From: Verrucomicrobiota bacterium
GTDB lineage: Bacteria; Verrucomicrobiota; Verrucomicrobiia; Palsa-1439
Length of the DNA: 47,068 nt
Direction: 5' to 3'
Assembly: GCA_003152315.1 (NCBI GenBank)
Contig: PLZV01000053.1
Span: 1-47,068, forward strand
The position numbers and the translations under genes were made by a program. Positions 1 through 47,068 of this stretch are shown here, piece after piece; position 1 is the first letter of the stretch, and each line of letters begins with the position of its first letter. Below the pieces are notes generated by a model. The model searched no databases, had not been told where the DNA came from, and saw only the letters and a program-made list of their open reading frames with translations.

Positions 1-310
1 GAGCATGAGCCGCCGGATCGTAGGGATTGGCAAGCTGCGCAAAGCCGGGCACGTCGATTTTCAGGTTGAGGTGGCCAGAGCGAAAGCCGCGGACAAGCAA
101 ATTGTAGTAAGCATCCGCGGGATCTAGACTGTTCGATGCAAGAAGGCCCGATTGCGCTGTATACGCATATACTCCGATGACGAGTAGGCACGCCGCGCAT
201 AAGATCCCGCGCTGCATTCGCCAGCGGTTCTTTTCAGCCCCCTGCACTTCAGCTGAATCTGGTGTGCCATCAATCATGGTAAGTCCAAGGCCGCGCCTTT
301 TGGAGTTCAT
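1..310 (-). CDS. N-terminus of polytopic membrane protein (partial)
   Basis: The frame is open from an ATG at 308-310 to the left edge of the window, giving 103 residues with no stop, so the gene continues outside. Residues 1-32 are hydrophilic, followed by one clear membrane segment (LCAACLLVIGVYAYTA, about 37-52). After it comes a periplasmic-looking stretch with YYNLLVRGFRSGHLNL and LANPYDPAA. From memory, verrucomicrobial membrane proteins resembling GT39/PMT glycosyltransferases carry this kind of pattern after their first helix, but the catalytic part is not visible. The start has no good Shine-Dalgarno sequence; an internal Met at residue 12 is an alternative. The existence of the gene is fairly secure; the function is a guess. 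Confidence 0.65.
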   Translation of the reverse strand, partial: MNSKRRGLGLTMIDGTPDSAEVQGAEKNRWRMQRGILCAACLLVIGVYAYTAQSGLLASNSLDPADAYYNLLVRGFRSGHLNLKIDVPGFAQLANPYDPAAHA

Positions 311-557
311 CGGATAATAGCCATTGCGGGTTGCCTCCGCAACGCTCTCCGCGCACTGGACGATTTTTGGACCTAGCAATTTCAGGCTTGAAAGGAGGAC
401 TTGATGACCCGGTCAATCCAAGTCCACGATTGCGACCTTGGATCATCGTTAAGCACCCGCGCTAGAATGGTTGCGTCAGATGAAAAATATTCTCTTCCAG
501 AGCTGTGTGCCTGTGCTTTATTGGTCTACGCTTCGGTCAAACGGTGCGGCGAGATGG
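311..557. other. non-coding stretch
   Basis: This is the upstream region of the minus-strand membrane protein and the stretch before the secreted-protein relic. Short frames here have no recognisable content. I see no clear promoter, hairpin or RNA. Confidence 0.5.
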
Positions 558-752
558 CTGATGGCTCCCGGCCAAACCAACGCCCTGCAAGTCTCCTCCG
601 GTGCCACCCACGGGGCACTCACCACGCAATATTTCACTGATATCTTCATCGTCACGAACAGCACAGTTGCCGGCACTCTCACCAACTACCTCGACCTCGG
701 CGCCGCCACCAACGTCCCATCCCGCTTCTACCGCGCGCGGCTGGCCCCCTGA
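558..752 (+). pseudogene. relic C-terminal tail of a secreted protein
   Basis: The last ~63 codons of a frame ending at TGA 750-752 read like the extreme C-terminus of the long extracellular proteins typical of this group: a TDIFIVTNSTVAGTLTNYLD stretch followed by GAATNVPSRFYRARLAP. The intact secreted protein at 41323-44259 ends in the same style (GGATNTPSRYYRVRVLVP). Upstream of about 558 the frame loses any resemblance, and no signal peptide or ribosome site is present, so this looks like the stump of a deleted gene rather than a small gene. An ATG at 561 could in principle start a 63-residue protein, but without a signal peptide it could not be exported. Confidence 0.6.
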
Positions 753-891
753 AAAACGGAAAAGAGGTCAGGGATGAATATTGACATATTCATCGACGGC
801 GCGGGAGGAAGGGCTGTGAGGGAGCGCCAAGGATGAGAAACGGGGAATACAGTCGAACAAAAATCGGAAACGACAGAGATGCTTCGACAAG

Positions 892-946
892 TCCCGCACT
901 CCTGCGGGATCCCGTCGGATGACGGGACTCAGCATGACAGGCTGAG
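892..946. repeat. three back-to-back hairpins
   Basis: Three perfect stem-loops follow each other without spacer: TCCCGCA-ctcc-TGCGGGA (892-909), TCCCGTC-ggat-GACGGGA (910-927) and CTCAGC-atgacag-GCTGAG (928-946). Just before them is CTTCGACAAG (883-892), so the first two hairpins look inserted between CTTCGACAAG and CTCAGCATGACAGGCTGAG. They sit between genes, far from any stop codon and without a T-run, so they look like mobile or REP-like repeats rather than a terminator. Confidence 0.7.
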
Positions 947-1008
947 GAATCGAGGTATCCACCTTCGCTGAAGCTACGGCGGACAAGGAACGCCCGCCGC
1001 TGATCCCC

Positions 1009-1028
1009 GCCGCGTGGGGGTACGCGGC
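1009..1028. repeat. GC-rich REP-like hairpin
   Basis: GCCGCG and CGCGGC form a perfect 6-bp stem around an 8-nt loop (TGGGGGTA). It lies in the same non-coding spacer as the triple hairpin and has no T-run after it. Confidence 0.45.
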
Positions 1029-1306
1029 CTACAGCTTCAAAGTGGATCATGTCCTCATATCGCAAAGTGATAATTCTGCTGGACACGGGGTGGAAGGATG
1101 GGTATAGTTGGCGCTGGCAAGAAAGGTAGAAGTAAAAAGGCAGAAGGCAAAATGAGCGAGAAAGGGGAAAGAATACAGGCGGGACCCCTCCGTCGCGAGG
1201 ACGCTATGGAGGGCAGGCTGCCTGTTCAACTCGAAGGCGAGAGGACACGGGCGGGGGCCTACTTCGCCACTACCGTGGGCCGAAGAGCGAGAAGAGGGCC
1301 CATATA

Positions 1307-1327
1307 CGTTTCTGCGAAACGAACCCA
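1307..1327 (-). repeat. GGGTTCG-family repeat, minus orientation
   Basis: On the minus strand this reads TGGGTTCGTTTCGCAGAAACG. The 20 bases starting at GGGTTCG are identical to 22609-22628 on the plus strand, 21 kb away in another spacer. It lies 73 bases before a fully palindromic member of the same family. Confidence 0.7.
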
Positions 1328-1399
1328 TTTTATTTTCGCGGAGTTGTCGATGCATCACTTTTATTTATAGAAACTTATGTCGTTTGCAGTTGCGTTTGC

Positions 1400-1432
1400 A
1401 AATGGGTTCGTTTTCCGAAAACGAACCCATTT
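1400..1432. repeat. GGGTTCG-family palindrome
   Basis: A near-perfect palindrome with 16-bp arms and a single unpaired base. The arm contains ATGGGTTCGTTTTC and its complement. It shares the GGGTTCGTTTTC core with the palindrome at 17233-17264 but has different outer bases (AAT in place of CGGT), so the copies are diverged family members or independently maintained inverted repeats. Confidence 0.8.
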
Positions 1433-1574
1433 TGGGACTCTTTTTAATGGGTTTGAATGCGGCCGAAGCCGATTTGGGCGGCTATCAAAGTGTATCCATA
1501 TCCTCAATCGGGACGTGCTTGCTCGGGGCCACAGTGGCTGGTACGCTGCGGCGACAATCAGGGAAGGGACTATT

Positions 1575-2444
1575 ATGAAATGCTTTCGTCAGGGAACTGC
1601 CATTGCCGTCGCCAGTCTTTTCGCGATCAGCTTCACCGTTCGGGTCGCCACCGCGGCGGAACTGAAGACCGCGGGGGAGATCATGGGATTTTCGTCCGCG
1701 AAGATGGCCACGTATAAGACGTGGTCGGCGGATTACACGCAGAGCATGAGCATGCTGGGCGCTCCGATGACGATCAACGGCCGGCTGTTACAGAAGCTGC
1801 CGCACAAGATGTGGATGCAACTGGACATGCCGATGATGGGTCAAAAGGGCAAGATGACGATGATCCTGGGCGATGACAACATCATGTGGCAGGTCATGGA
1901 CATGGGGCCTCAGACAAAGATTATGAAGGTGGACGTGGCCAAGGTCATCAGCGACACCGTGAACCTGACGGGAGCGAAGTTCAATCCACTCGATCAGATG
2001 GACCCGAGCAAGCACTGGGAGGCGACCAAGGAGATGTACGACTATCAAAAGGTCGATGCCAGGGAAGGGGACGGCCAGGGCGTGTATGTGATGGAAGGCT
2101 TGTTGAAACCGGGCGCAGTCACCAACCAGCAACTGGCCGCGGAAGCCGCGCGGGTGGGCAAGGTGCGCGCCAGTATCGGCCATGGTGACGGTTTTATCCG
2201 TCGCCTGGCGCAGTACGACAAGTCGCAGACGAACATCATCATGAGCATGGAATTCAAGAACGTGAAATTCAATGTGGAGATACCCGACTCGACGTTTGTC
2301 TACCAGGCGCCCACCAATGCAGTAGTCACGGACATGACCCCGATGATTGAGATGCAGATGCGCGCTCGCGAAGGAGCCAGTGCTCCGGCGGCACCAAATT
2401 CAGCGCCGCCGCCACCGGCCCCGCCTGCGCCCAAGACGAAGTGA
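1575..2444 (+). CDS. LolA-like periplasmic lipoprotein-carrier family protein
   Basis: A 289-residue exported protein. The start at ATG 1575 is chosen because AAGGGA lies 5 nt upstream and the protein then opens with a signal peptide (MKCFRQGTAIAVASLFAISF, cleavage near ATAAE). The mature part begins with a helix (AEIMGFSSAKMATYKTWSADY-like) and continues with amphipathic strands rich in Met, such as SMSMLGAPMTINGRLLQKLP and KMTMILGDDNIMWQV, the half-barrel style of the LolA/LolB-like and DUF2092-type fold. The last 25 residues are Ala/Pro-rich low complexity. LolA ferries lipoproteins across the periplasm, but the real lolA is shorter (about 200 residues), so this is better called a LolA-like family member. 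It converges on gmhA with one base between the stop codons. Confidence 0.7.
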   Translation: MKCFRQGTAIAVASLFAISFTVRVATAAELKTAGEIMGFSSAKMATYKTWSADYTQSMSMLGAPMTINGRLLQKLPHKMWMQLDMPMMGQKGKMTMILGDDNIMWQVMDMGPQTKIMKVDVAKVISDTVNLTGAKFNPLDQMDPSKHWEATKEMYDYQKVDAREGDGQGVYVMEGLLKPGAVTNQQLAAEAARVGKVRASIGHGDGFIRRLAQYDKSQTNIIMSMEFKNVKFNVEIPDSTFVYQAPTNAVVTDMTPMIEMQMRAREGASAPAAPNSAPPPPAPPAPKTK

Positions 2445-2445
2445 A

Positions 2446-3012
2446 TCAGGGAGTGATTTCGTGTTCGATCACTTCCAAGAGCGCATGCAGGATCAAGGTG
2501 TGGGCTTCCTGGATTCGTCCACTGTCGGAGTTGGCGACGATGATTTCCCAATCGGCTTTACCTCGGGCCTGACCGCCACCTTTCCCCAGGAGAGCCACGG
2601 ATTTGACGCCCTTGATCTTGGCGGCAGCGAGCGCCCGGAGAATGTTTGGCGAATTCCCGCTCGACGAAAAACAAACCAGCAGGTCATTCGCGTTGGCCAG
2701 ACCCTCGACCTGCCGCGAGAAAACCTGGTCGAAGCCGTAGTCATTGCCAATGCAGGTGAGCAGTGTGCCATCGGCCACCAGGCTGACGGCGGGGAGCGAG
2801 GGCCGATGATTCCTAAAGTGACCGACCAATTCCTCGGCGAGGTGCATGGCGTCAGCGGCGCTGCCTCCATTGCCGCACGTCAGGATTTTGCCGCCGGACT
2901 TGAGGGTGGCGACAGCGGCGGCGGCAATCTTCTGGAAGGCAGCTTCCTGGGCGGCCAGATCTTGCAGGGTGCGGCAGGCGTCTTCAACCAGCTTGGGCAA
3001 AACGGGTTCCAT
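2446..3012 (-). CDS. gmhA: sedoheptulose 7-phosphate isomerase
   Basis: A 188-residue cytoplasmic SIS-domain protein. GmhA converts sedoheptulose 7-phosphate to D-glycero-D-manno-heptose 7-phosphate, the first step towards ADP-heptose for the LPS inner core. Visible signatures are ILTCGNGGSAADAMHLAEEL (about 43-62), the phosphate-binding CFSSSGNSPNI (about 113-123) and the C-terminal EAHTLILHALLEVIE helix carrying the catalytic Glu/His pair. The length is normal for the family. The gene is alone; no other heptose genes are nearby. There is no Shine-Dalgarno site before ATG 3012, but a -10-like box ends 6 nt upstream, so a leaderless message is likely. DiaA is a related SIS protein, but the HxxxH-type C-terminal helix favours GmhA. 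Confidence 0.88.
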   Translation of the reverse strand: MEPVLPKLVEDACRTLQDLAAQEAAFQKIAAAAVATLKSGGKILTCGNGGSAADAMHLAEELVGHFRNHRPSLPAVSLVADGTLLTCIGNDYGFDQVFSRQVEGLANANDLLVCFSSSGNSPNILRALAAAKIKGVKSVALLGKGGGQARGKADWEIIVANSDSGRIQEAHTLILHALLEVIEHEITP

Positions 3013-3018
3013 GCGTGC

Positions 3019-3046
3019 ATCTTAGCGGTGGTTACGGCTGGAGCAA
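3019..3046 (-). promoter_or_regulatory. putative gmhA promoter, leaderless
   Basis: On the minus strand: TTGCTC (3046-3041), 16-nt spacer, TAAGAT (3024-3019), then 6 nt to the ATG. The expected transcription start would fall on the start codon itself. Confidence 0.35.
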
Positions 3047-3237
3047 AAGGAAAAAAGCCGACCTCGGCGCCACGGATAGCCGCATCAATCACAATAAGCT
3101 CTTGCAGAAAGATTCTGCTTGAATTTTTCATGGGTGTTGGGTTTCATACCACCTGTAGATGGGAAGGGTCGTAGAGGGCACTATGTATTGACGTATTCGT
3201 TGACGGGCGGACACGTGTAATGAATTTGTAATCTGTT

Positions 3238-4290
3238 ATGGAGAGAATTCAGCCACATCAATTTACGCGCCAGGAGATCGACGGCTGGCTCATTCCCAAA
3301 TCAGGTTTGAGTGCGCGCGTCGTACACTGTCTCGAGCAGACGGGCGTGAAGACCATCGGACAGCTCCGGGGGTGGAGTGACCAGCAACTTCTCAACCTGA
3401 CGAACTTTGGCACCACGTCGCTCGAAAACGTCCGCTGGTTCTTCAACTGGACGCGCCGCCTCGAGGCGGGCAACGCCGAGTTGGCGAACGCCCGCGTTTG
3501 GCTGCGGGAGTTTCTCAACACCCAGGAGATTTTTGTGATCGAACAGCGGTACGGGTTGGCCGACCCGCTGTTCCGACCGCACATGAAGCGGCGCACGTTG
3601 CAGGAGATTGCCCGGATGCGCATCCGCGTTACGCGCGAGCGCGTGCGGCAAGTCGAGGAGTCCGCCATCGCGGCCCTGCGTTCGAACCTGGCCCGCGCCG
3701 TGGCCGAGAGCCAGGAAATTTACTGGGCCGACTGCATCCTTACGGGCAGTTGTGTCGTGACGGCCGCCGAGTTGGGGGAATGGGCGGAGGATCCGATGCT
3801 GGGCGGGTACCAACCCTGGGGCGTGCTGTTGCTGATGAGCGAGACGCTGGAACGGATCACGTTCCGTTATGACTATTTTTCCATTTTGCCGGGACACGTG
3901 TTGAACCACGTCGAGAAGCAGATCTTGCAGATCCTGGACTCGGCCCGGGAGCCCATTCCGTTTGAGAAGATCCTCGCGAGCGTCTCGGACGAGCTCAGTT
4001 TTCTCAACGGCCAGCGCCCGCGGCTGGTGACCGTGCTGCTCGATCACCATCCGGAAATCAGCGGCACGGTGGATCGTCGCTACTTCCTCCCGCTGGTGGG
4101 AGCGCCGCTCGTTATCGCCGACATCCTGCGGGACCGCCAGGAGCCCGTCCACTTCCACGAGTTGACGCGCCTGTACAACGAACGCATGCAGCCGCACAGT
4201 CGCAAGGGCACGGGTTACATCCTGCGCATCCTGAACCTCATGCCGGACGCCCAGCGCGTCGCGCGCGCCGTGTACCAGTTGAAGGACTGA
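3238..4290 (+). CDS. alphaCTD - sigma region 4 fusion protein
   Basis: A 350-residue protein combining two promoter-recognition modules. Residues about 17-70 match the helix-hairpin-helix C-terminal domain of RNA polymerase alpha (GVKTIGQLRGWSDQQLLNL, NFGTTSLENV). Residues about 87-150 match sigma70 region 4 (VIEQRYGL; TLQEIARMRIRVTRERVRQV; EESAIAALRSN), the helix-turn-helix that reads the -35 box. Sigma regions 2 and 3 and the alpha N-terminal domain are absent, so it is neither a complete sigma nor alpha. The C-terminal 190 residues look like winged-helix repeats (EKQILQILDSAREPIPFEKI; VIADILRDRQEPVHFHELTR). It probably acts as a DNA-binding regulator at promoters; the target is unknown. 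ATG 3238 has no ribosome site; TGTAAT (3227-3232) ends 5 nt upstream, again suggesting a leaderless mRNA. Confidence 0.75.
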   Translation: MERIQPHQFTRQEIDGWLIPKSGLSARVVHCLEQTGVKTIGQLRGWSDQQLLNLTNFGTTSLENVRWFFNWTRRLEAGNAELANARVWLREFLNTQEIFVIEQRYGLADPLFRPHMKRRTLQEIARMRIRVTRERVRQVEESAIAALRSNLARAVAESQEIYWADCILTGSCVVTAAELGEWAEDPMLGGYQPWGVLLLMSETLERITFRYDYFSILPGHVLNHVEKQILQILDSAREPIPFEKILASVSDELSFLNGQRPRLVTVLLDHHPEISGTVDRRYFLPLVGAPLVIADILRDRQEPVHFHELTRLYNERMQPHSRKGTGYILRILNLMPDAQRVARAVYQLKD

Positions 4291-4345
4291 ACCGTCCGCC
4301 GCTTTTTTCTCGCGGCTGCGCGGTCCTTTCCCTACTCTTCACCCC

Positions 4346-5419
4346 GTGCGGATTCTCGACAAATATTTGCTGCGCGAATTTGCCTGGCCGCTGCTGTACT
4401 GCTTCGATGCGTTTGCGATGTTGATGATCGTGATCGATCTTTTCAGCACGCTCGACGAGTTCATCCAGTACCACGCCCGCTTCGCCACCGTGGTCCATTA
4501 CTACCTGATTCTTTTCCCGGAAATGTTCGTCTTGATCATGCCGATGGCGCTGCTACTGGGGCTGCTGTTCTGCCTGGCGAACCTGAGCAAGCACAACGAG
4601 CTGATCGCCATGCGGGCCAGCGGCGTCAGCCTCCTGCGCCTCGCGGTGCCGTTGCTCGGCATCGGCGCGGCCGCCACGCTGGTGGTGTTTGCCGTTGATG
4701 AGTTGTTCGTGCCGCGCGCCCGGGAGAATGCGGACGCCTTGCGGAACTCGGTGAAAGGCCGCGGCGAACGCGGCGTGCTGGAGAATTATTTCTTCGCAAA
4801 TTCCGTCGAGCACCGCGACTGGTATGCGCGCCGCTTTGACACGCAAGCCTTCCGGATGGACAACACGGAGGTGCATGACCGCAGCGCCGATAGTACGCCC
4901 ATGAGGGATGTATACGCCGAGAGCGTACGCTGGATCAACGGCCAGTGGCATTTTTTCGCCGCGGACGTGTACGACTACCATCGGACGCAGCCGCTGGTTC
5001 GCGTGGCGGAGACTAATTTTCCCGACATCAAGGAGACGCCCAAGCGCCTGGCGGTCGAGGGCAAGAAGCCCGAGCAATTGACCACCATCGAATTGCGCCG
5101 CTACATCCGCACGCAGCGCCGCGCCAACCACCTGGCGGGCCTCGCCCGTTACGAAGTCAATCTCCAGAATCGTTACGCGTTCCCGCTCACCTGCCTGATC
5201 GTCGTGTTGATCGGGATCCCGCTGGGGATGCGCGTGAGCCGGAGCGGTCCATTGCTCGGGGTGGGGACGGCGCTCACGCTCGTCGTGGCGTTCTATTTCC
5301 TCAACAATATCACCGGCGCCTTTGGAGAGGGTGGCCATATTCCACCGGTGGTGGCCGCGTGGCTGACGAACACGATCTTTGCGGGCGTGGGTTTGGTCTT
5401 ACTGGTTCGCGCCCGATGA
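4346..5419 (+). CDS. LptF/LptG family LPS export permease
   Basis: A 357-residue inner-membrane protein starting at GTG 4346. The first residues, RILDKYLLREFAWPLLYCF, are the usual opening of YjgP/YjgQ (LptF/LptG) proteins. Three membrane helices lie in the first ~115 residues, a periplasmic beta-jellyroll domain in the middle, and three helices at the C-terminus (from about 270). LptF and LptG pair with the ATPase LptB and pull LPS out of the inner membrane towards the periplasmic bridge. Only one of the two permeases is encoded here and no lptB or lptC is adjacent, so which paralogue it is cannot be settled; the start sequence is slightly closer to LptG. The last 21 bases overlap acpS on the other strand. 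Confidence 0.85.
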   Translation: MRILDKYLLREFAWPLLYCFDAFAMLMIVIDLFSTLDEFIQYHARFATVVHYYLILFPEMFVLIMPMALLLGLLFCLANLSKHNELIAMRASGVSLLRLAVPLLGIGAAATLVVFAVDELFVPRARENADALRNSVKGRGERGVLENYFFANSVEHRDWYARRFDTQAFRMDNTEVHDRSADSTPMRDVYAESVRWINGQWHFFAADVYDYHRTQPLVRVAETNFPDIKETPKRLAVEGKKPEQLTTIELRRYIRTQRRANHLAGLARYEVNLQNRYAFPLTCLIVVLIGIPLGMRVSRSGPLLGVGTALTLVVAFYFLNNITGAFGEGGHIPPVVAAWLTNTIFAGVGLVLLVRAR

Positions 5420-5821
5420 CGGCGGGCGACCGACAATCACCGCTTGCGCGGCAGCGTAGTCCTTCGAGTGGGAGAGGCTGACGAACACTTCCGTGACGCC
5501 ACGTGTCCGGGCCAGTTCCTCGCCCTTGCCGTGGAGCACGGCGTAGGGTTGGCCGCTGTCGCGTTTACGGATTTCCATGTCCTTCCAGCCGAGGTGATGC
5601 CCGATGCCCGTGCCGAACGCTTTCGAGAGGGCTTCCTTCGCCGCAAAGCGCGCCGCGAAATGCAGCGCCGGAAACTTCATGCCGTTGCAATAGGTAACTT
5701 CGCCGGGCCAGAAACAACGGTTCAGGAACCGCTCGCCGAACTTGTCGAGGGAATCCCGGATGCGGGCGGTCTCGACGATATCGACGCCTGTGCCCAGAAT
5801 GCGCGTGCCTTCGCTTTTCAT
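5399..5821 (-). CDS. acpS: holo-[acyl-carrier-protein] synthase
   Basis: A 140-residue cytoplasmic enzyme that transfers 4'-phosphopantetheine from CoA to acyl carrier protein. The conserved segments are all present: [12 protein letters not shown] with the Mg-binding Asp (about 10-21), [20 protein letters not shown] with the Glu (about 56-75), and [15 protein letters not shown] near the end. Its ATG overlaps the pdxJ stop by 4 nt (5818-5821), the classic pdxJ-acpS coupling. The 3' end overlaps the convergent lptF/G gene by 21 nt, so the two messages can form an antisense overlap. Confidence 0.93.
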
Positions 5822-6591
5822 CGCGTGGGTGGCGCCATCAAGGCGAGCATTTCACGGACGGCCTGCCGCAACCCCACGAAAAGCGCGCGGGACATGATGG
5901 AATGGCCCGTGTTCAATGTTTCCAGGTGCGGCACCGCGAGAATGGCCGGGGTGTTTTGGTAATTCAGGCCATGGCCGGCGTTCACGCGTACTCCCAGCTT
6001 ATGGGCCAACTCCGCTGCCGTCGTTAGTTTCTTAATCTCCGCCGCTTCCTCAAGCTCATGGCGCGCGTTCGCGAACGTGCCCGTGTGCAGCTCGACGAAA
6101 TCGGCGCCCGCATCGGTGGCCGCACGGATCTGTCGCGCATCGGGATCGACAAACAAGCTGACAACAATGCCCGCTTTCTTCAGCCGCGCGACGGTGCGCG
6201 CGAGGGATTTTGGCGCACCCGCCACGTTCAAGCCGCCTTCGGTTGTGACTTCCTGCCGCTTCTCCGGCACGAGGCAGACTTCATCGGGTTTCAATTCCTC
6301 GGCGAAGGCGATGATTGCCGGCACGTCTGCCATTTCCAGGTTCAAGCGTGTGCGGATGGTTTGGCGAAGCAAGCGGACGTCGCGGTCCTGGATATGGCGC
6401 CGGTCCTCGCGCAGGTGGACGGTGATGCCGTGCGCCCCGGCCAGTTCCGCCTCGACGGCCGCCCAGACCGGGTCCGGTTCGGGAATCGCGCCGGACAACT
6501 CGCGCGGGTTTCCCGCCGGGTACTGGGCAGAGCGGTAGCGTGCCTGTCGCAGAGTGGCGACATGATCGATGTTGACCCCGAGCTTCAGCAT
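5818..6591 (-). CDS. pdxJ: pyridoxine 5'-phosphate synthase
   Basis: A 257-residue TIM-barrel enzyme that joins 3-amino-2-oxopropyl phosphate and 1-deoxyxylulose 5-phosphate to pyridoxine 5'-phosphate, the last step of the DXP-dependent vitamin B6 route. Diagnostic stretches are [16 protein letters not shown] (start), [17 protein letters not shown] (about 56-72), [18 protein letters not shown] (about 106-123) and [11 protein letters not shown] (about 203-213). The protein is slightly longer than the E. coli enzyme. It is the first gene of a two-gene operon with acpS. A promoter-like pair ends 6 nt before the ATG and there is no Shine-Dalgarno site. Confidence 0.95.
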
Positions 6592-6597
6592 GCGGAC

Positions 6598-6626
6598 AGG
6601 TTACCTGTTTCCGCATTCGTCCGCAA
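6598..6626 (-). promoter_or_regulatory. putative pdxJ-acpS promoter, leaderless
   Basis: On the minus strand: TTGCGG (6626-6621), exactly 17 nt, TAACCT (6603-6598), then 6 nt to ATG 6591. The -10 is only a 3/6 match to TATAAT, so the call rests on position and spacing. Confidence 0.3.
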
Positions 6627-6685
6627 TACTGCAGCGCTCCCGGGTAAGCGAGCCTTTGGCGGGTTGCCGATCGATGGACGCGAAG

Positions 6686-6910
6686 TTAGTTCAGGTTGCC
6701 CTGGGTACGAACCGCCTCTTTGACGAACCGGTCCCAGCGGTCACGCTTCCAACCGGGGAAGTGTTTCTGCAACCACTCCTGCGAGGCGCGTTCCCAGCCA
6801 ATGTCCCTGCCTACCTTCTCGCTTTCGATCCACTTGTATTTTTTAATTTCCTCGTGCTGGGATCGAAACACATCAGCGAGAGGATCCTTTTTTCGATATC
6901 GTACTGTCAT
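6686..6910 (-). CDS. conserved small protein, function unknown
   Basis: A 74-residue soluble protein. The start at 6910 is fixed by a strong AGGAGG (6919-6924) 8 nt upstream; a longer frame from 6973 would bury this ribosome site. The sequence is charged and aromatic: RYRKKDPLADVFRSQHEEI, KYKWIESEKVGRDIGWERA, EWLQKHFPGWKRDRWDRF. I recall similar short proteins with an IGWExAxxEWxxxHFxxWK core as hypothetical proteins in several phyla, without an assigned role. No membrane segment or metal site is visible. The strong ribosome site suggests high expression compared with its neighbours. Confidence 0.7.
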   Translation of the reverse strand: MTVRYRKKDPLADVFRSQHEEIKKYKWIESEKVGRDIGWERASQEWLQKHFPGWKRDRWDRFVKEAVRTQGNLN

Positions 6911-7047
6911 TAAATCCCCCTCCTTGTGAGGGAACAACTTGCGGGACAATAGCCCAGAACGGCGCGAAGTCAACCGGGCGTCTGTGACAACTTGTCGACG
7001 GCGTAGTTCATTGCTGCCGAAAGGCTTGCGGCAGCGGGCGTTTCACC

Positions 7048-7077
7048 TTGCCCGTTTCCATCGTTGTCCCGTATTGT
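7048..7077 (+). promoter_or_regulatory. putative glnD promoter, leaderless
   Basis: TTGCCC (7048-7053), 18-nt spacer, TATTGT (7072-7077), then 7 nt to ATG 7085. No ribosome site fits between. Confidence 0.3.
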
Positions 7078-7084
7078 TTGCGCC

Positions 7085-9862
7085 ATGACGCAACAGGGCC
7101 ACCTCGAAAAAGTGCTGCGGCACGCCGAGGAGCGGCTTGTGTTGAAATCCGGCGCCCGTCCTGCCGAAATCCTTGCAATCTACAAGAAGTTCCTGAAGGT
7201 CGAGGAGCACCGCTTGCGCCTGTTGCACCATGCGGGCGGAGGAGGGCGCGAGATCGCTCAGGGCCGGGCGCAAGTGATGGACGTGGTGCTGCGCCACGTG
7301 TTCAAGGCCGCGGATGAAAATTACCGCCAGACCCACGCCGGCGATGTCGTGGTCGTCTCACTCGTGGCGATTGGCGGCTATGGGCGCGGCGAGCTCAGCC
7401 CGTATTCCGATATCGACATCATGTTTCTGCACAACTCGTCGAGTCGCGCCACTTCCCATCATCCGTACTTGAAGGAAATGGTCGAGCAAGTCCTCTACAT
7501 GTTGTGGGACGTCGGTCTGAAGGTCGGCCACTCCACCCGTTCGATCAGCGAAGCCACTGTGCAGGCGAACAGGGACATGCAGTCCAAGACCTCAATGATC
7601 GAGTCCCGACTACTTGCCGGCGATGAAAAGATTTACGAAACGTTTCGCCAGACGCTCGTCAAGGATTCCGTCAAGGGGCATGAGGCCGAATACATCGCCG
7701 CGCGCATGGAGGACCAGAAGGTTCGCCACGAGAAATTCGGTGACTCGGTTTATTTGCAGGAGCCAAACGTCAAGGGCGGCTGTGGCGGCCTGCGCGATTT
7801 CCAAAACCTGATCTGGATGGCGTTTTTCAAGTACGGTTACCGGAAACTTTCGGAATTGCGCCAGCGCGATTTTCTCGCGGCCACCGAGCAGCGTCAGCTC
7901 GACGCGGCGTACGATTTCATCCTGCGGGTGCGCAATGCGATGCATTACATGACCAATCGCGCCTGCGACGTCATCGGCCTGGGGTTGCAGCCGCAACTGG
8001 CCTCGGAATTCGGCTATCGCCATCACGATCTGTTGCGGCGGACCGAGGCGTTCATGCGCGACTATTACATGCACTCGCGCAACATCTTTTTGCTCACCAA
8101 CGCGCTGGCCGACCGGCTGGCCCTCAAGCCGACGAAACCATCGCGGCTGGGCACGCTGCTCGGGCGCCGCTCGCGCAAGGAAGAGGCGGTTGACGGCTTC
8201 CTGATCCGCGACGGTCTGATCTCCGCGAGCGAGCCGACGATTTTCAAGCAGGACCCGTTGCGGCTGATGCGCGTGTTTCGCTACGTGCAACAGCGCGAGG
8301 TGGAATTGAGCCCGGAGTTGCGCTCGCAGATTCGGCAGAACCTGAAATTGGTGGATCGCTCATTCCAGTGTTCGCCGGAGGCGCGCGATACGTTCCTCGG
8401 CATCATGCAGCACAAGGGACAGGTCGCGCGCAGCCTGCGGCGGATGCACGAGGTCGAGTTCCTCGGCAAGTATGTTCCCGAGTTTGGCCGCCTCACGTGC
8501 CTGGTCCAGCACGAGTTCTTCCACCGCTACACGGCGGACGAACACACGCTCCAGGTGATCGAGCACCTCGACCGAATCATCGACGCGACCGAGCCGCCGC
8601 ACGCCAACTACAAGAAGATTTTCCAGCAAGTGGAGCATCCGCACGTGCTGTACCTCGCGTTGTTGCTCCACGATATCGGCAAGGCCGCGAATGTGGACCA
8701 CCACGCGGAAGCCAGCCTGGAAATGGCGCGCAAGGTGGCCGACCGGTTGCGCCTTGGCGACGATGAGACGGCGCAGTTGCTCTTCCTGGTGCGCGATCAC
8801 CTCAAGCTCTCGATGCTTTCCCAGCGGCGCGACCTCGACGACCAGGCCACGATCGACGCCGCGGCCCGCATCGTGAAGGACGAGGTGAGCCTGAAGCAGT
8901 TGCTGCTGCTCACGTTCGCGGACGCCGCCGGCACGAGCCTCAAGACGTGGACGGATTGGAAGGAAGCGCTGCTCTGGGAGTTGTATCGCCGCACGAAACA
9001 AACCCTTACGGGGGCCGCGCGCGCGCGCGATATCCTCTCGCGCCGCATCGAACAGTTGTACAAGGAAGTTAGCGCGAAACTGAAGAACCAACTGCCGCTC
9101 GAGGAGATTTATTCGCACTTCGAGCTGATGCCGGCGAGTTATTACATCAACACCAGCGCGGCGGACGTCGAACGCCACCTCATGCTGATTCACCGCTTCC
9201 TGACGCGCCAGCTCGAAGTTGAGGAAGCCACGGACGCCCTCGTGCCCGTGGTGGACTGGCAGTCGTTCCCCGCGCAGAGCTATTCGCAGGTGTCCATTTG
9301 CACCTGGGACCGGCTCGGGCTGTTCTCGAAAATCTGCGGGGCGCTGGCTTCGGCGGAGTTGAATATTCTACGCGCGAACGTCTACACCCGCGGCGACCAC
9401 GTGGTCCTCGATGTATTCGACGTTTGCGACAAGGAACTCGCAGCGGTCACGGACCAGCGCGCGATCCAGACGGCGGAAGGGATGCTGGAGCGAATGCTGA
9501 GCAATCGCGAGAACATCGAGTTTCCCGAAATGCTCAAGCGCCTGCGGACGATTCGCGGCGAGATCCCGCGGATTCGCGAAGTGCACATTCCGACCGTCAT
9601 CGATATCGACAACGAGATCAGCAAGGGCCGGACGATCGTCGAGATCCAGACCGAAGATCGCCTCGGTCTGCTGTTCACGATCACACACACGCTCAGCGAA
9701 CTGGGCCTCGATATCAGCTTCGCCAAGATTTCCACGGAAAAAGGCGCGGCGATCGACGTGTTTTACGTGCAGGACCAACTCGGCAACAAGATCACCGATC
9801 CCGCGCGACTGGGCGGGATCCGCGCGAAACTGGAAGCGGCGATCAATCTCCTTGCGAGTTGA
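7085..9862 (+). CDS. glnD: PII uridylyltransferase/uridylyl-removing enzyme
   Basis: A 925-residue cytoplasmic nitrogen sensor that uridylylates PII when glutamine is low and removes UMP when it is high. The nucleotidyltransferase motif IGGYGRGELSPYSDIDIMFL lies at about 96-115 with the metal-binding SDID. An HD phosphohydrolase domain shows LLLHDIGKAANVDHHAEAS near residue 525-545. Two ACT domains follow (SICTWDRLGLFSKICGAL near 738; EIQTEDRLGLLFTITHTL near 855), where glutamine binds. The domain order and length match GlnD. ATG 7085 is preferred over the in-frame TTG at 7064 because a promoter-like pair ends 7 nt before it. No glnB is nearby, but gltBD at the right end belongs to the same nitrogen-assimilation network. 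Confidence 0.95.
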   Translation: MTQQGHLEKVLRHAEERLVLKSGARPAEILAIYKKFLKVEEHRLRLLHHAGGGGREIAQGRAQVMDVVLRHVFKAADENYRQTHAGDVVVVSLVAIGGYGRGELSPYSDIDIMFLHNSSSRATSHHPYLKEMVEQVLYMLWDVGLKVGHSTRSISEATVQANRDMQSKTSMIESRLLAGDEKIYETFRQTLVKDSVKGHEAEYIAARMEDQKVRHEKFGDSVYLQEPNVKGGCGGLRDFQNLIWMAFFKYGYRKLSELRQRDFLAATEQRQLDAAYDFILRVRNAMHYMTNRACDVIGLGLQPQLASEFGYRHHDLLRRTEAFMRDYYMHSRNIFLLTNALADRLALKPTKPSRLGTLLGRRSRKEEAVDGFLIRDGLISASEPTIFKQDPLRLMRVFRYVQQREVELSPELRSQIRQNLKLVDRSFQCSPEARDTFLGIMQHKGQVARSLRRMHEVEFLGKYVPEFGRLTCLVQHEFFHRYTADEHTLQVIEHLDRIIDATEPPHANYKKIFQQVEHPHVLYLALLLHDIGKAANVDHHAEASLEMARKVADRLRLGDDETAQLLFLVRDHLKLSMLSQRRDLDDQATIDAAARIVKDEVSLKQLLLLTFADAAGTSLKTWTDWKEALLWELYRRTKQTLTGAARARDILSRRIEQLYKEVSAKLKNQLPLEEIYSHFELMPASYYINTSAADVERHLMLIHRFLTRQLEVEEATDALVPVVDWQSFPAQSYSQVSICTWDRLGLFSKICGALASAELNILRANVYTRGDHVVLDVFDVCDKELAAVTDQRAIQTAEGMLERMLSNRENIEFPEMLKRLRTIRGEIPRIREVHIPTVIDIDNEISKGRTIVEIQTEDRLGLLFTITHTLSELGLDISFAKISTEKGAAIDVFYVQDQLGNKITDPARLGGIRAKLEAAINLLAS

Positions 9863-9886
9863 TGGGAAGCTGCCGGTGCGCTTGTT

Positions 9887-10657
9887 TCATTTCTGAAACA
9901 GGCTGTTATCAAAGGTGAATTGATAGGCGAGGTAGAATTGGAATTCTGTCGGGCCGTCAATGGAGCGGCCGGCAGAGAAAAGCAAATGGTGTTGCTCGCT
10001 GAAATCAATGACCGTGCCGACATTGAACGCCGTATCGTTGGCCCCACCGAGTTGCCGCGCGGTTTGATAATAAACCTCCGCTCCAAGGAGAACATTCGTT
10101 AAGACCTGCCGTTGCAGCAGCGCACCGACGAAGCCCCAATTCTGATTGCTGGCGCCGGAATTAATGCCATAGCCACCACCGCCGTAGGCGGTCCATGAAC
10201 CCCAACTCTTTTGCAGCCACAAGGGCAGGAACGCTTGCAGGTGGCCGTTGCCGAGATTGTCTTTGGAACTGCCGGTGGGGACTTCCAACAACGGGAAGAC
10301 ACCCACTTGTGGTATTCGGTCCGTCTCCTGGAGGAAGCGGAATTTCACACCCAGTTCGGTATCGCCATACCCGTAATGCGCACTCCCGACGGACGGTGCG
10401 TCGTAAGCCAGCGGCGCAATCAGATGAAGCTGCACGTTGGAAACCACGCCGTAGTTCACTTCCACATGCGGCGCGGTGCCCGACCAATCGCCATCGGTCT
10501 TGAAGTCAAGGGAAGCGAGGTAAAACTCCCAGTGCTGGTATTCCACCGGCTCGGGGTCGTCGGTGATGAATGGAGGGCCACCGTAAGTGTTTCCGACGAG
10601 GGTTGCGCTGAGGATTGCCAGTTGAGCTACTACGGATAGGCGTCGTGCGGTTCGCAT
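9887..10657 (-). CDS. outer-membrane transporter-like beta-barrel protein
   Basis: A 256-residue exported protein with a signal peptide (about 1-26, ending NTYG-G). The mature start PPFITDDPEPVEYQHWEFYL and alternating beta-strands (VEVNYGVVSNVQLHLIAPLAY; GYGDTELGVKFRF) to a C-terminal aromatic strand (FQFYLAYQFTFD) are typical of the MetA-type outer-membrane family (Pfam PF13557), named after a phenol-degradation gene but widespread with unknown substrate. It is the last gene of a three-gene minus-strand operon, 7 nt after a small membrane protein. Confidence 0.7.
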   Translation of the reverse strand: MRTARRLSVVAQLAILSATLVGNTYGGPPFITDDPEPVEYQHWEFYLASLDFKTDGDWSGTAPHVEVNYGVVSNVQLHLIAPLAYDAPSVGSAHYGYGDTELGVKFRFLQETDRIPQVGVFPLLEVPTGSSKDNLGNGHLQAFLPLWLQKSWGSWTAYGGGGYGINSGASNQNWGFVGALLQRQVLTNVLLGAEVYYQTARQLGGANDTAFNVGTVIDFSEQHHLLFSAGRSIDGPTEFQFYLAYQFTFDNSLFQK

Positions 10658-10664
10658 GATGCCG

Positions 10665-10985
10665 TCAATCTCCGACCAAATAGAACGCCATGATGACGAG
10701 TCCGCCGATGACGACTCCCGACACGAGTGTGCGGATCAGGCTGTTGGCGGTGATCTGTATCCCCCGGCCACCATTGGCCCTGGCGAATATCCAGCCGAAG
10801 GCGGCAAACAGGACAAGAATGATGGCGCTATGAGAGACCCAATGATGGCCGGTGAGTTTTTGCAGCCCGGCCATGACGGTTGGACTCTTCTCTTTCGCGA
10901 CCACCAGCAGGGCATTGATCACGCTGGCGAGTGCCAGAGCCAGCCCGAAGGAGACGGTGTATTTTGAGACGCTGGTGTTTTCCAT
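10665..10985 (-). CDS. small three-helix membrane protein
   Basis: A 106-residue protein with three hydrophobic helices: about 12-30, 50-68 and 84-104. AGGA lies upstream of the ATG at a fitting distance. No motif is recognised. It sits between another membrane protein and an outer-membrane barrel in one operon (gaps of 19 and 7 nt), suggesting a joint envelope function. Confidence 0.65.
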   Translation of the reverse strand: MENTSVSKYTVSFGLALALASVINALLVVAKEKSPTVMAGLQKLTGHHWVSHSAIILVLFAAFGWIFARANGGRGIQITANSLIRTLVSGVVIGGLVIMAFYLVGD

Positions 10986-11004
10986 GTTCGCTATCCTGCT
11001 TCTT

Positions 11005-11460
11005 TCACTTCGCCAGCAAGGCCACTTTCACGCCCATCGCAATGATTGCGCCCTCGCCCTCCATCATCAAGGCAAGCAAGGCAATCATGCCCGACACCCA
11101 AAGCACAACGCGGCGCGCGTCTTTGTTTGTCACCAAATTGCTGGAGGCGGGGATCGGGAGATAGGTGACCAGCAGCAGCAACAGGATGACCAGGTGTTCC
11201 TTGGTTTCCATGAAGAAACTGTGGGCGAAAGGCCATGGTCCCTCCAGGATGATGGCTTTATCGACCTTGTAGAAGACGACGTACCAGTAGCCGGCGATAC
11301 AAAAGGCGAGCCACATGAAGACCGCCGCGGCCCAACACATCTTTCTGATGCGGGCTTGATTGGTTTCGGAGGCATGCAACACCTCGACGAAAATCCACAC
11401 GGTCGTGATGATGCAAGCCACGCCAAACAAAACATGCGCCATCAAGATCAGTTCCGTCAT
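11005..11460 (-). CDS. four-helix membrane protein, function unknown
   Basis: A 151-residue protein from ATG 11460 (an in-frame ATG at 11481 adds 7 residues; neither has a good ribosome site). Four hydrophobic segments are visible: ELILMAHVLFGVACIITTVW, MCWAAAVFMWLAFCIAGYWY, HLVILLLLLVTYLPI and VVLWVSGMIALLALMM. His residues sit near membrane ends (MAHVLFG, AHSFFMETKEHLV), which would fit haem or metal binding, but no family signature is recognised. First gene of the operon with the small membrane protein and the barrel. Confidence 0.65.
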   Translation of the reverse strand: MTELILMAHVLFGVACIITTVWIFVEVLHASETNQARIRKMCWAAAVFMWLAFCIAGYWYVVFYKVDKAIILEGPWPFAHSFFMETKEHLVILLLLLVTYLPIPASSNLVTNKDARRVVLWVSGMIALLALMMEGEGAIIAMGVKVALLAK

Positions 11461-11560
11461 TGGCGACCAAATCTGGCACATTAAACTTGAGAAGCAACTG
11501 CAAAGTTTCCATCCGGATGATCACACTTCGTCTTGAGCGGACTGCCCGTGAAATGTATCT

Positions 11561-11659
11561 TGATTGGAAGCTGCCGATGGGCCTTGCAAGATTTTTGAAT
11601 CACGGTAGTATCGGGAAAGCGTCCGACATCTTCTTTAGTGAAGGAAACTTGCGATTGTT
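11561..11659 (+). repeat. left copy of ~100-bp direct repeat
   Basis: Diverged direct repeat matching 13113-13209. Shared blocks include GATTGGAAGC, TTGCAAG, TTTTTGAATC, CGGGAAA, ACATCTT, GGAAAC and TGCGATTGT in the same order. It precedes the glycosidase gene. Confidence 0.7.
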
Positions 11660-11706
11660 CAGGAGTGGCCCCTTCCACTAAAGTTGGCGAGACAGGGCTA
11701 CTCCAC

Positions 11707-13077
11707 ATGCTGAATATACTTTTGCGAGGGAGATCGCTGCTCCCGATGGTGCGGACGAGCCTCATGTTGACCGGACTGTTGTTTGCGACAGCTCTTTCGG
11801 GGCCGTTACAAACCACGACGCTGGCGGATGATACTCCGGTGCGCGTCGAAGTTGTGAAAACCGCCGGAGGCTGGCAGTTGTTGCGTGGCGGCAAACCCTA
11901 TTTCATCAAGGGCGTTGGCGGCGACGGACCCAAACAATGGCTGGCCCAGTATGGCGGAAACACTTTCCGCACGTGGGGGGCCGATCGACTCGCGACCGAC
12001 CTGGATGATGCCCGGAAGTCGGGTTTGACGGTGATCGCCGGGATGTGGATGGGGCACAAGCGGCAGGGCTTCAACTACCACAACACCGAGCAGGTAAAGG
12101 CGCAATTTGACACGGCCCAGGAGTCCGTTCGCCGCTACCATAATGATTCCGCGTTGCTGGTTTGGTCCATTGGCAACGAAATGGAAACGGAAGAGCCCGC
12201 TGGCGACCCGGCGGTTTGGCAGGCGATTGAAGACATCGCGGCCATGATCAAGAAGGAAGACCCGAACCACCCGACCATGACCGTCATCGCGGAGGTTGGC
12301 GGCGATAAGATTCCCCAAATCAACAAGTATTGCCCGGACATTGATATTGTCGGCATCAACAGTTACGGCGGCGGCCAGAGTGTCGGGGAGCGATACAGGA
12401 CGGCGGGCGGGACCAAGCCGTATGTCATCACGGAATTCGGTCCGCCCGGACAGTGGGAGACGGGGCAGAAACCCTGGGGCGGCGTGGTCGAGATGACCAG
12501 CACGGAAAAGACGGATTGGTACCGAAGGACGTACGTTGGTTCGGTGTTGGGCCAGAAGGAATTCTGTTTCGGCTCGTGCGCTTTTGCCTGGGGCTTCAAG
12601 CGCGAGGCGACGGCGACGTGGTATGGGATGTTCCTCCCCGACGGGAGCAAGGTCGCCGCGGTGGATACGATGAGCGAATTGTGGACCGGCAAACCGATCA
12701 CCAACCCCTGCCCGCGAATCAACAGTTTGAAGCTGGCGGATGGCGACGGTCGGGGGGAAACGGGCGCGGTGGTTCATGTGTTGCTGGACGCCAGCGGCGC
12801 GAACGGCGAGCCGATCAAGGTTACCTGGGAATTGCAGCGCGATATGTTCCGTTACCAGGTCGCGGCGGAAGGGGCGGCGGGTTCAGCAGGATTTCCCGAT
12901 GCCATTGCCAACGCGACGGACAAAAGCGCTGACGTGAAGCTGCCCGCGAGCGGCGGCGGCTATCGTCTGTATGCCTATGTGCGCACCCCCCACAACGGCA
13001 GCGCCGTGGCCAACCTGTGCCTTTTCGTGAATGCCCCTGCGGCCAAGCCGACGGCGACCAAGGCCGCGCTTCCATAG
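11707..13077 (+). CDS. secreted glycoside hydrolase (TIM-barrel, clan GH-A)
   Basis: A 456-residue exported protein. The start at 11707 is uncertain; ATG 11746 gives a tighter signal peptide (VRTSLMLTGLLFATALSGP). The N-terminus has a GH2-like strand (VVKTAGGWQLLRGGKPYFIKG), followed by a (beta/alpha)8 barrel: NTFRTWGADRLATDL, GLTVIAGMWMGH, the acid/base Glu in LLVWSIGNEMETEEP and the nucleophile Glu in PYVITEFGPPG. This N-E / E-F-G pair is the clan GH-A signature seen in GH2, GH5 and related glucanases. The C-terminal ~100 residues look like a beta-sandwich with Ala/Pro tail. It would act on a beta-linked polysaccharide outside the cytoplasm; the substrate is unknown. The gene stands alone between two copies of a diverged direct repeat. 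Confidence 0.75.
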   Translation: MLNILLRGRSLLPMVRTSLMLTGLLFATALSGPLQTTTLADDTPVRVEVVKTAGGWQLLRGGKPYFIKGVGGDGPKQWLAQYGGNTFRTWGADRLATDLDDARKSGLTVIAGMWMGHKRQGFNYHNTEQVKAQFDTAQESVRRYHNDSALLVWSIGNEMETEEPAGDPAVWQAIEDIAAMIKKEDPNHPTMTVIAEVGGDKIPQINKYCPDIDIVGINSYGGGQSVGERYRTAGGTKPYVITEFGPPGQWETGQKPWGGVVEMTSTEKTDWYRRTYVGSVLGQKEFCFGSCAFAWGFKREATATWYGMFLPDGSKVAAVDTMSELWTGKPITNPCPRINSLKLADGDGRGETGAVVHVLLDASGANGEPIKVTWELQRDMFRYQVAAEGAAGSAGFPDAIANATDKSADVKLPASGGGYRLYAYVRTPHNGSAVANLCLFVNAPAAKPTATKAALP

Positions 13078-13456
13078 GTCGGTTTTCAGAATTAGGCGGA
13101 TCGCCTCGCGAGTGGATTGGAAGCGACCGACGGGCTTGCAAGGTTTTTGAATCGCGCTGCCACCGGGAAAAGTGTCACACATCTTGAATGACTGGAAACA
13201 TGCGATTGTGCGGCGTCCAGCCGGATCGCGTAGCCGTTCAGATCCCAGGGCATGTCGGGATGGGCCGCGCCTCAAGTGAAGATGCCGCTTAGTATCTCGC
13301 GCATGGATTCTTGTTTGCTGTGGCCTATCATGCAGTTGAATGCGCCCACAGTCTAACAGGGCGGGAACGGCGGGGCAAGTGGGCGAAGTTTAGATGCCGG
13401 CACGGTTCACTTTCGCATGAAGGTGCATAAGGATGGAGAGCCGAAGAGTCGTCTTG
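13078..13456. other. intergenic region
   Basis: Between the glycosidase and the 3' end of the WD40-GTPase-cyclase gene. It holds the right copy of the direct repeat (13113-13209) and otherwise nothing I recognise: no T-run hairpin and no convincing frame. Confidence 0.5.
13113..13209 (+). repeat. right copy of ~100-bp direct repeat
   Basis: Partner of 11561-11659, starting 36 bases after the glycosidase stop. By eye about three quarters of positions agree, with a few short indels. The two copies have the same orientation. Confidence 0.7.
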
Positions 13457-16400
13457 CTATTTAGGTCGTAGCACTGACCAGAGTATGAATTTACCCGGAA
13501 ATCCCTTGAGAGTGCAATTTGGGTGCTTTGTCCACTCAAGAGCTTTATGCGCCTTTGCTTTTTCCAGATCGATGTCGTCCTTCGCTCTACTGCTGACCCA
13601 AATCTCTGCATCCCTTCCATGGCTCTGCACGCGAGCGGTAAAGTTCACCATGGAACCGAACGCGTCTTTTTCTTCGATCGTGATTGGCCCAACGTGAATG
13701 CCGGCGCGAATTTGTATTCGCTCGTGCCCAGTATTGTCGTACAGAGAGAGGGTGAAATTTAATGCATCCAACGCTTGATGAAATGCAACCATAAAGGCAT
13801 CGCCTATGGTCTTTATTTCGTAACCATTATATTTTTGAATCAACGAGCGGGCCCTTTGAAAGTGGCTTCTGCGAACCCGATTCATTTGTTCATCGCCTAA
13901 TTCGGACCCCAAAGCCGCGGAGCCCACGATGTCTGTGAATACGATGGCTAGGGTTGTTCTTGAGGCGCCCGCCCATCTTCCGAAATCCTTAATTTGCATT
14001 TCCGCAACAGCTGAGACGAGCCCCGTATCAAGTTCACGACGCGCGTCTGCCGCTTCATCCATCTTGGTGATTGCCTGAATCGAAGCAGTCATCGATAGCT
14101 TGTCTTGTTCCAAGAGAGAGACTCGGTTACCGCAAACGTTGCACTCAATCCAATCGAAGCCCCGCTCTCTTCGCCTCGTCACCTGAATATCCGAGAGGGG
14201 CGTTAAGCAGCTCGTGCACCCTATTACAGACCTACGTTGTATTGTCTCCGTCAACGCTTTCCGCTGTAAGTGCGTGTGAACGTAGTCCTCGAACTGCATA
14301 CGGGATTCTGTACCCGTCGTACTATCAAAAAACAGGGTCAACTCGCCACGACCTTCGTCAAACTCTCGTAGCACAATACCGCACGTGCCGGGGGCCTTTG
14401 TTGCAAAAGTGACGGCGTTCTTCCAGATTTCCTTTTTCGTGAAGAAGCCACTGTGTGAGAGTCGCGCTACCAGCGTCGCGTAGATATTTAGAACCGGACC
14501 CTCAAAACTGAATATTACGGATTTTCCTTCTGGGTCGGGAAGATCGGGGCGTTCTCTGGTAAGTTGTGAGGGAAACACAAGATGAGTGCCATCATCTGTC
14601 GACTCCCGGAACGCGATTTCATGCCGCAGCAAATCCTCGACCATTGCGATCAAGAGAAGTTTTTCCTGCTCCCCATCTTTAATATGAACATCCTTTGGGA
14701 TTCGAAATCGTCCTTTGCGAGCGGCGTCCTCCTCAACGCATCCCATTCCGTCCGGTTCATTCTTCGCCGCATCAATAAGTGAAGCTGCGTACGCGTCGAG
14801 AAGTTCAGGTTGCAGCAAGACTAGGTTGCCGAAACTAAGTCTCTGTACCAAGTCCCGCGATTCCAAGCGGCCAATGCATACGTCAAAATCTGCGATGAGT
14901 GTCTTAGAATTGCGGAGCCCCTTCTTTGTTTTCAAGAAAGAGCGGTATAAGTCGTGCGTGGTAGATAGTATTTGACCGGCTGTTTTTTCTTGGAGAAGAA
15001 AGTCTTTGATCTGCTGAAAAAGCGTCTCCGACTTAACTTTTGGTAGGGAATCCCAATCAACCGCGCCTCGAATGCTCTGTTGCAGATCCTTGATATTCCA
15101 GCCCTCCTTTGCGCTGGTTTCAAAGAACCCGTCGAAATTGAACTCCTTTAGAAAAGCAGCTAAGCGCTCTTTGCTCACACCAATGCTGCCTCTGTCCACC
15201 CTTGCAGCAATAAGATATTTTTTCACGGGGTGAGTAAAATCACCTCTAATGCGTTCCGCTTGACGCAAGGCGCGCACCCAATGCCGCACTCCAGCAAATG
15301 GATCCGTCTCACTTCGTGCGTCAAACACCACTAAGGCTACGGAGACTTCGTTTAAGTGTAGCTGGTGCAAAAGACGGTAACCCGGCTGCCCTGCTAGATC
15401 CCACAACAACGTTTCGCGCATTTCATGGGTGCCGGTGCTCAGGTTTATCCTCGAGTTGTCAAAAATCCAAATGTGGCGACCGTGGCTCGAGTCGGTCTTC
15501 TCGTACTTTTGGCCTGAAAGTACTAAGCCAAGGCCGCTTTTGCCAACCCCCGAGTCCCCAACCAGCACAACCTTCGCGTTCGAATAAAAGCAGGCTTTCG
15601 TCGTGCGGCGCTTGAACAGGTCCTTTGAATCCAACTCCCAAATGGAAATTCCGGTATCCTTGTGACTAACTGTCGCAAGTATTAGCTGGTGGGGATGAAA
15701 TGCAACGCCGGGAGTCCAGAAACCTGAAGCTGTCGTATTGAGCATCGCGATCCGCTGCCAAGTGTCGGTTCGCCACAACCGTAGCCCACCATTTCTTGAT
15801 CTTGCGGCCAATAGACTCCCGTCGTGAGAGTAAGAGAGACAGCTGATGCTACTCCTCGGTGTCTCGAGTACATGGGCAATTTCAAGCGTCCGCATGTCAA
15901 AAATCGATATGCCTGCTTCGTAACCAACAGCACAAAAAGCTCCGTCCGGAGTCCATGCCAACGCGTGAGTGTAAATTGAGCGTCCGGGGAATTCCCTATA
16001 AAACACTCGCTTCAGGGTCTTCGATGCAAGCCAAAACGCATTGCTGTCCAGCGCCGCTAGGATCTTGCCATTTGGGGACCACTTCACGTCAAACATCAGA
16101 TGCGAGTGGCCAACCAATACCTTTACCTGCTCGTAAGTCTCTGTGTTCCAGAAAATCACTGTCCGGTCGCGAGAGCTCGTCGCCAGAAGTTTCCCGTCTG
16201 GCGACCACGCAGCGGAATACACAATGTCCGAGTGGCCCCTAATTACCTTTTCGAGCGCGCCAGTGTAGGGATTCCAGATTCGGACGGTGCGGTCGCGAGA
16301 CGTCGTAGCGAGTTTCTCTCCGCTTGGTGACCAGGCGGTCGTGAAAACATAATCTTTGTGTCCTTGTAGGGTTCTCAGCAGGATACCTGCGCCCGCATCC

Positions 16401-16537
16401 CACACCCGGACATTTTTGTCATCGGAGGGGGACGCGATCATCCGCCCGTCCGGAGACCAAGAAAACCGATTGATAGGCTCCTTAGCTCGCAGGGTCAGTC
16501 TAAGCGTAAAGCCCGCCGGAATTTTCTGCCTTTTCAT
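13457..16537 (-). CDS. WD40 - Ras-like GTPase - adenylate cyclase protein
   Basis: A 1026-residue multidomain signalling protein. Residues 12-305 form about seven WD40 blades (FSWSPDGRMIAS, GHKDYVFTTAWSPSGEKLAT, GHSDIVYSAAWSPDGKLLAT). Residues 321-495 are a Ras/Roc-like GTPase: P-loop GDSGVGKS (327-334), WDLAGQ (379-384), TSAK (474-477); the G4 motif NKxD reads ARVD (445-448). Residues 500-760 hold helical and winged-helix-like segments, perhaps COR-like. CTSC (774-777) and CNVC (799-802) make a four-Cys zinc site. Residues 862-1026 are a class III nucleotide cyclase with metal Asp 869 and 913, adenine-selecting Lys 909 and Asp 958, and catalytic Asn 965 and Arg 969, so an active adenylate cyclase is predicted. 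No signal peptide or membrane segment. CTCC (16545-16548) gives a ribosome site 7 nt before the ATG. Base composition is visibly less GC-rich than neighbours, suggesting transfer. Confidence 0.88.
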   Translation of the reverse strand: MKRQKIPAGFTLRLTLRAKEPINRFSWSPDGRMIASPSDDKNVRVWDAGAGILLRTLQGHKDYVFTTAWSPSGEKLATTSRDRTVRIWNPYTGALEKVIRGHSDIVYSAAWSPDGKLLATSSRDRTVIFWNTETYEQVKVLVGHSHLMFDVKWSPNGKILAALDSNAFWLASKTLKRVFYREFPGRSIYTHALAWTPDGAFCAVGYEAGISIFDMRTLEIAHVLETPRSSISCLSYSHDGSLLAARSRNGGLRLWRTDTWQRIAMLNTTASGFWTPGVAFHPHQLILATVSHKDTGISIWELDSKDLFKRRTTKACFYSNAKVVLVGDSGVGKSGLGLVLSGQKYEKTDSSHGRHIWIFDNSRINLSTGTHEMRETLLWDLAGQPGYRLLHQLHLNEVSVALVVFDARSETDPFAGVRHWVRALRQAERIRGDFTHPVKKYLIAARVDRGSIGVSKERLAAFLKEFNFDGFFETSAKEGWNIKDLQQSIRGAVDWDSLPKVKSETLFQQIKDFLLQEKTAGQILSTTHDLYRSFLKTKKGLRNSKTLIADFDVCIGRLESRDLVQRLSFGNLVLLQPELLDAYAASLIDAAKNEPDGMGCVEEDAARKGRFRIPKDVHIKDGEQEKLLLIAMVEDLLRHEIAFRESTDDGTHLVFPSQLTRERPDLPDPEGKSVIFSFEGPVLNIYATLVARLSHSGFFTKKEIWKNAVTFATKAPGTCGIVLREFDEGRGELTLFFDSTTGTESRMQFEDYVHTHLQRKALTETIQRRSVIGCTSCLTPLSDIQVTRRRERGFDWIECNVCGNRVSLLEQDKLSMTASIQAITKMDEAADARRELDTGLVSAVAEMQIKDFGRWAGASRTTLAIVFTDIVGSAALGSELGDEQMNRVRRSHFQRARSLIQKYNGYEIKTIGDAFMVAFHQALDALNFTLSLYDNTGHERIQIRAGIHVGPITIEEKDAFGSMVNFTARVQSHGRDAEIWVSSRAKDDIDLEKAKAHKALEWTKHPNCTLKGFPGKFILWSVLRPK

Positions 16538-16681
16538 CTGGCTTCTCCCAACGAAAACCGACTCTAGCGAACATCTAAAGCAGTTACAAATCGAATGTCG
16601 ACAGCTGGCAATGAGGATTGTGTGTGTGGAGGAGGGGGACGCGTTGGCGGGGCGTTGTGGCTACAAGGGCGCGGAAGCCAG

Positions 16682-16825
16682 TCAGTGGGTCTTATTTGAC
16701 TCCAAAAAGGTGCCTTCTTTTAGCTCTTCGAAGGCGTGGCGGAGTTGTTCCTGGGTGTTCATGACGATGGGACCGTTCCAACCGACGGGTTCTTTGAGGG
16801 GGTTGCCGGAGGCGAGGAGGAAGCG
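16682..16825 (-). pseudogene. pirin C-terminal remnant
   Basis: The last 47 codons, RFLLASGNPLKEPVGWNGPI then VMNTQEQLRHAFEELKEGTF, are the conserved end of the pirin C-terminal cupin (the 'GxPxxEPVxxxGPxVMNTxEE' region). A full pirin needs about 230-290 residues; upstream, the frame runs straight into a REP-like hairpin (16831-16850) and unrelated low-complexity sequence, with no N-terminal cupin and no metal-binding His residues. It is therefore the stump of a deleted pirin gene. Confidence 0.75.
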
Positions 16826-16830
16826 GATGA

Positions 16831-16850
16831 CACGGCGACAGAGCGCCGTG
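16831..16850. repeat. REP-like hairpin, loop ACAGAG
   Basis: CACGGCG and CGCCGTG form a perfect 7-bp stem around ACAGAG, followed by GCTACAACGG. It abuts the end of the pirin remnant. Stem length and loop match the hairpin at 17469-17488 (loop ACGGAG). Confidence 0.6.
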
Positions 16851-17058
16851 GCTACAACGGGGAAGGAATGGGACGAATAGGGCGAATGGGACGGATGTGG
16901 CGGGAAGTTCAATTCGGCCATTCGCAAGATCTCCGTCAGGCAAACATCGGTATTTTCCCTCTGGACATCGTATTCCGATAGTGGTAAGATGTGGGCATGT
17001 TTTTGGACAGGAACAGTAAGGGCGAGACGCCGCTGCACACCGGCAGGTCAAGAGGCCA

Positions 17059-17073
17059 CGGGCGGGACGCCCG
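17059..17073. repeat. REP-like hairpin CGGGCG-gga-CGCCCG
   Basis: Perfect 6-bp stem with a 3-nt loop, no T-run. It resembles the GGGCGGGCA/TGCCCGCCC hairpin after the rhombosortase gene. Confidence 0.45.
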
Positions 17074-17150
17074 CGCCACTATCGGCCGTTCGCCTTCGCC
17101 AGAAATACTGCGCGCACATCAGGCGCGAAAGAAATATGCCATTCTACCAA

Positions 17151-17160
17151 ACGAACCCAC
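17151..17160 (-). repeat. GGGTTCG-family half site
   Basis: On the minus strand GTGGGTTCGT, followed 80 bases on by the full palindrome at 17233-17264; the arrangement half-site then palindrome mirrors 1307-1432. Confidence 0.5.
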
Positions 17161-17232
17161 CGTTTTTTGACGGATTTTTTAATGGAAGTAACTATGAACA
17201 CATGCGTTGCGAAAGAAACTTGTGAGAGAAAT

Positions 17233-17264
17233 CGGTGGGTTCGTTTTCGAAAACGAACCCACCG
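17233..17264. repeat. GGGTTCG-family perfect palindrome
   Basis: A perfect 32-bp inverted repeat with no loop. Each 16-base arm reads CGGTGGGTTCGTTTTC. Same core as 1400-1432. It is followed by a G-rich run, not a T-run. Confidence 0.85.
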
Positions 17265-17395
17265 GGAGGGGGTTTTGAGGGGGCCAGAGGCCGGAAATGG
17301 GGCAAACGAAGCCAGTTTTTGGGTGGGGGGAGGAAGGAGATTGCCGCGAAAACATCGTCGCGGCGTCTCGCAGACTCGGCTTTCGGTCGGTCGGA

Positions 17396-17420
17396 GTGCG
17401 CGGTCGGGAGACCGGCGCAC
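17396..17420. repeat. GTGCG...CGCAC hairpin
   Basis: Stem GTGCG/CGCAC, small internal loop, then GGTC/GACC closed by a GGGA tetraloop. Part of a longer block (CGGTCGGAGTGCGCGGTCGG) that, from memory, recurs in genomes of this group. Confidence 0.5.
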
Positions 17421-17468
17421 AACGGGGAGGGTCTACGAGGGCACAAGTGAAGGGGTTGCGCCTCATGC

Positions 17469-17488
17469 GGCCACGACGGAGCGTGGCC
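17469..17488. repeat. REP-like hairpin, loop ACGGAG
   Basis: GGCCACG and CGTGGCC pair perfectly around ACGGAG, followed by CTCCAA. Same 7-bp/6-nt geometry as 16831-16850. Confidence 0.6.
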
Positions 17489-17572
17489 CTCCAATTTAAG
17501 GCACTACCAAACCGGCGTGTTATTTGGGGAGAGTTCGTTTAGGATTTTGGCGATGAAAGTGGCAGGTTGAGC

Positions 17573-19282
17573 ATGGCTCGGAATACGACTTCGCAACAAC
17601 GCAGGCTGCGCCAGTTTGAAGTGCTGGTGCGCGTCAGCAGCATGATCAATTCCACGTTGGAACCGGAGGAAGTCCTTAACCGGGTCCTCGGCGAGGCGGT
17701 GCGGGTGATGCAGGCGACGAGCGGATCGATTGTGTTCATCGACCCGCACACGCAATTGCTGGAGATCGAAGTGGCCATCGGCCTGAGCGAGAAGGCGCAG
17801 CTAACGAAGCTTGGTATTGGCCAGGGCGTGACCGGCTGGGTGGCGAAGATGGGCATACCGTTGCGGGTGCCGGATGTCACCGCCGATCCGCATTACGTTT
17901 CCGTGCGCAAGGACATCCGCAGCGAACTCGCCGTCCCGCTGCTTGTCGAAGGGGCGCTCATCGGCGTGTTGAACGTCGACTCGACGCGCCGCGCCGCCTT
18001 TAGCACTGAGGACGAAGAACTGCTCGTGGCCATCGCCAATCAATCGGCGCAGGTCATCCAGAATTCGTGGCTGTACCAGGCGGTGGCCCATAACGCGCGG
18101 CAGTTGGAGTCGCTTTTCTCTGTCGCGCAATCGGTCATCTCGTCGCTCAACCTGCAGGAAATCCTGCAAAGCGTCACCCGGGATGCGTGCCGCCTGATGG
18201 ACACGAAGGTCTGTTCGCTGATGTTGGTGAACCCGACCCGCGAGTTCCTCGAATTACGCGCCTGCCACGGGGCCGGTACCAAGTACCTGCGCCGGCCGCC
18301 GTTGCCGGTGTCCGACAGCCTGATTGGTTTCGTCGTGCGCCGCCAGAAGCCGCTGCGCATTTTCAACGTGCAGACGCACGACGACTATCGGCACACGGAA
18401 ATGGCGCGCGAGGAGGGCCTGGTCTCGCTGCTGTCCGTGCCGATGATTGTGGTCGACACGGCGATTGGCGCGCTGAATGTTTACTCGGCGGAACCGTACC
18501 GATTCTCGAACCAGGACATCAAGACGCTCTCCGCGCTCGCCAACCTCGCCGCGGTGGCCATCGAAAACGCGCGGCTGCACGAGAAGGTCGTGGATGTGGA
18601 AGAGCAACTACGGCACAACGAGCGGTTGAGTACGCTCGGCCTGCTCGCCGCGGAGGTCGCCCACGAAATTCGCAATCCGCTGACGGTGATGAAGATGTTG
18701 TTTCATTCGCTCGATTTGAAATTCCCGCCCGAGGACCCGCGGGCGCGCGACGCCGAGATCATGGCTGAAAAAATGGATCACCTGAACAAGATCGTCGATC
18801 ATTTGCTTGGCTACGCGCGCTCGACCGAGCCGACATTGGAGTTGGTGGACGTCAACGACCTGCTCGACGACGTGCTGTTGCTGACGCGGCAGAAGTTGAG
18901 CCAGCAGGGGATCGAGTTGGTGCGGAAATTTGGCGAGGGACTGCCGAAGGTGCGCGCCGACCGCGGCCAGATCGAGCAGGCGTGCCTGAACTTGATTCTC
19001 AACGCGGCCGACGCGATGGTCCGGGGGGGGACGCTCACGGTCTCGTCGGCCATGCAACATAAGCCCGCGAGCGCGATGGTGTTGTCATTCACCGACACGG
19101 GGATGGGCATGGCGCCCGAGAAGCAGAAACAGATTTTTGAGCCGTTCCTCACCACGAAATCGCACGGCACCGGCCTCGGGCTGGCCATCGTCCAAAAAAT
19201 CGTTGAGGCCCATAATGGGAAGATTGAAGTCAAAAGCGCGCCGAAGAAGGGAACGACGTTTCGGATACTGCTGCCGGTATGA
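17573..19282 (+). CDS. GAF-GAF sensor histidine kinase
   Basis: A 569-residue soluble kinase. Two GAF domains cover about 15-170 (TSGSIVFIDPHTQLLEIEVA; ELAVPLLVEGALIGVLNVDS) and 185-350 (SLLSVPMIVVDTAIGALNVY). A dimerisation/phosphoacceptor helix has LAAEVAHEIRNPLTVMKMLF with the phospho-His near 362. The ATPase domain shows the N box (QACLNLILNAADAM), G1 (FTDTGMGMAPEKQ) and G2 (TKSHGTGLGLAIVQKIVEAH). There is no membrane segment and no receiver domain, and no response regulator is adjacent, so it is an orphan kinase sensing an internal or bound signal. The family resembles NtrB-type kinases. ATG 17573 is taken as start; TTG 17567 is possible. Confidence 0.9.
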   Translation: MARNTTSQQRRLRQFEVLVRVSSMINSTLEPEEVLNRVLGEAVRVMQATSGSIVFIDPHTQLLEIEVAIGLSEKAQLTKLGIGQGVTGWVAKMGIPLRVPDVTADPHYVSVRKDIRSELAVPLLVEGALIGVLNVDSTRRAAFSTEDEELLVAIANQSAQVIQNSWLYQAVAHNARQLESLFSVAQSVISSLNLQEILQSVTRDACRLMDTKVCSLMLVNPTREFLELRACHGAGTKYLRRPPLPVSDSLIGFVVRRQKPLRIFNVQTHDDYRHTEMAREEGLVSLLSVPMIVVDTAIGALNVYSAEPYRFSNQDIKTLSALANLAAVAIENARLHEKVVDVEEQLRHNERLSTLGLLAAEVAHEIRNPLTVMKMLFHSLDLKFPPEDPRARDAEIMAEKMDHLNKIVDHLLGYARSTEPTLELVDVNDLLDDVLLLTRQKLSQQGIELVRKFGEGLPKVRADRGQIEQACLNLILNAADAMVRGGTLTVSSAMQHKPASAMVLSFTDTGMGMAPEKQKQIFEPFLTTKSHGTGLGLAIVQKIVEAHNGKIEVKSAPKKGTTFRILLPV

Positions 19283-19324
19283 CGTCGGCCACGCCCCGCA
19301 ACCACCGCGCGAGGCGGGCGCCGA

Positions 19325-21430
19325 TTACGGTTTTGGCTCTTCCCCGTCAGCAGGCGCGGCCGGTTTTTCGGCAAGTTTCTTCAACAGCGCTTCCAGACCC
19401 GGATCGGGCTTGGCGCCCAGGTCGAGGGCCTTCTTATAATGATAGCGGGCGAGTTCCAGCTTCGGGGTGCGCTGCTTGGCGTACACGACGGCCAGATTGA
19501 AGTGGGCGTCGGCGTATTGCGGGTTGATCTCGATGGCGCGGCGGATTTCCAATTCGCCGGACGCACTCCAGCCCTTCTCGCTGAGCACGATCCCGAGGTA
19601 GTTATGTGCCTCGGCATTGTGCGGGTCAATGGCGACGGCCCGGTTCAGTTCCGCATACGCGTCCTCGATCGCTCCCTTGCGGAAATAGACCACGCCGAGC
19701 AAGGAGCGGGTGTTGCTGTCGTTGGGCGTGGCGGCGGCCGCTTTGCGCAGGTACTCTTCGGCATCGTCGAGGCGATTCTGCTGATAACGGATCACGCCGA
19801 GGTTGGCGAGCGCGACCGTGTTCGTCGGTTCCAGTGCCAGAACGGCGTTGTACTTGGTTCCTGCGGTATTGAAATCCTTCAACGCGAGCGCGGCGCGGGC
19901 TTCATTGAGCAACTTGCGCGCGTCGGGCGAGGCCGCTTCTGTCTTCTCCTTTTCCTGGTCTTTCGGCGCCGCCTCGACCGGCTTTACGGGTTCCTTCTTC
20001 GGCTCGGGAGGAGGCGTGACTTTCACAGGTGCCGGAGGTTTCACAGGTGCCGGAGGCTTTACGGGAGCCGGAGGCTTGACGGGTGCCGGAGGTTTCACGA
20101 CAGCCGTGGGCTTCGCGGGAGCGTTGGTTTGAGGCTTCGGTGGTTCCACAACGACTATTACGTTCGTCGGTTCAGCCTTCTTTGGCGCAGTCAGTGTGGC
20201 GACCAGCTTGCCGCGACTCGACTCTTCCATCGAAGAGGGCGGCGTGGACGGTTGTGGCTGCGGTTTGGGTTCCGGCTTGAGCGGCTGGGCCTTGGGGACC
20301 GGCTGCGGGCGCGGGCGCGGACGCCAACCGCGAAGCTCGGGGATGGACGGGCCGTTCGGGTTCTCGTCGTTTCCACCGGCAGAGATGGAGTCCGAGGCTT
20401 TGCGCTCGGCGATGATCCGCAACAGCGCGTTTTCCTTCCGCAACTGGCGGATGATTTCATCGTCCTTGTCGCTGCCGGCCCTGGCCGCGGTCAGCTTTTT
20501 GTTCGCGTCGGTGAGTTGGCCGATGACCTCCTCGTACGAACGACGCAACTCCACGTTGTCGGTCTGCGCTTTCTCGAGTGCCTGCTTGGTGGTGCCCAAC
20601 TCGAGCCGCGTTTGCTGGAGTTCCTCTTTTGTCTGCTGCAATTCGCCGCGGGCCTGGGTGAGCTCCGTCCGCAGTTGCTCCACGTCCGGCGACACGGCCG
20701 GCGCATTCGTGGCCGGCGCTGCGGAAGCGGCTGCCGCCGCGCGTTCGCGGGCCTCCGCGATGTCATTTTGCGCGGCCGCCAGTTTGGCGGAAAGGTCCTG
20801 GTTCGTCTTGATCAGCTCTTCGATTTGCGACGTGGTCTGCGTCGGCGCAATCTTGCTGAGTTGCTCCTGGAGTTTCGCATTCAGTTCGTTGCGCGCGGCC
20901 TCCAACTGCTCCACCTGTTCATGGGCGCGCTGCAGCTCCGAGGTCAGTTGCCGGACCTGCTCGCTTTCGACCGCCGTCGCGGGATTGGTGGTGGTCACGG
21001 ACACGGCAGGCGGTGGATTGGTGTCGGTAGCGGATACTGCAGGCGGCGGATTGGTGACGGTGGTGGTAGAGACTGCGGGCGGCGTCTCGGTTGTTGTCGC
21101 GGGAGGCTGCGGTTCCGGCCGGACACCGGTGGACAAGGTGAGTTTGGCTTTTACTTCGGACAGGTGGTCATTGATGTACTTGGTGCGGAATTCAATGATG
21201 TGCGGGTTCCAATCAGAACTGTCCGTCTTGATCTCGTTCAGGATATCGAGTGCCCCGCCATACTTCGTGTTGGCCTTTGCCCAGTCGCTATCACGAACGG
21301 CTGTATCACCCTCCTGGATGAGAAAGTACGCTTCGAGGAAGCGATCGCCCGGATCCGCCACCGCCCAGGCTCGGGCCGCTCCACCAAAGCACAGCGTAAC
21401 CAAAATGCACAACCGGAGGGTCTTCTTCAT
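19325..21430 (-). CDS. secreted coiled-coil, Pro-rich, TPR protein
   Basis: A 701-residue exported protein. The start at 21430 is chosen because it begins a signal peptide (MKKTLRLCILVTLCFGGAAR, cleavage near AWAVA) and promoter-like boxes end 8 nt before it; a longer frame from 21652 would overlap the neighbouring gene. Order of parts: helical N-terminal domain, Pro/Thr linker (PPPAVSATDTNPPPAVS), a long coiled coil (about 155-345), a Pro-rich segment with four PPAPVK-type units, then about five TPR units at the C-terminus (AEEYLRKAAAATPNDSNTRS; AIDPHNAEAHNYLGIVLSEK; AIEINPQYADAHFNLAVVYA). This layout suggests a periplasm-spanning scaffold that recruits partners through TPRs. It converges on the histidine-kinase gene, 42 nt apart. 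Confidence 0.75.
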   Translation of the reverse strand: MKKTLRLCILVTLCFGGAARAWAVADPGDRFLEAYFLIQEGDTAVRDSDWAKANTKYGGALDILNEIKTDSSDWNPHIIEFRTKYINDHLSEVKAKLTLSTGVRPEPQPPATTTETPPAVSTTTVTNPPPAVSATDTNPPPAVSVTTTNPATAVESEQVRQLTSELQRAHEQVEQLEAARNELNAKLQEQLSKIAPTQTTSQIEELIKTNQDLSAKLAAAQNDIAEARERAAAAASAAPATNAPAVSPDVEQLRTELTQARGELQQTKEELQQTRLELGTTKQALEKAQTDNVELRRSYEEVIGQLTDANKKLTAARAGSDKDDEIIRQLRKENALLRIIAERKASDSISAGGNDENPNGPSIPELRGWRPRPRPQPVPKAQPLKPEPKPQPQPSTPPSSMEESSRGKLVATLTAPKKAEPTNVIVVVEPPKPQTNAPAKPTAVVKPPAPVKPPAPVKPPAPVKPPAPVKVTPPPEPKKEPVKPVEAAPKDQEKEKTEAASPDARKLLNEARAALALKDFNTAGTKYNAVLALEPTNTVALANLGVIRYQQNRLDDAEEYLRKAAAATPNDSNTRSLLGVVYFRKGAIEDAYAELNRAVAIDPHNAEAHNYLGIVLSEKGWSASGELEIRRAIEINPQYADAHFNLAVVYAKQRTPKLELARYHYKKALDLGAKPDPGLEALLKKLAEKPAAPADGEEPKP
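20021..20092 (-). repeat. 18-nt tandem repeat, four units
   Basis: Four in-frame 18-base units (plus-strand form TTTCACAGGTGCCGGAGG and variants CTTTACGGGAGCCGGAGG, CTTGACGGGTGCCGGAGG). Each encodes PPAPVK in the TPR protein. The first two units are identical, implying recent slippage. Confidence 0.85.
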
Positions 21431-21438
21431 CGGGCGCG

Positions 21439-21467
21439 ACTCTACCGAAAAGCCTTTGGATTTGCAA
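21439..21467 (-). promoter_or_regulatory. putative promoter of TPR protein, leaderless
   Basis: On the minus strand: TTGCAA (21467-21462), exactly 17 nt, TAGAGT (21444-21439), 8 nt to ATG 21430. No Shine-Dalgarno site fits. Confidence 0.35.
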
Positions 21468-21522
21468 TCGTGGGATGTGTGCATGGTTGCAATCGCCAAA
21501 CCGCCATTGCAAACTATGAATA

Positions 21523-22305
21523 ATGATGAGCGATTTGAATGAGATCCAACGGACGGCGCAGCAGCAGTTTGATCGGCAGAGCGACCGTTACGGCAAAGGG
21601 CACATCCTGGCGGACGTGGCCGATGTGAAGGGCGCCCTGAGGCGATTACCATGGCTGAAACCAGGGCGGGCGCTCGATGTCGCCACCGGCGCGGGGCACA
21701 CGGGACTTTTCCTGGCTGGTGCCGGTTGGCAGGTTACCCTCGCCGATATCTCCGCGGCGATGCTCGAACGCGCCGCCACCACCGCGCGCGAATGCGGACT
21801 CCATGTCGAGACGCGGCAACATACCGCCGAATCGTTTCCGTATACCGACAGCTCGTTCGACCTTGTGACGTGCCGTGTGGCCGCGCATCACTTTAGCGAT
21901 CCCAATGCGTTTGTGCGCGAAGCGGCCCGGGTGCTGAAACCGGGCGGCGCGTTTCTCCTCATCGACGGTTCGATCGAGGACGGTCAACCCGTGGCCGAGG
22001 AGTGGCTGCATAACGTCGAGAAGCTTCGCGACCCGAGCCATCATCGGTTTCTGAGTCAGGGGAATTGGGCGCGACTTTCCGAGGATGCCGGCTTGCGGGT
22101 CGTGTTCTCCGAATTGCAGCCGTTCAAGCAACCGGACTTGAACTGGTATTTTGAAACCGCCGCCACGACGCCCGAGAACCGGGCAAAAGTTCTCGAGTTG
22201 GTTCGCCACGCGCCACCCGAGGCGCGAGACCTTTTCTGCCTCACCGAAGAAGACGGCAAGATTGTCTGGTGGTGGCAGCGGCTGGTGCTGGCGGCGAGGA
22301 AGTAA
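21523..22305 (+). CDS. class I SAM-dependent methyltransferase
   Basis: A 260-residue soluble enzyme of the UbiE/Methyltransf_11 type. Motif I is ALDVATGAGHTGLFLAGAGW (about 50-69), followed by VTLADISAAMLERA (acidic residue of motif post-I), SFDLVTCRVAAHHFSDP (about 112-128) and RVLKPGGAFLLIDGS (about 138-152). The N-terminus, QQQFDRQSDRYGKGHILAD, is the usual lid helix of small-molecule methyltransferases. Two adjacent ATGs (21523, 21526) are both possible. Substrate unknown; no pathway genes adjoin. It is divergent from the TPR gene with a 92-bp shared upstream region. Confidence 0.85.
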   Translation: MMSDLNEIQRTAQQQFDRQSDRYGKGHILADVADVKGALRRLPWLKPGRALDVATGAGHTGLFLAGAGWQVTLADISAAMLERAATTARECGLHVETRQHTAESFPYTDSSFDLVTCRVAAHHFSDPNAFVREAARVLKPGGAFLLIDGSIEDGQPVAEEWLHNVEKLRDPSHHRFLSQGNWARLSEDAGLRVVFSELQPFKQPDLNWYFETAATTPENRAKVLELVRHAPPEARDLFCLTEEDGKIVWWWQRLVLAARK

Positions 22306-22979
22306 CGCATTCAGGCGGTAACCATAAGTCTTTGTTCAGAACTCTGGGTGGTGCCCTAAGCAACTGGTACGTCGCGATGCAGTTTCCGTGGCAACCGAAC
22401 CCACCGTAGGCCTCTGGATTTGGGTTCGTTTTTCCGCACCGAGCCGCCGCGATATGGTTTTCGCGGCAACCGAACTTTACCCCACTTTGAGGTCGGCGCG
22501 AAGCGACCCCATTTCGCGCCAAACGAACCCGAATTGACAACCCAAACTTTTTCCACATAAGCCATTCCAAATCAAATGGATACATGCTGTTTTCCGGGCA
22601 AAATAATTCGGGTTCGTTTCGCAGAAACGCATGTTTTTGCGGCCCCTTCTCCCCCGACAAACAACGCTCTCCTTTGGCTCTTGTAGAGTCCCACGAATGA
22701 GGCTCCATTGTCAAAGAACTGGGCCGACTATACCCCATCCCATCACGTCATGTCCAGTAAAATAATCGTTTAGCGATGCACGAGCGAAATCTATTTCCTA
22801 ACCCGGCTGATTCGTTTGGCACACAAAAGCTGTTCGACGTCCACAATCTCGGAGAAAAATGGCTACGACGCCAGTCGCATTCGCATGACCGGTGGGAAGT
22901 GGTAGGGCGAGTCGGTTTTCCAATTGTCCGTGCTTGGATTGGCTTAGATATCGGGATAGGCTGCTTTCGAGGAACGCGC
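22306..22979. other. spacer with GGGTTCG-family repeats
   Basis: No supported gene. From 22391 to 22628 there are four GGGTTCG/CGAACCC copies in both orientations (22394-22403, 22421-22430, 22522-22530, 22608-22628) and a GGTTTTCGCGGCAACCGAA block. The ATG at 22776 opens a frame joined to the next gene, but the gene's better start is GTG 22980. Confidence 0.5.
22391..22628. repeat. cluster of GGGTTCG-family repeats
   Basis: Alternating CGAACCC and GGGTTCG sites. The last copy (22609-22628) shares 20 identical bases with 1307-1326 read on the minus strand. GGCAACCGAAC / GGCAACCGAAC occurs twice (22391-22400 and 22463-22474 region), so this is a decayed nest of several insertions. Confidence 0.65.
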
Positions 22980-23957
22980 GTGACAAAAGCACTCGATCTT
23001 GACCTGAAAAAACTCAAAGCCCGCGCCTATCACAGGGCCGAATGGGCTGAGGAAACTCTCCGGCGTTACCATTCCGCGATTCCGAATCTCAGCGATGTGG
23101 TTGCTCAACAACTGCGACCGCTCTATAATTGGATGTTCGTCCCGCCGACGCTATGGCCGTTTAATATTGAAGATGTGTTGGCGGATTGCCTTGCAGCCTT
23201 GGAAAAAGGTAAACGCCTGAACTCCCGGCAACGTCTTCTCATCGATCTACTGCCTGAATCACCGGACAAAAACGTCTGCGCCGCTGTCGCCGACCATGAA
23301 CACCATGTTCAAAAGGGCACCTACGAAAACCTTGTCAAAACGCAGGCCAAGTATTCTCAGAACGAACTTACCATCCGCACCGATCCACACCTTCGCCGCC
23401 AATGGGAGCGCATCAAGGCTGCATTCAAGGTCCAGGCCTACCGCGACCATAAGGGCGTGATTCGCCGAACCATGGGCGCGGAGCGCAATCTACGTCCGTC
23501 GTTTTCTGTAGACTTGCGTCGTCGTGAAGAAGTTTTTCAGGCGGCGTTCGATGCGTTCTGCCAGCGCTGGAATCTCTATGGCATGCAGAACGACAAACCG
23601 CTCCTGCTCAAGCTCGCTGTCAACCTGACACCCTGCGGGACGATGATCCACATCCCCGCCTATTGGTCATTTGACCCGAAACGGGATATCCGCTGGAACG
23701 CAATCGCAAAGCTCCATCGTGCGCGCGTCCCGGGGCGTCAGGGCACCGCCCTTGCCGAGGGATTCGCCGAACGGATGAAATCTGCCGAGAAACTTCGCCG
23801 GCTCGACAAAGAAGCTCTCCGTCTTGGGTTGAAAAGTGAAAAGAAACACGAGTTCCTCTGCGCTGGTCTTGGCTGGGACCCCCGCACAAGCCCAAGACGG
23901 ATCAGCAGACTACGGGCGAAGTTCAAGAACAGCCGAGCTGTGGACAAAGCGAAGTAG
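22980..23957 (+). CDS. unknown basic protein, accessory
   Basis: A 325-residue soluble protein I do not recognise. The GTG at 22980 is preferred because GAGGA (22969-22973) lies 6 nt upstream and the protein then begins with a plausible helix (VTKALDLDLKKLKARAYHRAEW); an in-frame ATG at 22776 would add 68 residues of doubtful quality. The protein is rich in Arg/Lys and Trp, with RQWERIKAAFKVQAYRDHKG, RRTMGAERNLRPSFSVDLRR, NLTPCGTMIHIPAYWSFDPK and a basic C-terminus (TSPRRISRLRAKFKNSR). The basic nature suggests nucleic-acid binding. It heads a run of phage- or defence-like genes. No transposase DDE or HUH motif is seen. Confidence 0.6.
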   Translation: MTKALDLDLKKLKARAYHRAEWAEETLRRYHSAIPNLSDVVAQQLRPLYNWMFVPPTLWPFNIEDVLADCLAALEKGKRLNSRQRLLIDLLPESPDKNVCAAVADHEHHVQKGTYENLVKTQAKYSQNELTIRTDPHLRRQWERIKAAFKVQAYRDHKGVIRRTMGAERNLRPSFSVDLRRREEVFQAAFDAFCQRWNLYGMQNDKPLLLKLAVNLTPCGTMIHIPAYWSFDPKRDIRWNAIAKLHRARVPGRQGTALAEGFAERMKSAEKLRRLDKEALRLGLKSEKKHEFLCAGLGWDPRTSPRRISRLRAKFKNSRAVDKAK

Positions 23958-24068
23958 GTCTCTTTTCGCTTGGGACAGGGATTGGGGACATTCAGTTCCT
24001 TTGCAACCGCCATTAGGACAGGTGCATGCTGTGAAAAAAGCACACTACCTGATTTTGGAGGAAACGTA

Positions 24069-24440
24069 ATGAATTCTACTGATAATTCTGACCCAAGCGA
24101 ACGAATGCTCCCCAGCAGTCGAGAGGTTGAAATGGTTGTACTCGGCGCGATGCTGCTCGAACCCCAAACCGTTGGCCCGCTTGTCATGGCGCGGTTGACA
24201 GATAAACATTTCGATCATGCTGTGCATCAGGTTCTATTTCGCGAGATGACCACTTGTCTCAGGGAACACGTTCTTCTCGATATTATCACGCTGACACAAA
24301 GGCTCCAGGATAAGGATCTGCTTAAAGAGGTTGGCGGCCCTGTCTACTTGAGCGATCTCGTTTCTCTTGTCCCGACGATTACAAGTATTGAGAAGTACGT
24401 CGACAACATTGCGGACAAGGGAAAACCCCGCTCGATGTAG
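24069..24440 (+). CDS. stand-alone DnaB N-terminal domain
   Basis: A 123-residue protein with GGAGGA 6 nt before ATG 24069. The sequence SREVEMVVLGAMLLEPQTVG, DKHFDHAVHQVLFREMTTCL, LLDIITLTQRLQDKDLLKEV and GGPVYLSDLVSLVPTITSIE matches the N-terminal helical domain of replicative helicase DnaB (the DnaG-interacting and ring-forming part). The RecA-like ATPase domain is missing: the frame stops at 24440, where DnaB would start its linker. A -1 or +1 shift after about 24418 gives a further open stretch (LDVAIGKATDLLM), so either a frameshift has cut the gene or it is a naturally short DnaB-N protein. It could bind primase or interfere with the helicase ring. Confidence 0.7.
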   Translation: MNSTDNSDPSERMLPSSREVEMVVLGAMLLEPQTVGPLVMARLTDKHFDHAVHQVLFREMTTCLREHVLLDIITLTQRLQDKDLLKEVGGPVYLSDLVSLVPTITSIEKYVDNIADKGKPRSM

Positions 24441-24494
24441 CCATCGGGAAGGCCACCGATCTTCTGATGAGAACTCGCACAAGGAATTGCACCA

Positions 24495-24821
24495 ATGAAT
24501 ACAAATCCACCTTCAAGTTTTTATGTCGGCCAGAAAGTCATTTGCATTGACGACTCGTTTCCGCCAGCGATTATCGACTGGTGCGACTCCCTCCCGATCG
24601 GGGGCCATATTTATACCATCCGAGCCATACAGCCAGGACACAATTCCTTTACAGGACTCAGCAACCTGGGGTTTCTTCTAGTTGAAATCGTCAACGGGAC
24701 ATCCGGTTGGGGTTGCGAGGCTGGCTTTTGTCACTATCGCTTTGTCCCGTGGCTCGACGTGTGTTCGGAAACCGAGCGCAATGATGCAGTCGAACCCGTT
24801 CAACTTCAAAGTGCGCAATAA
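24495..24821 (+). CDS. small phage-type protein, function unknown
   Basis: A 108-residue soluble protein with AAGGA 9 nt before ATG 24495. The pattern FYVGQKVICIDDSFPP, GGHIYTIRAIQ, GLSNLGFLLVEIVNG and CHYRFVPWLD (near the end) resembles short proteins common in prophages and plasmids that start with a KGxKVVCVDD strand and end with xxRFRPL. Those have no assigned function. Its position between a DnaB-N fragment and a nuclease gene fits a mobile-element remnant. Confidence 0.55.
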   Translation: MNTNPPSSFYVGQKVICIDDSFPPAIIDWCDSLPIGGHIYTIRAIQPGHNSFTGLSNLGFLLVEIVNGTSGWGCEAGFCHYRFVPWLDVCSETERNDAVEPVQLQSAQ

Positions 24822-24925
24822 TCATTAATGTGCCAACATCACCATGCAAACGACACGACCTAGAACGTGGCAAACCGTGTATAACCGTGCATACAGGAAG
24901 CGCACAATGAAAGGGATGTAAAATT

Positions 24926-25966
24926 ATGCTGTACAAACTAGGACAAAATAATAATGACGTTTTTGATTCTCTTGAGCCGGTTCCCTTTCAAGGAATTCAG
25001 CTTGAGAAGCATCTCGAAGACCTACTGGCCAATAATCTGTCGGAAAAATTGTTTGAAGACAATAAGATGATGCCCATCCGTCAGGAGCGTCCTTACGAGG
25101 GAGTAGCCGACATTTATGCGCTCAACGAACAGGGCGACCTCATTATCTTTGAACTGAAACGAGGCGGCGTTGGTGGGGACGCGGTTTATCAAGCTTTGGG
25201 TTATTGCGAAACTGCCGCGCATTGGGATTTCCAACAACTTCAGAATAGTGTCAATTGGGATGCCTACGGATACGATTCGGCAAAGGGTCTTCGCGAGGCG
25301 CATCAAAATCATTTCGAGCTTCAGCAACCACTCGACGAGGCGACTTTCAATACACAGCAGAAATTAATGATTGTCGGCAGCGCCAGCAGCGATGACTTGA
25401 TTCGTAAAGTAGATTACTGGAAATCCAAAGGCATTTCTGTGGATTTCATCCCGTATCGGATCTATGAGATTAAGGCGGGAGAGAAAAAGGAATACTACTT
25501 CGAGTTTTTCTCGCTGCCGTATGACCGCCACTACAACCCGGCTGAGGCCAAAGGCGTTATATTCGACACCAACCGAAGCTATAATGAGGACTCGATCTGG
25601 TACATGTGTGAGCATCGGCGGGTCGCGGCCTTCGGGGATCGGCAGGAGGCGGCGCGCTGCCTCCGACCGGGAGACACCGTATTTCTCTGCCACAAGTGGA
25701 CAGGAATCATTGCAGCCGGCACGGTGAAAGGCAAAAACATCAAGGAAGACCAAGCGGAGGAAGCGTTGTTCTGGGATTTGGACTGGCTCACAGCATTCCC
25801 CAAGCAAGATGGAGGAACCATCAAGGCCATGTCGGTGGCAGATGTCAAAAAAGTGTTGAAGAGAGACTTCTACTGGGCACGGATCGACAAAAGGCCTTTT
25901 TTATCCATGGATGAGTCGAAGCAACTTCTTGATGCTCTAATAGGCTACGTCGGGCCAAAGGCATGA
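24926..25966 (+). CDS. PD-(D/E)xK nuclease, NucS/DUF91-like
   Basis: A 346-residue soluble protein with AAAGGGA upstream of ATG 24926. The nuclease core is clear: acidic helix LEKHLEDLL (about 26-34), GVADIYALNEQGDLIIFELK with Asp 62 and the Glu 76-x-Lys 78 pair (59-78), then AVYQALGY (86-93), a QxxxY helix. This order is that of the endonuclease NucS C-terminal/DUF91 and RecB-like nucleases. The middle (LMIVGSASSDDLIRKVDYWK) and the C-terminal part (GDTVFLCHKWTGIIAAGTV; a possible PUA/EVE-like barrel) are less certain. Such proteins act in mismatch cleavage or as restriction-type defence nucleases. It is followed 36 nt later by a DEDDh exonuclease on the same strand. Confidence 0.7.
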   Translation: MLYKLGQNNNDVFDSLEPVPFQGIQLEKHLEDLLANNLSEKLFEDNKMMPIRQERPYEGVADIYALNEQGDLIIFELKRGGVGGDAVYQALGYCETAAHWDFQQLQNSVNWDAYGYDSAKGLREAHQNHFELQQPLDEATFNTQQKLMIVGSASSDDLIRKVDYWKSKGISVDFIPYRIYEIKAGEKKEYYFEFFSLPYDRHYNPAEAKGVIFDTNRSYNEDSIWYMCEHRRVAAFGDRQEAARCLRPGDTVFLCHKWTGIIAAGTVKGKNIKEDQAEEALFWDLDWLTAFPKQDGGTIKAMSVADVKKVLKRDFYWARIDKRPFLSMDESKQLLDALIGYVGPKA

Positions 25967-26002
25967 GCAAAGAAAAGTGCTCAGTATCTTATCAACAGCA
26001 CG

Positions 26003-26569
26003 ATGAACTTCACTAGCATTGACTTCGAGACAGCCAACTATTCCCACGCCAGCATCTGTGCTGCCGGGATGGCGGTGATTGAGAACGGCAAACTCGCCGA
26101 GTCGCCCTATTGGATTGTCCGTCCACCGAGCGGCTGCGGATGGTTTCGGGAAGACTTCACCGAAATCCACGGCTTGACTCGGTTTGATGTCCAAGACGCA
26201 CCGGAATTTTCGGCGATTGCGCCGGAATTCTTGGCACGATTGACTCTCGCTGACATCGTAATTGCGCATAACGCATGGTTCGACATGCAGAAGTTGCGCG
26301 GCACACTGCACCATTTTGATCTGGCCTGTCCCACGTTTGATTTTGTCTGCACACTGAAACTCAGTCGCCGGGTTTGGCCGGAGCTACCAAACCATCAACT
26401 ACATACCTTGGCAACGCACATCGGGCATGAGTTTCGGCACCACAACGCCCAAGCCGATGCCGAAGCCGCCGGGCGAATCTTGTTGGCGATGATGACACAC
26501 GTGAATGCAAACACTCCGCGGGAATTGCTTCAGATAATGGGTGTGACTCCAGAGCGTTTTGCGCCGTAA
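26003..26569 (+). CDS. DEDDh 3'-5' exonuclease, DnaQ-like
   Basis: A 188-residue protein of the DNA polymerase III epsilon exonuclease family. ExoI is SIDFET with Asp 7 and Glu 9, ExoII is DIVIAHNAWFDMQKL with Asp 94, ExoIII is HHNAQADAEAAGRIL with His 147 and Asp 152. These five make a complete DEDDh metal-ion active site. No polymerase or clamp-binding extension is obvious; a stand-alone exonuclease is expected to trim DNA or RNA ends. It follows the PD-(D/E)xK nuclease gene closely, so the two may form a nuclease pair. Confidence 0.85.
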   Translation: MNFTSIDFETANYSHASICAAGMAVIENGKLAESPYWIVRPPSGCGWFREDFTEIHGLTRFDVQDAPEFSAIAPEFLARLTLADIVIAHNAWFDMQKLRGTLHHFDLACPTFDFVCTLKLSRRVWPELPNHQLHTLATHIGHEFRHHNAQADAEAAGRILLAMMTHVNANTPRELLQIMGVTPERFAP

Positions 26570-26728
26570 AAGGGCAGTAGTGGGGGCGACTCCACACTCG
26601 TGACAGAAATGTTATTACCCGGTTCGATCCTCAATTTGCGCGATTAGATTCAACCGCTTCAGCGAACGGGCTTCCCAAGCCGCACCGGTCCACGACGACA
26701 GCTCACAAACTATTCTTGCCGATTGTTT

Positions 26729-28768
26729 CTATACTTTTACTGCGGCCAATAAGGTCTTGGCGTGGTTGTAAACGTTCTCCGTGGTAAATCCGAAGTGTTT
26801 CATTACGTCCTTGACCGGGGCTGAGGCGCCGAAGCTGTCTTGTCCGACCGATGCGCCGTCGAGGCCGACGTACTTTTGCCAGCCGAGTGTTACACCGGCT
26901 TCGACGGAGAGGCGTTTGCGAACGGACGGCGGCAGGACGCGGTCCCGATATTCTTGTGGCTGGCGGTCGAAGATCGCCGTCGAGGGCATGCTGACCACGC
27001 GCACTTTCACGCCTTCCGACTTCAGTTTCTCGCCGGCCTCGACGCACCACTGCAATTCTGAGCCGGTGCCGATGAGGATGATGTCGGGTTGTCCCTGGGA
27101 ATCGCTGAGGATGTACGCGCCTTGTCGCAATCCGGATGCCGGCGCATATTTCGTGCGGTCGAGCGTCGGGACCGCCTGTCGCGTGAGGGCGAGGAGGATC
27201 GGGTGCTTCTTTTCTTCCATCATCACGCGCCAGGCCTCGGCCACTTCGTTGGCGTCGCCGGGACGGATGACCACCATGTGCGGGATGGCGCGCAGCGACA
27301 TGAGTTGTTCAACGGGCTCATGCGTGGGGCCGTCTTCGCCGACGCCGATGCTGTCGTGTGTAAACAGGTGCAGCATTGGTATCTCCATAATGGCGCTGAG
27401 CCGAATCGAGCCGCGCGCGTAGTCGGAGAAAATCAGGAAGCCGGCGCCGTACGCGCGGAGCTTGCTGAGCACCATGCCGTTGACAATGCCCGCCATCGCA
27501 TGTTCGCGCACGCCAAAGTGGAAATTGCGACCGACATACGAACCCTTCTCGAAGTCGCCGCCATCACCGATCAAGGTCTTGGTGGACGGCGCGAGATCGG
27601 CGGCGCCCCCGAGCAGCCAGGGAACATTCTTGGCGACGGCATTGAGCACTTTGTTGTTGGATATGCGTGTGGCCAGACCTTTCGGATCGGCCGGGAAAGT
27701 CGGGATGTCCTTGTCCCAACCCGGGGGCATCTCGCGGTTCTGCATTAACTTCCACTCCGCGGCGAGCGCCGGTTGGGCTTGCGCGAACGCATCAAATTTC
27801 GCCTGCCATTCCTTCTCCAGTTTTCGCCCGCTTCGGAATTGTTTGTGCATGTGCTTGGCGACTTCGTCCGGCACAAGGAATTTTGCGTCGGGCGGCCAGC
27901 CGTAACGCTCCTTGGCCCCGCGAACCTCCGCTTCGCCGAGCGGCTCGCCGTGGGCCTCGTTCGTGTCCTGCTTCGTGGGTGCACCAAATCCGATGTGGCT
28001 GTTGACGACGATGAACGACGGTTTGTCGGTTTGCTTGAGCGCCTTTTTGAAGGCGCGGTTGAGCGCCTTGAGATCGTTGGCGTCGGCGACGTGTTGCACG
28101 AACCAGCCGTAGGCCTTGAATCTCGCCCCGACGTCCTCGCTGAAGGACAGGGAGGTCTTGCCCTCGATGCTGATCTTGTTGTTGTCGTAAATCCACAGCA
28201 GTTTGTGCAGACCGAGATGCGCCGCGAGCGAAGCGGCCTCGGAGCAGACGCCCTCCATCATATCGCCATCGCCGCCCATGGCGTAGGTGCGATAGTTGAT
28301 GATCTCCTGGCCGTCTCGGTTGAAATGTGACGCGAGCCAGCGCTCGGCGATGGCCATGCCGACGGAGTTGGTGAATCCTTGCCCGAGCGGTCCGGTGGTC
28401 GTTTCGACGCCGGGGGTCATGCCGTATTCCGGATGACCCGGCGTGCGGCTGCCCAATTGGCGGAAGCGCTCCAACTCACTCATGGGCAAATCGTAGCCGG
28501 TGAGGTGGAGGAGGCTGTAGAGCAACATCGAACCATGCCCGCCCGATAGAACAAACCGGTCGCGATTCGGCCACTGTGGATTCTCGGGGTTGTGCTGTAG
28601 AAATTTCTCCCAGAGCCAATAGCCCACGGGCGCCAGGCCCATCGGCGCGCCGGGATGGCCCGAGTTGGCCTTTTGCACGCTGTCCATCGCGAGAGTGCGG
28701 ATGGTGTCGATGCAAAGCTGGTCGAGCGGTTTCGTCTGCGGACTATCCAATGTTATGGGTATCGTCAT
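26729..28768 (-). CDS. tkt: transketolase
   Basis: A 679-residue thiamine-diphosphate enzyme of the pentose-phosphate pathway that moves two-carbon units between sugar phosphates. Seen: [20 protein letters not shown] (about 29-48), [19 protein letters not shown] (about 70-90), the ThDP motif [20 protein letters not shown] followed by YDNNKIS, and in the pyrimidine domain [15 protein letters not shown] and [19 protein letters not shown]. The length is normal. The start at 28768 is set by AGGAGA (28774-28779) 5 nt upstream; longer in-frame extension to 29470 would run through aat and is spurious. Confidence 0.96.
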
Positions 28769-28803
28769 GAAAATCTCCTGAATAATTGCGTAAAGAGGCA
28801 GGT

Positions 28804-28832
28804 ATTGTGCGGCAAGACGACCGATTGCGCAA
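28804..28832 (-). promoter_or_regulatory. putative transketolase promoter
   Basis: On the minus strand: TTGCGC (28832-28827), exactly 17 nt, CACAAT (28809-28804), about 29 nt of leader with the AGGAGA site. It shares CACAAT with the terC promoter. Confidence 0.35.
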
Positions 28833-28877
28833 GTCTGCGTCTCATGACCCCATTGGGATGGCCGGACGGATGCGGTA

Positions 28878-28906
28878 TTGGATGAGAGAGTATTGGTGGC
28901 TACAAT
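28878..28906 (+). promoter_or_regulatory. putative aat promoter, leaderless
   Basis: TTGGAT (28878-28883), exactly 17 nt, TACAAT (28901-28906; 5 of 6 consensus), then 6 nt to GTG 28913. The best-scoring of the promoters seen here by eye. Confidence 0.45.
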
Positions 28907-28912
28907 CGGCTC

Positions 28913-29488
28913 GTGCTTGAGCCTGAACTTGTGTTGAATGCGTATCGGCGCGGCATCTTCCCGATGGCCGTCGACAAACGCGGCCGCATCGGGTGGTTTT
29001 CGCCCGATCCGCGCGCAGTCATTCCCCTCGACAAGCGGTTCCACATCCCGCACGGGCTGCGGCGCGTGTGGCAGCGGAGAAAATTCGAGATCACTTTCGA
29101 CACCGATTTCCCGACCATCATCCGCGAGTGCGCCGAGCGCAAGGAAGGCACCTGGATTTCGCCGGGGATTCGCGAGTGCTATTGCCAGTTGCACCGTCAC
29201 GGCCACGCGCACAGTGTGGAGGCGCGATTGCAGGGCAAGCTTGTCGGCGGCCTGTACGGCGTGGCGTTGGGCGGCGCGTTCTTCGGGGAGAGCATGTTTC
29301 ACCGCGCGACCGACGCCTCGAAGATAGCGCTCGTGGCCCTGGTGGAACGTCTGCGCGCCAGCGGATATGTGTTGCTGGACACGCAATGGACCACGCCGCA
29401 CCTGCAACAGTTCGGCACTTACGAAATTCCCCGCACCGAATACCTCTGGCGCCTCGAACACGCCAGGCAACTAGAGTGCAAGTTTTGA
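28913..29488 (+). CDS. aat: leucyl/phenylalanyl-tRNA-protein transferase
   Basis: A 191-residue cytoplasmic enzyme that adds Leu or Phe to proteins with N-terminal Arg or Lys, marking them for ClpAP through the N-degron pathway. Typical stretches are [93 protein letters not shown] and [15 protein letters not shown]. It is at the short end of the family (E. coli about 234) because the N-terminal extension is missing. The start is GTG 28913, with a -10 box 6 nt upstream and no ribosome site. Divergent from transketolase. Confidence 0.93.
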
Positions 29489-29555
29489 GCTGACGCTATG
29501 AATCTGACGGGTCGGCTCGCAATCGTGGCCATTGGGTGGTAGTGGATTATTAGCC

Positions 29556-29771
29556 ATGAACGACATCGGCAAAATTTTGATCGGGATTGGGATTGCGCTG
29601 ATTGTGCTCGGAGCATTGTTCTCGCTTGGCGGCAAGTTGCCATGGTTTGGACGATTGCCGGGTGACATCGATATAAAACGAGAACACTTCCGGTTTTATT
29701 TTCCAGTGGCGACGTGCCTGTTTATCAGCGTCGTGCTCACGTTGCTTTTTTGGTTGCTGCGCAAGCGCTAG
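29556..29771 (+). CDS. DUF2905 small membrane protein
   Basis: A 71-residue protein with two membrane helices (ILIGIGIALIVLGALFSLGG; VATCLFISVVLTLLFWLL) separated by LPWFGRLPGDIDIKREHFRF. The loop GRLPGDIxIxRExxxFYFP is the signature of DUF2905. Function unknown. It sits 10 nt before queA and probably shares its message. Confidence 0.85.
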   Translation: MNDIGKILIGIGIALIVLGALFSLGGKLPWFGRLPGDIDIKREHFRFYFPVATCLFISVVLTLLFWLLRKR

Positions 29772-29781
29772 CGATTTGGGC

Positions 29782-30774
29782 ATGAAGACCGCCGATTTTG
29801 ATTATCATTTACCCCCGGAGTTGATCGCCCAACAGCCACTGGCCGACCGGGCGGCCTCGCGGATGATGGTCGTCAATCGCGCGACCGGCGAGATCCGCCA
29901 CGACCATTTCCGCAATCTCGGCCAGCACCTGCATGCCGGTGATTTATTGGTGCTCAACGATACGAAAGTTATTCCTGCGCGCATCTGGTCGCGCGAGCCC
30001 GAGGTCGAATTATTGCTCGTCGAGAAACTGGGAATTGATCGTTGGTCCGCCCTGGTAAAGCCCGGCAAGCGAGCGAAGGTGGGCGTGACACTGCGATTCG
30101 AGGACAGCGTGAGCGCCCTCGTCGAAGGTGAAACGGAATTTGGTGGTCGGGTGCTGCGTTTCAGCGGCGACGTGGAAGCCTACATCGCCGCGCACGGCGT
30201 TCCGCCGCTGCCACCGTACATTAAGCGGACGCGCCAATCGCTGAACGTGGACCGCGAACGCTACCAGACAGTCTTTGCGCGGGAGCCGGGAGCGGTGGCC
30301 GCGCCGACGGCAGGACTGCACTTTACGCCGGAGTTGCTTGCGCAACTGCAAGCTTCCGGTATCGGGCATGCGTTCATCACGTTACATGTCGGCATCGGTA
30401 CGTTTCGGCCAGTGAAGGTGGAAAACATCGAGGAACACCGGATGCATGCCGAGAAGTTTTCAATTTCGGCAGCGACAGCCAGAGCCATCGGGGACGCCCA
30501 GCGCGTTGTGGCCGTGGGCACAACCGTCGTGCGGACCTTGGAGTCGTGCGACGAGCTAAAGGAGCGTGAGGGCGCCACCGACATCTTCATCCATCCACCC
30601 CACACATTTCGTTTTGTGGACGTGCTGCTGACCAACTTCCACCTGCCGCGCTCGACGCTGCTGATGCTGGTGAGCGCGTTTGCATCACGCGAGTTGATCT
30701 TGAGGGCGTACGAAGAGGCGGTGCGCGAGCGGTACCGGTTTTTCAGTTATGGCGACTGTATGCTAATCCTCTGA
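29782..30774 (+). CDS. queA: S-adenosylmethionine:tRNA ribosyltransferase-isomerase
   Basis: A 330-residue enzyme that builds epoxyqueuosine from preQ1 at tRNA position 34 using the ribosyl part of SAM. Family stretches: KTADFDYHLPPELIAQQPL (start), LLVLNDTKVIPARI (about 55-68), RERYQTVFAREPGAVAAPTA and GLHFTPELL (about 152-181), ITLHVGIGTFRPVKVENIEE (about 197-216), FHLPRSTLLMLVSAFA (about 293-308). The length is normal. The start at ATG 29782 gives the usual MKTADF opening. No tgt or queC-F genes nearby. The last 12 bases overlap the terC stop region. Confidence 0.95.
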   Translation: MKTADFDYHLPPELIAQQPLADRAASRMMVVNRATGEIRHDHFRNLGQHLHAGDLLVLNDTKVIPARIWSREPEVELLLVEKLGIDRWSALVKPGKRAKVGVTLRFEDSVSALVEGETEFGGRVLRFSGDVEAYIAAHGVPPLPPYIKRTRQSLNVDRERYQTVFAREPGAVAAPTAGLHFTPELLAQLQASGIGHAFITLHVGIGTFRPVKVENIEEHRMHAEKFSISAATARAIGDAQRVVAVGTTVVRTLESCDELKEREGATDIFIHPPHTFRFVDVLLTNFHLPRSTLLMLVSAFASRELILRAYEEAVRERYRFFSYGDCMLIL

Positions 30775-31683
30775 CGTCTTGGGCCAGATCAAGGAGGCGA
30801 TCACGGACAGCGCTAGTATGGACGCCACGACGCCGAGCGCGATGCTGATGGGGATTTCAATGAAATGCCCGAGAAGCATTTTGACGCCGATAAAGACAAG
30901 AATGGCCGATAAGCCATAGTGGAGATGATGAAACAGATCCATCACGCCCTTCAGGGCAAAGAACATTGCGCGCAGTCCGAGGATGGCGAAGACGTTGGAC
31001 GTGTAGACGATGAAGCGGTCACGTGTTATGGCCAGCACCGCGGGAATCGAGTCCACGGCAAAAACCAAATCCGTTGTCTCTACCACCAGTAAGACGAGCA
31101 GAAGTGGCGTCGCGAATGTTCGCCCTTCGCGCCGCACCAGAAACTTGCTGCCCTCGAATTCCGGCGTCACGGACATCGATTTGCGAAATAGTTTCAAGAC
31201 AGGATTTTGGTCGGGGTTGATTTTCTTTTCTTTTTCCAGGGCCAGTTTCACGCCGCTGTAGATCAGGATGGCGCCGAAGATGTAGATCACTGCCTCAAAG
31301 CGGTCAAGCAGCGCCACTCCCGCCACTATGAATGTGGCGCGGAGGACCATCGCCCCAAGGACGCCCCAAAACAGCACGCCGTGCTGGAGATGTGCTGGCA
31401 CGGCGAAGTAGGAAAGAATCAGCAGGAACACGAACAGATTGTCGACGCTCAGGGATTCCTCGATGAGGTAGCCCGTCAGGAACTGCAACGCCGTGCCCGC
31501 GCCGCGTTTGTAGGCGACCAGCGCGGCAAACGCCAGGGCCAGCCCGATCCACACGGCGCTCCACGCCACCGCTTCCTTGAACTTGATCTCGTGTTTCCGG
31601 CGGTGGACCACGCCGAGATCGAGCGCCAGCATCGCCAGCACAAAAACATTGAATAACACCCACTTCCAGATCAGTCCCGGCAT
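30763..31683 (-). CDS. TerC/Alx family membrane protein
   Basis: A 306-residue polytopic inner-membrane protein with about 8-9 helices. Family hallmarks are the acidic intramembrane motifs: ALDLGVVHRR near the start, IEESLSVDNLFVFLLILSYF (about 74-93) and VVETTDLVFAVDSIPAVLAI (about 199-218). TerC/Alx proteins export or balance Mn2+ and other metals and help load exported metalloenzymes. No tellurite-resistance cluster is present and no yybP-ykoY riboswitch is seen; the -10 box ends 8 nt before the ATG, leaving no leader in which one could fit. Confidence 0.9.
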   Translation of the reverse strand: MPGLIWKWVLFNVFVLAMLALDLGVVHRRKHEIKFKEAVAWSAVWIGLALAFAALVAYKRGAGTALQFLTGYLIEESLSVDNLFVFLLILSYFAVPAHLQHGVLFWGVLGAMVLRATFIVAGVALLDRFEAVIYIFGAILIYSGVKLALEKEKKINPDQNPVLKLFRKSMSVTPEFEGSKFLVRREGRTFATPLLLVLLVVETTDLVFAVDSIPAVLAITRDRFIVYTSNVFAILGLRAMFFALKGVMDLFHHLHYGLSAILVFIGVKMLLGHFIEIPISIALGVVASILALSVIASLIWPKTSED

Positions 31684-31691
31684 AAGCGCAG

Positions 31692-31720
31692 ATTGTGCTA
31701 GCCACTGTCGGGCGCGTCAA
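31692..31720 (-). promoter_or_regulatory. putative terC promoter, near-leaderless
   Basis: On the minus strand: TTGACG (31720-31715; 5 of 6), exactly 17 nt, CACAAT (31697-31692; 4 of 6), 8 nt to ATG 31683. Confidence 0.45.
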
Positions 31721-31798
31721 TCGAAACCGGCCCGCGTTCGTCGGGGCTGGACTGCGCAAAGTGGTCTGTTATGCTGGTCGCGAAAGACGGAGGCCCGC

Positions 31799-32752
31799 TT
31801 GGCGAACAAGAAACCTGCGATTTGGATTGTGGTGGTGTTGACACTAGCGATTGCGGCGGCGCTCTGGCTGGTGTCGCAGCATCAGGTGGGAACGCGCTCT
31901 GTTTCGGGCACCGTAGAGGTGGACGAGGTGCACGTCGCGTCCCGTTACGGCGGACGGGTCGAGACAATCCACGTGCAAGAAGGCGATATGCTGACCAACC
32001 AGCAAATTCTGATCGATCTCGACGCCGCTGAACTGCAGGCGCGGCGTGATTACAACGCCGCGGTGCTGGAAGAACTCGAACACGGGCCGCGGCCCGCCGA
32101 AATCGACGCGGCGAAGCACGATTGGGAGTCCCTTGCCGCGCAACTCGAATTTGCCAAGGCGGAAGCGAAACGCGCCGAGGAGTTGTTCGCGAAGAAAGTA
32201 AACTCGGCGAGTGATCTGGAAGACGCCACCAGCCGTGCCCACACGTTGCAGCAGAGCACTGACGCCGGCAAGAGGCGCTACGATTTACTCGTGGAAGGCA
32301 CGCGGCCCGAGCGCATCGCCCAGGCGCGCGCGCAGGTGGCCGAGATGGACGCGCAATTGCGCGAGATGCGGATCGTCGCCCCCGGCGACAGCGTGCTCGA
32401 AGTCTTGAGCGTGAAAGTGGGCGACGTGCTGGCGGCCAATCGGGAAGTGGCGACGCTGCTCTACACGCAGCACCTGTGGGTGCGAGTGTACGTCCCCGAG
32501 GCCTGGCTGGGTCTCGTCCAACTCGGCCAGAAGGTGAGGGTGCACACCGATTCGTCCAAGGAAGAATTCACCGGCGCCATCGAACAGGTCAATCGCGCCG
32601 CGGAGTTTACGCCCCGCAACGTGCAGACCGTTGAAGATCGCGTACGCCAGGTCTTCGGCGTGAAAATCAATTTGCCCAGCGACACCGGCAAATTACGCGC
32701 GGGAATGTCGGTCGATGTTTCTTTCCCCAACGTCCCGCCGTTCCCCAAGTGA
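31799..32752 (+). CDS. HlyD-family periplasmic adaptor
   Basis: A 317-residue membrane-fusion protein. The start is TTG 31799, with GGAGG (31789-31793) 5 nt upstream; longer frames overlap the terC promoter. An N-terminal anchor (AIWIVVVLTLAIAAALWLVS) is followed by a lipoyl half (GTVEVDEVHVASRYGGRVET; VQEGDMLTNQQILIDLDAAE), a coiled-coil hairpin (about 70-180), the second lipoyl half and a beta-barrel (LWVRVYVPEAWLGLVQLGQK). It resembles YbhG/EmrA proteins. It overlaps the ABC ATPase start by 4 nt and would link that exporter to an outer-membrane channel. Confidence 0.85.
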   Translation: MANKKPAIWIVVVLTLAIAAALWLVSQHQVGTRSVSGTVEVDEVHVASRYGGRVETIHVQEGDMLTNQQILIDLDAAELQARRDYNAAVLEELEHGPRPAEIDAAKHDWESLAAQLEFAKAEAKRAEELFAKKVNSASDLEDATSRAHTLQQSTDAGKRRYDLLVEGTRPERIAQARAQVAEMDAQLREMRIVAPGDSVLEVLSVKVGDVLAANREVATLLYTQHLWVRVYVPEAWLGLVQLGQKVRVHTDSSKEEFTGAIEQVNRAAEFTPRNVQTVEDRVRQVFGVKINLPSDTGKLRAGMSVDVSFPNVPPFPK

Positions 32753-33711
32753 GCGAACCAACCGCTAACGCAATGATCCAATGTGAGAACCTGACGAAGC
32801 GGTTTGGTGATGTCACCGCTGTTGACCGGGTCACGTTCTCCGTCGCGAAGCAGTCCATCTTTGGCTTCCTGGGTCCGAACGGCTCCGGCAAATCCACCGT
32901 TATCCGCATGCTCTGCGGTATCCTGGAGCCGACCGAAGGCGTGGGCCGCATCGCCGGCCAAGATGTTTCGGGGGACACGGACGCGATCAAGGGCTCACTC
33001 GGCTACATGTCCCAGAGGTTTTCGCTCTACGACGAACTGACGGCGAACGAGAACCTGCAGTTCTACGCGCGGTTGTACGGCGTGCGCGGCGAAGCGATGA
33101 AAAAGCGCCGGGACGAATTGATTGCCCTGACGCACCTTGAACCGTATATCGACCGGCGAGCCGGGCAGCTATCCGGCGGCTGGAAACAGCGGCTCGCGAT
33201 GGCCTGCGCGCTGGTCCACAGCCCGACGGTCCTCTTTCTCGATGAGCCGACCGCCGGCATTGACCCTGTGGCGCGTCGCGAGTTGTGGGATTTGCTCTTT
33301 GAACTCTCGAGCGGCGGCATGACCTTGTTCGTGACGACCCATTATATGGATGAAGCGGAACGCTGCACGCACGTCGGCTACATTTATATGTCGAAACTCG
33401 TGGTTTGTGGGGCACCCGACGACTTGAAGCAATTGCCGGCCGTGAATCCGCCGGGCACCAAGCGGCTCGACGTCACCTGCGACCATGTGACCGTCGGCCT
33501 GCGGGCGGTGCGCAAGCTCGACGGGGTCCGCGCCTCGACGGTGTTCGGTCAATCGATGCATTTCCTGGTCGAAGAATCGATGCCGGAACAATCGATCCGC
33601 GATGCACTCGGCAATGCCGGGATTCACCAGGTGGATATCCGACCGATCGGGCCGTCGCTGGAAGATGTGTTCGTGGCGCTGACGAGGCAATACGCGGGAG
33701 GTCCAGCATGA
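32749..33711 (+). CDS. ABC transporter ATP-binding protein
   Basis: A 320-residue ATPase starting at GTG 32749. Walker A is GPNGSGKST (about 42-50), the Q-loop YMSQRFSLYDELTANENL, the signature LSGGWKQRLAMACAL (about 139-153), Walker B VLFLDEPTAGIDP, and the H-loop VTTHYMDEAERC. The C-terminal 80 residues are the extension seen in YbhF/CcmA-type drug-export ATPases. It energises the ABC-2 permease that follows, with a 4-nt overlap on each side, so all three genes are translated together. Confidence 0.93.
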   Translation: MSEPTANAMIQCENLTKRFGDVTAVDRVTFSVAKQSIFGFLGPNGSGKSTVIRMLCGILEPTEGVGRIAGQDVSGDTDAIKGSLGYMSQRFSLYDELTANENLQFYARLYGVRGEAMKKRRDELIALTHLEPYIDRRAGQLSGGWKQRLAMACALVHSPTVLFLDEPTAGIDPVARRELWDLLFELSSGGMTLFVTTHYMDEAERCTHVGYIYMSKLVVCGAPDDLKQLPAVNPPGTKRLDVTCDHVTVGLRAVRKLDGVRASTVFGQSMHFLVEESMPEQSIRDALGNAGIHQVDIRPIGPSLEDVFVALTRQYAGGPA

Positions 33712-34841
33712 CATTCCAGATGCCGAAATTCCTGCGCGGTTTTCGGGCGATTCTTTACAAGGAGTTTATCGTCATCTTCCGCGACCGCACGACCTTGTTC
33801 TTCATGTTTTTCCCGCCCCTGCTGCAAATCATCGCCTTCGGGTTCGCGCTCGATAACGACGTGAAACACATGGCGATCGCGGTGTACGACGAAGACCGGA
33901 CGGCGGACAGCCGTCAATTGATCGATGCGTTTGTGAACACGCAAACTTTCCGCGTGGTCAAGCGCGTGGACAGCCTCGCGGAGTTGGAGTCGATGGTGCG
34001 TCGCGGCAAGGCGTACGCGGGGCTGGAGATCCCGCCGGATTTTAGCCGGAAACTTCATGCCGGGCAGAAGGCGGACGTGCAAGTGCTGATCGACGGGTCG
34101 AATTCCACCACGGCGTTACAGGCCCTGAATACGGCGCAAGGCGTAGCTTTCCAGCAATCCGTGGGCATCTTGCTGCATGTGACGAACCGGCGCGAACTGC
34201 CCGTCGAGGTGCGCCCGCAAGTGCTCTACAATCCATCGATGCGGGCGCCGAACTTCTTCGTGCCCGGCGTCATCGGCACCGCGCTCCAGATTGCGACGGT
34301 GTTCGCGGCGGCGATGTCGATCGTGCGGGAACGCGAACGCGGGACGCTGGAGCAACTGCTGGTCAGTCCCATGTCCCGTTGGGGGCTCATGCTCGGCAAG
34401 ATCGTCCCATACCTGTGCGTGTCGATGGCCATGGCCATGATCTTGTTTTTGATCCTGCGCTGGGTTTTCTTTGTGCCGATCCACGGCAGTATCGTCATGC
34501 TCGTAGTCGCTGCGTTTCTTTACGTCTTCGCGTTGCTGAGCCTCGGGTTGTTGATCTCCACCAGGGCGCAGAGCCAGAATGAGGCGCTGCAAATGAGCAT
34601 GACGGTGATGTTGCCGTCGATCTTCTTTTCGGGATTCATCTTTCCTCGCGAGACGATGCCCGGGATTTTCTACGCGTTCAGCACGATATTGCCGGCAACG
34701 TATTTCATCGAGTTGATGCGGGCGATCATCCTGCGCGGCGCGAGCTTCCTGGAATTTTGGCGGCACCTCCTCATCCTCGCCGTGATGGGCGGCGTGCTCT
34801 TCTCGCTGTGCGCGTTGCGCTTCAAACGCAAAATTGCCTAG
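33708..34841 (+). CDS. ABC-2 type permease
   Basis: A 377-residue membrane protein of the YbhR/YbhS type. It has one N-terminal helix (TLFFMFFPPLLQIIAFGFAL), a large extracytoplasmic domain (about 50-175), and five C-terminal helices starting near FVPGVIGTALQIATVFAAAM. The cytosolic loop VRERERGTLEQLLVSPMSRW is the typical coupling region. The E. coli ybhGFSR unit has two permeases, whereas only one is present here, so it probably works as a homodimer. Substrate unknown, likely a drug or lipid-like compound. Start ATG 33708 overlaps the ATPase stop. Confidence 0.9.
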   Translation: MTFQMPKFLRGFRAILYKEFIVIFRDRTTLFFMFFPPLLQIIAFGFALDNDVKHMAIAVYDEDRTADSRQLIDAFVNTQTFRVVKRVDSLAELESMVRRGKAYAGLEIPPDFSRKLHAGQKADVQVLIDGSNSTTALQALNTAQGVAFQQSVGILLHVTNRRELPVEVRPQVLYNPSMRAPNFFVPGVIGTALQIATVFAAAMSIVRERERGTLEQLLVSPMSRWGLMLGKIVPYLCVSMAMAMILFLILRWVFFVPIHGSIVMLVVAAFLYVFALLSLGLLISTRAQSQNEALQMSMTVMLPSIFFSGFIFPRETMPGIFYAFSTILPATYFIELMRAIILRGASFLEFWRHLLILAVMGGVLFSLCALRFKRKIA

Positions 34842-36328
34842 CTGCGTTCGACGACCTTCGCACGCCTTTCCAGGTAGGCCTTGACCGTGCGACGGTCCAG
34901 TTTGGTCCGACGCGCGACTTCTTCGTAGGTGCCGTGGCGTTCATAGAGGAGTTGGCAATAACCGGAGAGGACAGCGTCGGCGTCGAGGGTCCCGTGTTCC
35001 ACACCAGCGACCAACTGCGACCGCAAATCCGGCGCGACTGCTTTGTGGTCGCCAGCGTAATGCTTGGTCAGCAGGATGCGGCGGACGGCCTGTTCGAGTT
35101 CGCGCACGTTGCCCGGCCATGGGTAATTCCGGCCAAGTCCGCTGTCGAGGGCGTCTTGGACCATACTGGCGGCCTCCGATGAGGTTTCGCCGGTGAGGCG
35201 CAGGACCAGATGGGTGACCAGATCATCCAGTTCCCGACTATCCTCGGCGATTCGCTGGCGCAATGGCGGTACGGTAATGACATCCGAGCAGAGACGGTAA
35301 TAAAAATCGTCGCGGAACTGACCCGTGGCGCGCAATTGATCGAGCGGACGGTTGGTGGCGGCGATGACGCGTCCGCGGAAGCGCTTCTTTTCATGGCTAC
35401 CAACCGGCGAGAACGTACGCTCCTGCAGCACCTGGAGCAGTTTGATTTGCACGGGGATCGTGGCATCACCAATTTCATCGAGAAAAATCGCGCCGTGCGG
35501 GCTGCAGCGCGCGAAGACGCCTTCGTGATCTTCCACCGCGCCCGTAAAGGCGCCTTTCTTGTGGCCGAACAATTCGGATTCGATCAGCGTTTCCGGAAAC
35601 TGCGACAGGTTCAGCGGGACGAAGCCGCGTGTGAAGCTTTCCGCGAAGCAATCCCGCTTCTCGTCGAAGGGGATGAACCCCGAGCGACCGATGGCGGCTG
35701 CGGCCGCGCCCTTGCCCGTGCCGGTCTCACCGAGGAGCATGGTTGAGAAATCCTCCATGCGGTTCCAGAGATGGCGCTCGTACCGGCGAATGTTGTGGGT
35801 GAAGACGTTGTTCCAGAGATGGAGTCGCAGTTGCCGCATACAGGGGCTGCGACCGATGAGGCCGCGGTCGATGAAGTAATAGGCGCGGCGAACCTGGTAG
35901 AAGATGGCGAAATACCGGCGGGCCTCCGCCACTTCAAAACCGCGGCGACGGAAAAGCGCCAGCGCCTTGGACGCAAACGGGACGACGACGGAGCGTTCGC
36001 CCGCCGCCATCTGGTCGGCAATGAGTTGATCAAAGCTGGGCAGGAAGCGGTGGTAAATCTCATAGAGGAATGCGTACTGCAGCAGCTCCCGGTCTTCGCC
36101 CGCAACCTGTTTGAGGTTCGTCACGTCCGCCTCGCTTAAGGCATGGAGGTGATCATTCCAGCGCGCCACCATCAAGCGGACCTGTTCTTCCTCCGTCACC
36201 GACGCATCGCAGTTCGCGATTCTTCGTTGTTGGACGGCATATTCGTCGCTGAAGGGATTGATGAAAGAGGCCTGGGCGACAATCTGCAGAAACTCGCGAC
36301 TCGCGGCTGGGAGTTGCTTGGTTGGCAT
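34838..36328 (-). CDS. sigma-54-dependent transcription activator
   Basis: A 496-residue enhancer-binding protein. The central AAA+ domain has Walker A GETGTGKG (200-207), the sigma-54-contacting GAFTGA loop (259-264), Walker B GAIFLDEIGD (279-288) and NYPWPGNVRELEQAVRRILL near 415-435. The C-terminus has an HTH (YEEVARRTKLDRRTVKAYLE). The ~190-residue N-terminal domain is all-helical, has no receiver, GAF or PAS motif, and I do not recognise it; it probably senses the signal. It is divergent from the rhombosortase operon, which has a sigma-54-like promoter, so that operon is its likely target. The 3' end overlaps the ABC permease gene by 4 nt. Confidence 0.9.
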   Translation of the reverse strand: MPTKQLPAASREFLQIVAQASFINPFSDEYAVQQRRIANCDASVTEEEQVRLMVARWNDHLHALSEADVTNLKQVAGEDRELLQYAFLYEIYHRFLPSFDQLIADQMAAGERSVVVPFASKALALFRRRGFEVAEARRYFAIFYQVRRAYYFIDRGLIGRSPCMRQLRLHLWNNVFTHNIRRYERHLWNRMEDFSTMLLGETGTGKGAAAAAIGRSGFIPFDEKRDCFAESFTRGFVPLNLSQFPETLIESELFGHKKGAFTGAVEDHEGVFARCSPHGAIFLDEIGDATIPVQIKLLQVLQERTFSPVGSHEKKRFRGRVIAATNRPLDQLRATGQFRDDFYYRLCSDVITVPPLRQRIAEDSRELDDLVTHLVLRLTGETSSEAASMVQDALDSGLGRNYPWPGNVRELEQAVRRILLTKHYAGDHKAVAPDLRSQLVAGVEHGTLDADAVLSGYCQLLYERHGTYEEVARRTKLDRRTVKAYLERRAKVVERS

Positions 36329-36336
36329 ACAGTAAA

Positions 36337-36353
36337 TGTATATATCGCATACA
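36337..36353. promoter_or_regulatory. possible operator before the sigma-54 activator
   Basis: TGTAT (36337-36341) and ATACA (36349-36353) form a short AT-rich inverted repeat just 8 nt before the activator's ATG. It could be part of the promoter or an autoregulatory site; five-base arms are weak evidence. Confidence 0.25.
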
Positions 36354-36439
36354 ATTAATGTCTACAACCAAGTGGGGTGAGTGATCAGCAGTGTATCGAT
36401 GTTGCTTTACTGCAGCCACTTCCGATTCCACTCCTTTTC

Positions 36440-36455
36440 TGGCATGCGCCACGCG
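36440..36455 (+). promoter_or_regulatory. putative sigma-54 promoter (-24/-12)
   Basis: TGGCATG (36440-36446), then ACGC around 36451-36454: the invariant GG (36441-36442) and GC (36453-36454) are exactly 10 nt apart. The -24 box matches TGGCAC well; the -12 has AC where TT is preferred. A start about 12 nt after the GC would lie near 36466, just before a ribosome site (36469-36473) and ATG 36479. Confidence 0.45.
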
Positions 36456-36478
36456 TAAGGGCCATGGCAGAGGCAAAC

Positions 36479-36676
36479 ATGAACAAACTCAAACGAGTCC
36501 CAAGTTACCTGGCAGCCCTTGCCGCCGTCGCCGTTATCGCCCTGCCCATCACGGGTGCACCGGGAGACTGGCATGACCGAATGAATGACCCAGTCGTGTT
36601 CCTGATGTCGCTGACCTTCGCCGGCACCGCGCTGGTGCTCTGGCCACTGGGAACCAACAACGCGGTTCAACACTAG
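36479..36676 (+). CDS. small two-helix membrane protein
   Basis: A 65-residue protein with AGAGG 5 nt before ATG 36479 (ATG 36464 is too close to the predicted promoter). Two helices, SYLAALAAVAVIALPIT and DPVVFLMSLTFAGTALVLWP, are joined by a short polar loop (GAPGDWHDRMN). Not recognised. First gene of the rhombosortase operon, 12 nt before the lipoprotein. Confidence 0.6.
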   Translation: MNKLKRVPSYLAALAAVAVIALPITGAPGDWHDRMNDPVVFLMSLTFAGTALVLWPLGTNNAVQH

Positions 36677-36688
36677 GAGGAGCAAATC

Positions 36689-37546
36689 ATGAAACGAATC
36701 ACACTCATCACTACCGGTATCGTCGCCGCGCTGGCGGTTGGCTGCGCGACGCAGCGGGTTCAGCGGGCGAGCATTGTCGATTTTCTGTACCCGAACAAGG
36801 AACGTCCCGTGGAGACGGCGACGATCCCGACGTTGTCGTTGCCGATGGATGTCGGCATCGTTTTCGTGCCGGAAAAAACGCCGTACCAAGAATCGGCGTT
36901 GACCGAAAAGGAAAAGATTGCGCTCATGGAACGCGTCGGAGCGCAGTTCAAGGCGTATCCCTTCATTCGTTCGGTGAACCCGATTCCGACGCAATACCTC
37001 CGGCCCGGGGGAGGTTTTCCCAACCTCGAAGAGGTCGGCACTATGTTCGGAGTGGATGTGATTGTCGTGCTGTCGTATGACCAGGCGCAGTTCACGGATC
37101 AGCATCAACTGGCGGCGTTGTCTTATTGGACGCTGGTGGGCGCGTACGTGGTGCCCGCGGAACGCAACACGACACACACCATGATCGATGCCGCGGTGTA
37201 TCACCTGCCGAGTCACAAAATGCTGTTTCGGGCTCCTGGTATCAGCCGGGTCCAGCGGAATTCCACACCTGTCGATCTGGTGGCGGCGTTGCGAGAGGAT
37301 GAACACCAAGGGTTTACGAAGGCAAGTGATGACCTTACGATTAGCCTCAAACAGCAGCTTGATGTCTTCCGCGAAAAAGCGCGCAAGGCGCCGGACGAAT
37401 ACAAGGTCGTCGCCAAGACGGGGTATGATCTCAAAGCGGTCGGCGAACTCGATGGCGTAACGCTGATGCTCTTGGCGGTGTTGGCCGGGGCGACCTGCCT
37501 TGGGTTTCGCAACCAGCATTCCTGTGGTCAACAAGGCGGAAAGTGA
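36689..37546 (+). CDS. rhombotarget-type lipoprotein
   Basis: A 285-residue lipoprotein with signal peptide and lipobox (MKRITLITTGIVAALAVGC, lipidated Cys 19). The body, including RASIVDFLYPNKE, MDVGIVFVPE, LMERVGAQFKAYPFIRSVNP and DVIVVLSYDQAQFTDQ, fits the 'rhombotarget lipoprotein' family known from rhombosortase-bearing bacteria. It ends with a single hydrophobic segment (LDGVTLMLLAVLAGATCLGF) and a short polar/basic tail, the architecture of a rhomboid target. There is no GlyGly before this helix (GELDGV instead), so it differs from the GlyGly-CTERM signal. The presumed protease is encoded three genes downstream in the same operon. Confidence 0.7.
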   Translation: MKRITLITTGIVAALAVGCATQRVQRASIVDFLYPNKERPVETATIPTLSLPMDVGIVFVPEKTPYQESALTEKEKIALMERVGAQFKAYPFIRSVNPIPTQYLRPGGGFPNLEEVGTMFGVDVIVVLSYDQAQFTDQHQLAALSYWTLVGAYVVPAERNTTHTMIDAAVYHLPSHKMLFRAPGISRVQRNSTPVDLVAALREDEHQGFTKASDDLTISLKQQLDVFREKARKAPDEYKVVAKTGYDLKAVGELDGVTLMLLAVLAGATCLGFRNQHSCGQQGGK

Positions 37547-37563
37547 ACGGAAAGGATGCTGCC

Positions 37564-38862
37564 ATGAATCAAAAGTATATCCGCTGGTTGTTGGAGGAAA
37601 TCCCGACACTAATCACCGAAGAGATACTGCCTGCTGACGTGGCCGAACGATTGCGTCAACATTACGGCGACAAGCAACAGGAACGCGGCATGGGTTGGGC
37701 GGTCGTGTTATTCAGCATCCTCGGCGCGGTGTTGATTGGCGGCGGCATCATCTTATTGCTGGCGCATAACTGGGACCAGTTGTCACGATCCGTACGGACG
37801 GTGCTTTCGTTTGCGCCATTGGTGTGCGCGCAGGTGCTGGGTGGTTGGGTGATCTGGAAGCGACGCGATCGGACGGGTTGGCGGGAAGGTGCGGGAACAC
37901 TGTTGACGCTGACGATCGGTTCGACGATTGCGTTGATCAGCCAGACCTACAATATCGTCGGCGATTTCGGGTCGTTCATGCTGACCTGGTCATTGCTCGC
38001 GCTCCCCGTGGTCTACCTGCTGGATGCGAGCGTGCCAGCCGTGTTGTACCTCGCCGGGAGCATCGCGTGGGTGGCCGACATGAGGTTCAATGCCGGACAA
38101 CCGTTGTGGTTCTGGCTGCTGGCGGCGCTGATCGTGCCGTCCTTGTGGTTGACCTCGCGCGTCAATCGTTACCGCATGCGGCCCGTCTTGATGAGCTGGG
38201 CACTGGCGCTGGCAATTTGTATTGGCGCGGGATTCACGCTCACCCGGGATTTTGGGGAGATCTGGATGCTGACTTATGCGGGGATCTTCGCAGTGTTGTA
38301 TCTGTTGGGTGAGCGCTGGTTTGCCGATGCCGCAAACTGGTGGCAGCGGCCATTCCAAACTCTGGGCGCATGCGGCGTCTTTGGCTTGTCGCTACTGCTG
38401 ACCTTTCGTTGGCCCTGGCATGAGGTGGTTGTTCCCTGGCATGGCAATCCCACGGCGGCGCCATTGGCAATCGCCGTACTTTGGCCAATCGCTGCCATCA
38501 CACTCTGGTTAACCAGCCTGCGCCGACGCCAGTTCGCCGAGGTGCTGTTCGGTGCCCTGCCTCTCGTAGTCGCAATTGGCTACCTCATCACTGCCCGGCG
38601 CGAGAGCGGGGTGATACCGGCGACGATTTTGTCGGACATCTATCTGTTCATTCTCGGTGTCGGCACGTTGTGGCGCGGTGTGCGGGAACAACGGCTCGGC
38701 GTGGTCAACGGCGGGATGCTCATGTTGTCGACGCTGATCGCGATGCGGTTCTTTGACGGCGAGTACAGCTTCGTCATCCGCAGTCTGGCTTTCATGGCGG
38801 TGGGTTTGGGGTTCCTGATGACAAACATGGTCCTGATCCGAAGAAAGGGAGCAACAGTATGA
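37564..38862 (+). CDS. DUF2157 membrane protein
   Basis: A 432-residue inner-membrane protein. The N-terminal cytosolic part (RWLLEEIPTLITEEILPADV ... HYGD) followed by AVVLFSILGAVLIGGGIILL and LLAHNWDQLSRSVRTVLSFA is the DUF2157 signature; about 12 helices follow. Function unknown. It is often encoded next to a GDYXXLXY protein, as here, with a 4-nt ATGA overlap. ATG 37564 is preferred over the in-frame GTG 37543, which overlaps the lipoprotein stop. Confidence 0.8.
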   Translation: MNQKYIRWLLEEIPTLITEEILPADVAERLRQHYGDKQQERGMGWAVVLFSILGAVLIGGGIILLLAHNWDQLSRSVRTVLSFAPLVCAQVLGGWVIWKRRDRTGWREGAGTLLTLTIGSTIALISQTYNIVGDFGSFMLTWSLLALPVVYLLDASVPAVLYLAGSIAWVADMRFNAGQPLWFWLLAALIVPSLWLTSRVNRYRMRPVLMSWALALAICIGAGFTLTRDFGEIWMLTYAGIFAVLYLLGERWFADAANWWQRPFQTLGACGVFGLSLLLTFRWPWHEVVVPWHGNPTAAPLAIAVLWPIAAITLWLTSLRRRQFAEVLFGALPLVVAIGYLITARRESGVIPATILSDIYLFILGVGTLWRGVREQRLGVVNGGMLMLSTLIAMRFFDGEYSFVIRSLAFMAVGLGFLMTNMVLIRRKGATV

Positions 38863-39410
38863 ATAAAAAACTCCGTCTGGGATGTTACCTCGTGGCAGTG
38901 CTGGCGCAAATGGCGGTACCCGCCACCATGATCTGGGGACATGAACGGACCATGACGCGGGGCGAAGTCTACATATTCCGCACACAACCCGTCGATCCCT
39001 ACGACGCGTTTAGGGGACGCTATGTCTGGCTGCGAATTGAGGAAGATCATGCACCCCTGTTGTCAGGTATGCAGATCCAGCGCGGGCAGAAAGTGTATGC
39101 CCTGATTGAGATCGGCACCGACGGTTTCGCGAAATTCAGCGGTATCCGCATATCACCCCCGCAGGGGGAACCGTATCTGACTGCGCGGGCAAGTTACGCT
39201 GATGGTGCAGTCGTCCATCTGCTTCTGCCGTTCGATCGTTACTACATGGAAGAGAGCCTCGCTCCAGCGGCTGAAAAAGCCTACCGCGAGAGCAGCCGTA
39301 TGGGTGGCAAGAAGGCTTACGTTACTGTGCATGTTTTGGATGGAACCAGTGTATTGGAAAACCTTTGGATAGAAGGTGTTTCCATACATGATTTTGTGTC
39401 AGGAAAGTAG
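38859..39410 (+). CDS. GDYXXLXY-type membrane-anchored protein
   Basis: A 183-residue protein with one N-terminal membrane segment (LGCYLVAVLAQMAVPATMIW). The rest matches the GDYXXLXY family partner of DUF2157: GEVYIFRTQPVDPYDAFRGR then YVWLRI, where the name motif GDYxxLxY has become GRYVWLRI. The Asp-to-Arg change in the motif is notable. The extracytoplasmic part continues with beta-strands (RGQKVYALIEIGTDGFAKFS). Function unknown; coupled to the upstream gene by a 4-nt overlap. Confidence 0.75.
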   Translation: MNKKLRLGCYLVAVLAQMAVPATMIWGHERTMTRGEVYIFRTQPVDPYDAFRGRYVWLRIEEDHAPLLSGMQIQRGQKVYALIEIGTDGFAKFSGIRISPPQGEPYLTARASYADGAVVHLLLPFDRYYMEESLAPAAEKAYRESSRMGGKKAYVTVHVLDGTSVLENLWIEGVSIHDFVSGK

Positions 39411-39427
39411 CGAATACTCGACCATGG

Positions 39428-40108
39428 ATGGGTATGCAAGTGCACTCCAAACAAAGGCTTCCCTGGCTGACGCTAGCGGTGATCGGGCTCGCGATGGTGG
39501 TGAGCGTGGTCCCAGTGCTATCGCGCTGGTTGGTGTTCGACCGCGCCGCCATCATCGGTGGCCAATGGTGGCGGCTGATTACAGGCAACTGGGTGCATTT
39601 TTCAGCTGACCACCTTTTGGCGGATGCGGTCGCTGTGGGAATGGCGGGGGCCTTGATTGAGCGGCGAGAGGGGATGCGGGTGTTTTGGTTGTACGCGGCA
39701 GCAGCGGCTGGGGTGGGGCTGGCGGTATTCTTCCTTGCGCCGACGGTTGTTCAATATGGAGGACTATCCGGAGTGGCGTGCGGTGCCTTTGGGTACCTTG
39801 CACTCAGCGAAATCAAACGATCCAGCGTACGTCGCTGGACTCCGGCTCTGGTTCTGGTGCTGCTCGTTGCGAAGGTGGGATGGGAGTACGCCACCGGCCG
39901 CGCTCTGTTTGTGAATACGAACGACAGCATGATGGTTCTGCCACTGGCCCATGCGGCTGGCCTGTTGAGCGGCTTCGGATACTGGGCAGTCTTGATCGTC
40001 CGACGATGGGCTGACGCGCCAATAACTGAAAAGGGTGATGTCCGTTGGGAGACAACAAAGCGATGCGTCAGCCAAATCGGGGGGGCGGGCACTATGCCCG
40101 CCCCCTAA
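39428..40108 (+). CDS. rrtA: rhombosortase-type rhomboid protease
   Basis: A 226-residue intramembrane serine protease. Helix 1 is followed by GGQWWRLITGNWVHFSADHL (about 39-58), the usual L1/TM2 entry with conserved Trp-Arg and His residues; the catalytic Ser lies in YGGLSGVACGAFGYL (GxSG), and the catalytic His in LPLAHAAGLLSGFGYW near 180. Rhombosortases are short rhomboids that process GlyGly-CTERM-type tails of exported proteins. The lipoprotein three genes upstream is the presumed substrate. The last ~9 codons run through a GC-rich hairpin (40081-40105), so the C-terminal ~25 residues are not conserved-looking. Start ATG 39428 or 39434; 17 nt after the previous stop. Confidence 0.75.
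   Translation: MGMQVHSKQRLPWLTLAVIGLAMVVSVVPVLSRWLVFDRAAIIGGQWWRLITGNWVHFSADHLLADAVAVGMAGALIERREGMRVFWLYAAAAAGVGLAVFFLAPTVVQYGGLSGVACGAFGYLALSEIKRSSVRRWTPALVLVLLVAKVGWEYATGRALFVNTNDSMMVLPLAHAAGLLSGFGYWAVLIVRRWADAPITEKGDVRWETTKRCVSQIGGAGTMPAP
40081..40105. terminator. GC-rich hairpin at operon end
   Basis: GGGGGCGGGCA and TGCCCGCCCCC pair perfectly (11 bp) around CTA. It overlaps the last codons of the rhombosortase gene and is followed by TAAAA, not a T-run, so it is either a weak terminator or a REP-like repeat. Confidence 0.5.
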
Positions 40109-40474
40109 AACCCGAAGAAGAGCGGCGGGAGGGCTTTGTCCACAGGTATATCGAATCGGCTTGAAACATTCTTGATTTTGAGCAGAAGTGCCCCGCAGGC
40201 GAGTAGATCGTAACGCGAATGTGGCGCGTACTCCCTGTGATTGCCATTTTCGTTCGCGATAATCAAGAAACATTCAAAATATGGATAAAAGCTGACTTTT
40301 TGGCTTTTTCCCGTTTTTTCTGCTGACACGCGTTTTTTTCTTGCATCACGGAAGAGAAAGGGTAATAATTATTGACTAGTTCGAGGCAATAGATGCTACA
40401 GAATGGCGTTTAATGTAATGACAGCCACCCGGCACGAGAGATGTTCTGTTCAGGGGTGGAAAGGAGAATTGAGG
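40109..40474. other. upstream region of pseudopilin gene
   Basis: No gene. AT-rich relative to the surroundings, with T-runs at 40297-40338 and a TTGACT (40372-40377) that could be a -35 box with a poor -10 (GCTACA, 17 nt on). A TTTTT-rich stretch near 40313-40339 could aid termination of the preceding operon. Confidence 0.4.
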
Positions 40475-41251
40475 ATGCGCACGCTGAATGCGGTTTGGTT
40501 TGAAAGGAAGGCCAATCGCGCCTTCACACTCATCGAGTTGTTGGTGGTCATTGCCATTATCGGCATTTTGGCGGCGATGTTGTTGCCGGCGCTGAACAAG
40601 GCCAGAGAAAAGGCCAACGCCGTATCCTGTCTGAGCAACATGAAACAATGGGGATTGGCGTTGGGCCTGTATTGCGATGACTGGAACGATTACTTGCCGT
40701 ACGATGGAGGGGCTCCCCCCATCGACACCGGTTTCAACCTGGGTGCCTGGTACAATGTTCTTACCGTTTACATTTCCAATCCATCCTTGGCAAGTCTGTA
40801 CGATTCGACCCCGCCGAAGATTCCACTGCCAGGGCAGAAGTCAATTTACACTTGCCCCAGCCTGAAGCCGGGCTCGCAGGGCACTTACGGGACGGACGTA
40901 AACAACCCGTGGTTTGGATACGCGATGAATTACATGATGCAGGGAAACACGGGCCTTACATACAGACGCGGCGTTGCCGACAAATCCAGCGAGGTGATTT
41001 TCCTCTCGGAAAGTGAGAATAACACTTACTCCTTCACTGACGGATATTACATGGGGCCCAACCAATCACCGCCGGTTCCGCCACGACACTCGGGGGGAAT
41101 GAACTTCGTTTTCGTGGACGGGCACGCGCAATGGGTCTCGTTGGGCGACTACGGACGGCCCGCGGCAATGCGTAATGCGCATAGCGCGGAAACCGAATGG
41201 GCTGTTCCGCATAACGTTTATTGGTACCCGTGCTCCACGTGCGATAAGTGA
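40475..41251 (+). CDS. type II secretion-type pseudopilin, H-X9-DG family
   Basis: A 258-residue pseudopilin. AAGGAGA (40461-40467) lies 7 nt before ATG 40475. The prepilin signal has a basic leader (FERKANRA) and the hydrophobic helix [20 protein letters not shown] with Glu at +5; the residue before cleavage is Ala rather than the common Gly. The globular part carries [20 protein letters not shown] and the C-terminal [18 protein letters not shown], the H-X9-DG motif of DUF1559-like pseudopilins expanded in Planctomycetes, Verrucomicrobia and Lentisphaerae. It precedes the large secreted protein by 71 nt and is probably linked to surface or secretion functions; no other pilus genes are here. 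Confidence 0.88.
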
Positions 41252-41322
41252 TATCCTGAATTTTGAGGTCAGAAACGATTGGTCAATGCTTTGGTAAAAG
41301 GGCAAATAACAAAAGGGAAAAA

Positions 41323-44259
41323 ATGAAAAGAATTATCAGATCCAGCATCGTGCTACTCGCCGTCGCGCTCGCAACGGGCGCACAAGCGCAGTCGTTCACG
41401 TCAGGAAACCTTGTAATTTATCGCTTGGGCGGCAACGCGAGTGGAACCACTGCGGGCTCAACGTTGAGTAATGGAGGCGTATTGACCAACTGGGGCACCG
41501 CTGTATGGCTCGACGAATACACCACCAGCGGAACGTTTGTTCGTTCGCACTTGATGCCGACCAACTACTTCGGCGGCAACAGCCCGCTGATTGCCAATGG
41601 GACCGTATTTGGCGGTGGTTTGATCACCCGTTCCGTGGACGGCCGCTTCATAATGGTGAATGGTTACGGTGCGACATTGGGGCAGTTCTCGAACTCCGTT
41701 GAATCAACCTATGCCACAGAAGCTCCGCGCGTTATCGGTTTGGTTGACGGCAACGGCAAGGTTGACACGACAACCACCCAGACAAACTCCCTGGCCGACT
41801 TGGAGGACATGCGCAGTTCGGTCAGTCCCGATGGCACGAACCTTTGGTTTAGCGGCGACACCAGTGGTGTCCGCTACACGCCCCGAGGATCTCCGGCTGC
41901 CGTGCACTTTGGCGCGTCTGTCAATAATGTCCGCCAACTCCAGATTGCCAACAATCAGATCTACTACAGCACGCAATCCGGCCAGGGCGTCTACCTGCTG
42001 ACCAACAATACGCCCAATACCCTGCCGACCGTGACGAACAACGTCGGGGTCGGAATCCTTGCCGGCGTGACCAATTCCAGCCCGGAATCTTTTTTCTTTC
42101 TTAACCTGAGAGGTGGGCTGAGCGCGGATACGCTGTACGTGATCGATGGCACCGCCTTCAATGTGTATAAGTTTTCCTCGGCCGACGGCACCAATTGGTC
42201 CAACAATGGCTCCATTGAAACGGGGGCCGCGGTTGGGCTGACTGGTCAGATGCGAGTTGTTGGCACCACCACCAACGTGGATCTCTGGATGACCGGCGGC
42301 GGCGGCACCCTCTCCGGTGCTGACGGCTTGTATACCTTCACCGACGCAAGCGGTTACGGTGGAAACCCAGGTGGAAGTGCATTCGCTCCCATCGTAAGCG
42401 CACCCGGCGGGATATCGTTCCGAGGTGTCGCGCTCGCCCCGGTCGGTGGCGAGACATTCCCCGCCGGACCCGGTCAGATCTCCGTCGGGCCGGTGCTCGG
42501 ACTATTCTCCAGCGGATTGACCGGCTGTTCCGAATCAGGGACGCTGGCCTACTCCATCGGCAACTTCGGGACCGTCACGGTTAATTGGTCGGCAACCGCT
42601 GATCAATCCTGGGTAACCTTGACCCCGTCGAGCGGCACGTTGGCTCCCGGCATCGCTGCCACAGTCGTGGCTTCGTTCAATGGTTCCGTGACCAGTCTGC
42701 TTGCGGGTACCAATACGGCCAACATTACTTTTACCAACTCGACCGCCGCTCCGGATAATTTGGGGACGGCGGCACGTCAGGTCAGGCTGATCTTGGCCGA
42801 TCAGACGATCACGCCGTCAACCGCCTACAGCGCTGCTGGACAGCCTGGTGGTCCGTTCACCCCCGCGACCAAGGTCTACACGGTGAAAAACGGCTCTACA
42901 CCCATCACATTGACCGTCAGCAAGTCGGCCTCGTGGCTGAATCTCAGTGCGACCAGTGTCTCTTTGGGCGCGTGCGCGAGCACGAATATCACTGTATCGA
43001 TTAACACAGCGAACGCCAATGTCTTGTCGATTGGTACCTACTTGGATACGATCTCCTTCAGCAACAACACCGGCTTGATTGACACGCGCGGCGCTACTCT
43101 CGCCGTCGGGAACCAGTTCTTCTGTGATAACTTCAGTACGTTCATCCAGAACACCACCCTGGCTCCGCAGCAAGGTTGGACGCAGGTCACCGGAGAGACA
43201 GGCGTGAACCCAATTATGGTCACCAACGGGGCAGCTGTTGTCCCGGGTGGGGCAACTGGAATTAGCCAGGAAATTTACAAGAACTTCCCGCCAACCACGA
43301 ATAACTTGATATTCGTGGGGATGGTCATAACCGTCACCAACGCCCAGTCGGTGGACGTTACCTCGCCGGCGCGCGCGCTGTGTTGGTTTAACCAGTTAAA
43401 CGCTGGTAATTACGCCGTCGACTACGTCAGTATGAGGGATACTGGCACCAACACGTCGACGTTCGTGTTTGCTCTGCGCGGCGCGGACGGCGCCGGCGCG
43501 CCCTGGCAGTTTGGAACCACTCCTCTCAACTACGGGACGGCTTATCGCGTGATTCAAATGATTGACCCGAGAACGCAAGCGGGTGGGAACAGCAGTAATG
43601 TATGGCTCTGGGTTAATCCGAGCAGTCCGACGTTGAACCTCGGCACGACATACATGACTTTTACCAACCACTTGGTCTTTTCTCCAGATGCTGGTGTCGC
43701 GTCGTTCTCGATACAAAATTCATTTAGTGCTACGTCATTCACGCCGGGCTTGATGATCAAACAGATCTGCATTTCAACCAACTATACGGAGGTCTACAAC
43801 GACATTACTTCCGTCGCGCCTTCGGATCCGTTCACCACGTGGCAGGCGCAATACTTCACCGGTAGCCCCTTGAGTTCAGCCCCTGGCGCGGATCCACTGG
43901 GCAAAGGCATGAGCAACACCAATCAGTTCCTGGCGGGATTCAATCCCACCAATGCTGCGGCGTACGTCCATATCACCAGCATCTCCAAGACGAACGGTGG
44001 GACTGACATCCGGGTGGACTACCTGGGCGCCAGCGGTAATAGCAGCACCACGCCGCCCATGGCTTCCCGCACCAACGTGCTGGAGTTCACCGCGGGCACC
44101 GGCGGCGGGAATTACAGCAGCAACGGCTTCGCGAGCACCGGCCAGACCAACATCCTGAGTGGCGGGACCGGGCTTGGCACGTTGGCCAACATGGTGGATC
44201 CGGGCGGGGCTACAAACACTCCGTCACGATACTACCGCGTTCGCGTGTTGGTGCCGTAA
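41323..44259 (+). CDS. large secreted protein with BACON-like domains
   Basis: A 978-residue exported protein. The start at ATG 41323 gives a signal peptide (KRIIRSSIVLLAVALATGAQ, cleavage near AQA-QS). Residues ~20-400 look like a beta-propeller (NLVIYRLGG; LITRSVDGRFIMVNGYG; LYVIDGTAFNVYKFSSADGT). About 410-515 and 525-610 are two BACON-like beta-sandwich repeats (ATADQSWVTLTPSSGTLAPG; SKSASWLNLSATSVSLGACA). A lamin/LamG-like sandwich follows, then DPFTTWQAQYFTGS and the tail GGATNTPSRYYRVRVLVP shared with the relic at 558-752. Asn, Thr and Ser are very abundant, as in surface proteins of this group. Function unknown; probably carbohydrate binding or cell surface. A strong terminator follows. 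Confidence 0.8.
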   Translation: MKRIIRSSIVLLAVALATGAQAQSFTSGNLVIYRLGGNASGTTAGSTLSNGGVLTNWGTAVWLDEYTTSGTFVRSHLMPTNYFGGNSPLIANGTVFGGGLITRSVDGRFIMVNGYGATLGQFSNSVESTYATEAPRVIGLVDGNGKVDTTTTQTNSLADLEDMRSSVSPDGTNLWFSGDTSGVRYTPRGSPAAVHFGASVNNVRQLQIANNQIYYSTQSGQGVYLLTNNTPNTLPTVTNNVGVGILAGVTNSSPESFFFLNLRGGLSADTLYVIDGTAFNVYKFSSADGTNWSNNGSIETGAAVGLTGQMRVVGTTTNVDLWMTGGGGTLSGADGLYTFTDASGYGGNPGGSAFAPIVSAPGGISFRGVALAPVGGETFPAGPGQISVGPVLGLFSSGLTGCSESGTLAYSIGNFGTVTVNWSATADQSWVTLTPSSGTLAPGIAATVVASFNGSVTSLLAGTNTANITFTNSTAAPDNLGTAARQVRLILADQTITPSTAYSAAGQPGGPFTPATKVYTVKNGSTPITLTVSKSASWLNLSATSVSLGACASTNITVSINTANANVLSIGTYLDTISFSNNTGLIDTRGATLAVGNQFFCDNFSTFIQNTTLAPQQGWTQVTGETGVNPIMVTNGAAVVPGGATGISQEIYKNFPPTTNNLIFVGMVITVTNAQSVDVTSPARALCWFNQLNAGNYAVDYVSMRDTGTNTSTFVFALRGADGAGAPWQFGTTPLNYGTAYRVIQMIDPRTQAGGNSSNVWLWVNPSSPTLNLGTTYMTFTNHLVFSPDAGVASFSIQNSFSATSFTPGLMIKQICISTNYTEVYNDITSVAPSDPFTTWQAQYFTGSPLSSAPGADPLGKGMSNTNQFLAGFNPTNAAAYVHITSISKTNGGTDIRVDYLGASGNSSTTPPMASRTNVLEFTAGTGGGNYSSNGFASTGQTNILSGGTGLGTLANMVDPGGATNTPSRYYRVRVLVP

Positions 44260-44277
44260 CTAAAAAAATCGGAATCG

Positions 44278-44322
44278 AAAGCGCTGGTGTTCCTCAATCG
44301 GGGACACCAGCGCTTTTCTTTT
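44278..44322 (+). terminator. Rho-independent terminator
   Basis: AAAGCGCTGGTGT (44278-44290) and ACACCAGCGCTTT (44304-44316) pair perfectly over 13 bp around a 13-nt loop, followed by TCTTTT. It is 18 nt after the secreted-protein stop. Confidence 0.9.
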
Positions 44323-44390
44323 CAGCGGATGGATTGGAACGCTGCGGTGGCTCTTGTTCAGGGACGGAACGGGCAAAATCCAGCAGGCTG

Positions 44391-45872
44391 CTAGGGCAGG
44401 TCGGTATAACCCATCAGGTAGTGGTCGCACTCGCGGGCGGCGCCCCGTCCTTCATGGAAGGCCCAGACAACCAGGCTTTGCCCGCGGCGGCAGTCCCCCG
44501 CGGCGAACACACCCGGGATACTGGTCGTGTAGGCGCCGTGTAGCGCTTTCACGTTGGAGCGCTCGTCGCGCTCGACGCCCAACTGCTGAAGCAACTGGTC
44601 TTCCGGGCCGAGAAAGCCCATGGCAAGCAGCGCGAGTTGGCAGGGGACGATCTTTTCCGTGCCGGCAATCTCCTTGGGCACGAACCGCCCCTTCTCATCC
44701 TTTTGCCATTCGATCTGGACGATTTCGACTTCTTTCAGGCGGTCATGCTCGTCGCCAATGAAACGTCTTGCGGTCATGCAATAGACACGCGGATCATCCC
44801 CGAAAACCGCCTCGGCTTCTTCCTGGCCGTAATCCAGCCTGTAAACTTTCGGCCACTCGGGCCACGGGTTGTTTGCGGCTCGCTGGAGTGGCGGCTTCGG
44901 CAGAATCTCAAGCTGGACGAGACTCTTGCAGCCGTGGCGCATCGAGGTGCCCACGCAATCAGTGCCCGTGTCCCCGCCGCCGATGACCATGACGTCCTTA
45001 CCTTCGGCGGAAATAAACTCGCCGTTGCGATGGCCACTGAGCACGCTCTGCGTGTTAGTGGTGAGAAATTCCATCGCATAATGCACGCCCTTGAGTTGGC
45101 GGCCTGCGATCGGCAGATCGCGCGGCTTGGTGGCACCGGTGCAGAGGACGGTCGCGTGAAATTCCTCCAGTAGTTGTTTCGCGGGATAATTCTTTCCGAC
45201 CTCGGTTTTGGTGAGGAACTCCACCCCTTCCTGCGCGAGCAGGTCGATCCGGCGTTGGACGATGCTCTTGTCGAGCTTCATGTTGGGGATGCCATACATC
45301 AGCAACCCGCCGATGCGGTCGGCCCGCTCAAAGACGGTCACGGCGTGGCCCGCTCGGTTGAGCTGGGCCGCGGCGCAGAGACCGGCGGGGCCGGAACCGA
45401 TGATGGCCACGCGCTTGCCGGTGCGCGCCTTCGGCGGCTCGGCGATGACCCAGCCTTCGTCCCAGCCACGGTCGATGATCGCCACCTCGATGTTCTTGAT
45501 GGTAACAGCCGGTTCGTTGATGCCGAGCACGCACGAGCCCTCGCAAGGGGCGGGGCAGACGCGACCGGTGAACTCGGGGAAATTATTGGTCTTATGCAAC
45601 CGCCCGAGCGCTTCCTTCCACAGCCCGCGATACACGAGATCGTTCCATTCGGGTATCAGGTTGTTGATCGGGCACCCCGACGCCATGCCGCTGAGCAGGG
45701 AGCCGGTGTGGCAGAAGGGAACGCCACAATCCATGCAGCGCGCCCCCTGCTCCTGGAGTTTCGCGACGGGCATGTGCAGGTGGAATTCCTTCCAATCACG
45801 AATCCGCTCCTGCGACGGCCGGTCCGCCGGCAGCTCGCGTTTGATCTCCAGGAATCCAGTTGGTTTGCCCAT
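44391..45872 (-). CDS. gltD: glutamate synthase small subunit
   Basis: A 493-residue flavoprotein that passes electrons from NADPH to the large subunit for glutamate synthesis from glutamine and 2-oxoglutarate. The N-terminal Fe-S region has [12 protein letters not shown] and [16 protein letters not shown]; the FAD site is [17 protein letters not shown] (about 149-165); the NADPH site is [20 protein letters not shown] (about 292-311). Near the C-terminus [18 protein letters not shown] is the FAD-contacting stretch. Normal length. It follows gltB by 15 nt in the same operon. Confidence 0.95.
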
Positions 45873-45887
45873 TGTTTCTACCGCAAA

Positions 45888-47068
45888 TCAGTTCCCACCA
45901 ACGCGCGCCAGGCTGTGCGCATTTTCCTCGAAGGCGGCCATGACCGCTTCTTCGCCGCTCAGGCCGGCCTCTTTCACGCGCCGGGTCGCCTCGATGACGC
46001 GCTTGTAATCCTTTGGCATAACCTTCACAAACTTCGGCGCCATTTCGTCCCAAAGCTTCAGGATATTGCGCGCCCGCTCGCTGGCCGTGTACTCGGCGTG
46101 CCGCTGGATCATCGCGCGCACTTCCTGAATCTCCTCGGGGTCTTCCAGTTTCTCCAATCCGACCATCGCCGGGTTGCAGCGTTTCGGGAAATCACCGATC
46201 ACATCGAGCACGTAGGCGACACCTCCACTCATGCCCGCCGCAAAGTTGCGGCCGGTCGAGCCGAGCACCACCACGCGCCCGGCGGTCATATACTCGCAGC
46301 CATGATCGCCGACCGCTTCGACGACGGCGCGCACCCCGCTGTTGCGGACGCCGAATCGTTCGCCCGCCATGCCGCGGATGTACATCTCGCCGCCAGTGGC
46401 GCCGTAGAGCGCGACGTTACCGATGATGATGTTCTCCTCCGGCACGAATGTGGAACCCACAGGCGGATAGACGATGATCTTGCCGCCGCTGAGTCCTTTG
46501 CCCACGTAGTCGTTGGCGTCACCCTGAAGTGTCAGCGTCATGCCCTTGGGCATGAATGCGCCGAAACTCTGGCCCGCGCTGCCTTTGAAGTGCAGTTTGA
46601 TGGTGTCCTCGGGGAGGCCTTCCGGCCCGAAGCGGCGCGTGAGTTCGCTGCCCGTAATCGTGCCGACGACGCGGTTCGTGTTGCTGATCGGCAACGTTGC
46701 GCGGACTTTCTCACGTCGCGCCAGGGCCGGCTCGCAAAGTTTCAATAGCAACTGCTTGTCGAGCGACTGTTCCAGCCCGTGGTTCTGGTCAATCTGGCGG
46801 GACCGGCCCACGTCGGCGGCCACTTTCGGTTGGTAAAATACCTTCGAGAAATCCAGTCCGCGCGCCTTGTAGTGCCCGAGCGCCTTCTTCACGTCGAGAC
46901 GGTCAACGCGTCCGACCATTTCGAGAATCGTGCGGAACCCAAGCTGCGCCATCAATTCGCGCACTTCCTGCGCGATAAAACGCATGAAATTGACAACCGA
47001 CTGCGGATCGCCGGTGAATTTCGCGCGCAACTGCGGGTCCTGGGTGGCCACGCCGACCGGGCAGGTGT
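45888..47068 (-). CDS. gltB: glutamate synthase large subunit, C-terminal part
   Basis: The frame is open to the right edge; 393 residues of the C-terminus are visible. It begins with [14 protein letters not shown], the end of the FMN/Fe-S synthase domain, continues with the helical linker ([20 protein letters not shown]) and then the GXGXG beta-helix ([60 protein letters not shown]). The amidotransferase and most of the synthase domain lie outside the window. With gltD it forms GOGAT, the counterpart of the glnD-controlled glutamine synthetase. Confidence 0.95.

Follow-up and report, generated by a model that had tools for sequence, protein, structure and literature searches.

A WD40–GTPase–COR-like–cyclase protein as a probable member of a scattered bacterial family of immune-receptor-like proteins

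Introduction

The closest described relatives in kind of the protein presented here are the LRR-AP-GTPase(Roc)-COR-effector conflict proteins. According to Kaur et al. 2021 (PMC8195603), LRR-AP-GTPase-COR proteins carry at least 24 C-terminal domains and are proposed to be conflict systems, and GTPase-COR conflict proteins with exchangeable effectors are to that extent already known in kind. The available text of that paper mentions neither WD40 repeats nor a cyclase for this group, and its source data may list WD40 members. The prokaryotic Rocos described so far are LRR-RocCOR proteins, and in Roc-COR proteins the GTPase is coupled to dimerisation (PMC6337361). In Roco proteins such as C. tepidum Roco, LRRK2 and DAPK1, the Roc-COR tandem couples the GTPase to other domains, and its control over an attached enzyme is a standing problem for which LRRK2 is the best-known case. 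Bacterial receptors of the STAND/NLR type (NACHT or AP-ATPase with WD40) combine a repeat sensor, an NTPase switch of the AAA+ ATPase kind and an exchangeable effector, and Pycsar employs a class III-type cyclase as immune signal generator, in a two-gene cyclase/receptor operon whose product is cCMP or cUMP.

Here, we analyse a gene within a 47,068-nucleotide stretch of bacterial DNA (the window). Its product couples a GTPase to other domains as the Rocos do, but carries an N-terminal WD40 propeller where the described prokaryotic Rocos have LRRs; LRRK2 has its WD40 domain at the C-terminus and a kinase as output, whereas here the propeller is N-terminal and the output a cyclase. The plan of repeat sensor, NTPase switch and exchangeable effector is that of the STAND receptors, yet the core is a Ras-like GTPase with no STAND core, and unlike the Pycsar cyclases, to which its reading as an immune signal generator is comparable, the gene has no partner gene. 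Searches of open-licence papers found no description of a WD40-GTPase-cyclase protein or of a class III cyclase under WD40-GTPase-COR regulation. With its WD40, Roc-like GTPase, COR-like and cyclase parts, a soluble bacterial protein of this kind would offer a direct enzymatic readout of the Roc-COR coupling.

Results and discussion

An earlier note, made from the sequence alone, had read the gene as a single polypeptide joining a WD40 propeller, a Ras/Roc-like GTPase, four cysteines and a class III cyclase. A Pfam search of the 1026-aa protein agrees (WD40, E 7e-44; at residues 322-488 Ras, E 6e-18, 65 bits, and Roc, E 2e-14, 54 bits, each exceeding the cut-off; at residues 862-1012 class III cyclase, E 6e-19). 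All the parts named are present, while a COR-like domain of ~275 aa between the GTPase and the cysteines had been overlooked (Table 1). A chance architecture is excluded because the survey of homologues suggested in that note returned, from an Armatimonadota MAG, a full-length match whose domains stand in the same order (L001; 54% identical overall and 61% identical from the GTPase to the cyclase). An assembly chimera or chance fusion was ruled out by the presence of this architecture in both L001 and L069, a relative from the window's own class, and a pseudogene by the intact frame and the conserved catalytic residues.

Table 1 Features of the gene and of the encoded protein
Feature	Coordinates	Strand	Basis
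Complete gene, 1026 aa + stop	13457..16537	(-)	single open reading frame
WD40 beta-propeller, residues 10-305, predicted sensor/scaffold	15623..16510	(-)	Pfam, AF2, Foldseek
Ras/Roc-like GTPase, residues 318-495	15053..15586	(-)	Pfam and G motifs
Divergent COR-like region, residues 496-770	14228..15052	(-)	hhalign; no Pfam match
Four-Cys probable zinc site, residues 771-806	14120..14227	(-)	conserved C774, C777, C799, C802
Linker, residues 807-856, helical in a low-confidence model	13970..14119	(-)	AF2
Class III nucleotide cyclase, residues 857-1026	13460..13969	(-)	Pfam and catalytic residues

The propeller has seven WD40 blades, was modelled by AF2 with a pLDDT mostly of 80-93, and has as its best Foldseek match the prokaryotic WD40 domain 5yzv (TM 0.94 to target). 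Prediction of the full-length structure, another suggestion of the note, succeeded for this part; the remainder is not interpretable, as the AF2 models of the full-length protein and of the COR-like region are unusable outside the propeller because of a shallow alignment with two eligible sequences. A PADLOC match to HEAT-ARM_XIII (residues 16-133, inside the WD40 domain) was read as repeat cross-matching. Between the window protein and L001, a single pair, identity is 37% in the WD40 domain and about 60-65% in the GTPase, COR-like and cyclase domains; this faster divergence of the sensor would be expected of a target-binding part, yet is also usual for WD40 repeats. In three relatives the blades of a single protein closely resemble one another (mean identity 0.76 in L031, 0.46 in L028 and 0.51 in L029), which suggests recent repeat amplification in the sensor.

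The GTPase motifs read as noted before, with complete G1 (VGDSGVGKS), G3 (WDLAGQ) and G5 (TSAK) and an altered G4, AARVD, that is, ARVD for NKxD, in which the canonical Asn/Lys is missing and the Asp kept. In an alignment of 17 rows (the window protein and 16 relatives) the G4 Asp is present throughout (17/17), the Lys position is occupied by Arg in 15 rows and by Gln in two, and G1, G3 and G5 are likewise kept among distant members with differing effectors. On this alignment the altered G4 is a family trait, not decay. Switch I reads SSHG in the window protein and STHG in most relatives.

For residues 496-770 and the cysteine region, Pfam gave noise only, without a COR match. A profile of nine cores was aligned by hhalign with the COR domain of LRR-Roc-COR proteins at a probability of 82 and E 1e-5 over 242 colinear columns; the score of 49.1 compares with 23.2 for the best of 100 column-shuffled controls and 16.0 for a reversed control. 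Without the Cys tail, the score falls to 31.5 and the probability to 14, and we therefore call the region COR-like and not COR. The four-Cys site of the earlier note is present, its segment aligns with the tail of the COR domain in LRR-Rocos, and it probably constitutes a zinc site: the four cysteines are invariant in the nine aligned cores, and among the 17 rows the first pair is found in all and the second in 16, its spacing being shifted in L069.

All six canonical cyclase residues are where they had been reported, namely the two metal-binding Asp residues D869 and D913, the Lys/Asp base pair K909 and D958, which is the canonical adenylate-type pair, and the transition-state residues N965 and R969. 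The same six are found in the class III adenylate cyclases Ma1120 of M. avium and LipJ/Rv1900c of M. tuberculosis, the nearest solved structures in the PDB. As to whether homologues usually lose these residues, four of the five cyclase-bearing members (the window protein, L001, L069 and L030, the cyclase of the latter being 40% identical to that of the window) keep all six. The exception is L071 (2432-5065, genome G932), whose cyclase has D958 replaced by Glu and R969 by Ala and is followed by a TIR domain; this degenerate cyclase is possibly a nucleotide-binding pseudo-cyclase. The genome of the window encodes no class III cyclase besides this one and has genes for four cNMP-binding proteins.

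The impression of a one-off fusion did not hold, as the protein represents one of several effector variants within a modular family, in which cyclase, TIR, DUF4365, SEFIR and metallophosphoesterase plus CHAT domains are found on the same core. Genomes were sampled from a one-per-species collection, and cyanobacteria, like phyla other than those named below, were covered through plasmids. A plasmid search with the core returned a Calothrix protein with a C-terminal TIR and a Nostoc protein with a C-terminal metallophosphoesterase plus CHAT, encoded on mobilisable and conjugative plasmids. Across 291 Armatimonadota genomes, a profile search gave L027 with a TIR, L030 with a TIR and the intact cyclase in one chain, L028, L029 and L031 with DUF4365, and the fragment L032. 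Among 384 genomes of the window's class there were seven carriers, that of the window included: L069 bears a cyclase; L071, truncated at the contig end, the degenerate cyclase and TIR; L070, L072, L073 and L074 an N-terminal TIR (Pfam-confirmed in L070, recognised by eye in the other three) and a C-terminal DUF4365; L075 a SEFIR/TIR-like effector; L076 a TIR at both ends; and L077 is a fragment. Three paralogues, each with a different effector, occur in G932. In a sample of 388 genomes of the phylum, a single-sequence search yielded mostly unrelated cyclases and the profile search only the window's own copy and one GTPase-only match; scans of IMG/VR with queries A1 and A2 found no viral relative. 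The architecture, its conservation, the exchange of effectors and the patchy distribution can all be read directly from these sequences.

In a tree of the 17 rows, from which the fragments L032 and L077 were left out, the WD40 family is monophyletic (100/100) against a comparison group of six LRR-Rocos from one phylum. The window protein, L001, L069 and L071 form the main cyclase clade (97/98), which nests among TIR-bearing members, and L030 falls outside it, beside the TIR protein L076; judging from the tree, either an ancestor with both TIR and cyclase lost parts, or cyclases were gained twice. Set against PMC8195603, the family has in common with the LRR-AP-GTPase-COR proteins a Ras-like GTPase with a COR or COR-like domain behind it, exchangeable C-terminal effectors (TIR included) on a constant GTPase core, fast-evolving N-terminal repeats (in the one pair compared above) and several effector-differing paralogues in one genome. 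Apart from its separate position in the tree, it differs from them by the WD40 propeller in place of the LRR, a COR unseen by Pfam, a G4 without Asn-Lys, four conserved cysteines, and effectors that comprise the cyclase, DUF4365, SEFIR or metallophosphoesterase/CHAT. What appears new from the sequences is an effector-exchanging WD40-GTPase-COR-like family, with relatives in Armatimonadota, on two cyanobacterial plasmids and in the window's class.

The gene was probably acquired, and recently so, since it is absent from ten relatives, among them a sister species that keeps the flanks, and has a low GC3. Specifically, the core was found in none of 10 relatives of the same order, and the same-genus genome G397 retains both flanking genes, for a GAF-histidine kinase (94%) and a glycoside-hydrolase-like protein (75%), with unrelated genes between them. 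GC is 0.512 in the gene and 0.581 in the window, and GC3 is 0.556 against 0.746-0.823 in the neighbours. The earlier suggestions of a transferred gene that is less GC-rich than its neighbours are supported by these data. That the gene stands alone is likewise correct, its neighbours being metabolic and regulatory, and so is, at the locus, the statement that no effector gene is adjacent, the four cNMP-binding proteins being encoded in the genome. The window has no phage or plasmid context and no adjacent PycTIR or PycTM gene, and both its copy and L001 lie among metabolic genes outside any defence island. Some relatives have other neighbours: L072, a TIR-WD40-GTPase-COR-DUF4365 gene, adjoins a homologue (5492-6421) of the PADLOC phage-defence candidate PDC-S36 (E 7e-100), L070 adjoins a HAD-TIR protein, and the Calothrix gene adjoins a TIR gene. 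These neighbours, together with the TIR, SEFIR, DUF4365 or CHAT effectors found on this core in relatives, lend indirect support to the earlier note's idea of an anti-phage switch.

The gene is thus probably one member of a scattered, GTPase-built family of immune-receptor-like proteins. For the protein itself we favour, at slightly better than even chances, an NLR-like conflict receptor that stands alone: the WD40 part would act as sensor for a GTPase of the Roc-COR type, and this GTPase would in turn assemble the enzymatic output, in this case cAMP synthesis. The propeller would sense a trigger, probably an invader or damage signal, and the Ras/Roc-like GTPase would respond with a change of nucleotide state; the COR-like/four-Cys segment would turn that state into the assembly of a dimer or oligomer, and the assembly would join two cyclase domains, the effector being switched on by proximity. 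Such assembly would activate the cyclase because class III cyclase active sites form between two chains. The product would be a cyclic nucleotide, most likely cAMP, to be read by cNMP-binding proteins encoded elsewhere in the genome, and in relatives the same core may drive TIR, SEFIR, DUF4365 or metallophosphoesterase/CHAT effectors; switching by proximity would make TIR, cyclase and other enzymes interchangeable on one core. Sensing, GTP gating, dimer control, product and defence role are what we infer, along with a propensity to dimerise that the protein may share with the Rocos.

Several observations argue for the conflict receptor: one core with differing effectors in 16 relatives, including the three paralogues of G932; cyclase proteins nested among TIR-bearing ones, a faster-diverging sensor and conserved G motifs; COR homology above shuffled controls and an intact cyclase in four of five members; absence from ten relatives, plasmid-borne members, and TIR genes or the PDC-S36 homologue beside some relatives; the sole class III cyclase of the genome together with four cNMP-binding proteins; and the proposal, in PMC8195603, that the LRR-AP-GTPase-COR proteins are conflict systems. 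Counted against it are the metabolic-gene setting of the window copy and L001, the window's lack of phage or plasmid context, the weak COR match without the Cys tail and the G4 without its canonical Asn/Lys. That cyclase, TIR, SEFIR, DUF4365 and phosphoesterase replace each other on one core suggests a receptor type that parallels the NLRs and is built on a GTPase. More tentatively, and with the balance tilted against it, one may picture a bacterial family, distinct from both STAND/NLR and LRR-Roco proteins, of immune receptors that sense through WD40, are powered by a GTPase and take plug-in effectors; its member in the window would be a one-protein immune cyclase: invaders sensed by the propeller would flip a Roc-COR-like GTP switch and raise a cyclic-nucleotide alarm via unlinked receptors.

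The best-surviving alternative, which we regard as unlikely though worth weighing, is an ordinary signalling adenylate cyclase that converts a metabolic or stress cue into cAMP for CRP-type regulators and takes no part in defence. The intact cyclase with its adenylate-type Lys/Asp pair fits this well, and so do its standing as the sole class III cyclase alongside four cNMP-binding proteins and the metabolic or regulatory neighbours; however, patchy presence (absence from ten relatives) and probable acquisition speak against a housekeeping regulator, and relatives carry TIR, SEFIR, DUF4365 and CHAT on the same core. We consider it quite improbable that the cyclase makes cGMP, cUMP or cCMP, as in Pycsar, and signals to a partner encoded elsewhere: weak matches to PycC in PADLOC (E 0.016-0.04) and the union of TIR and intact cyclase in L030 point that way, but K909 and D958 form an adenylate-type pair, the closest structure in the PDB is that of mycobacterial Ma1120, the pyrimidine-specificity residues reported in PMC11224242 are not matched as a set, and a PycTIR or PycTM gene is absent next door. 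Equally poor are the prospects of a degenerate, non-switching GTPase scaffold regulated by WD40-driven oligomerisation alone, to which the G4 without Asn and usually with Arg for Lys and the SSHG of switch I would lend themselves, because retention of G1, G3, the G4 Asp and G5 across distant, effector-differing members indicates selection for nucleotide binding, and prokaryotic Rocos bind GDP at micromolar affinity with fast release (PMC6337361), so that weak binding need not mean loss.

Short repeats are present in the spacers around the gene, as counted by occurrence and not against chance. Upstream of the gene lie a perfect inverted repeat of 16+16 bases with no spacer (17233-17264) and a degenerate 9-base tandem repeat (16866-16901). 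The region 13078-17566 of the window is variable, and its counterpart in G397 (L061) instead encodes a repeat-rich protein of 701 aa and one resembling prepilins. Positions 11561-11618 and 13100-13170 both match one 72-base intergenic piece of L061 (392-463) and, by their sequence, are two copies of a short element that flank the glycoside-hydrolase-like gene.
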